Source: Acidobacteriota bacterium
GTDB taxonomy: Bacteria; Acidobacteriota; Vicinamibacteria; Vicinamibacterales; UBA2999
Direction of reading: 5' to 3'
DNA: 44,236 bases
Assembly (NCBI GenBank): GCA_027622905.1
Contig: JAQBVV010000009.1
Coordinates: forward strand, 1 to 44,236
This document shows positions 1-44,236 of this stretch, one piece after another. The notes under the pieces were generated by a model that searched no databases, was not told where the DNA came from, and saw only the letters and a list, made by a program, of their open reading frames with translations. The stretch's first letter is position 1. Each line of letters opens with the position of its first letter. A program made the translations under genes and the position numbers.

Positions 1-233
1 CTTCGCGCCTTGCCGGGTGGGCGCCTCGACGCCCACGATGATCAACTTATTCCTGCCCGGGTCCTTAGTGGCCGGCCCTTGTCATGAGTAAACTGTCTTT
101 CGGGCGGGGCATCCCGACTGTCAGCGTTGCTCCTCCCTCGAATATGCCCAATATGCTCGCTCGTCGCGCCTTGTCAGCCGGTCGCCGCGCTCCGAAATCC
201 ACTTCACCCATGACGAGGACAGGCCACTAACCC
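1..233. other. left-edge region upstream of ttcA, no firm gene
   Basis: The first 90 bases are open in more than one frame, so a gene running off the left edge is likely but its strand cannot be settled. On the minus strand a TTG at 45, preceded by an AGGA-like ribosome-binding site, would open a reading frame leaving the window after 15 codons (MIIVGVEAPTRQGAK). On the plus strand two frames enter from the left and stop at 85-87 and 89-91. From about 92 to 233 I see no gene and no convincing promoter for ttcA. Confidence 0.3.
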
Positions 234-1067
234 ATGGCGTACGTCAGCCCCCTGGAGACCCGCATCGCCAGGAAGACCACGAAGGCGATTGTCGATTTCA
301 ACCTGATCGAGGACGGCGATCGCATCATGGTCGGCCTGTCGGGGGGCAAGGACAGCTGGGCGCTGATGCAGACGCTGGACCAGCTGCGCCGCCGGGCGCC
401 GATCACGTTCTCGCTTGTCGCGGTGACTGTTGACTCGGGCTACAAGGACTTCCGGCACGATCGCATCGCGAGCACGTGCAAGGAGCGTGGATGGGAACTC
501 CACATCGAGCACACGTCGATCGGCGATGTGATCGACGATGTTCTTGACTCCAACGCGACGCCATGCTCGCTGTGCGCGCGATTGCGGCGCGGCGTCCTGT
601 ACCGCCTCGCGGACCAGATGGGGGCGACCAAGATCGCGCTCGGCCACCACATGGACGACTTCATCGAGACCTTGCTGCTGAGCCTGTTTTTCGGCGGGGC
701 ACTGCGAGCGATGCCCGCCCGCCTCGTGTCCGATAACGGCGAGCACGTCGTGATCCGGCCACTCGCGTATGTGAGCGAGGACGACGCGCGGCTCTATGCC
801 AAAGCCTGCGGGTTGCCGATCATCGGCTGCTGCTGCCCGGCGTGCGGCGATCTGAGTCTGCAACGGCAGCGGGTCAAGCGGCTGATCTTTGATCTGGATC
901 GTGAACATCCTGGTGTCAAGCAGTCGATGCTGAAGGCGTTGAGCAACGTCAAGACGCGGCACCTGCTCGACCGTCGGCTGAATCCGAGCGGCGAGCTCCG
1001 GGACAGCGTGGCGCTCCGTCACGAAGACGAGGACGCATCGCCTGACCTGATTCAGATCAGCTCCTGA
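234..1067 (+). CDS. ttcA: tRNA 2-thiocytidine(32) synthetase TtcA
   Basis: Cytoplasmic PP-loop ATPase that, in the known family, activates C32 of certain tRNAs and inserts sulfur using an iron-sulfur cluster. The 277 residues carry the PP-loop SGGKDS at 36-41, the C111-x2-C114 pair and a third cysteine group (C199, C200, C201, C204) in the usual place for cluster ligation, plus the HHMDD segment near 138-142 typical of this family. Length matches TtcA/TtuA proteins. The ATG at 234 has only a distant purine-rich stretch upstream. The stop lies one base before the GTG of dtd, so the two genes are probably co-transcribed and form a small tRNA-quality unit. TtuA-type enzymes (2-thiouridine at 54) share the fold; the C32 assignment is by overall similarity. 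Confidence 0.85.
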   Translation: MAYVSPLETRIARKTTKAIVDFNLIEDGDRIMVGLSGGKDSWALMQTLDQLRRRAPITFSLVAVTVDSGYKDFRHDRIASTCKERGWELHIEHTSIGDVIDDVLDSNATPCSLCARLRRGVLYRLADQMGATKIALGHHMDDFIETLLLSLFFGGALRAMPARLVSDNGEHVVIRPLAYVSEDDARLYAKACGLPIIGCCCPACGDLSLQRQRVKRLIFDLDREHPGVKQSMLKALSNVKTRHLLDRRLNPSGELRDSVALRHEDEDASPDLIQISS

Positions 1068-1068
1068 G

Positions 1069-1521
1069 GTGCGTGCCGTCGTCCAGCGGGTGAGTGAGGC
1101 GCGGGTGCACGTCGGGGATCGCCTCGTTGCCGAGATCGGGCGTGGCGTGCTCGCCCTGGTCGCCATCGGCCGAGACGATGGTCCTGATGACGTGCACTAC
1201 GTGGCGGGCAAGATACGAGATGTGCGCCTGTTTGACGGCGAGGGCGGGCAGCACATGCATCGCTCCGTAGGCGAGGTGGGCGGGGCCGTGCTGGTCGTGT
1301 CGCAGTTCACGCTCTACGGAGATGTCAGACACGGGAGGCGACCTTCGTTCATCGCCGCGGCGTCGCCGGCCGACGCTCGTACGCTCTACGAGGATCTCGT
1401 GAGAGAATTGCAGCAGACGCCGCTGGCGGTTGCCACCGGCGAATTCCAGGCGATGATGCGCGTGGAACTCGTGAACGATGGACCGGTCACCATTCTCATC
1501 GACAGCGCGCGACAATTCTGA
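1069..1521 (+). CDS. dtd: D-aminoacyl-tRNA deacylase
   Basis: Cytoplasmic homodimeric proofreading enzyme that hydrolyses D-aminoacyl-tRNAs (and glycyl-tRNA(Ala)), freeing tRNA for reuse. The 150-residue length is exactly typical. Both signature motifs are visible: SQFTLYGD at 78-85 and the NDGPVT motif at 136-141, which holds the Gly-cisPro pair that gives chiral selectivity. The start is GTG at 1069, giving MRAVVQRVSEARV as in the family, and begins one base after the ttcA stop, implying translational coupling. The next gene starts 11 bases downstream. Confidence is high because motifs, length and N-terminus all agree. Confidence 0.95.
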   Translation: MRAVVQRVSEARVHVGDRLVAEIGRGVLALVAIGRDDGPDDVHYVAGKIRDVRLFDGEGGQHMHRSVGEVGGAVLVVSQFTLYGDVRHGRRPSFIAAASPADARTLYEDLVRELQQTPLAVATGEFQAMMRVELVNDGPVTILIDSARQF

Positions 1522-1532
1522 GTACACCCATC

Positions 1533-2435
1533 ATGCATTTGTTCAGTTCACCAGCCATACACGCGACCGCTGCGCCCGCCCGCGCCGCTCGCATCTTGAA
1601 GACTGCGGCTGCCGCCGTGGTGTGCGCGCTGGGGGTATCCCCGGCGTTCGCACAGCAGCGGCCACTCGTCACGGAGGACCCGGAGACGGTCGGAGCAGGT
1701 CAGGTGCTCGTGGAAACCGGCTTCGACTACGCGCGGGATGCCGTCTATCCCGTATCTGGTCTGGAGGGGCATCTGCTGCGTGTACCGCTCGTTGGCGTGA
1801 GCATCGGCATCAGCTCGATCGCGGAACTGCAGTTTGACGGAGGGCTCTACAACCGATTGACGATCAATCGCCGCTTTTCGGCACCGCTCGATGGGCAACT
1901 GACCGTCGACGGCGATCGGACATCGAGCGTCGAGGATCTCGTGGTCGGGACCAAGGTCCGGCTGATGTCGGAGGGCGGATCGCGCCCGGGTCTGGCCGTA
2001 CGGTTCGCGACCAAGCTTCCGAACGCGTCCAACGAGAGCGGTCTCGGCCTGGACACGACGGATTTCTTCGCGTCTCTGCTGTTGGCCAAGACTGTTGAAT
2101 CCGTGCGCATCGTGACCAACCTTGGCATCGGGATTCTCGGCGATCCGACGCGCGGCGATCGGCAGAACGACGTCCTGACCTACGGCGTGTCGTTCGCGCG
2201 GGCGATCAGCCAGTCTGCGGAGGTGGTCGGGGAGGTGGCCGGTCATCTCAATACGCGTTCAGGCGTTCCCCCGCCCGGCACCGACACGCGGGGGATGCTG
2301 CGCTTCGGCAGCCGCTACACCGTAGGGCCGGTCAGAGCTGACACGGCGCTGCTGGTGGGGCTGACGACCCGGGACCCCGGGTTCGGCATTTCCGCTGGCT
2401 TCACCTACGTCTTCAACGCCTTTCAGGTTCCATAA
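1533..2435 (+). CDS. exported beta-barrel-like protein, transporter/MetA-phenol family style
   Basis: Three hundred residues with a long but recognisable signal peptide: a basic start, a hydrophobic run ALGVSPAFA and a likely cut after residue 40 or 41. The mature part has alternating polar/hydrophobic strands, many glycines, and ends in an aromatic-rich strand (AGFTYVFNAF), as outer-membrane barrels do. The start of the mature protein (PLVTEDPETVGAGQVLVETGFDY) resembles small outer-membrane proteins annotated as transporters or MetA-pathway proteins; that is family resemblance only and no substrate can be named. It lies 11 bases after dtd and its TAA abuts the TTG start of the next gene, so it is in an operon whose other members are cytoplasmic enzymes; the linkage does not reveal a function. 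Confidence 0.6.
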   Translation: MHLFSSPAIHATAAPARAARILKTAAAAVVCALGVSPAFAQQRPLVTEDPETVGAGQVLVETGFDYARDAVYPVSGLEGHLLRVPLVGVSIGISSIAELQFDGGLYNRLTINRRFSAPLDGQLTVDGDRTSSVEDLVVGTKVRLMSEGGSRPGLAVRFATKLPNASNESGLGLDTTDFFASLLLAKTVESVRIVTNLGIGILGDPTRGDRQNDVLTYGVSFARAISQSAEVVGEVAGHLNTRSGVPPPGTDTRGMLRFGSRYTVGPVRADTALLVGLTTRDPGFGISAGFTYVFNAFQVP

Positions 2436-3245
2436 TTGGGGTCCGTTACCAAGGCGCACGCCTACGGTAACGACTTCCTGCTGCTCGACGAGGGTGAGCT
2501 CGGGCCAGGTGCGGTCGGTCGCGACACCGCGGCGGTCGCGCGCGAGCTGTGCGATCGGCACCGAGGGATCGGCGCGGACGGGCTCCTGGTGTTCAGGGAG
2601 CGCCCCTGCGGGGCCTCGATGCGCCTCTTCAATGCAGACGGCGGCGGCGCTGAACTATCAGGGAACGGGTTGCGCTGCCTCGCCGCATTGCTCGTGCGCA
2701 GGCAGCAACTGGCGCCAGGCGCCTCCATCGAGATCGAAACCGGCGCCGGCACGAAAGCGTTGACGTTGCTCGGGCACGAGGGCGTGCGCTACACCTTTCG
2801 CGCTGCGCTGGGACCGCCGGAGGAACTGCGCCAGGTCGATATCGCCGTTGGAGGCGGATCACTGACCGCGTCGGTGATGCGCCTGGGAAACCCGCAGTGC
2901 GTCGTGCTCGGTCCACTTCCGGAGCGTGCACGGTTCAATGAGCTTGGACCGGCGCTGGCGACACATCCGATGTTCCTGGCCGGCACGAATGTCGAGTTTG
3001 CGCAGGTCGACGCGCCCGATCGGATCCGGATCCTGATCTGGGAACGCGGGGTTGGTCCCACGACGTCGTCGGGGACCGGTGCGTCAGCATCGGCGGTCGC
3101 GGCTGCCGCGCATGGCGGCGCCGAACGTGCCATGGATGTCGTCGCCCCCGGAGGATCCCAGCGGGTTGAATGGCGGGACGACGGAGTCTACCTGACCGGC
3201 TGGGCTGACCTGTTGCTGGAAGGGCACTGGCTCGGGCACGGCTGA
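2436..3245 (+). CDS. dapF: diaminopimelate epimerase-like protein lacking the second catalytic cysteine
   Basis: By fold this is DapF, which interconverts LL- and meso-diaminopimelate for lysine and peptidoglycan synthesis by two-base chemistry with a cysteine pair. The 269 residues show the substrate-binding start (AYGNDF, 9-14), the RHRGIGADG segment (41-49), the first catalytic cysteine in SGNGLRC (C81), GNPQC (151-155) and ERGVGPT (203-209). Where the family has a cysteine-glycine-serine-glycine-alanine-cysteine run, this protein reads SSGTGAS (211-217), so both cysteines are serine (S212 and S217). It could be a weaker epimerase, a related isomerase or dehydratase of the proline-racemase fold, or inactive. 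The TTG start at 2436 directly follows the upstream TAA. No other dap gene is near. Confidence 0.75.
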   Translation: MGSVTKAHAYGNDFLLLDEGELGPGAVGRDTAAVARELCDRHRGIGADGLLVFRERPCGASMRLFNADGGGAELSGNGLRCLAALLVRRQQLAPGASIEIETGAGTKALTLLGHEGVRYTFRAALGPPEELRQVDIAVGGGSLTASVMRLGNPQCVVLGPLPERARFNELGPALATHPMFLAGTNVEFAQVDAPDRIRILIWERGVGPTTSSGTGASASAVAAAAHGGAERAMDVVAPGGSQRVEWRDDGVYLTGWADLLLEGHWLGHG

Positions 3246-3271
3246 AGAGCGGCCCACCGATGACGTCCGCG

Positions 3272-3859
3272 CTATCGGTCCGAGGCCCGTGCGGGCGCGG
3301 CACCTCCAAGGCGGCTGATGACGTCTTCGATCTGCGTCCGGACTCCCTCCAGCGCCACGCGAGCCGCCAGGTAATCCCCCGTCTCGACAGCCTCGCCCGC
3401 TTTTTGCAAGGCGGATTCCGCAGCCGACAGGTCTGACGCGGGTTGTGCGAGCCTGGCGCTGGCTGTGCCGCCGCGCGCGGCAGCATCCAGGAGCGCTCTG
3501 CCTTCGGCGAGCAGCGCGGCAAGCTCGGTCGAGGCGTGGTCCACCTCGACGTGCATGCGCGCCTTGGCGTCGGCGGCGTTTCGCGCGGCGTTTTGCGCGT
3601 GTTCGCGACTTTCGAGGGCGAAGCTCAGGGCGAGCCGGTGATCGCTGGCGGTCACGGCGGTGTTCGCGTTTTCGAGCGCTTCGGTTGCCGCGGCGTACTC
3701 GCTTGTTGCGTACGTGTCGGCGCCGGCTGCCTGCGCGGCATCGATGGCGCCCTGCGCCTGGTCCATCTCCTTGTTGGGTGGCTCCGCGCATGCGGACGCG
3801 AGCGCTGCCATTAGGAGGCACAGCCAGAAGCGTGGTGGCGCAGCGAACCGCAAGCCCAT
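3272..3859 (-). CDS. DUF4398-type lipoprotein
   Basis: A 195-residue exported protein. The first 24 residues form a lipoprotein signal (hydrophobic WLCLLMAALASA, then C24 as the probable lipidated cysteine). The rest is alanine- and glutamate-rich, strongly helical and repeat-like, with segments such as ATSEYAAATEALENANTAV that resemble DUF4398 proteins, periplasmic helical or TPR-like lipoproteins. Function is unknown in the family; an envelope structural or OmpA-associated role is only a guess. The ATG at 3859 is divergent from radC with 21 bases between start codons. A TATACT hexamer sits 9 bases upstream of the ATG. Longer in-frame starts exist but would overlap radC deeply and lack the signal peptide at the N-terminus. 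Confidence 0.7.
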   Translation of the reverse strand: MGLRFAAPPRFWLCLLMAALASACAEPPNKEMDQAQGAIDAAQAAGADTYATSEYAAATEALENANTAVTASDHRLALSFALESREHAQNAARNAADAKARMHVEVDHASTELAALLAEGRALLDAAARGGTASARLAQPASDLSAAESALQKAGEAVETGDYLAARVALEGVRTQIEDVISRLGGAAPARASDR

Positions 3860-3868
3860 GTGGGAGTG

Positions 3869-3874
3869 AGTATA
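3869..3874 (-). promoter_or_regulatory. -10-like element TATACT for the DUF4398 lipoprotein
   Basis: Five of six bases match TATAAT on the minus strand, followed by 9 bases and the ATG at 3859. Transcription would begin about 3 bases before the start codon, so the mRNA would have almost no leader. No clear -35 box is seen. Confidence 0.4.
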
Positions 3875-3880
3875 CCGTCG

Positions 3881-4561
3881 ATGAAAGATGTGGCACCACG
3901 CGATCGGCCCCGAGAGAAGCTCGAACGACTTGGTGCGCAGGGACTGGGCGATAACGAGCTGGTTGCACTTGTGCTGGGCAGCGGGTCTCGGCAGACGGGC
4001 GCGCTCGAACTGGCGAACCGCCTCATCGCCGGCGCGGGCGGGCTTCATGGATTGATGCGGGTCGGCCTCGACGGCCTGCGTCGTGTGGCTGGAGTCGGGC
4101 CGGCCAAGGCGGCTCAGGTGCTGGCGGCGGTCGAGCTGGGGCGTCGGACGCTCGTGCGATGCGCGGCCGAGCGTCCTCGCCTCGCGACGCCGCGCCAGCT
4201 CGCGGCCTTCCTGTTGCCACAGTACGGCACCTGTGCGGTCGAGCAGTTCGGGATTGTCATGCTCGACACCAAACATCGCGTCATCAGGGTTCGGATCGTG
4301 TCCGTGGGATCACTGGATGCCACGATCGTGCATCCGCGCGAGGTGTTCAGGGAGGCGGCGGCGGGGTCAGCGGCGGCGGTGGTGCTGTTCCACAACCATC
4401 CGTCCGGCGATCCAACGCCAAGCCCTGACGATCTGGCGCTGACCACGCGCATGGTCAGTGCCGGAGCCATCATGGGGATCGAGGTGATCGATCACGTGAT
4501 CCTTGCCGACCAGCGCTACTTTTCGCTCGTGGAGTCAGGGCGCCTGCCACCGCCACCTTGA
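3881..4561 (+). CDS. radC: RadC family JAB/MPN-domain protein
   Basis: 226 residues from the ATG at 3881 (a GTG at 3860 is in frame but would abut the divergent gene). An N-terminal UPF0758 segment (RDRPREKLERLGAQGLGDNELVALVL) leads into a helix-hairpin-helix around 66-83 (LRRVAGVGPAKAAQVLAA), then a JAB/MPN metalloprotease-like domain with HNHPSGDPTPSPDD at 171-184, which supplies the two zinc histidines and the aspartate, and an upstream glutamate near 121. The family is conserved in bacteria; it was named for DNA repair but its biochemical role is unsettled. All metal-site residues are present, so it is probably intact. Confidence 0.9.
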   Translation: MKDVAPRDRPREKLERLGAQGLGDNELVALVLGSGSRQTGALELANRLIAGAGGLHGLMRVGLDGLRRVAGVGPAKAAQVLAAVELGRRTLVRCAAERPRLATPRQLAAFLLPQYGTCAVEQFGIVMLDTKHRVIRVRIVSVGSLDATIVHPREVFREAAAGSAAAVVLFHNHPSGDPTPSPDDLALTTRMVSAGAIMGIEVIDHVILADQRYFSLVESGRLPPPP

Positions 4562-4571
4562 GGACCCGGGA

Positions 4572-4577
4572 TAAGAT
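4572..4577 (+). promoter_or_regulatory. -10-like element TAAGAT upstream of larC
   Basis: The hexamer matches TATAAT at four positions, including TA at the start and T at the end, and ends exactly 9 bases before the GTG of larC. No -35 box is evident. It is one of several identically spaced hexamers in the window. Confidence 0.3.
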
Positions 4578-4586
4578 GATCGACTG

Positions 4587-5951
4587 GTGACGCTCCTTTA
4601 CTTCGACTGCTTTTCCGGCGCGGCGGGTGACATGATTCTCGGCGCCCTGCTTGACGCCGGCCTTCCGCTCGATGATCTTCGGAGCGCGCTCGGGAGCCTG
4701 GCACTCGATCGGGAGACCGTGTGGACCGAGCGCGTGTCACGGGCGGGGGTGAGCGCCACCAAGTTGCACGTCCGGGGGGAAGGGGCGCCACCCGGTGTCG
4801 ACAGCGGTCCCGGTCACAGCCATCAGCACGTCGCTGGGCACGGTCACACACACGATGTCGAGGACGGACGCGCCCACGCGCACGAGGGCGCACCCGAGGG
4901 CGCAGGTCAGGGAGGCCGGGGTGGAGGCCAGGGCGCAGACGGTGTTGAGAGCGGCCCCGACCACGAACGCCCCCATGCCCACGGGGAGCACCGAACGCTC
5001 GCCGAGATCGTTCGTCTGATCGAGGGCGCGGCGCTCTCGGCGACGGCGAAGCAGCGTGCCCGGGCGCTCTTCACGCAGCTGGCCGATGCAGAGGCAGCGA
5101 TACATGGCACCCCCGTCAACAAGGTGCATCTGCACGAGGTCGGTGCACTTGACTCGATCATTGACATCGTGGGGACGGTGTACGCTCTTGAAGCGCTCGG
5201 CGTCGACCGCGTCGTGGCCTCTCCGCTGAATGTCGGCAGCGGTCGTATTCGATCCGCGCACGGCCTCTATCCCGTACCGGCTCCGGCGACGACGCGCCTG
5301 CTGCAGGGCGCGGCGATATATGCGGGGCCGGAGACCGGCGAACTGGTGACACCGACCGGAGCGCTGCTCGTCGCGGGCTACGCGGACAGCTTCGGCCCCG
5401 TCCCGCTCATGCGGCTCGCCCGTGTCGGGTATGGTGCTGGCACGCGGGACAGGCCTGACTCGCCGAATGTGTTGCGCGTGTTGATCGGTGACGCCGACGC
5501 GTCCGGGCCCGCCAGTCGCGTGGTGGTGATGGAAGCGGAGATCGACGACATGAACCCCCAGATCTTCGGCATGCTGATCGATCGGCTGCTGGCGGAGGGG
5601 GCGCTGGACGTCTACTACACGTCGATTCAGATGAAGAAGAACCGGCCGGGAACGTTACTGTCGATCATCGCGCCACCGCAGGCGCGCGAACGGTTGACGA
5701 CGACCGTCTTTCGAGAGACGACCACGATTGGCGTGCGGTATCGCGAGATGGACCGGGAGTGTCTGGAACGGGAGAGCATCACAGTGGAGACACCGTTCGG
5801 CCCTGTGGCTGTCAAGATCGCGCGGCGGGATGGCGAGCTGATGAATGCGTCGCCGGAGTTTGACGATTGCGCGCGAATCGCCGTCGCGCACGGCAGGCCT
5901 GTGAAGGATGTACAGGCGGCTGCCGTCAAGGCGTTTCTGGACCGGAACTGA
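4587..5951 (+). CDS. larC: nickel-pincer cofactor insertion protein LarC (single reading frame)
   Basis: LarC inserts nickel into the pyridinium dithiocarboxylate nucleotide to complete the NPN cofactor used by lactate racemase and relatives. The 454-residue protein begins LLYFDCFSGAAGDM, the family signature. Residues about 77-141 are a histidine- and acid-rich insert (many H-x-H and H-x-H-x-H steps), a plausible nickel store. The C-terminal half (from about 310) is the LarC2 part, with EIDDMNPQ and RRDGE. In lactobacilli larC1 and larC2 need a programmed frameshift; here they are one continuous frame. No larA, larB or larE lies nearby. Start is GTG at 4587; the TGA overlaps the ATG of metG by one base (TGATG), so the two are translationally coupled. 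Confidence 0.9.
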   Translation: MTLLYFDCFSGAAGDMILGALLDAGLPLDDLRSALGSLALDRETVWTERVSRAGVSATKLHVRGEGAPPGVDSGPGHSHQHVAGHGHTHDVEDGRAHAHEGAPEGAGQGGRGGGQGADGVESGPDHERPHAHGEHRTLAEIVRLIEGAALSATAKQRARALFTQLADAEAAIHGTPVNKVHLHEVGALDSIIDIVGTVYALEALGVDRVVASPLNVGSGRIRSAHGLYPVPAPATTRLLQGAAIYAGPETGELVTPTGALLVAGYADSFGPVPLMRLARVGYGAGTRDRPDSPNVLRVLIGDADASGPASRVVVMEAEIDDMNPQIFGMLIDRLLAEGALDVYYTSIQMKKNRPGTLLSIIAPPQARERLTTTVFRETTTIGVRYREMDRECLERESITVETPFGPVAVKIARRDGELMNASPEFDDCARIAVAHGRPVKDVQAAAVKAFLDRN

Positions 5952-7939
5952 TGCGTTTCTACCTGACCACAGCCATCGATTACGTCAACAGTCGCCCACA
6001 CCTCGGCACGGCGTACGAAAAGATCACGGCCGATGTCATCGCTCGCTACAAGCGTCTGGCCGGGTTCGAGACGCATTTCCTCATGGGGAACGATGAGCAC
6101 TCGCAGAACGTGTACAAGCGCGCGGTTGAGCGCGGTCTTGAACCGCACGCGTACTGCGATCAGATGGAACGCGAATTTCGGGCGGTCTGGAGCGAGCTCG
6201 ATATCTCGTTCGACGACTTCATTCGCACCACCGAGCCACGACACAAGGCCGCGGTGCATCGGCTGACGCAGCAGTGCTTCGATAAAGGCGATATTTACGA
6301 AGGGGAGTACGAGGGGTGGTACTGCGTGTCGTGCGAAGCGTTCAAGCAGGAGCGCGATCTGGTCGACGGCGCGTGCCCGCTCCACACCACGCAGACGCCC
6401 GAATGGATTCGAGAAAAGAACTATTTCTTCAAGCTCTCGAAGTACCGCGACGCGGTCCTCGCGCACCACCAGGCGAATCCGGCGTTCCTCCAGCCTGAGC
6501 CCAGGCGCAACGAGCTGTTGAGACTGCTTGAAGGCGGCCTCGAGGATATCTCGGTGAGTCGAGCGGGACAGTCCTGGGGGATCCCTCTGCCGTTTGCGCC
6601 GGACAACGTGGTCTACGTGTGGTTCGACGCGTTGATCAATTATGCGGCAGCCGTCGGCTACGGCACCGATCCGTCGAGGTTCGAGACGGACTGGCCTGCC
6701 GATCTACACGTGGTCGGAAAGGACATCACACGCTTTCACGCGGTGGTGTGGCCGGCGATGCTGATGAGCGCCGGCATGGCGCTGCCGTCGCAGGTCTTCG
6801 GGCACGGATGGGTGAACTTCAGCGGCCAGCGCATGAGCAAGTCTCTTGGAACCAGCCTGGATCCGAGCGACGTGGCGCGCCGGTTCGGTCCCGATCCGCT
6901 ACGCCTCTACCTCGTCAAGGAGATCGCGTACGGCGGTGACGGGGACTTCACGTGGGAGCGCTACGAGGAGCGGTACAACGTCGACCTGGCCAACAATCTG
7001 GGGAATCTCGTCAGCCGTCTGGCGGCCATGGCTGACAAGTATCGCGCGGGACAACTCCCGGCAGCGGGCGGCGGAGGGCGACTGGCGCAGGTCGCCGAGG
7101 CAGCGGTCGGGCGATACCGGACGTCCATGGATGCCCTGGCCTTGCATGAGGGTGCGGCCGCGGCGTTTCAGATCGTCGATGCCTGCAACGAGTTCATCGC
7201 GGAGACCGCGCCCTGGACCCTGGCCAAGCGCGAGAGTGACGCCGGCCGGCTCGACGAGGTGTTGTTCGAGGTGGCTGAGGGGCTACGTATCGCGGCAGTG
7301 CTGTTGCGTCCGATTATGCCCGCGTCGTCAGCCGAGATCCTGCGGCGCGTCGGCGACACGACGACGGTCGATGCGTTGCGTCTGGATCGGGACAGTCCGT
7401 GGCGCGGACACGACGGGAGACAGATCGCCAAGAGTGCAGCCATGTGGCCGAGGGTCGAGGAGTCGGTGAAGAACGACGCGATCGTGGCAGGCGCGACCGC
7501 GCGACCTGGCCGGAAAAAGGAGAGCAGCGTGCAAGAGACACCAACCGGTGAGCCGAGCGTTCCAGCAGCGCCCGCGGCACCAGCACCAGCACCAGCCGCG
7601 GCAGCGGCAGAGACCGGGATTTCCTTCGAGCAGTTCATGGGCGTCGACCTGCGCGTGGCGAAAGTACTCGAAGCGGAGGCGGTACCAAAGTCGAAGAAGC
7701 TGCTGAAGCTGACCGTCGACGCCGGCACCGAGCGGCGCACTATCGTGGCGGGGATTGCCGGGGCCTATCAGCCAGAGGAACTCATCGGGCGAACAGTGGT
7801 GATCGTCGCCAACCTGAAGCCGGCCACGCTGATGGGCGTCGAGTCGCAGGGGATGGTGCTCGCCGCAGGACCGGACGGGCAGCCGCCGACGCTCATCGCG
7901 TGCGATGAGTCGATCCCGCCTGGCACCAGGGTCCGGTAG
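5951..7939 (+). CDS. metG: methionyl-tRNA synthetase with C-terminal tRNA-binding domain
   Basis: Charges tRNA(Met) with methionine in the cytoplasm. Of 662 residues, the class I catalytic core has the HIGH-type site RPHLG at 15-19 and the KMSKS-type loop RMSKS at 294-298. A single zinc knuckle is formed by C125-x2-C128 and C142-x2-H145, as in the Thermus and Bacillus subgroup. The anticodon domain follows to about 520, then an Ala/Pro-rich linker (about 535-553) and a Trbp111/EMAP-type tRNA-binding domain (about 557-662, with VDLRVAKVL and MGVESQGM). Start at ATG 5951 is fixed by the family N-terminus and by the one-base overlap with larC. The linker is low-complexity and probably flexible. 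Confidence 0.97.
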   Translation: MRFYLTTAIDYVNSRPHLGTAYEKITADVIARYKRLAGFETHFLMGNDEHSQNVYKRAVERGLEPHAYCDQMEREFRAVWSELDISFDDFIRTTEPRHKAAVHRLTQQCFDKGDIYEGEYEGWYCVSCEAFKQERDLVDGACPLHTTQTPEWIREKNYFFKLSKYRDAVLAHHQANPAFLQPEPRRNELLRLLEGGLEDISVSRAGQSWGIPLPFAPDNVVYVWFDALINYAAAVGYGTDPSRFETDWPADLHVVGKDITRFHAVVWPAMLMSAGMALPSQVFGHGWVNFSGQRMSKSLGTSLDPSDVARRFGPDPLRLYLVKEIAYGGDGDFTWERYEERYNVDLANNLGNLVSRLAAMADKYRAGQLPAAGGGGRLAQVAEAAVGRYRTSMDALALHEGAAAAFQIVDACNEFIAETAPWTLAKRESDAGRLDEVLFEVAEGLRIAAVLLRPIMPASSAEILRRVGDTTTVDALRLDRDSPWRGHDGRQIAKSAAMWPRVEESVKNDAIVAGATARPGRKKESSVQETPTGEPSVPAAPAAPAPAPAAAAAETGISFEQFMGVDLRVAKVLEAEAVPKSKKLLKLTVDAGTERRTIVAGIAGAYQPEELIGRTVVIVANLKPATLMGVESQGMVLAAGPDGQPPTLIACDESIPPGTRVR

Positions 7940-8016
7940 CGCGCTTTGGTCCGGCACGCCGGTCGGCACGCCCGGCGTTTCAGCTCGGAAATGGCGGATA
8001 CGTCGGGAGTGACATC

Positions 8017-8796
8017 GTGATCGACAGCCACTGCCACATCGCGGGGGACGAGTTCCGCGGAGATCTGGACGAGGTCGTGCACCGGGCCGTGGAGGCAGGG
8101 CTCTCGGGGTCGCTGGTCATCATCGCAGCCGACGACGACAGGGAGTGCGCACGCGCGGACGATGTCGTCGCCGCCTGGCCCGGTGTCCGGCTGGCCTACG
8201 GCGTGCATCCGCATACCGCCAGCAGGGGCGGCGGCGAGCCCGGCCAGGCGGCTCAGCTCGTCGAAGCACGACTCGGTGGTGCGCCTCTGGCCAGGGCCGT
8301 GGGCGAGATCGGCCTCGACTACCACTACGACCTGTCGCCGAGAGATCTGCAGCAGCAAGTGTTCCGGGAACAGATTGCCCTGGCACGGCGCGTGCGGCTC
8401 CCCATCGTGATTCACACCCGCGAGGCGACCGACGATACGTTCCGTATCCTGGAGGAGGAGGCGGCAGGCGAGGTCGGCGGCGTGTTTCACTGCTTCACCG
8501 GCGACCGTGCGATGGCACGCCGGGCGGTCGACGCGGGGTTTCATCTCTCGCTGTCCGGCATCGTGACGTTTCCGCGCGCGACGGAACTCCACGAAGTGGC
8601 CAAGGTGGTCCCGCTGGACCGTCTGCTGATCGAAACCGACAGCCCGTTCCTCGCGCCAGTGCCGCACCGTGGCACGCGAAACGAACCGGCGCATGTCACG
8701 CGCGTGGCCGAGGCCGTCGCCCGCCTGCGCGAGACGACCACCGCGGCGGTCGATCGGGCGACGCAGGACAATTTCGATCGGTTGTTCGGACCGTAA
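8017..8796 (+). CDS. tatD: TatD family metal-dependent hydrolase (DNase)
   Basis: 259 residues with the TIM-barrel metal-dependent hydrolase pattern: HCH near the start (DSHCHIAGDE), the glutamate in VGEIGLDYHYD, the histidine of PIVIHTREA, the histidine of FHCFTGD and the aspartate of ETDSPFLAP. Family members are cytoplasmic 3'-5' exonucleases or tRNA and D-amino-acid-related hydrolases; the exact substrate here cannot be read. Start is GTG at 8017 with a GGGAG site 7 bases upstream. A TatD gene directly after metG is a very common bacterial arrangement, which supports the call. Confidence 0.92.
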   Translation: MIDSHCHIAGDEFRGDLDEVVHRAVEAGLSGSLVIIAADDDRECARADDVVAAWPGVRLAYGVHPHTASRGGGEPGQAAQLVEARLGGAPLARAVGEIGLDYHYDLSPRDLQQQVFREQIALARRVRLPIVIHTREATDDTFRILEEEAAGEVGGVFHCFTGDRAMARRAVDAGFHLSLSGIVTFPRATELHEVAKVVPLDRLLIETDSPFLAPVPHRGTRNEPAHVTRVAEAVARLRETTTAAVDRATQDNFDRLFGP

Positions 8797-8832
8797 CTGC
8801 TACTCCAGGCACGAATTAGCCCGGAACGTGCG

Positions 8833-8862
8833 TTGACACTCCGAGCGTGGATGTGGTCTGAT
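8833..8862 (+). promoter_or_regulatory. probable promoter of the polyprenyl synthase gene
   Basis: A perfect TTGACA (8833-8838), an 18-base spacer and TCTGAT (8857-8862, four of six matches to TATAAT). The start codon GTG at 8872 follows after 9 bases, so the transcript would begin only a few bases before, or at, the start codon. This also argues against the upstream TTG at 8833 and ATG at 8851 as starts, because they lie inside the promoter. Confidence 0.5.
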
Positions 8863-8871
8863 CAACCCCGC

Positions 8872-12124
<3,253 letters not shown>

Positions 12125-12173
12125 CAGAGCGTGCCCGTGGCACACCGCGCCCGGTGATGGGCGTCAGACACGT

Positions 12174-12179
12174 CATAAT
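12174..12179 (+). promoter_or_regulatory. -10-like element CATAAT upstream of the HtrA gene
   Basis: Five of six bases match TATAAT. It ends 9 bases before the ATG at 12189, giving an almost leaderless transcript. No good -35 box is seen and there is no Shine-Dalgarno match in the 9 bases. Confidence 0.4.
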
Positions 12180-12188
12180 GGGTAGACG

Positions 12189-13715
12189 ATGACTCGACGA
12201 TTTCTCGTGGTCACGGTCTCGCTGGCTGCAGCGGTGGCGTTCCTGATGGGCCTCGTGGTGGCGGCACGCGTGGGTTCCGCCACGCCGGCGTCGGCGTCAG
12301 GTGCGACCGCGCCAGTTGCGGCGTCACCAGAGGTGCCGACGCGCCGGGCGGCGTCTCGTGAGGGGGCGTTAATCGCGCAGCCCGCCGCGCCGTCTGCTGC
12401 GGTGTCGTTTGCCGACATCGCGGAGCGCCTGAACCCCGCCGTCGTCAGTATCGACGCCACTGCGCGCGGTGCCACCCAGGTGGGCCCACCGGTACCGGAA
12501 AGCCCGGGGCCGTTTTTTCGACAGCCGGAGCGCGATCGTAACGGGCCGAGGCGCGGGGCAGGTACCGGATTTCTTATCGACGCCGATGGTTCCATCCTGA
12601 CGAATCATCACGTGATCGACGGCGCCGACCGGATCATGGTCCAGCTCACCGACGGGCGAACGTTCAGGGCTGTGCGCGTCGGTTCCGACCCCGATACCGA
12701 CATTGCGCTCATCAGGATCGACGCCGAGGTGGCGTTGCCGTTCGCGCCGCTCGGCGATTCCGACCAGCTCCGGGTCGGCGAGTGGGTCGTCGCGATCGGC
12801 AATCCGCTGGCCTACGAGCACACCGTGACGGTGGGCGTGGTGAGCTTCATCGGTCGGAAGCTGTTCGACACCTCGCTTGACCGCTACATCCAGACCGATG
12901 CCGCGATCAATTTCGGCAACAGCGGTGGCCCGCTGATCGATGCCCGCGGGGACGTCATCGGCATCAATTCGGCGATCAGCTCAAGGGCGTCGAACATCGG
13001 GTTTGCGGTGCCGATCAATCAGGCCAGCGCCATCCTGTCTCAGTTGCGCGAGACCGGGCGGGTGGCGCGTGGATTCATCGGCGTCATGCTGCGGAACGTG
13101 GACGGTGACCTCCAGCGTGCTCTTGGATTGCCGTCTGACGAGGGGGCGCTCGTGCAGGATGTCGCGCCAGGCTCTCCCGGAGCGCGGGCGGGCTTGCGCC
13201 CCTACGACGTCATCGTGGCGGTGGACGGCACGCCGATCGAAAACGACGATGCGCTGATCGAGACGATCGCGACTCGTCCCCCGGGATCGGTGGCGGCGGT
13301 TCGCCTGCTCAGGGATGGGCGTGCGCTGACAGTACGACTGAAACTGGCCGAACGGCCACAGCGCGACCGTCAGGACGGCGACGGCGACGAGCGGCCGCGC
13401 CCGACGAGCCGTCGCGGGCCGCCGCTTGGCTTGTCGGTGCGTCAGCTCGATACGAACGCCGTCGAGCAATTTGGACTGACGGATGGCACGCGTGGCGTGG
13501 TGGTGTCACGGGTGGAACCACTGAGCGCGGCGTTCGACGCCGATATCCGACGAGGGCACGTGGTGCTCGAGATCGATCGCCAGCCCGTGTCGAGCCTTGA
13601 CGACTATCGACGGCTGACCGACAGCGCTCGTCCAGGCGATGTCCTCACAATGTTTGTCTACAAGCCGGAGATCGATCAGCGCGCGCTTGAGACGCTCGCG
13701 ATCGACGAACCGTGA
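12189..13715 (+). CDS. HtrA/DegP-family serine protease with two PDZ domains
   Basis: Periplasmic or membrane-anchored protease and chaperone that handles misfolded envelope proteins. The 508 residues begin with an uncleaved-looking signal anchor (8-29), then a low-complexity Ala/Pro/Ser linker to about 70. The trypsin-like domain has the catalytic triad H141 (TNHHV), D171 (TDIAL) and S245 (GNSGG). PDZ1 starts around 295 (GFIGVMLRNV) and PDZ2 around 410 (PLGLSVRQLD), separated by a charged stretch of Arg and Asp. The TGA overlaps the GTG start of the next gene (GTGA), so protease and response regulator are co-translated; the regulator may control envelope stress genes, which is inference. Confidence 0.93.
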   Translation: MTRRFLVVTVSLAAAVAFLMGLVVAARVGSATPASASGATAPVAASPEVPTRRAASREGALIAQPAAPSAAVSFADIAERLNPAVVSIDATARGATQVGPPVPESPGPFFRQPERDRNGPRRGAGTGFLIDADGSILTNHHVIDGADRIMVQLTDGRTFRAVRVGSDPDTDIALIRIDAEVALPFAPLGDSDQLRVGEWVVAIGNPLAYEHTVTVGVVSFIGRKLFDTSLDRYIQTDAAINFGNSGGPLIDARGDVIGINSAISSRASNIGFAVPINQASAILSQLRETGRVARGFIGVMLRNVDGDLQRALGLPSDEGALVQDVAPGSPGARAGLRPYDVIVAVDGTPIENDDALIETIATRPPGSVAAVRLLRDGRALTVRLKLAERPQRDRQDGDGDERPRPTSRRGPPLGLSVRQLDTNAVEQFGLTDGTRGVVVSRVEPLSAAFDADIRRGHVVLEIDRQPVSSLDDYRRLTDSARPGDVLTMFVYKPEIDQRALETLAIDEP

Positions 13716-15160
13716 AACCCCGCATCCTGGTCATTGATGACGAGGTGGCCATCCGCGACTCACTGCGGATGATCCTGGAGTACGAGCGCTACGAGTGTCT
13801 GGGCGCCGGGTCAGGGCCGGAAGGATTGTCGGTCATCGCGCGGGACGCGCCGGACATGGTGATCCTGGACATCAAGATGCCGGGCATGAGCGGTCTCGAC
13901 ACCCTCGCCGAGATCCGCACGGTGGACGCGACGGTGCCGATCGCCATGATTTCCGGGCACGGCACGATCACGGATGCAGTCCAGGCGACCCAGCTGGGTG
14001 CGTTCGACTTCATCGAGAAGCCGTTCACGAGTGAACGGGTGCTCGTCACCGTCAAGAAGGGACTCGAAGTCCGGGAACTCCGCCAGGAGAACCGCGAGCT
14101 GAAGCTCGCGATGGAATCGAAATACGAGATGATCGGCGAGAGTCCGGCGCTTCGCACGGTCCTCGAGTCGGTGAAGCGGGCGGCGCCGACCAGCGCGACC
14201 GTCCTGCTGCTCGGGGAGAGCGGTGTGGGCAAGGAGCTGGTCGCTCGCACCATTCATCGTAACAGTCCCCGCGCCGGCCAGCGTTTCGTGCAGGTGAACT
14301 GCGCCGCCATTCCGGAGGAGCTGATCGAGTCGGAGCTGTTTGGCCACGAAAAGGGCTCGTTCACCGGCGCCACCGAGAAGCAGATCGGCAAATTCGAGCA
14401 GGCCGACCAGGGGACGATCTTTCTGGACGAGATCGGCGACATGAGCCCGAAGACGCAGGCGAAGGTCCTGCGCGTCCTGCAGGAGCAGGAAGTGGAACGG
14501 CTCGGGTCGGTCCGCACCATCAAGCTGGACGTGCGCGTCATCGCCGCGACCAACAAGAACCTCGAGGAGTCCATCGCGCGGGGTGAGTTCCGCGACGATC
14601 TCTACTTTCGGTTGAACGTGATTCCGATCACGGTGCCACCGCTCCGCGAGCGCCGCGACGATATCGAGCGTCTGGCCAATTACTTCGCGAAACGGATCAG
14701 CCAGGAGCAGAATCTCAAGCCGAGGCGGTTTGACGCGCGGGCGATGCAGGCGCTACGCGCGTATCGCTGGCGGGGCAACATTCGCGAACTGCGCAACACC
14801 GTCGAGCGCCTGATGATCATGAGCGCCGGGGACACCGTGCGGTTCGAGGATCTGCCGACAGACATGCGGGGAGGGGGCGCCGCTGACGACGCTTCCTCGG
14901 AGGTGGGCCGAGGGGACGCGCCGAGTCCGGAGGGTGCGCTCGAGGCCGGCGCCTCGACAGGTGAGCCGACGCCGGGGAACGCCGAGCCGGCGGGCACGCT
15001 GCGCGAGTTCAAGGACCGAGCGGAGCGTGCCTATCTGGTGCAGAAGCTTCGCGAGAATCGCTGGAACATTTCCAAGACCGCGGAGGGGATCGACACCCCG
15101 CGGAGCAATCTCTACAAGAAGCTCGAGCAGTACGGGATCAAGCAGGAACTGGACGGTTGA
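13712..15160 (+). CDS. NtrC-family sigma-54-dependent response regulator
   Basis: 482 residues in three parts. The receiver domain (1-120) has the acidic pair D9/D10, the phospho-acceptor D53 in ILDIKMPG, S81 and K103. The AAA+ domain (about 140-370) has Walker A GESGVGKE at 168-175, the sigma-54 contact loop GSFTGA at 215-220 (Ala to Ser at the second position, otherwise intact) and FLDEIGDM for Walker B. The C-terminus carries a Fis-type helix-turn-helix (about 440-478, NISKTAEGIDTPRSNLYKKL). A Gly/Ala/Pro/Glu-rich linker joins the last two. It overlaps the HtrA gene by 4 bases. No histidine kinase gene lies next to it, so its partner is encoded elsewhere. Targets need a sigma-54 promoter; none was recognised nearby. 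Confidence 0.95.
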   Translation: MKPRILVIDDEVAIRDSLRMILEYERYECLGAGSGPEGLSVIARDAPDMVILDIKMPGMSGLDTLAEIRTVDATVPIAMISGHGTITDAVQATQLGAFDFIEKPFTSERVLVTVKKGLEVRELRQENRELKLAMESKYEMIGESPALRTVLESVKRAAPTSATVLLLGESGVGKELVARTIHRNSPRAGQRFVQVNCAAIPEELIESELFGHEKGSFTGATEKQIGKFEQADQGTIFLDEIGDMSPKTQAKVLRVLQEQEVERLGSVRTIKLDVRVIAATNKNLEESIARGEFRDDLYFRLNVIPITVPPLRERRDDIERLANYFAKRISQEQNLKPRRFDARAMQALRAYRWRGNIRELRNTVERLMIMSAGDTVRFEDLPTDMRGGGAADDASSEVGRGDAPSPEGALEAGASTGEPTPGNAEPAGTLREFKDRAERAYLVQKLRENRWNISKTAEGIDTPRSNLYKKLEQYGIKQELDG

Positions 15161-15213
15161 CCGATGCGGCAATACGGGCCGGGGCTGGTTCGAGGGGCCA
15201 GGTCTGATTTGGC

Positions 15214-15585
15214 TCAGACTTCCAGTAGCTCGCCAGCCACCAGACGCCTGACGAATCGATTCTGTTCGTCGACGGCGATCATCTGGGGGTCGATCTTCTC
15301 GTCCGTCACGCTGAATGCGACGATGATCACTTTGTCGCCAGGATGAAAGTGTCTCGCCGCCGCGCCGTTGACGACAACCCGCCCGGATCCTGACGGAAGA
15401 GGAATCGCGTAGGTCTCGATGCGCGCGCCGTTGTTCACGTTCCAGACAGACACCTGCTCGCCCTCGATCACATCGGCGAGGCGCAGCAGAGATTCATCGA
15501 TACCGATACTGCCGATGTAGTGCAGGTCGGCGCCCGTCACGATAGCGTGATGAATCTTCGATTTGCACAGCACCCGTAGCTTCAT
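15214..15585 (-). CDS. panD: aspartate 1-decarboxylase proenzyme
   Basis: Makes beta-alanine for pantothenate and coenzyme A. The protein cleaves itself to create a pyruvoyl group. From ATG 15585 it has 123 residues; the cleavage site is G25-S26 in DLHYIGSIGID, and K10 matches the conserved lysine at the start. The C-terminal half (RVVVNGAAARHFHPGDKVIIVAF) is typical. A GGAG ribosome-binding site 5 bases before 15585 favours it over the GTG two codons earlier. It is convergent with the response-regulator gene, and a short inverted repeat (GTCTGA at 15202-15207 with TCAGAC at 15214-15219) lies across the junction. No other pan gene is present. Confidence 0.95.
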   Translation of the reverse strand: MKLRVLCKSKIHHAIVTGADLHYIGSIGIDESLLRLADVIEGEQVSVWNVNNGARIETYAIPLPSGSGRVVVNGAAARHFHPGDKVIIVAFSVTDEKIDPQMIAVDEQNRFVRRLVAGELLEV

Positions 15586-15602
15586 TGGCACTCCAGATCA
15601 CG

Positions 15603-15608
15603 ATTATT
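15603..15608 (-). promoter_or_regulatory. -10-like element AATAAT for panD
   Basis: Five of six bases match TATAAT on the minus strand, 17 bases before the panD ATG. A transcript would have a leader of about 10 bases containing the GGAG site. The -35 region is not convincing. Confidence 0.35.
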
Positions 15609-15901
15609 GGTTCGGCTGCCGCCGGTCTGTCGTCCGAGGCGGCCAGGCGCAGTCCCCGTGCGTCCATTCTGGTGACCGCCCTCGCTGGAACCGAACACGT
15701 CTGCGGCTCACTCCACGACAGCGTCTCGATTCATATTACCTTGGCTTCCCGTCGCGGCCAGGGGAGTCGCGAAAGTTAGCTCCCCGTGAGCAGCCTGGCG
15801 GAACCTCGGCGGACAGACACGGGAGCGACTGGATGACTGGAGTCTGGGTGACGCTGCGCGTGCCGCGAAACGCACGCGCAGTTCCGATTCTCGGAATTTG
15901 T

Positions 15902-15907
15902 CATAAT
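15902..15907 (+). promoter_or_regulatory. -10-like element CATAAT for rnpB
   Basis: Five of six matches to TATAAT, placed so that transcription would start around 15914, a few bases before the first helix of the RNase P RNA. No strong -35 match at 17 bases spacing. Confidence 0.45.
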
Positions 15908-15917
15908 GGCCTGTCGC

Positions 15918-16374
15918 AGTCGGCCAGACGACCGCTGCTTCGGCCAACCGCGGGTAACCGCGAAGTAGCCGGGGGAGAGGAAAGTCCGAACTCCGAAGGA
16001 CAGTGCGCCGGGTAACGCCCGGGCAGGGAAACCTGACGGAACAGTGGCACAGAAAATATACCGCCCGCTTTCGCGCGCTCGGCGCGCTTCGGCGGACAGG
16101 CCTTCACGGGCTTGCCCGCTGTAGCCTGTAAGGGCGGAGGCGGGTAAGGGTGAAATGGTGCGGTAAGAGCGCACCGCGTCCGTGGCAACACGGATGGCAG
16201 GCAAAACCCCGCACGGGGCAAGACCAAATAGGGTGGCGTTTGAGGGCGGTCCGTCCGAAGCCACCGGGTAGGTTGCCGGATCCTGTGAGCGATTACAGGA
16301 CTAGAGGAATGGTCGTCCCGTCGTGTCGCTCGCAAGAGCGGGACGACGGACAGAATTCGGCTTATCGGCCGACT
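15918..16374 (+). ncRNA. rnpB: RNase P RNA, bacterial class A
   Basis: Catalytic RNA that trims the 5' leaders of tRNA precursors. The conserved 5' block GAGGAAAGTCCGAACTCC lies near 15974-15991, followed by CAGGGAAACCTGACGGAACAG, CACAGAAAATATACCGCC, GGGTGAAATGGTGCGGTAAGAGCGCACCGC and, near the 3' end, AGAGGAATGGTCGTC and ACAGAATTCGGCTTAT. The terminal helix P1 pairs AGTCGGCC (15918-15925) with GGCCGACT (16367-16374), which sets the limits; the true ends may differ by a few bases. At about 457 nt it is rather long because the P12 hairpin (about 16070-16150) is extended and GC-rich. Weak reading frames across it are not genes. Confidence 0.97.
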
Positions 16375-16461
16375 GTGACGTTTGATCTCCCATGGCGCGT
16401 GGCGGTGCGCCGTGCGACGCGGGTTCGATGAGGTAGCGGCGAGTCCACGGTATTGGAAGAT

Positions 16462-17406
16462 ATGAGCTTGTACTTAGTCACAGGTGGTGCCGGGTTCATC
16501 GGGTCGCATCTGGCGGAGGCGCTCGTCGGTCGGGGCGAGCGTGTCCGCGTGGTCGACAGTCTGGTGACCGGTCACCGTCGCAACCTCGCGCATCTCCAGG
16601 GCGTCGATTTCATCGAGGGAGATCTGGCGGACATCGACATCGCCAGGCGCGCGGTGGACGGCGTGGACGTTGTCCTGCATCAGGCGGCCATTCCGTCGGT
16701 ACCTCGTTCCATCCAGGACCCGCTCACGTCGCATCGAGCCAATGTTGACGCGTCCTTGAATGTCCTGATGGCGGCACGTGATGCCGGTGTGAAACGGCTG
16801 GTTTACGCCGGTTCGTCGTCAGCCTACGGGAATACGCCCACGCTGCCCAAGGTCGAGACCATGCCAGCCGCGCCGCTGTCGCCCTACGCGCTCCAGAAGT
16901 TCGTGGCGGAGCAGTACTGCCAGTTGTTCACGCGGCTGTATGGCCTCGAGACCGTGGCGATTCGCTATTTCAATGTCTTCGGTCCCCGCCAGGATCCGTC
17001 GTCGCCCTATTCCGGCGTGATTTCGCTGTTTATCCGTGCGCTGCACGAGGGGCACCAGCCCACGATCTACGGAGACGGCGAGCAGACCCGTGATTTCACC
17101 TACGTGACCAACGTTGTCGACGGGGTGTTGCGCGCGTGCGCCGCGCCGACTGCAAACGGTGAGGTGATCAACGTGGCGACGGGCGGACGCATCTCCCTCA
17201 ATCACCTGTTCCGGTCCGTCCGGGATCTCATGGGCGCAACAGTCGAACCGCTCCATGCCGCTCCGCGACCAGGCGATGTGTGCGACTCGCAGGCCGATAT
17301 CCGGAAGGCGACCGAGCTGCTCGGGTACCAACCCACCGTCAGCTTCGAGGCGGGCCTGGCGAAGACGATCGAGTGGTACCGGGCCGCGCAGCCCGTCGTC
17401 GCCTAG
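16462..17406 (+). CDS. NAD-dependent sugar-nucleotide epimerase (UDP-GlcNAc/Glc 4-epimerase type)
   Basis: Extended short-chain dehydrogenase of 314 residues, probably acting on UDP-N-acetylglucosamine or UDP-glucose for polysaccharide synthesis. The Rossmann motif is TGGAGFIGS (7-15), the catalytic Ser is in AGSSSAYG (117-123) and the Y142-x3-K146 pair is in SPYALQKF. The AAIPSVPRSIQDP segment (75-87) resembles WbpP-type 4-epimerases that take N-acetylated substrates. ATG 16462 fits the family N-terminus; a TTG three codons earlier is possible. Followed after 51 bases by a small zinc-finger-like gene. The exact sugar is not determinable by eye; a dehydratase is less likely because the ending and substrate loop look epimerase-like. 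Confidence 0.88.
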   Translation: MSLYLVTGGAGFIGSHLAEALVGRGERVRVVDSLVTGHRRNLAHLQGVDFIEGDLADIDIARRAVDGVDVVLHQAAIPSVPRSIQDPLTSHRANVDASLNVLMAARDAGVKRLVYAGSSSAYGNTPTLPKVETMPAAPLSPYALQKFVAEQYCQLFTRLYGLETVAIRYFNVFGPRQDPSSPYSGVISLFIRALHEGHQPTIYGDGEQTRDFTYVTNVVDGVLRACAAPTANGEVINVATGGRISLNHLFRSVRDLMGATVEPLHAAPRPGDVCDSQADIRKATELLGYQPTVSFEAGLAKTIEWYRAAQPVVA

Positions 17407-17457
17407 CTGATGTAGCCGCCGCCGCCGCCGACAATCCAGGGAATCACAGAGACAGCC

Positions 17458-17670
17458 ATGCAACGGGTCATTAATCTCTCACCAGGCAAAGCGCTATGTC
17501 GCTTTTGTGGCGATCGCGTCGCCATGAATTCGCTGTCGACCCATATCGCCGCGATGCATCCCCGCCCGCCAGCGAGAGACATGACGCCGACGCTCGTCAG
17601 GACACTGAGACCTGGCCGGCCGCAGGCCACCGCGGTTGTCGATCGCAACCGGCCGTCTCGCAGCCGGTAG
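17458..17670 (+). CDS. small protein with a C2H2-like zinc-binding motif
   Basis: Seventy residues. The motif C14-x2-C17-x11-H29-x4-H34 could bind one zinc ion, as in Ros/MucR-like or orphan bacterial C2H2 fingers. The remainder is basic and disordered (PRPPARDM, then RTLRPGRPQ and SRSR), a pattern compatible with nucleic-acid binding. It lies between the epimerase (51 bases upstream) and the spermidine-synthase-like gene (10 bases downstream), all on the same strand. I do not recognise a named family. The ATG at 17458 has no strong ribosome-binding site, so expression is uncertain, but the finger pattern makes chance less likely. Confidence 0.5.
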   Translation: MQRVINLSPGKALCRFCGDRVAMNSLSTHIAAMHPRPPARDMTPTLVRTLRPGRPQATAVVDRNRPSRSR

Positions 17671-17680
17671 AGTCCGGACC

Positions 17681-18367
17681 GTGAGGCCCTGGGAAGCGCT
17701 CGGGGAGACCACCACACCCGATGGCGCAACTCTGACGCTGACGCGTCACGCGACGGAGTACGTCATCCTCGTCGACGGCAAGCCCCTCATGTCGAGTCGC
17801 ATGCACGGCTCGGAAGAGGCGCTGGCCGCGTTTGCCTGCCGCCGGGCACGTGCGCTGGATCGGCCATGCGTCCTTGTGGGGGGACTTGGCATGGGGTTCA
17901 CGCTCCGCGCGACGCTCGATCTGCTTCCCTCGACCGCCGCGGTTGTGCTGGCCGAACTGGTTCCGGCTGTCGTGGACTGGAACCATGGCCCACTGGGTTC
18001 GCTGGCGGCACATCCGCTGAGGGACGCTCGCGTGCAGGTGGTGATCGGCGATGTCGCCGCGGCGCTTCGGTCGAGCGCCGGGCGCTTCCACGCCATCCTG
18101 CTCGATGTCGACAACGGTCCTTCGGCGTTTACCAAATCCGGGAACACTGTGCTGTACAGCAACCAGGGTGTGGCCGAGGCGAGCGCGGCGCTGGCGCCTG
18201 GCGGTGTGCTCGCGGTGTGGTCGGCCCGGGAGGATCGCAAGTTCGAGCAGCGTCTTCGTCACGCCGGGTTCACCGTGCAGGTCGAGCAGGTCCGCGCCCG
18301 ACTGAAGAAGGGCGGGCCTCGTCACACGATCTTCGTCGCGCACCGGCCGTCTCTCGACACGCTCTAA
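17681..18367 (+). CDS. spermidine synthase-like methyltransferase-fold protein
   Basis: 228 residues with a class I SAM-binding fold: CVLVGGLGMGFTLRATLD (about 66-83) is the nucleotide loop, AVVLAELVPAVVDW the acidic end of strand 2, VQVVIGDV and FHAILLDVDNGP the later strands. Proteins of this kind are annotated as spermidine or spermine synthase-like, but many probably do not make polyamines; the DVDNGP motif replaces the usual D-x-x-DP of true aminopropyltransferases. GTG 17681 begins 10 bases after the upstream small gene; an in-frame TTG at 17636 would overlap it. Substrate unknown. Confidence 0.7.
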   Translation: MRPWEALGETTTPDGATLTLTRHATEYVILVDGKPLMSSRMHGSEEALAAFACRRARALDRPCVLVGGLGMGFTLRATLDLLPSTAAVVLAELVPAVVDWNHGPLGSLAAHPLRDARVQVVIGDVAAALRSSAGRFHAILLDVDNGPSAFTKSGNTVLYSNQGVAEASAALAPGGVLAVWSAREDRKFEQRLRHAGFTVQVEQVRARLKKGGPRHTIFVAHRPSLDTL

Positions 18368-18618
18368 CGAGGTGGCGGCAACGGCGGTTGTCGATCGCGC
18401 CGCCGCCTGTGCGTTCGCCCTCTCTTTGCCTTTCCATAACTCCATTGCAGCCAACGGCTTGCGAAAACGATGAGCACCGCACCTGCGTGGCGCCCTGTTT
18501 GCCTTACCTCCAGCGGTCCCGGCGGGTCCGTCGTACACGGCGCCCGACCTCGCCGACCCTCGGATGTGCCGGGGCCGTTTTATGTCATGCACACACGATA
18601 AGAACAGGAGAACACGTC

Positions 18619-18969
18619 ATGAGAATAATGATTGCGGCGATACTCGTGCTCGCACTCGGCGGAACGGCACTTCCGGCACGACAGGGCGGCCAGTCCCCGA
18701 CGGCCAACACCGGCAACGCGGCGACGCCAACGACCGCGGCGCAGGTGAACGTGAATACGGCGACCATGTCCCAGCTGCAGACGCTCCCAGGGATCGGCCC
18801 GGCGACGGCGCAGCGCATCATGGACTACCGGGAGCAGAACGGTGGCTTCACCAGAGTCGAGGAGCTGATGAATGTCCGGGGTATCGGAGAAGTGAGTTTC
18901 CTCAAGCTCAAGGCCCTGGTCTCGGTGACACCCAGCCAGACGGAGCGCGCGGCGACGCAGTCGCGGTAG
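18619..18969 (+). CDS. secreted ComEA-like helix-hairpin-helix DNA-binding protein
   Basis: 116 residues with a cleavable signal peptide (1-20, ending ALPA) and a low-complexity Thr/Ala/Asn linker, then the two helix-hairpin-helix units of the ComEA C-terminal domain: LQTLPGIGPATAQRIMDYR (about 53-71) and LMNVRGIGEVSFLKLK (about 83-98), introduced by the VNVNTAT motif. ComEA binds incoming double-stranded DNA in the periplasm during natural transformation; many bacteria carry extra secreted copies of unproven role. ATG 18619 has an AGGAG site 8 bases upstream. The next gene downstream (119 bases) is a FimT-like pseudopilin, which strengthens a DNA-uptake role. Confidence 0.85.
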   Translation: MRIMIAAILVLALGGTALPARQGGQSPTANTGNAATPTTAAQVNVNTATMSQLQTLPGIGPATAQRIMDYREQNGGFTRVEELMNVRGIGEVSFLKLKALVSVTPSQTERAATQSR

Positions 18970-19088
18970 GCAGCGGAGCTGGACCGGTCACGGGCGTGTG
19001 CTGGTGCCCACGTGCGGGAGCGGACGCCTGTGTGGAAATCAGCACTGGGGGCCGCGGACGTGTCGACGATCCGCGGCCCCGCGCCCAG

Positions 19089-19646
19089 ATGGCTCGCTCG
19101 AACGGGTACGGTCTCATCGAAGTGATGCTCGCGATGGGACTGATCGTCGTGTTGTCGGCGCTGGCGATCCCTTCAGCGCTGGCATCGGTCGACCGCGCAC
19201 GCGCCGCTGCGGCGGCACGCTTTCTGGCGTCGCGGATGGCGATGGCCCGCTCGCACGCGGTCATGCGTGCCGCGTCGGTCGCGCTTCGGTTCGACGAGGA
19301 CGCTGACGGCGTGGCTTTTCAGATGTTCGCCGACGGCAATCGAAACGGGGTGCGCACCAGGGACATCGCCTCGCTCATTGACCAGCAACTGGATCCCTCC
19401 GTGCGCCTGTCGGACCTGTTTCCTGGCGTCGCCATCGCCGCAGCAGGCGGAGCCGGGAGCGACCCGCTGCGCATCGGCTCGGCGAATCTGCTTTCGTTCT
19501 CGCCGCTTGGCACTGCGACGTCCGGGTCGGTCTACGTGCGGGGTCGCGATGGAACGCAGTTCGCGATCCGCATTCTTGGCACAACAGGACGGGTGCGGGT
19601 CGAGCGATACCAGGCGTCTACGAGACGCTGGGTTGACGCGTTCTGA
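19089..19646 (+). CDS. FimT/GspH-type minor pseudopilin with GRxR motif
   Basis: 185 residues with a type IV prepilin signature: short leader MARSNG, cleavage after G6, Y7 in place of the usual Phe, the conserved E11 (fifth residue of the mature protein) and a hydrophobic helix to about 30. The globular part is the GspH/FimT beta fold. Near the C-terminus it has G167-R-V-R170, matching the GRxR motif that in Legionella-type FimT contacts DNA during natural transformation. It is 119 bases downstream of the ComEA-like gene, on the same strand. Alternatively it could be a T2SS GspH component, but no gsp gene is nearby. The ATG at 19089 has no strong ribosome-binding site. Confidence 0.82.
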   Translation: MARSNGYGLIEVMLAMGLIVVLSALAIPSALASVDRARAAAAARFLASRMAMARSHAVMRAASVALRFDEDADGVAFQMFADGNRNGVRTRDIASLIDQQLDPSVRLSDLFPGVAIAAAGGAGSDPLRIGSANLLSFSPLGTATSGSVYVRGRDGTQFAIRILGTTGRVRVERYQASTRRWVDAF

Positions 19647-19765
19647 CGCTCCGCGTCGTCACGCACGGGTCAGTCGCTCCCGGTTGTCTGACGGGCTACG
19701 GGTTGCAGCCCGGGGCTGCGACCTGGGCCACGCCAGAAAGCGGTTTTCCACGCCGTGAGGCAGCG

Positions 19766-20425
19766 TCAACCCTCGGACAGGGATCGCGCGTGCTGCTTCC
19801 GCGCTGCACCGAGGAGCGTCGCGAAGTACTCCGATCCGTCCGCAAGAAACCATCCGGCGAATGCCGTCTTGGGTTCGGTTCCCGTGACGGGTGTCACGCG
19901 GTGCGAGAGAACGGGCGAGATGCGAAACAGGATGGCGCCACCCGGCACCGTGTTCGGCAGCTTGCGCACGACCGCGTGTTCCCCTCTCGTTCGGAGCTGA
20001 AGTGTTCCACCCTCGTAAGGGTGAGGCCCAAGGTTGACGCTCATGCCGACCATGCGGTGCGCGCCTGCGTCGCTGTGCCACGAGTCGAAGTGGTCAGTCC
20101 CGGGAATCATGCGGTATACACGGCCTTCGAATCGCGTGATCGCGTCGCAGCCGGTGACCTCTCGGATCCGCGCCAGGAACGCTGGCGCGTTCGCGACGAA
20201 GTGGAGCAGGTCGAGCGTCCGCACGTCTTCCAGGATCACCTCGCGCGCGAGCCCCTCGTGTTCGTGGCCTATCCATGTGCCGCGGCGCATGCCCTCGATG
20301 ACGGACTTGACAAGCGTGGCGTCGAGCAGTCCTGGCATGTACGCCGAGTGGTGTGCCCGGAACTCATCGCGCAGGGCGGTCACGCGTGGGTCAACGTGCT
20401 GGGCGGCTTGAGCTTCGTGCGCCAT
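19766..20425 (-). CDS. 2-oxoglutarate/Fe(II)-dependent oxygenase (prolyl-hydroxylase-like)
   Basis: 219 residues. The double-stranded beta-helix metal triad is visible as H117-x-D119 (WHSDAG) and H175 (SHRVTPVT), with K186 in the position that usually binds the 2-oxoglutarate carboxylate. VNLGPHPYEGGTLQLR (130-145) and GGAILFRISPVLSHRVTPV (162-180) are typical of the PKHD/P4H class. Substrate is unknown; protein prolyl or small-molecule hydroxylation are both open. Start is ATG 20425. It follows the SAM methyltransferase gene on the same strand after 130 bases, so the two may share a transcript. Confidence 0.85.
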   Translation of the reverse strand: MAHEAQAAQHVDPRVTALRDEFRAHHSAYMPGLLDATLVKSVIEGMRRGTWIGHEHEGLAREVILEDVRTLDLLHFVANAPAFLARIREVTGCDAITRFEGRVYRMIPGTDHFDSWHSDAGAHRMVGMSVNLGPHPYEGGTLQLRTRGEHAVVRKLPNTVPGGAILFRISPVLSHRVTPVTGTEPKTAFAGWFLADGSEYFATLLGAARKQHARSLSEG

Positions 20426-20555
20426 ATGTAGACCGTGATTGTGTCCCAGAACGCGCGTCCGTTTCGAGACGAGCGCAAACCGCGGAGCGGCGGACGGCGC
20501 CAGCTAAGCAACGCGCCAGCCACGCACTGTGCCAGAAGGCACCGCGGCTTTGCTG

Positions 20556-21245
20556 CTAGGTCACGCGGCGGAAGGCCGCTTCGTAGATGACTGGTGCTCC
20601 GGTGGTCAGCTGGCCTGGTCGCGGCAGGTTGTGCTCGGCCAATGGGACGGAGGACTCAGACGTGAATCCAGCAGCCTCCAGTTCGGAGACCAGTTGCGAC
20701 TTCGTGAGGAAGCATTGAGGCTCTCCGGAAAACTGGGTGAACACGAACGACTCGCCCGGGACGGGCTCCGCGTCGGCGGGCAGCGTATTCCGGGAGAAGG
20801 TGAAGACGAACAGGCCCGCGCCAGTCCTGGCCACGCGCGCCGCTTCGCGCACCGAAGCCCGGAACTGAGCCGCGGAGCACGCAAGATTCCAGATACCGTG
20901 CGCGACCACGAAATCGCAGCTCGCACTGCGGACTGGCAGCGCGTCCATGGGGGCGAGCGCCAGCCGCACGCGATCCGCAAGTTGACTGTCGATCGTCCGC
21001 TGACGAGCGGCGCAGAGCATCGGCCACGAGAGATCGAGGCCGACCACCTGCCAACCGAGGTGGGCGAGCGGCAACGAGTTTCGCCCGGCTCCGCAGCCGA
21101 TGTCGAGTGCGCGGGTATGCCCGATTCGCAGATCGCGGTTGGCGAAAGCCACCAGGTTGGCATTGGGCGGCGACTCCGCGAAGCCGGCAACCGTACCGGG
21201 GGTGCTCCACGCGGAGCCGGCGAGTGGGTCCTTCGGTCGTATCAT
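20556..21245 (-). CDS. class I SAM-dependent methyltransferase
   Basis: 229 residues from ATG 21245 (a GTG at 21260 is in frame). The SAM-binding motif I is ALDIGCGAGRNSLPLA (about 46-61), the acidic residue ending strand 2 is in VVGLDLS, and DFVVAHGIWNLA gives strand 4. The short substrate region is like TehB or thiopurine-type small-molecule methyltransferases. No substrate can be read. It is divergent from the cupin gene: their start codons overlap or are a few bases apart. The upstream position of the 2OG oxygenase in the same direction suggests a two-step modification pathway, but that is speculation. Confidence 0.8.
   Translation of the reverse strand: MIRPKDPLAGSAWSTPGTVAGFAESPPNANLVAFANRDLRIGHTRALDIGCGAGRNSLPLAHLGWQVVGLDLSWPMLCAARQRTIDSQLADRVRLALAPMDALPVRSASCDFVVAHGIWNLACSAAQFRASVREAARVARTGAGLFVFTFSRNTLPADAEPVPGESFVFTQFSGEPQCFLTKSQLVSELEAAGFTSESSVPLAEHNLPRPGQLTTGAPVIYEAAFRRVT
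21240..21245 (+). promoter_or_regulatory. -10-like element TATCAT for the cupin gene
   Basis: Five of six bases match TATAAT; 7 bases separate it from the ATG at 21253, so transcription could begin at the start codon. It overlaps the start codon of the divergent methyltransferase. Confidence 0.3.
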
Positions 21246-21252
21246 GAGTCGT

Positions 21253-21621
21253 ATGTCCACTATGACTCAAAGACTTCCGCCAGCCGAAGCGCATGCATTG
21301 CATGCGCTGATCACGCCCACCGAGGAAGGGATCGCGAGCCGCGTGCTGGCCAAAGCCACCGGCGGCAGCCTGACGCTCTTCGCGTTCGACACGGGGCAGG
21401 GCCTGACCGAACACACATCACCGTTTGATGCGCTCGTGCTGGTCCTTGAAGGGGCGCTGACCCTGACAATCGGGGGAGCCGTCGTGCCCGCCACGCCGGG
21501 GACGGTGGTACGAATGCCCGCTGGGATCCCGCACGCAGTCGATGCGACCGAGGCGTGCCGAGCCCTGCTGGTCATGCTGCGCGATTCAACCGCGCCTTCC
21601 CAGGCGGCGGCGCAGGGGTAG
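21253..21621 (+). CDS. single-domain cupin protein
   Basis: 122 residues forming one small beta-barrel cupin. H54 (LTEHTSPFDALVLVLEGALTL) and H94 (GIPHAV) are the expected metal ligands; the segment VVPATPGTVVRMPAGIPHAV is the second cupin motif. Such proteins can be isomerases, sensors or dioxygenase-like; no specific reaction can be assigned. Possible starts are 21244, 21253 and 21262; 21253 is chosen because of the spacing to a TATCAT hexamer. Divergent from a SAM methyltransferase. Confidence 0.75.
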   Translation: MSTMTQRLPPAEAHALHALITPTEEGIASRVLAKATGGSLTLFAFDTGQGLTEHTSPFDALVLVLEGALTLTIGGAVVPATPGTVVRMPAGIPHAVDATEACRALLVMLRDSTAPSQAAAQG

Positions 21622-21800
21622 CAGGTTCCCGCGCGATGGCCGGCCACGCCAGGTCCTGAGACGCCACTACCCGCGAGGCGCTGTCGTGCTCCGGAGTTGT
21701 CGGAGCCGATGTCCCGAAACAGGCGGTATTCGGCGCCGCACGGTTGGCATCACCCTTGGGTATCGTTGCGCGTCGGGCGCGTGTCCAACGGGAGGTATCG

Positions 21801-23276
21801 ATGCCGGAGATCGGGAATGCGGAATCGGTTGCGCTGTCTGGAAAGAGCGCGGAGGCGACGGAGGGGGTGCTTGGGCTTCGTGAGGTGGTCGTCGCGCTGG
21901 CCGCGGCGCTCGGGCGTCCCGCCGTCGAGGGCGGTCTCCCCGGGGTCTTCGAACGACAGATCGAACGCCTGCTGACGGTGCGCTCCGTGCGACTGCGCGA
22001 GATTCCCGCACGGTACCAGGCTCGTCTCGTCACTCCCACGCGCACCGCCGAGTCGATCGTCCTTGGGGTGCCAACCGCCGATCCGCGAGTGCAGGCGGTT
22101 CTCGAGGCGACCTTCGAGCGGGACCGTCGGCTGGACGGGGACGACACCGCACTCCTCACAGTGGCAGCAGAACTCGGAGGCCTTGTCCTCGCGGCGGCTC
22201 AAGCGCGAAGCCCGCAGCGGCAGACTCAGGCCGAAGGCGCGGAGCCGCTGATCGGGTCGACGCCTGCCATCGAGGCACTGAAGGACCGCGTTGAGCGCGT
22301 GGCCCGCACTGATTTCACCGTGCTGATCGAGGGAGAGAGCGGCACAGGCAAGGAACTGGTCGCGCGCCAGCTTCACGAGTTGAGTCGGAGGCGCACGGGA
22401 CCGTTCGTGGCGGTGAACTGCGCTGCGGTAGTCGAGACGTTGCTCGAGGCTGAACTGTTCGGCATCGAGGACCGGACGGCCACCGGCGTCAAGGGGCGTC
22501 GTGGCAAGTTCGAGCACGCCGATGGCGGCACGCTGTTTCTGGACGAGGTGTCGGATCTGGCGCCGGCGGCGCAGGCCAAGCTGCTGCGAGCCATACAGGA
22601 CGTCGCCGTGGAGCGGGTGGGTGGCACAGGCACGCGCCGGGTCGATACGCGCATCGTCGTGGCAACCAACCGACCCCTGGCCGACCTCGTCGAACAGGGC
22701 GCGTTTCGTGCGGATCTGTACTACCGACTCAGCGGGGTCGATATTCGGGTGCCGCCGTTGCGGCAGCGGCCTGAGGACATCCCGGCGCTGGCCGCCCACT
22801 TTCTCGACAGGCACCGTGTGACGCGCGACCTCTCGATCTCGGATCCGGCGATGGATGCGCTCTGCCTGCATGACTGGCCGGGCAACGTGCGGGAACTCGA
22901 GCGGTTGATCGAACGCGCCGTGGCGCTGGCGCCTTCGCGTCAGATCCAGCTGTCCGACTTGCCGCCGCGGGTGTGCGGGCGATACGCCGAGGTGCTGGCG
23001 CCATCGGTGAAGGCCCGCGAATCGATGCGCGCCTGGGGGAGCCGCTACGCCAAGCTCATGTTCGAACGGTGCGGCCGGAACAAGCGTGCCACCGCGCGGG
23101 TGCTCGGCCTCAGCTACCACACGCTGGAAGCCTATCTACGCTACGGCAGCGTCAGCCGGACGTCGGCCGCCAAGGTCCCGGACTGGGCGAAAGCCGGGGA
23201 CCAGACTGACCAGACCGACCAGGCTGACCAGGCCGACCAGACTGACGGTCCGACGGATGGTCCCCGGCAGGCGTGA
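21801..23276 (+). CDS. sigma-54 activator-like AAA+ regulator with degenerate GAFTGA loop
   Basis: 491 residues from ATG 21801, chosen for its GGGAGGT site 4 bases upstream (57 bases beyond the longest frame). The N-terminal region (1-140) looks like a GAF-type sensory domain. The AAA+ domain has Walker A GESGTGKE (178-185), Walker B LFLDEV (245-250) and the usual R-fingers. The sigma-54 contact loop, normally GAFTGA, reads RTATGV (225-230), so Gly, Phe and the last Ala are lost. A Fis-type helix-turn-helix follows (about 430-455, NKRATARVLGLSYHTLEAYLRYG). The C-terminus ends in a DQT/DQA repeat encoded by a 9-bp tandem repeat. It may not act on sigma-54 holoenzyme in the usual way. Confidence 0.85.
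   Translation: MPEIGNAESVALSGKSAEATEGVLGLREVVVALAAALGRPAVEGGLPGVFERQIERLLTVRSVRLREIPARYQARLVTPTRTAESIVLGVPTADPRVQAVLEATFERDRRLDGDDTALLTVAAELGGLVLAAAQARSPQRQTQAEGAEPLIGSTPAIEALKDRVERVARTDFTVLIEGESGTGKELVARQLHELSRRRTGPFVAVNCAAVVETLLEAELFGIEDRTATGVKGRRGKFEHADGGTLFLDEVSDLAPAAQAKLLRAIQDVAVERVGGTGTRRVDTRIVVATNRPLADLVEQGAFRADLYYRLSGVDIRVPPLRQRPEDIPALAAHFLDRHRVTRDLSISDPAMDALCLHDWPGNVRELERLIERAVALAPSRQIQLSDLPPRVCGRYAEVLAPSVKARESMRAWGSRYAKLMFERCGRNKRATARVLGLSYHTLEAYLRYGSVSRTSAAKVPDWAKAGDQTDQTDQADQADQTDGPTDGPRQA
23199..23243 (+). repeat. 9-bp tandem repeat in the activator's C-terminal tail
   Basis: Five copies of a 9-base unit of the form GACCAGRCY (GACCAGACT, GACCAGACC, GACCAGGCT, GACCAGGCC, GACCAGACT), encoding alternating Asp-Gln-Thr and Asp-Gln-Ala. 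It merges into a longer dispersed repeat at its 3' end. Confidence 0.85.
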
Positions 23277-23285
23277 GTCGGGGGC
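23222..23285 (+). repeat. dispersed repeat, copy 1 (coding end of the activator)
   Basis: About 65 bases that resemble a segment at 27832-27900 upstream of the PilZ gene. The core CCGACCAGACTGACGGT is shared without change, and the flanking GGCTGACCA and GAGTCG blocks also match. The copy straddles the activator's stop codon. Confidence 0.65.
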
Positions 23286-23295
23286 CGCCGGGCAG

Positions 23296-23970
23296 TCAGC
23301 CCTCGCTCACGACTGGCGCGCCGAGCAGTAAGCGATTCTTGGGCGTGATGGCGGCCGGAATCGTCTGCGTCGACACTCGATAACCTCGCTGTTCGAGTCG
23401 TATCGCACGCCGGATATCGATCGCGAGTGGGGTGTCCACCCACCCGGTGATCGGGCCAGCGTCGCACGACATCCCATCATGGCAACAGGGCAGCACCGCC
23501 ACCCGTGCGCGCACGGTCGACGCGCCGTCGAGCACGTGATCCGTGAGGCTGCCGCACGCGTGGCTCGACGCCACGACGTCCTCATGCGCAAGCCCGAAGG
23601 TGTCGAGGGACGCGCCGACATGGTGTACGCGTCCGAGCAGACGAGGCCATGTCGCACAGATCGCTTCATGGAGCACAGCGGCGGACGGAGGCAACCGCGG
23701 ATCCACGACGCAGGCGGTGGCGGACGTGTCGTCGAGGAGCAGCAGCAGGTGGGCCAGCAGGCCGTGCCCACCGGCGACGTCCACGACGCGGCCCCCCCGG
23801 AAACGTCTGCGCACGCGACGAGCCACTTCCCACGCTTCGTACAGTTCCTTGCGCGGCAACACCCCGACCTCGCTGACCGTACGCGCAATTCGGTCAAAGA
23901 GCGTATCGCCGGAAAACTGCTTCAGATCCCGGTGCGTGAGGCGATTCTTGGAAGCGAGGGAGAAGGACAC
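23296..23970 (-). CDS. METTL25/RRNAD1-like methyltransferase-fold protein
   Basis: 224 residues. VVDVAGGHGLLAHLLLLL (about 62-79) is the SAM-type loop, CVVDPRLP the strand 2 end, ASSHACGSLTDHVL (about 133-146) the signature seen in methyltransferase-25-like proteins, and LPCCH and TPKNRLLL complete the pattern. The family is poorly described in bacteria, and the eukaryotic relatives act on ribosomal components; the substrate here is unknown. Start is GTG 23970. A TAGGAT hexamer lies 9 bases upstream. It is convergent with the activator gene, whose stop is 19 bases away, and downstream (259 bases) of the split glycan-ligase gene. Confidence 0.65.
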   Translation of the reverse strand: MSFSLASKNRLTHRDLKQFSGDTLFDRIARTVSEVGVLPRKELYEAWEVARRVRRRFRGGRVVDVAGGHGLLAHLLLLLDDTSATACVVDPRLPPSAAVLHEAICATWPRLLGRVHHVGASLDTFGLAHEDVVASSHACGSLTDHVLDGASTVRARVAVLPCCHDGMSCDAGPITGWVDTPLAIDIRRAIRLEQRGYRVSTQTIPAAITPKNRLLLGAPVVSEG

Positions 23971-23979
23971 GTTCGCGCG

Positions 23980-23985
23980 ATCCTA
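23980..23985 (-). promoter_or_regulatory. -10-like element TAGGAT for the METTL25-like gene
   Basis: Four of six matches to TATAAT on the minus strand, ending exactly 9 bases before the GTG at 23970. No -35 box recognised. Confidence 0.25.
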
Positions 23986-24229
23986 CTCACAGTTGTGGTT
24001 ACGCGCGTCAGGAATCGGGCCACTGAGATGCGGCGACGGCTCTGCTCACGATCAAGATCGCCGAGGAGAGCCTCGACCGGCATCAAGCGGCAGCACACCT
24101 TCGGCGCCTGGTCGGCCCGCAGAAGTAGCCGTCCCGTTCAAGTCACCAGGAACGACCCGGGGCGCGGGGTCCCACCGATCAGCGAGGCGCAGGAAAGACT
24201 CAGACGGACCGAACCAGAAAGAGTGCTGA

Positions 24230-26164
24230 TTACGGGACAGCGTCACCTCCCGTGAGCGGGGCTGGGGGAGGCGACCTCTCCCCATACTCGGCGATGATCT
24301 GCCTGAGCAGCGGCGTGTCGGCGTTCTCCGGGTCCAGGGCGGCCGCCGTCTCGAAATGAGCGATACCTTCGCCTGGACGGTCCAGGTAGAAGTACATCAT
24401 CCCTAGATTCTTCTGGGCGGCGAAGCTCCTGTCGTCGGCCGCCAGAGCTCTCTCGAACGTGTCGGCAGCCTGCGCGTGGAGATCCCGGTTCGCGAACGCC
24501 ACGCCTATGTCGAGCGCCGTTCGAACGAAGGCTTCCCGTCCGGCGTTCTCGCGGCCATTCCCGAGCGTCCGGAGTGCCTCCGGCAGGCGTCCCACACCCC
24601 GGTAGGTATCCGCCAGGCGAGTCCGGGCTTCCACGTCCAGCGGCGCCAGTTGCACGGTCCGCTCCAGCAGGGACAGTGCTTCTTCGTAGTACGGCACAGC
24701 CTCTCTTCGCTCGCCCTGAAGGGTGTACGCGCGCCCAACTGCCCACGGGACCAATCCATCCAGCGTCCGATCGCCCGCAGCGTCCAGGATCGTGTCGACC
24801 AGGCTCCCTCCCTGATCCACCGCGGCATAGGCCAGGACACGCCTGTCGAAGCCCTGTCGAAAAAAAGCCTGGAAGCCCTCGCCGACAGGTTCGCCTACCA
24901 GCAGCGCCCGTTTGACCGCCTCCAGCGACGGGCTGACGTCTCCGATGTCCAGGAGGATCTCGGCGAGCAGCGACCATGTCGGAAAATATCCGTCGTCGAA
25001 CGCCAGCGAGCGTTGCAGCTGGTCGATCGCCGCCTGGGTCTCTCCCCGCACGTAATGGGCATGGGCCAGGAGTTGACGAACATCCGCGTCGAACGGTGCC
25101 AGTGCAACGCCGTCCTGCAGGAAGGCGATCGCGTGTTCCAGGTCGTCGGCATCGACAACGAGGGCGAGACCAAGATAGAAGCGGCCGAGATTGGATACCT
25201 CGGAGGGGCCGTAGGGATTCAGTCTCCTTGCGTCGAGCACGGCTCGTTCCCCTCTCGCCCGAGCGAGCTCGCGTGCGCCCGACTCAACGCTGACATCCAT
25301 CACGACGGCCTGCTGGGCTACGGCGAGCCTGTGGTCGTAGAACGCCTCGTCGCTGTCCAGCGAGAGGGCGTGTTCATGCAAGACGAGCGCTGCTTCGTAC
25401 CTGCCGCTCTGCTGGTAGCGTTCGGCCTCCTTGAGGTACACGTCCGCACGAATCACGTCCACGTTCTTGAGCCAGATCACGCCACCGATCACCAGAGCAC
25501 ACGGGAGATAGACGGCTATCCGTGCACGCCGCGGTGAGGGCAGATCCTTCGCGCGCGACCAGGTGAGCACCGTCGCCATTACCGCCGTGACCATCGTGAG
25601 GAAGCCGATGTACACGACGACGTCGTTGGCGAGCCAAGCCGTGGTTGCCGCCACGGCGTCAGGCGTCGTCACGCTCTGCCAACGGGAGAGGGTGAACCCG
25701 TGTATCAGCGCATGGAAGAGGCCGCCACCCAGCGATGCGGCTGCGTAGATGGCTAGTGCCCCGGCCCTCACGGAAGCCTGCCGCTTGCCTGACCCGCCAG
25801 GTCTGGCTGATGCGACGGCCCACACCGCGCCAAGCCCGGCGGACCAGACGAGGACGAAAATCCAGACTCCAGCGGACGTCATCGTCACCGTGGGCGACAC
25901 AAGGTTCGTCGTCAGCGTGATGAGCATCACCGCCACGATGAGGCCGAGGACAGACGCGTCGACGTAGGCTGGCATCGCCGGCGGCGGTCCATTCGTGTCC
26001 GCCACGGCGGCCTCCGGGTTCGTTGCGCGCCGGGTGAGCGCCACAAGGAGCCCCGCGTAGACCCAGAAATACGTGCTGGTTCCGACAGTAGAGAACGAGA
26101 ACTGGACGGACAGAAAATGACCGACGATGCCTGAAAAGACTGCCAGGCCCAAGGCCTGTTCCAT
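24230..26164 (-). CDS. membrane-TPR half of a split O-antigen-ligase family protein
   Basis: 644 residues from ATG 26164: about seven hydrophobic segments (for example ALGLAVFSGIVGHFLSVQF, TYFWVYAGLLVAL, VLGLIVAVMLITL, the last ending near 265), then a run of TPR-like repeats to the end. In related proteins these helices, beginning with the GHF-x4-F and TYFW motifs, continue directly from the catalytic Wzy_C-type membrane domain in one chain. Here that domain is the previous gene, which stops at a TGA 13 bases before this ATG, in the -1 relative frame (a +1 shift joins them). It could be translated by reinitiation, by frameshifting, or be broken. The ribosome-binding site is weak. Confidence 0.65.
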   Translation of the reverse strand: MEQALGLAVFSGIVGHFLSVQFSFSTVGTSTYFWVYAGLLVALTRRATNPEAAVADTNGPPPAMPAYVDASVLGLIVAVMLITLTTNLVSPTVTMTSAGVWIFVLVWSAGLGAVWAVASARPGGSGKRQASVRAGALAIYAAASLGGGLFHALIHGFTLSRWQSVTTPDAVAATTAWLANDVVVYIGFLTMVTAVMATVLTWSRAKDLPSPRRARIAVYLPCALVIGGVIWLKNVDVIRADVYLKEAERYQQSGRYEAALVLHEHALSLDSDEAFYDHRLAVAQQAVVMDVSVESGARELARARGERAVLDARRLNPYGPSEVSNLGRFYLGLALVVDADDLEHAIAFLQDGVALAPFDADVRQLLAHAHYVRGETQAAIDQLQRSLAFDDGYFPTWSLLAEILLDIGDVSPSLEAVKRALLVGEPVGEGFQAFFRQGFDRRVLAYAAVDQGGSLVDTILDAAGDRTLDGLVPWAVGRAYTLQGERREAVPYYEEALSLLERTVQLAPLDVEARTRLADTYRGVGRLPEALRTLGNGRENAGREAFVRTALDIGVAFANRDLHAQAADTFERALAADDRSFAAQKNLGMMYFYLDRPGEGIAHFETAAALDPENADTPLLRQIIAEYGERSPPPAPLTGGDAVP

Positions 26165-26177
26165 CCCGAACGGTTGC

Positions 26178-27689
26178 TCAACCGCTCGTCCGTCCGTCCC
26201 GCGCGCACCGCCAGACGACGTGGACAAGCACGCCGGCGACAACTCCGAAGGGCAGCGCGAGGCCGACGAATGTGAGGGGGCTGCCTGTTCGGTCGAGCAG
26301 GGCCGCAACGACAACCGCGAGCACGCCACAGGTCGCCAGGGTTACGATCGTTCTCCGCCGTCGGGACGCGCCGCCCACCCAGCCAAGCAGTTCGAGCGCG
26401 TAGGCGAGCAGGCCGAACATCAGGACGTAGTACGCCAGCACGCCCAGCAGTCCCGTGGTGACGGCCAGGTCGATGGTCTCGTTGTGCGCCCGATCGGGCC
26501 GCGCGCGCCGGCCTTCGATCAGGGCGATCTCCGGTGGGAAGACCACCGTCATGGCGGTCGGCTGATTCTCGGGCCCGTACCCCACCAGAGGTCTGATGGG
26601 GTGGTGACGGTCGGGCGGAGCCAGCGTGTCTCCGGGGATGCCTAGCGGTGTGGTCCGCAGCAGCAGCTCTGTCGCAGAGTCCCACAAGAGGGTTCGAACC
26701 CGCACTGTTGGCCCATCGGTCCGGATCACGCTGCTGAATCGCTCCACGTAGGGCGCCGAGCGGAGGGGCTCGAAGAGCGGCGACAACATCGGGCCGGAGG
26801 AGTTCATAGCCACAAGGAGCAGGACCCCACCGACCGCGGCGCCGAGCCACGGGGCCCACAGCCAGTGGCGAACTCGAGGAAGGGCCAGCGCCACGGCGAC
26901 GAGTCCGGCTCCGGCAAGGCCAACCGCAGGTCCGCGGCTACCGCTGACGAGGATGACAGCCGCGTGAACCGCGAGCAGCACGCCGTACAACAGGGCGGCG
27001 ACAGGCCGAGGTTTCTGGACAGCGCCATTCCGCACAGCGCCATTCCACATCGCGCCATCTGTCACACCGGGAGCCAACGACTCGAAAACCCGAGCAAGCA
27101 CGAGCGGAATGACGAGGACCAGGTAAGAGGACAGGAAAAGAGAACTTCCGAGCGTGCCCACGATTGCCGTGCTCGTGGTGACCAGGGGGCCGAGTCCGAA
27201 GTGTTCGGAGATGCCGTAGGCGGCCACGGGAACGCTGCCCAGCAGAATGGCGGTCACCAGTCGATCGATCTGCTGGCGGGTCCTGAGGTGTTCCGCGACC
27301 AGTCCGAAGAGCGCCAGGTAGCACAACGTCGAATACGTGCCCTGCAGCCTGCTGAACGAGCCCCAGAGGCTCTTCGATGGGTTGAGCGAGAAGAGCGTGC
27401 TGACAACGTAGCTCGCGGCGAAGAGCAGTACGGGCACGACAAGCGGCAGGGCCAGCCAGCTGCGCGAGCGATCGATCACGCGTCCGCCCGGCCTCCGAAC
27501 GTGTTCCTCCACGGTCAGGACGACCCACGCCAGCACCATCATGCCGACGAGGGAGCGAAGCAAGGCGACCTTGACCGGTTCGTAGATCTGGGTGGCGTGG
27601 ACGTTGATGGCCAGCGGGGGGACGATCACCGAGGCTAGCCAACCGGCCTCTATGATCCCGCCGCACATCACGGAAAGTTTTGTTCGCAA
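26178..27689 (-). CDS. O-antigen ligase/polymerase (Wzy_C) family membrane protein, N-terminal part
   Basis: 503 residues with about ten to eleven membrane helices; the large loop between helices carries the family's charged stretch (TLLWDSATELLLRTTPLGIPGDT) and the glutamate/arginine-rich DRAHNETIDLAVTTGLLG motif typical of Wzy_C enzymes, which join or polymerise O-antigen or other glycans at the outer face of the inner membrane. The start is TTG 27689, preceded by AGGGA with 7 bases spacing; ATG 27668 lacks such a site. The TGA at 26178-26180 cuts it before the final helices and TPR region, which follow in another frame. It is divergent from the PilZ gene. Confidence 0.72.
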   Translation of the reverse strand: MRTKLSVMCGGIIEAGWLASVIVPPLAINVHATQIYEPVKVALLRSLVGMMVLAWVVLTVEEHVRRPGGRVIDRSRSWLALPLVVPVLLFAASYVVSTLFSLNPSKSLWGSFSRLQGTYSTLCYLALFGLVAEHLRTRQQIDRLVTAILLGSVPVAAYGISEHFGLGPLVTTSTAIVGTLGSSLFLSSYLVLVIPLVLARVFESLAPGVTDGAMWNGAVRNGAVQKPRPVAALLYGVLLAVHAAVILVSGSRGPAVGLAGAGLVAVALALPRVRHWLWAPWLGAAVGGVLLLVAMNSSGPMLSPLFEPLRSAPYVERFSSVIRTDGPTVRVRTLLWDSATELLLRTTPLGIPGDTLAPPDRHHPIRPLVGYGPENQPTAMTVVFPPEIALIEGRRARPDRAHNETIDLAVTTGLLGVLAYYVLMFGLLAYALELLGWVGGASRRRRTIVTLATCGVLAVVVAALLDRTGSPLTFVGLALPFGVVAGVLVHVVWRCARDGRTSG

Positions 27690-27831
27690 GGGTGAGTCCC
27701 TGGAGCTACAGGCGCGTCAGGAACCATAGCATCGGCCCGGCGCTATTTCATCGCTGTTGGTGTGTTACTCGCGGCGTGATGATGGGAAAGTTGACCGCCA
27801 AGGATCCGGCAATGGGCGTGGTCCAGGGCCC

Positions 27832-27900
27832 GGCTGACCATGCCGACCAGACTGACGGTGCGACAGACGGGTCGGGGGAGGCGCGAGTCGACGGGCGCCG
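27832..27900 (+). repeat. dispersed repeat, copy 2 (intergenic)
   Basis: Matches 23222-23285 with a shared core CCGACCAGACTGACGGT and shared flanking blocks. Here it is noncoding, between the divergent glycan-ligase and PilZ genes. No flanking direct repeats or transposase are seen. Confidence 0.6.
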
Positions 27901-27925
27901 CGGAACTCCCCGATTGCCTTGAACG

Positions 27926-28360
27926 ATGTGGCGAGTACGGCTACAGTTGAAAGGGGCGTCGCGCGTGGGGACGCAGTTGGGCGACGTCGAGATACACCGA
28001 ATGCCATTTGCCGAACCAGTGCCGCCAGTCAGCGAGCGCCGCAGAACCGCTCGCAGGCCCATCGAACCGCTGTCGGTACGGCTGGGAAGAAACCGTCATG
28101 GAATCTGCGTGGATCTCAGCGCGAGCGGGGCGCTAGTGCAGCTGCCGGTCGCGCCGCCAACCGACCGACAGTTCACGGCGCGATTCGAGTGGAACGACAC
28201 GATCGTGGCGCTGCAGGCTCGTGTCATGAGGTCCGTGGGTCGGGCTGTACGACTTGAGTCGGCCACGCTGGCACGGACTGAATACTCCGTCGGGCTCGAA
28301 TTCGTCGACCCGACGCCGAAGGCCGTGGGCGCCATTCAGCAGATCATGGCCCACGACTAG
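27926..28360 (+). CDS. PilZ-domain protein (probable cyclic-di-GMP receptor)
   Basis: 144 residues with one PilZ domain: the arginine-rich entry SERRRTARRP (about 37-46) corresponds to the R-x3-R motif and VDLSASGALVQ (about 62-72) to the D/N-x-S-x2-G motif, the two elements that clamp cyclic di-GMP. No other output domain is visible, so it may act by binding a partner. ATG 28001 would start just before the domain and is an alternative; the first 25 codons use A and T in the third position more than the rest, so the longer start is uncertain. The stop codon TAG lies in the first bases of the inverted repeat that follows. Confidence 0.75.
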   Translation: MWRVRLQLKGASRVGTQLGDVEIHRMPFAEPVPPVSERRRTARRPIEPLSVRLGRNRHGICVDLSASGALVQLPVAPPTDRQFTARFEWNDTIVALQARVMRSVGRAVRLESATLARTEYSVGLEFVDPTPKAVGAIQQIMAHD

Positions 28361-28461
28361 AGCGCTTTTCATTTCGGTCTGGGGCTTCTTGCGGGGACCA
28401 GCCTTCTCGAAAAGCGCTTTCCCGCGTTTTTCGGTCTTCACCGAATCGAAAAACGCTCTAG
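28357..28461. repeat. imperfect inverted repeat with two hairpins, BIME/MITE-like
   Basis: The 22-base ends (28357-28378 and 28440-28461, both bounded by CTAG) are inverted copies with 3 mismatches. Inside, AGCGCTTTTC pairs with GAAAAGCGCT and, separately, GCGTTTTTCG pairs with CGAAAAACGC, giving two adjacent hairpins of 10 bp each. The left end overlaps the PilZ stop codon, so the element may also end the PilZ transcript. No coding content. Confidence 0.7.
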
Positions 28462-28597
28462 CGGAGCAGGGGAGCGGCACCCGCGCCGCCCGTGCGATCG
28501 TCGATCTCATCTTGACCGACCTCTGGACGCATAGTACGGTAGATCTTTCCGGGCAATTCGATCGGCGCAAACCCTTCAAGCCATTCCATTCGTTTCC

Positions 28598-29716
28598 ATG
28601 ACCGACGCGGCCGACACAGACATTCGTAAGACCGCGCTGAACGCCCGCCACCGTGCATTGCAGGCGCGGATGGTGCCGTTTGCGGGCTGGGACATGCCGC
28701 TCGAGTATGCGGGGATTACCAGCGAACACAACGCGGTCCGTACCAGTGCCGGGTTGTTCGACGTCAGCCACATGGGCGAGATCGAGATCGCGGGGAAGGA
28801 TGCGCTGGCGGCTGTCCAGCGGATCGCGTGCAGCGATCCGGCGCAGCTCCAGGTTGGGCAGGCGCAGTACTCGGGGCTGTTGACGCCCGAGGGCACGTTC
28901 ATCGACGACCTGATCATCTATCGAATGGCACCGAGCCACTTTCTGCTGGTGGTCAACGCCGGCAACGCGGCCAAGGACTTCGCGTGGATCAGTGAGCAGG
29001 TGAAGGCGGTGGGCGCTGCCGCAGCCATCGATTCGAGCAGCCGGTACGCGTTGATCGCCATTCAGGGGCCGGCGTCGCTCGACGTGCTGCAGCCACTCAC
29101 CGGCGCAGACCTGGCGGAGATCAAGCCTTTCTGGTTTTCGTTTGGAGAGGTGGCCAACGCGCGCGCGGCGATCGCCCGCACGGGCTATACGGGTGAGGAC
29201 GGCTACGAGATCTTCGTGCCGCCCAACATGGCCGACAAGGTCTGGCAGGCGATCCTCTCGTCCGGTGAAACGGCGGGAGTCGTACCTGCCGGACTGGGCG
29301 CGCGCGACACGCTGCGGCTCGAGGCCGGCATGCGGTTGCACGGCAGCGATATCGACGAGACCACGACGGTCCTGGAAGCCGGCCTCGGATGGATCATCGG
29401 GTGGACCAACGAATCGTTCATCGGCCGCGATCGACTCCTCGAGCAGAAGGCAAGCGGTGTCTCGCGGAAACTGGTCGGTTTCGAGATGGTCGATCGCGGC
29501 ATTGCGCGGCACGGGCACCCGGTCATGCTGAACGGCGCGTCGGTGGGCGTGGTGACAAGTGGCACGCAGACGCCGTATCTGGGGAAGGCCATCGGGATGG
29601 CCTACGTGCCGGTCGAGCACTCAGCGCCTGGCACGACCATCGCGATTGATATTCGTGGCCGCGCGGCACAGGCGCGCGTCGTGAAGATGCCTTTCTACAA
29701 GAGAGGTTCACGCTAG
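28598..29716 (+). CDS. gcvT: glycine cleavage system T protein (aminomethyltransferase)
   Basis: Transfers the methylene group from the aminomethylated H protein to tetrahydrofolate and releases ammonia. The 372 residues show the family start (LNARHRALQARMVPFAGWDMPLEY), the folate-binding segment FDVSHMGEI with the catalytic-type Asp, and the C-terminal barrel (GTQTPYLGKAIGMAYVP). ATG 28598 has no strong Shine-Dalgarno, but the N-terminus is typical. It begins the T-H-P set and is followed after 35 bases by gcvH. No glycine riboswitch fold is recognisable in the 136 bases before it. The lipoamide dehydrogenase (L protein) is not in the window. Confidence 0.96.
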   Translation: MTDAADTDIRKTALNARHRALQARMVPFAGWDMPLEYAGITSEHNAVRTSAGLFDVSHMGEIEIAGKDALAAVQRIACSDPAQLQVGQAQYSGLLTPEGTFIDDLIIYRMAPSHFLLVVNAGNAAKDFAWISEQVKAVGAAAAIDSSSRYALIAIQGPASLDVLQPLTGADLAEIKPFWFSFGEVANARAAIARTGYTGEDGYEIFVPPNMADKVWQAILSSGETAGVVPAGLGARDTLRLEAGMRLHGSDIDETTTVLEAGLGWIIGWTNESFIGRDRLLEQKASGVSRKLVGFEMVDRGIARHGHPVMLNGASVGVVTSGTQTPYLGKAIGMAYVPVEHSAPGTTIAIDIRGRAAQARVVKMPFYKRGSR

Positions 29717-29751
29717 GAGCACCCGGGGTGCCTGAGAGGACGAGAACAGAT

Positions 29752-30126
29752 ATGGCGTATCCCGATGATCGGAAGTACACGAAGGACCACGAATGGATCC
29801 GTCTCTCCGGCGACCTGGCGGAGGTTGGCATCACCGACTACGCGCAGCAGCAGCTCGGCGATGTGGTGTTCATGGAACTGCCAGAGGCAGGTAGCCACCT
29901 GACGGCTGGAGAGTCGTTTGGCACGATCGAATCGGTCAAAGCGGTGTCCGAGCTGTTCGCGCCGGTCGCCGGCGAGGTGGTGGAGGTGAATGACGCCCTG
30001 AAGAACCGCCCGGAGACCGTGAACGGAGACCCGCACGGATCGTGGATGATCAAGATCCGGGTTGCCGACGCGGGCGCTGTTGCCGCACTCCTCGACCATG
30101 CGCAGTACGAGGGTCTACTCGGCTGA
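29752..30126 (+). CDS. gcvH: glycine cleavage system H protein
   Basis: Lipoyl carrier that shuttles the aminomethyl group among P, T and L proteins. 124 residues; K63 in the segment [10 protein letters not shown] is the lipoylated lysine. The order [22 protein letters not shown] and PHGSWMIKI is as in the family. ATG 29752 is preceded by a purine-rich AGAGGACGAGAA stretch. Its TGA overlaps the ATG of gcvP by one base (TGATG), so P and H are translationally coupled. The lipoyl ligase or LipA/LipB needed to modify it is not in the window. Confidence 0.97.
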
Positions 30127-33014
30127 TGGACTCGCCGGATGCCAACGACTGGTTCGCACCACGTCACATAGGACCGTCTCCCGATGAACGCGATGCGATG
30201 CTCGCGGCGATCGGCTCGTCGTCGCTCGACGCGCTGATTGACGAGGCCCTTCCCTCATCGATCCGGCTGACGCGCCCCCTCGACCTCCCGCCGGCGGAAA
30301 GCGAACACCAGTACCTGCGGCGACTGGCGCAACTCGCCTCGCGTAACAAGACGTTCCGGTCCTACATCGGTCTGGGCTATCACGACACCATCACCCCCAG
30401 CGTCGTGCTGCGGATGGTGATGGAGAACCCGGGGTGGTATACGCCCTATACGCCGTACCAGGCCGAGATCGCGCAGGGTCGCCTCGAATCGCTGGTCAAC
30501 TTTCAGACGATGGTGTCCGACCTCACCGGGATGGAGGTGGCCAACGCGTCACTGCTGGACGAGGCTACCGCCGGGGCCGAAGCGATGACGCTCCTGCACC
30601 GCGTCCGGACGAACAAACGCGGGGATGGGGCACGCGCGCGTTTTCTCGTGAGCGATCGCTGCCTGCCGCAGACGATCGATGCCGTGCGCGCCCGTGCCGA
30701 ACCCCTGGAGATCGGCGTCGAGGTGGGCCCGAGCGAGCAGATGACGTTCGACGCGGCTGGCGGCCAGACGCCGTTTGGCGTCCTGTTGCAGTATCCGGAC
30801 GAGGTCGGTCTGGTTCAGGACCTGACCGCGTTCGTGGCCCGGGCCCACGAGGCGGGGGCGCTGGTGGCCGTGGGGACCGATCTACTGTCGCTCGCGCTGC
30901 TCACGCCACCGGGCGAGATGGGTGCCGACGTGGTGTTCGGGAACTCGCAGCGCTTTGGCGTGCCCCTCGGATACGGTGGACCGCACGCGGCATTCTTTGC
31001 CTGCCGGAACGCGTTCGTGCGTCAGATGCCGGGACGCATGATCGGCGTGTCGGTGGACGGACAGGGCCGCACGGCGTATCGGATGGCGCTGGCGACGCGC
31101 GAGCAGCACATTCGCCGGGAGAGGGCGACGTCGAACATCTGCACCGCGCAAGCGCTGCTGGCCAACATGGCGGCGATGTATGCCGTCTATCACGGGCCAA
31201 AGGGTCTGAAAGCCATCGCGGGCCGCGTGCATGCCGTGACGCGCATCCTTGATGGCGCGCTGACGACGCTCGGCATCCGGCAGACCAACGCCCACTACTT
31301 CGACACGCTGCGCGTGGAGGTGCCGTCAGGCATTGACGCCGTGCGCACCGCGGCGCTCGCTGCGGGCATCAACTTTCGATACATCGACGGGCAGACGGTC
31401 GGCATCGCGCTCAACGAAACGGTGTCCACAGCCGATCTGCGCGACATCATCGCCGTGTGGGCCGCCGCCACCGGACAGTCGGAGGCGCCGTCCATCCCGA
31501 CGCAGGTCGGCGAGACCGACGACCTCCCGCCGTCGCTGCGGCGGTCAAGCGGGTTCATGACCCACCCGGTGTTCAACACGCATCGGTCGGAGACGCAGAT
31601 GATGCGGTACATCCGCCGTCTCGAGCGGAAAGACATCGGACTCGACACGTCGATGATCGCCCTGGGTTCCTGCACGATGAAGCTGAATGCCGCGACCGAG
31701 ATGCTGCCGGTCACGTGGCCGCAGTTCGGCCGTATCCATCCGTTCGTGCCAGTGGACCAGGCGGCGGGGTACGCCGATATCTTCCGCGACCTGGAATCGG
31801 CGCTGGAGGAGATCACGGGATTGACCGCCGTGTCGCTCCAGCCCAACTCCGGGGCCCAGGGAGAGTTCGCCGGCCTGATGGTGATACGCGCGTATCACCT
31901 GGCGCACGACGGCGGTCACCGAGACGTCGTGCTGATTCCAGCCTCGGCGCACGGCACGAACCCGGCCAGCGCCGCGATGGCCGGCATGCGCGTCGTCGTC
32001 GTCGCGACGGCACCCAACGGCAACGTGGACGTGGCCGACCTGCGGGCGAAGGCGGCCGAGCATGGCGACCGCCTCGCGTGCCTGATGATCACGTATCCAT
32101 CGACGCACGGCGTGTTCGAGGACGAGATCCGGACGATCTGCGACGTGATTCACCAGCACGGCGGGCAGGTGTACATGGACGGCGCCAACATGAATGCGCA
32201 GGTGGGACTGACGAGTCCCGCCGCGATCGGTGCCGATGTCTGCCACCTGAATCTACACAAGACATTCGCGATCCCTCACGGTGGCGGTGGTCCCGGCATG
32301 GGCCCCATCGGCGTGGCGGCGCATCTGGCGCCGTATCTCCCCGGACATCCGCTGATCAAGACCGGCGGCGAGCAGGCGATCCGTGCGATCTCCGCGGCGC
32401 CCTGGGGCAGCGCCAGCATCCTGCTGATCTCGTACGGGTACATCCGGATGCTGGGGGCGGGTGGCGCGACTGACGCCACGAAGTACGCGATTCTCAACGC
32501 CAATTACATCAAGGCGCGGCTCGAGGCGTACTATCCTGTACTGTACACGCGTGAGAACGGCCGCGTCGCACACGAGCTGATCTTCGACCTCCGTCAGTTC
32601 AAGGCCGGTGGGGTTGAGGAGATGGACGTGGCCAAGCGCCTGATGGACTACGGGTTCCATGCGCCGACGGTCTCGTTTCCGGTGGCAGGGACGCTGATGG
32701 TCGAACCGACCGAGAGCGAGGACAAGGCGGAACTCGACCGGTTCTGCGACGCGATGATGCAGATCCGAACCGAGATCGACGAGGTCGTCAGCGGGAGCGT
32801 GGACAGGAGCGACAACGTGCTCAAGCACGCGCCGCACACGGCGGAGTCCGTGTCAGCGACTGACTGGAGCCACCCTTACACCCGCGAGCAGGCGGCGTTT
32901 CCGCTGCCCTTCGTGAAAGCGAACAAGTTCTGGCCAGTGGTCGGGCGAATCGACAATCCCTACGGCGATCGCAACCTGTTCTGTTCGTGTCCACCGGTCG
33001 ACAGCGCCGGCTGA
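30126..33014 (+). CDS. gcvP: glycine dehydrogenase (decarboxylating), single-chain P protein
   Basis: PLP enzyme that decarboxylates glycine onto the H-protein lipoate. 962 residues: N-terminal half (with [15 protein letters not shown] and NNLGNL-like folds) and C-terminal half with the PLP lysine at K712 in [19 protein letters not shown]. This is the single-chain form rather than the split gcvPA/gcvPB pair found in many Gram-positive and thermophilic bacteria. ATG 30126 is fixed by the one-base overlap with gcvH; upstream in-frame codons would run into gcvH. The reading frame is unbroken, and with gcvT and gcvH the three-gene order is complete apart from the L protein. Confidence 0.97.
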
Positions 33015-33100
33015 TTCTCCTGCACGGCGGTTCTTCGGTCGCTGATCGGGCGAAGCGTGCTCGCCTGGGTAGGCGTGGGCCTCCTGCGGTTCCCCGCGCG

Positions 33101-33979
33101 CTACGCGCTCATGGCATCCGCTTTGGCGTGTCGGCGGAAGGCGGCGAGGAGCGCTCCGGTCACCGGGCCGGGTCGGCCGTCGCCGATCGGCCGGTCGTCC
33201 ACCGTGACGATCGGCACGGCTTCGCGCGTGGTGCTGGTCAGAAAGGCTTCATCGGCGGAGAACAGGTCGTCGTCGTGTAACACGACCTCATGCACGGCGA
33301 CACCGATCTCCCTGCCCATGTCGAAGATGAACTCACGTGTGATCCCGGGGAGCAGGCCCGAGGTCAGCGGGGGAGTCAGCGCGGCGCCGTCCTTGACGAT
33401 GAACAGGTTGGCCGTGGTGCACTCGCTCAGTTCTCCGCGGTAGTTCCGCATGATGCCTTCGAACGCGCCACGCCGGATCGCCTCCTGTGCCGCCAGCGCA
33501 CTGTTGAGCAGGTTGTTGCTCTTGATCATCGGGTTCACCGTGCCTGGATGATTTCGGACCACATCGACGATGACGACACCGACGCCCACGTGGTACGCCT
33601 CAGGCGCGGGGTCGACCTGCGTCTTCACGATAATGATGACTGACGGCACCGGTGTCGCCTTGAGGTCGTAGGTGAGGTCTCCGACGCCACGCGTGACGAG
33701 CACGCGAATATAGGCCTCCCCCCCGCCGAGGTTGGCAGCGGCCATCGTTTCCTGGATCCCCGATGCCATGTCGGCGTCCGAGAACGGGAGCGAGAGGTTG
33801 ATCATCCTGGCCGAGTTACGGAGCCGACGCATGTGCCGTGCGTACAGAAACGGGCGCCCGTGGTAGGTTCGGAGTGTCTCGTAGATCCCCTCACCGTAGA
33901 GCAGGCCATGATCGAAGACGGACACGACGGCATCGCGGTCGCCGGTGATGCGGCCATTGACGTTCACGGTCGCTGACAT
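33101..33979 (-). CDS. class IV (branched-chain-type) aminotransferase
   Basis: 292 residues of the fold type IV PLP enzymes. The PLP lysine is K153 in NPMIKSNNLLNSALA, and YGEGIYETLRTYHGRPFLYARHMRRL (28-53) plus GELSECTTANLFIV (about 186-199) match the family. Branched-chain aminotransferase (IlvE) is the most common annotation; D-alanine or 4-amino-4-deoxychorismate lyase relatives share these motifs, and the sequence does not decide between them. Start is ATG 33979, divergent from nnrD (92 bases). GcvP ends 86 bases beyond its stop in the convergent direction. Confidence 0.85.
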   Translation of the reverse strand: MSATVNVNGRITGDRDAVVSVFDHGLLYGEGIYETLRTYHGRPFLYARHMRRLRNSARMINLSLPFSDADMASGIQETMAAANLGGGEAYIRVLVTRGVGDLTYDLKATPVPSVIIIVKTQVDPAPEAYHVGVGVVIVDVVRNHPGTVNPMIKSNNLLNSALAAQEAIRRGAFEGIMRNYRGELSECTTANLFIVKDGAALTPPLTSGLLPGITREFIFDMGREIGVAVHEVVLHDDDLFSADEAFLTSTTREAVPIVTVDDRPIGDGRPGPVTGALLAAFRRHAKADAMSA

Positions 33980-34071
33980 GGTGAATGGTGGGTGGATAGT
34001 GGTCGTTTGCGGACTGTCGTGTGGTTGCGTGAAGTGTACTACAGCGGATAGGCTGATCCACCGGAGCAGAC

Positions 34072-35643
34072 ATGCGCATTTTCAATGCCGCGCAGATGCG
34101 CGAGGCCGATCGGTACACCATCGACGAGGTAGGCATACCGTCGCTCGTGCTGATGGAGAACGCCGGACGCCAGGTCGTGGCCGCGATCGAGGCCGCCTAC
34201 GAACCCCTGCTGGACGAGCGCGTCGGGATCCTGTGCGGCAAAGGCAACAACGGCGGCGACGGCTTCGTCGTGGCGCGCACGCTGATTCAGCGCGGCGTCG
34301 ACGCGACGGTCTTTGTCATCGGCACGGTCGCCGACGTGCGCGGTGACGCGCGGATCAATCTCGACATCCTCGGCCGGCTGGGCGTGACGGTGGTCGAGGT
34401 GGCCGACGAGCAGACCTGGGAGCTGCACTTTTCCGAGATCTCCCAGTGCAGTCTGCTGGTGGATGCCATCGTTGGCACCGGTCTGACCTCACCACTTGCC
34501 GGGATGATGGAAACGGTCGTCGCCGATATCAATGCCTCGGGCATTCCAGTTGTCTCGATCGACCTGCCCAGCGGGATCTCAGCCGACACGGTGCACCTGG
34601 TGGGCGACTGTATCGATGCGTCGATGACGGTGACCCTGGTTGCCCCGAAGCTGCCGCTCGTCGTGCCTCCCGGCGAGCCGTTCGCCGGCGACCTCGTGAT
34701 TGCCGACATCGGGATTCCCCCGGACGTGATCGAGGGCTTGGATGGGCCGCGCATCGACTTGCTCACGCCCGGGCAGGTGCGTGCGCTGATCGAGCCGCGA
34801 GCGGAGGAGTCGCACAAGGGCGATTTCGGGCGCGTCACGATCGTCGCCGGGTCGAGAGGCAAGTCGGGTGCCGCCTGTCTGGCGGCGATGGGGGCGCTGC
34901 GATCGGGGGCGGGGCTGGTCACCGTCGCGACGCCCGCTGGATGCCAGCCGATCCTGGCGTCGATGACGCCCGAGGTCATGACCGAAGCGCTGGCCGAGTC
35001 GAGCGAGGGCGCCGTTGTCACCGCGGCCCTGGAGACGGTGTTGGCATTGCGGCACGACGTGATCGCCTGCGGTCCTGGACTGGGCCTGGGTCCTGGGGTT
35101 GCCGCGTTCGTGCGTGGCCTGCTCGAGCGATCCACCATCCCGCTGGTGCTCGATGCCGACGCGCTCACGGTACTGGCCGACGATCCGTCGATACTGGAGG
35201 GCCGGGGCGAGCGTCCGGTGATCATCACGCCCCACCCTGGCGAGATGGCTCGCCTGGTGGGGATGACCGTCGACGAGGTCCAGAGCGACCGCATGCAGGT
35301 CGCCACCGGCTTTGCGGCGACCAGGGGCCTGTACGTGGTCCTGAAGGGGCACCGTACCATCATCGCCACCCCTGATGGCCGCGTGTATATCAACCCGACC
35401 GGGAACGCCGGGATGGCTACCGGTGGCACCGGCGACGTGCTTGCAGGCATGATCGCCGCGTGGCTCGCGCAGTTACTCGACGCCGAGGCCGCGTGCCAGC
35501 TCGCGGTGTTCCTGCATGGTGCGGCCGGAGATCTGGCCGAGGACCGGCATGGCGCAGTCGCGATGATCGCAAGCGATCTGGTGGCGTGTCTTGGGCCGGC
35601 GCTCAAGGAGCTGGCCGCCAGCGAGCACGAAGACGCCTCGTAG
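34072..35643 (+). CDS. nnrD: bifunctional NAD(P)HX epimerase/dehydratase
   Basis: Repairs NAD(P)H hydrates made by heat, acid or GAPDH: the N-terminal NnrE part epimerises (R)- to (S)-NADHX and the C-terminal NnrD part dehydrates it with ATP or ADP. Of 523 residues, the first part (1-215) has NAAQMREADRYTIDEVGIPSLVLMENAG and GKGNNGGDG; the second part (225-523) has HKGDFGRV, PHPGEMARL and the signature TGNAGMATGGTGDVLAG. The TAG at 35641-35643 is 15 bases before tsaE; these two genes often sit together in bacteria, which supports both calls. ATG 34072 has a GGAG site 6 bases upstream. Confidence 0.96.
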   Translation: MRIFNAAQMREADRYTIDEVGIPSLVLMENAGRQVVAAIEAAYEPLLDERVGILCGKGNNGGDGFVVARTLIQRGVDATVFVIGTVADVRGDARINLDILGRLGVTVVEVADEQTWELHFSEISQCSLLVDAIVGTGLTSPLAGMMETVVADINASGIPVVSIDLPSGISADTVHLVGDCIDASMTVTLVAPKLPLVVPPGEPFAGDLVIADIGIPPDVIEGLDGPRIDLLTPGQVRALIEPRAEESHKGDFGRVTIVAGSRGKSGAACLAAMGALRSGAGLVTVATPAGCQPILASMTPEVMTEALAESSEGAVVTAALETVLALRHDVIACGPGLGLGPGVAAFVRGLLERSTIPLVLDADALTVLADDPSILEGRGERPVIITPHPGEMARLVGMTVDEVQSDRMQVATGFAATRGLYVVLKGHRTIIATPDGRVYINPTGNAGMATGGTGDVLAGMIAAWLAQLLDAEAACQLAVFLHGAAGDLAEDRHGAVAMIASDLVACLGPALKELAASEHEDAS

Positions 35644-35658
35644 CACGATGATCCTCAG

Positions 35659-36099
35659 GTGGTGACGGTGTTCGACACGACGTCCGAGGACGAGACCCAG
35701 GCTGTGGCGCGTGACCTGGCGGCGCGTCTCACGCCTGGCGACGTGGTTCTCTTGTCGGGCGATCTCGGTGCCGGCAAGACCGCCTTCGTACGGGGGCTGG
35801 CTGTCGGGTTAGGGATCGACTCCGGGGAAGTGAGCAGCCCGACGTTTACGCTGGTGCACGAGTACCGCGGCGGTCGCCTGACCCTGACGCATGTCGATCT
35901 GTACCGCTTGCATCACGCCACCACGGACGAACTTGGACTGGAAGAGGAGGGGGTGGCTGATGGCGTGCTGGCGATCGAGTGGCCCGATCGTCTGACCCAC
36001 GCCCTAGCTGGCGCGATCGATGTGCAGATGGCGCTGACAGGGGACACCGCGCGACGGATCACCATCACAGTCCGTGGTGAGAGTCCGCCGTCGACCTGA
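35659..36099 (+). CDS. tsaE: TsaE ATPase for tRNA threonylcarbamoyladenosine synthesis
   Basis: Small P-loop ATPase that works with TsaB and TsaD to place t6A at position 37 of ANN-decoding tRNAs. 146 residues; Walker A is GDLGAGKT at 34-41, followed by the family's SSPTFTLVHEY, HVDLYRL and EWPDR (IEWPDRL) motifs. The start is GTG 35659 (GTG 35662 is also in frame). Two residues after the P-loop and the switch region are intact. TsaB or TsaD is not in the window. It is convergent with guaB. Confidence 0.96.
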   Translation: MVTVFDTTSEDETQAVARDLAARLTPGDVVLLSGDLGAGKTAFVRGLAVGLGIDSGEVSSPTFTLVHEYRGGRLTLTHVDLYRLHHATTDELGLEEEGVADGVLAIEWPDRLTHALAGAIDVQMALTGDTARRITITVRGESPPST

Positions 36100-36184
36100 C
36101 GCCGATGTGACGAGCCAGGCGCTTCTGAAATCCGCGCCAGACGAGTGAGGCACCACGCGCGTCCAGGGCACTCGCCCCTGCGTG

Positions 36185-40649
<4,465 letters not shown>

Positions 40650-40896
40650 GAGTGGTGGCGGCGGCGCTCAGTCAGCGCGGATGTCATAGGCCTGTAGCTC
40701 TCAAGTAACCGCAATCAGTACCCGCGTACGTTGATGTGGGGAATACGCGACCATCAGTTCCCTCCTGCCCACCGGAGTACACGACTGAGCACCTCGGTAC
40801 ATGTGACATCCGCGTTGGGCGGCCCGCGCAAGGGATATCCACCGATTGTAGCCGTGGGGCCACTGATCGGCAAGGAAACCACACGAGGTCAGGGAC
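40650..40896. other. 247-base gap between the M23 peptidase stop and secA
   Basis: Minus-strand leader of secA. No gene, no convincing promoter pair and no known RNA element (for example a SecM-like arrest peptide) could be recognised. Confidence 0.5.
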
Positions 40897-41850
40897 TTAC
40901 CGAGCGAGCGGCTTCTGCGTGAGGAGTGAGAGTGGATTGATGAGACGGCCGTTGGCGACCACCTCGTAGTGCAGGTGATAGCCGGTCGCGCGACCCGTCG
41001 CGCCGACACGCGCGATGATGTCGCCACGCTTGACCGTGGCGCCCGGAGAGACCAGGTACGTGAGCAGGTGCCCGTAGCGCGTTTCGAGGCCGAAGTCGTG
41101 GTCGATCACGATCAGGTTGCCGTAGGCGCCTTGCCGCCCAACGTGCTTCACGGTTCCCGCGGCGGTTGCGTAGACTGGCGCTCCGCGCTCGCTGGCGATG
41201 TCCAGACCGGAATGGTATTCGGTTCCGCCGGTGATCGGATCCTTGCGCGTACCCATGGTTGACGAAAGCCAGCCAATCGACGGCCACATCGACGGCGTGG
41301 CGTCCGCCAGCGCATTGCGTCGCTCGACGGCGTGAGAGACCACGCTGAGTCGGCTACTCAGGCTCTCAAGCAACGAGCGCAGCAGGCCGAACGTGTCGTC
41401 AGGGGAGGTGAGCGCCGACAGTGTGCGAACGTACCCTGGGTCGGCCTGCGACCCGATGGCGCCGGCGGGTGCCACGCCCGGCGCCGCACCGCCCATCGCG
41501 CTCGCTTTCACGATGGCAGGGAGGCGGTCCATGGCCCGGGCGAGATTCGGGTCGAGATCGGATCGGTCGCCGAGGTCGGCGATCGCAAGTTGCAGCTCGC
41601 CGATCTGCCCGGCGAGCGCCTCGGTGGCCCGGCGGTAGTTCTCGTTCTCGAGTCGAAGCGTCGACTGGCTGGCACGCAGGCCGGCGGTATTGCCATGCGC
41701 CTTCCACGCGGCGCCCATCCCGATGAGGATCGGTGTCGCCAATACCACGCAGATGGCGATGACGACGGGGCGCACCGGTACCGTCGCCCGGTGCACGCTG
41801 CCGGTGCTGCGATTGGCCACAAGTATCGTGTATCGCCCTGAAGGTTTCAT
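40897..41850 (-). CDS. membrane-anchored M23 (LytM) peptidase
   Basis: 317 residues: a cytoplasmic tail, one membrane helix (about 27-50), a helical segment with coiled-coil character (about 60-180) and a C-terminal LytM domain. The zinc ligands are H213 and D217 (YHSGLDIAS) and H294 (YHLHYEV), with H261 and H292 as further active-site histidines. Such proteins cut peptidoglycan cross-bridges or, if the site is lost, activate amidases; here the site is complete, so it should be an active endopeptidase. ATG 41850 fits the N-terminal anchor; an upstream frame exists but has no plausible content. A TACATT hexamer lies 6 bases before the ATG. Confidence 0.88.
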   Translation of the reverse strand: MKPSGRYTILVANRSTGSVHRATVPVRPVVIAICVVLATPILIGMGAAWKAHGNTAGLRASQSTLRLENENYRRATEALAGQIGELQLAIADLGDRSDLDPNLARAMDRLPAIVKASAMGGAAPGVAPAGAIGSQADPGYVRTLSALTSPDDTFGLLRSLLESLSSRLSVVSHAVERRNALADATPSMWPSIGWLSSTMGTRKDPITGGTEYHSGLDIASERGAPVYATAAGTVKHVGRQGAYGNLIVIDHDFGLETRYGHLLTYLVSPGATVKRGDIIARVGATGRATGYHLHYEVVANGRLINPLSLLTQKPLAR

Positions 41851-41856
41851 CGTTCG

Positions 41857-41862
41857 AATGTA
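41857..41862 (-). promoter_or_regulatory. -10-like element TACATT for the membrane-anchored M23 gene
   Basis: Four of six matches to TATAAT; 6 bases before ATG 41850, so transcription could start at the A of ATG. No -35 box is obvious. Confidence 0.25.
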
Positions 41863-41983
41863 AATATGTGGTGATTTACCGCCGCCAAAGTTCCCTGATG
41901 GATGGGCGAGGTTACCACAAGTCTGACAGCGTCTTCCACCGGGGAACACGATGAGGCGATTATGTGGCGAAAGTGAGAGAAAT

Positions 41984-42703
41984 CTACGCCGGCGGTGTGT
42001 CCGGCACCTCAACGCGGACGCTGACCGCGTGGCTCGCGCCCTGCTCGCGAGCCAGGTACCGCAGCAGCGCCAGCAGAAAGAGCAGGACGCCGGCCATTTC
42101 CATCCCTTCTTCAACGACCGTCGTCAGGTTGTAGGTCATCGTGTCGGCGTCCATCGGTGCTCCGACCATCTCGACTCCCACCGCGCCTCCCACGTAGATG
42201 CCGCCAGCGAGGACAAAGACGGTGCGCGTGGCTGCCGGAAGGCTCCACAGAAAGGAGAAAAACAGCAACCCGACCGCGACCGCGAGGATTCCGCCGGGGA
42301 TCGCCCACGACGTATCGGTGACGGTGTTGAATGACTCGTGCAGGCCCGCGACCTCGTCGATGCAGAGGACGAGGAACCCCAGGGCCAGCGACTTCCAGTG
42401 GATCCACCAGCGGTTCGAGGCCGCGCGTTTGGCGGTCGCAGCGACCCACAGCCAGAACGACGTCACCCCCAGGAGGAAGCCAGAGAACCACGTTGGCAGG
42501 TTGTTCTCCTCGTCGACGTCGAACAGCTGCCGCCACGGAATCCATTCGAGCTCCTCGATCTGGTAGTGATAGATCGTGATCACCGAATGCACGAGCAGCA
42601 ACGCGAAGGCGGTCAGTGCCAGACCGGCCACGAAGCGCTCGGCATCGGTCACGATGGTGTAGGTGGCCTTCACCGAGCCCGGCTCTCTCTGTGGCGCGTC
42701 CAT
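41984..42703 (-). CDS. multi-pass membrane protein of unknown function
   Basis: 239 residues with about six hydrophobic helices (for example VAGLALTAFALLLVHSVITIYHY, WFSGFLLGVTSFWLWVAAT, SLALGFLVLCIDEVAGLHE, AVAVGLLFFSFLWSLP, VFVLAGGIYVGGAVGVEMVG, GMEMAGVLLFLLALLRYL). The acid-histidine motif IDEVAGLHE (115-123) at the end of the third helix and acidic residues in the last helices could bind a metal, but I do not recognise a characterised family. ATG 42703 has an AGGAG site 7 bases upstream and a TATAGT box. It lies between two M23 peptidase genes: one follows on the same strand (133 bases) and one is divergent. Confidence 0.7.
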   Translation of the reverse strand: MDAPQREPGSVKATYTIVTDAERFVAGLALTAFALLLVHSVITIYHYQIEELEWIPWRQLFDVDEENNLPTWFSGFLLGVTSFWLWVAATAKRAASNRWWIHWKSLALGFLVLCIDEVAGLHESFNTVTDTSWAIPGGILAVAVGLLFFSFLWSLPAATRTVFVLAGGIYVGGAVGVEMVGAPMDADTMTYNLTTVVEEGMEMAGVLLFLLALLRYLAREQGASHAVSVRVEVPDTPPA

Positions 42704-42725
42704 GTGGTGCTCCTGTCTCGCGGCA

Positions 42726-42731
42726 ACTATA
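42726..42731 (-). promoter_or_regulatory. -10-like element TATAGT for the membrane protein gene
   Basis: Five of six bases match TATAAT on the minus strand. The leader would be about 16 bases and contains the AGGAG ribosome-binding site, the ordinary arrangement. Confidence 0.4.
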
Positions 42732-42876
42732 TCAACGCTGTTCCGGATCGCTCCAGCGTCCGCGCCCGAGCGGCGAAGGGATTCGGGCGCCCTGGCGCGA
42801 GTGGCGCTGTCGGACGTCAGAGCTTCCGATACACTACCGGCAGGGTGTGGAACGCAGGATCTGGGACGGATTGTCT

Positions 42877-43803
42877 ATGACACTCGAAGCCTTCGGATGG
42901 CCAGCGCCGCGATGGTCTGGCGTGACGACCACTGTGGCGATCAGCGTTTTCGGCGTCTTCGGCGCCGGAGTGACCGGGCATCCAGGGGTGGCGGCGCAGG
43001 GGCTGCCAGAGCTGACGGTCAGTCTGGTCACCCGCGCGATGCAGCCCGGCGAAGTGGTCCGCGTGGACGTGAGATGCGCATGCGGTCGCGTCGCGCCGCG
43101 AGCCTCGGCGCTGGACCGTGACATCCCGCTGGCGTTGTCTCCCGACGGCACGCGGTGGCAGGGGCTGATCGGCATCGACCTCGATGTGGCGCCAGGGGAG
43201 TATTTCCTGCTGGTGTCGGCTCCGCATCTCAGGCCCCCTCCCGCCCACCAGATGTCGTTGCGGGTGGAGCCGAAGCTGTTTCGCACCCGAACGCTGACGG
43301 TGGCCCCGGAGTACGTCGATCCGCCGGCTCCGGTCGTCGACCGGATCGTGCGCGAAGCGGCGCGGCTCAACGGCATCTACAGGACCAGCACGCCGAGGGT
43401 GTGGGACCGACCTTTTGTGCCGCCGCTGGCGACGCAGGCCTCGGCGAACTTCGGTTCGCGCAGCGTGTTCAACGGCCAGCCCAGAAGTCCACATGCCGGG
43501 ATCGACTTCGGTAGCCCAACCGGCACCGTCGTGACGGCCCCTTCGGCGGGGAGTGTGGTCGTCGCTGACGATCTGTATTTCACCGGCAACACGGTCGTCC
43601 TCGACCACGGGGCGGGACTCTATTCGATCTTCGCGCACTTCTCGGCGCTGGCGGTCGAGGAGGGGGACCTCGTCGACGTCGGCGCAACGCTTGGTCGCGT
43701 CGGCGCAACCGGGCGCGTCACCGGCCCGCACCTGCACTGGAGCGTGCGTCTCAACGGCGCCCGGGTCGATCCCATATCGCTCATCGAGGCGACCCAGGAC
43801 TAG
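42877..43803 (+). CDS. secreted M23 (LytM) metallopeptidase
   Basis: 308 residues: a probable signal peptide (basic start, then VTTTVAISVFGVFGAGV, cut near residue 41), an N-terminal beta domain (45-145) that resembles the DUF-type cap seen in secreted LytM proteins, and a C-terminal M23 domain. Zinc ligands are H206 and D210 in RSPHAGIDFGSP and H287 in PHLHWSV, with H285 next to it; the core FGSRSVFNGQPRSPH is characteristic of this subfamily. Complete active site, so likely an active peptidoglycan endopeptidase in the periplasm. ATG 42877 has GGGACGGA upstream. Confidence 0.9.
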   Translation: MTLEAFGWPAPRWSGVTTTVAISVFGVFGAGVTGHPGVAAQGLPELTVSLVTRAMQPGEVVRVDVRCACGRVAPRASALDRDIPLALSPDGTRWQGLIGIDLDVAPGEYFLLVSAPHLRPPPAHQMSLRVEPKLFRTRTLTVAPEYVDPPAPVVDRIVREAARLNGIYRTSTPRVWDRPFVPPLATQASANFGSRSVFNGQPRSPHAGIDFGSPTGTVVTAPSAGSVVVADDLYFTGNTVVLDHGAGLYSIFAHFSALAVEEGDLVDVGATLGRVGATGRVTGPHLHWSVRLNGARVDPISLIEATQD

Positions 43804-43863
43804 CCGTCCGCTCCGGAAGTCCGGCGTAGCGACTGACGCGCCGAACCAAGGGGCGTCACGGCG

Positions 43864-43869
43864 TAGGAT
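43864..43869 (+). promoter_or_regulatory. -10-like element TAGGAT upstream of the DUF1800 gene
   Basis: Four of six matches to TATAAT; 6 bases before GTG 43876, consistent with a leaderless transcript. No -35 box recognised. Confidence 0.2.
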
Positions 43870-43875
43870 ACGAGT

Positions 43876-44236
43876 GTGGGCAGGTACATCGGGCGATACG
43901 CCGCGGTTGCCGTTGCGCTGGGCCTCATGGCGACGGCAATTCTGTTGTGGGTAGTTTCCAGCGATCGGGTGCCGGACCGTCAGGAGGCGTCGGGTGCGTC
44001 CACTGAGGCCGTGTGCCAGGTATCCCCCGGTATCGCGATCGCGGATTCCGCGGACGAGCGATTGCTCCGGCATGTGCTCGACCGGACAGGGTACGGTCCA
44101 CGGCCCGGGGATATCGAGCGACTGCGACAGGTCGGCGTGGAGGCATATCTGGAGCAGCAGCTGTCTGCCGACGGAGCGGACGCTGCGCTCGAGGAACGGC
44201 TCGCGACGTTCGAGACCCAGCAGATGAGTCGGCCCC
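43876..44236 (+). CDS. DUF1800-family protein, truncated by the window edge
   Basis: The GTG at 43876 starts a frame that is still open at the last base (120 codons visible). It begins with a signal-anchor segment (IGRYAAVAVALGLMATAILLWVV) and continues with the family entry pattern: LLRHVLDRTGYGPRPGDIERLRQVGVEAYLEQQL, which matches the N-terminal part of DUF1800 proteins, in which LL-x-R-x-TFGPRPGD and an xYLxxQLxP segment recur. Those proteins are exported and often adjacent to DUF1501 genes; the partner would lie beyond the edge. Function is unknown. Confidence 0.75.
   Translation, partial: MGRYIGRYAAVAVALGLMATAILLWVVSSDRVPDRQEASGASTEAVCQVSPGIAIADSADERLLRHVLDRTGYGPRPGDIERLRQVGVEAYLEQQLSADGADAALEERLATFETQQMSRP

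Follow-up and report, generated by a model that had tools for sequence, protein, structure and literature searches.

FimT of Legionella, Vibrio, Acinetobacter and Xylella is a DNA-binding minor pilin (PMC8897410, PMC12040237, PMC9956873), and FimT-like DNA-binding pilins have been reported mainly from Gammaproteobacteria (PMC8897410). In L. pneumophila FimT, R146 and R148 of the C-terminal GRxR motif bind DNA (PMC8897410), and in V. cholerae FimT, R154 and K156 are critical (PMC12040237). In FimU, the GRxR motif is partial or not as well defined (PMC8897410), and S. pneumoniae ComGD contains an equivalent motif, yet transformation does not need it (PMC12040237). Gram-negative competence systems also have a short periplasmic ComEA, which combines a Sec-type signal with one helix-hairpin-helix (HhH) domain. 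Acidobacteriota are abundant in soil, and there is little documentation of their ability to undergo natural transformation. In the literature searched, we found no paper tying ComEA to pilins in Acidobacteriota.

Here, we analyzed a locus in the metagenome-assembled genome (MAG) of an uncultured member of the Vicinamibacterales (Acidobacteriota; 3.43 Mb, 239 contigs, 97% complete), in which a comEA-like gene and a prepilin gene lie on the same strand with a gap of 119 bp. The window, the whole stretch of 44,236 nucleotides that was analyzed, is contig C80 of this MAG, and the closest named records to the locus are Acidobacteria and Vicinamibacterales MAGs. The first-pass annotation had reported a ComEA-like protein beside a prepilin, and both open reading frames were found where it placed them (Table 1). 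The parts of the locus are known, and their arrangement is new. Comparative sequence evidence makes a role of the pair in DNA uptake likely, and the reading that we consider reasonably probable is a conserved ComEA–FimT-like DNA-uptake module, in which the pilin would be the DNA-contacting subunit and the module would support transformation.

Table 1. Features of the comEA-pilin locus and the downstream regulator gene (window coordinates)
Feature	Position	Strand	Evidence
comEA Shine-Dalgarno AGGAGA	18606..18611	+	Sequence
comEA-like gene, 116 aa, Sec-type signal and single helix-hairpin-helix domain	18619..18969	+	Pfam/TIGRFAM and PDB matches
HhH domain, residues 41-100, predicted DNA-binding	18739..18918	+	HHH_3 matched stretch
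GspH/FimT-family minor prepilin gene, 185 aa	19089..19646	+	PF12019, 33 bits; AlphaFold2 model
Prepilin leader MARSNG, expected cleavage after Gly6, Glu at +5	19089..19106	+	Sequence
GRVR codons, residues 167-170, start of C-terminal strand 168-175	19587..19598	+	Sequence, AlphaFold2, conservation
bEBP-type AAA+/Fis regulator gene, GAFTGA replaced by RTATGV, start codon uncertain	21744..23276	+	Pfam Sigma54_activat, 202 bits

The ComEA-like protein itself looks like an ordinary short periplasmic ComEA and differs from the known ones in that its gene adjoins a pilin gene. Its N-terminus, MRIMIAAILVLALGGTALPA, reads directly as a hydrophobic Sec-type signal, and two intact HhH hairpins (PGIGP and RGIGE) are present. 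Pfam HHH_3 scored 79 bits on the protein (cut-off 27), the ComEA HhH repeat model TIGR00426 scored 66 bits (cut-off 53), and PDB chains named 'ComE operon protein 1' matched with an E value of 4e-16. The full-length comEA model TIGR01259 reached 83 bits against a cut-off of 152, with the match restricted to positions 49-120; since this model includes the N-terminal region of the Gram-positive form, a short form is expected to miss it. Nearly all orthologues in the order have a strong Shine-Dalgarno sequence ahead of the comEA start codon.

On the prepilin, Pfam GspH (PF12019) scored 33 bits (cut-off 21), TIGR02532 scored 18.9 bits (cut-off 16.3), and Pfam N_methyl matched slightly under its cut-off. 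The N-terminus reads MARSNG^YGLIEVML, and G6 is conserved in at least 90% of the orthologues. Tyr at the +1 position had been taken for a variant residue, but it is not unusual: Tyr is the commonest +1 residue in the pilin family (Y 19, A 10, F 10, T 4, M 3 and V 3 among the order-level ComEA-linked orthologues). AlphaFold2, run on 21 orthologues of the prepilin, gave a model with a pLDDT of 93.5 and a pTM of 0.83, in which beta strands come after a long N-terminal helix (residues 5-60), G167 lies in a turn, and strand 168-175 pairs with the preceding strand 157-163. Among solved structures, the model matched EpsH (Z 12.8), FimU (12.4) and XcpH (12.1), with lower scores for E. coli GspH (10.3) and FimT (8.4), so that FimT is no better a match for the predicted fold than GspH/FimU. 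When a broad pilin alignment was searched as a profile against PDB sequences, nothing came back beyond N-terminal-helix matches and designed-propeller noise.

The Acidobacteriota pilin shares with FimT the GspH/FimT family (PF12019), the type IV prepilin N-terminus and a C-terminal G-[R/K]-x-[R/K]. It differs in belonging to another phylum, in having its gene directly after comEA, whereas fimT is an orphan or part of a minor-pilin operon, in a last strand that is predicted to be ordered with no flexible tail, and in a Thr at the position matching FimT R143.

Pilin orthologues were found in 55 of 59 relatives (E<=0.001). In the order-level set of 55 strong pilin loci, our own included, 53 have a ComEA-type HhH gene immediately upstream of the pilin gene and on the same strand, although in two of these (L033 and L037) ComEA is recognizable as a fragment only; the exceptions are L040, at a contig end, and L010, where the available 0.8 kb contains no ComEA. 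When 247 evenly drawn Acidobacteriota genomes were searched together with our own, 91 genomes had a strong pilin match. Outside the order, ComEA was directly upstream of the pilin in 47 of the 49 loci fetched, from 25 families, the exceptions being L222, at a contig end, and L212, which resembles a minor-pilin operon. Overall, the adjacency was found in 100/104 loci, all of them from Acidobacteriota, and it was also present in 21/21 loci from named records, which partly overlap with the other sets. By these comparisons, the comEA-pilin pair is old and is kept together far beyond chance. It is very improbable that the adjacency reflects inherited synteny with no functional link: the wider region (ligA, htrA, an ntrC-type regulator gene, an epimerase gene and gcvT) is also largely collinear within the order, but the pair persists in the 25 families outside it, where none of the loci fetched had the order's downstream regulator next to the two genes. 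The phylum-wide pair provides a specific locus that can be tested as a marker of DNA uptake.

Other GspH-type pilins are also encoded in Vicinamibacterales, many in operons with PilV/PilW-like prepilins. In a joint tree, 103 ComEA-linked pilins and 26 unlinked GspH-type paralogues split completely (local support 0.80), and relatives often hold both the ComEA-linked and the FimU-like kind. This grouping bears on the proposal that the pilin is an ordinary FimU/GspH-like adaptor for pilus or pseudopilus assembly and that, of the two proteins, ComEA alone binds DNA for uptake, which we consider unlikely though by no means far-fetched. The pilin shares its fold, including a complete C-terminal strand, with the adaptor minor pilins and pseudopilins FimU and GspH/EpsH (Z 10-13), which head the structural matches above FimT; it is the sole PF12019 member over the cut-off in the source genome, which leaves no other adaptor candidate; and some FimU-like members also have GRxR, which may be a trait that comes with the fold's last hairpin. 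On the other hand, no pilV, pilW, pilX or gsp genes lie near the pair, the linked pilins group apart from the FimU-like ones in pilV/pilW-like operons even where relatives have both, and an adaptor role would leave the ComEA linkage unexplained.

The first-pass annotation had likened GRVR to the DNA-binding GRxR motif of Legionella-type FimT. The motif is present exactly at residues 167-170 and fits G-[R/K]-x-[R/K], and its conservation in the alignment indicates that it is no chance string. Residue 168 is R/K in 103/103 ComEA-linked orthologues and residue 170 in 87/103; the pattern including Gly is found in 68/103, and strict GRxR in 61/103. R161 is present in 55 of the 56 linked pilins inside the order and in 26 of 47 beyond, and W181 is nearly invariant among linked pilins.

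As a diagnostic motif, GRxR was rejected. Strict GRxR is also carried by 6 of the 12 full-length FimU-like paralogues in the phylum that are unlinked to comEA, against 61/103 linked pilins (Fisher p=0.55), and TGRxR tails were found on FimU-like pilins without comEA linkage (L138, L141, L143, L062, L230 and L232). The ComGD motif is, moreover, dispensable (PMC12040237). Both basic residues, at the equivalents of 168 and 170, occur in 7/26 unlinked paralogues, and the looser [RK]x[RK] separated linked from full-length unlinked paralogues with a Fisher p of 0.011, although these p-values are indicative only because the sequences are related. Sequence comparison thus indicates that GRxR is at best enriched in ComEA-linked pilins and is not diagnostic, and the motif alone is insufficient to call a DNA-binding pilin.

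The proposed exposure of GRVR is in keeping with the strand geometry, with no sign of burial. Basic residues at 168 and 170 alternate with residues at 169 and 171 that most orthologues keep hydrophobic, so that on a regular strand residues 168 and 170 would face outward. As judged by this alternation rather than by computed exposure, R168 and R170 most likely face solvent, and R161 would lie opposite R170 on the same face, given a regular hairpin register.

Family searches of the source genome for prepilins and machinery found genes for ComEC, PilT, PilB, PilM and two secretins; PilT scored 464 bits, above its cut-off, and PilM was likewise above its own. PilB is split over two frames (G000:C189 10291-12335, L079). 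The ComEC frame (G000:C221 951-2708, L081) ends at 585 aa, compared with mostly 820-890 aa in relatives. The sequence after its stop is unrelated and has no C-terminal nuclease-like motif in any frame, which points either to degeneration of the strain or to a wrong or chimeric contig. The presence of ComEC does not discriminate. In the phylum, ComEC was found in 86 of the 91 genomes with a strong pilin match and in 145 of the 157 without (Fisher p=0.61); since ComEC is near-universal, its co-occurrence with the pair has no power, and we rejected it as support. Among relatives, G048 (99% complete) is without pilin, ComEA, ComEC and PilT together, which favors the DNA-uptake reading, and G057, of the same genus, has ComEC and PilT and neither gene of the pair, which speaks against it. 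The shortened ComEC and the split PilB of the source genome also count against this reading.

Five prepilins were found in the source genome: two PilA-like, two GspG-like (a pair on contig C201, L146) and the ComEA-linked one, with no PilV/W/X tip partners evident among them, a further point against the DNA-uptake reading. The genome also has a T2SS-like cluster, GspD/GspM/PilM-like/GspE/GspF, on contig C5 (G000:C5 1-7732, L078), so that both systems are at hand and their mere company does not decide between competence and secretion. The cluster, the two GspG-like prepilins and a T2SSK score of 28 bits on the HhH of the ComEA-like protein would all suit a pair that belongs to this T2SS-like system, with the pilin as its GspH. 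We find this improbable, because no gsp gene family recurs near the pair in 34 order neighbourhoods, the ComEA-like protein has a Sec-type signal and no prepilin start, the HHH_3 and ComEA models score far above T2SSK, and the GspH model TIGR01708 scored 29 bits on the prepilin against a cut-off of 80. The idea of the pair as a T2SS remnant was rejected, given the absence of gsp neighbours.

In the DNA-uptake module that we favor, comEA and the pilin gene would be co-transcribed, and the prepilin would be processed and incorporated as a minor subunit of a type IV pilus. The basic patch of its C-terminal hairpin (R168 and R170, plus R161 in the order) would touch DNA, and PilT-driven retraction would pull the DNA through the secretin. 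The pilin may then hand the DNA to the secreted HhH ComEA, which would bind the duplex as it enters the periplasm and ratchet it toward ComEC. The compact DNA-uptake locus of the first-pass annotation thus keeps the phylum-wide pairing, the competence and type IV pilus genes and the conserved arginines on its side and loses the GRxR argument; the conserved ComEA linkage is a stronger reason for DNA uptake than the GRxR string. If the DNA-uptake reading is true, FimT-like DNA-binding pilins extend to another phylum.

Of 34 order loci, about 30 encode a bEBP-type AAA+/Fis regulator downstream of the pair and on the same strand; in the window, its gene is separated from the pilin gene by about 2 kb of other genes. 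In most of the order's regulators, the GAFTGA loop reads RTATGV, within a near-invariant GIE(D/E)xTATGV(R/K)GR, and no receiver domain was found in the RTATGV regulator. A separate NtrC-type regulator upstream retains G(S/A)FTGA. The RTATGV regulator was seen beside the comEA-pilin pair across Vicinamibacterales (L083-L096, L148, L149 and others). The bEBPs lacking GAFTGA (the NtrC proteins of Caulobacter and Rhodobacter, and VspR; PMC10274813) are likewise AAA+ regulators that have lost the sigma-54 contact loop, but the change here is a substitution to RTATGV, not a deletion. Activity at sigma-70 promoters is documented for some regulators without GAFTGA (PMC10274813). The idea of a sigma-54 promoter ahead of comEA was rejected, with matches in 2/52 upstream regions and 1.4 expected. 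A regulatory link between the bEBP-type regulator and the pair is a guess. We offer only tentatively, as a possible but somewhat doubtful extension, that the pair is an ancient dedicated DNA-uptake cassette of Acidobacteriota whose two products, a DNA-binding FimT-like pilin and a periplasmic ComEA, would be made together and pass DNA from one to the other, and that in Vicinamibacterales the neighbouring AAA+ regulator without the sigma-54 contact motif would control it.

A separate feature of the pilin family is the loop DGNxNGVRxxDI...D at pilin residues 82-98 (19332-19382), which is nearly invariant across the family and resembles a calcium-binding loop.
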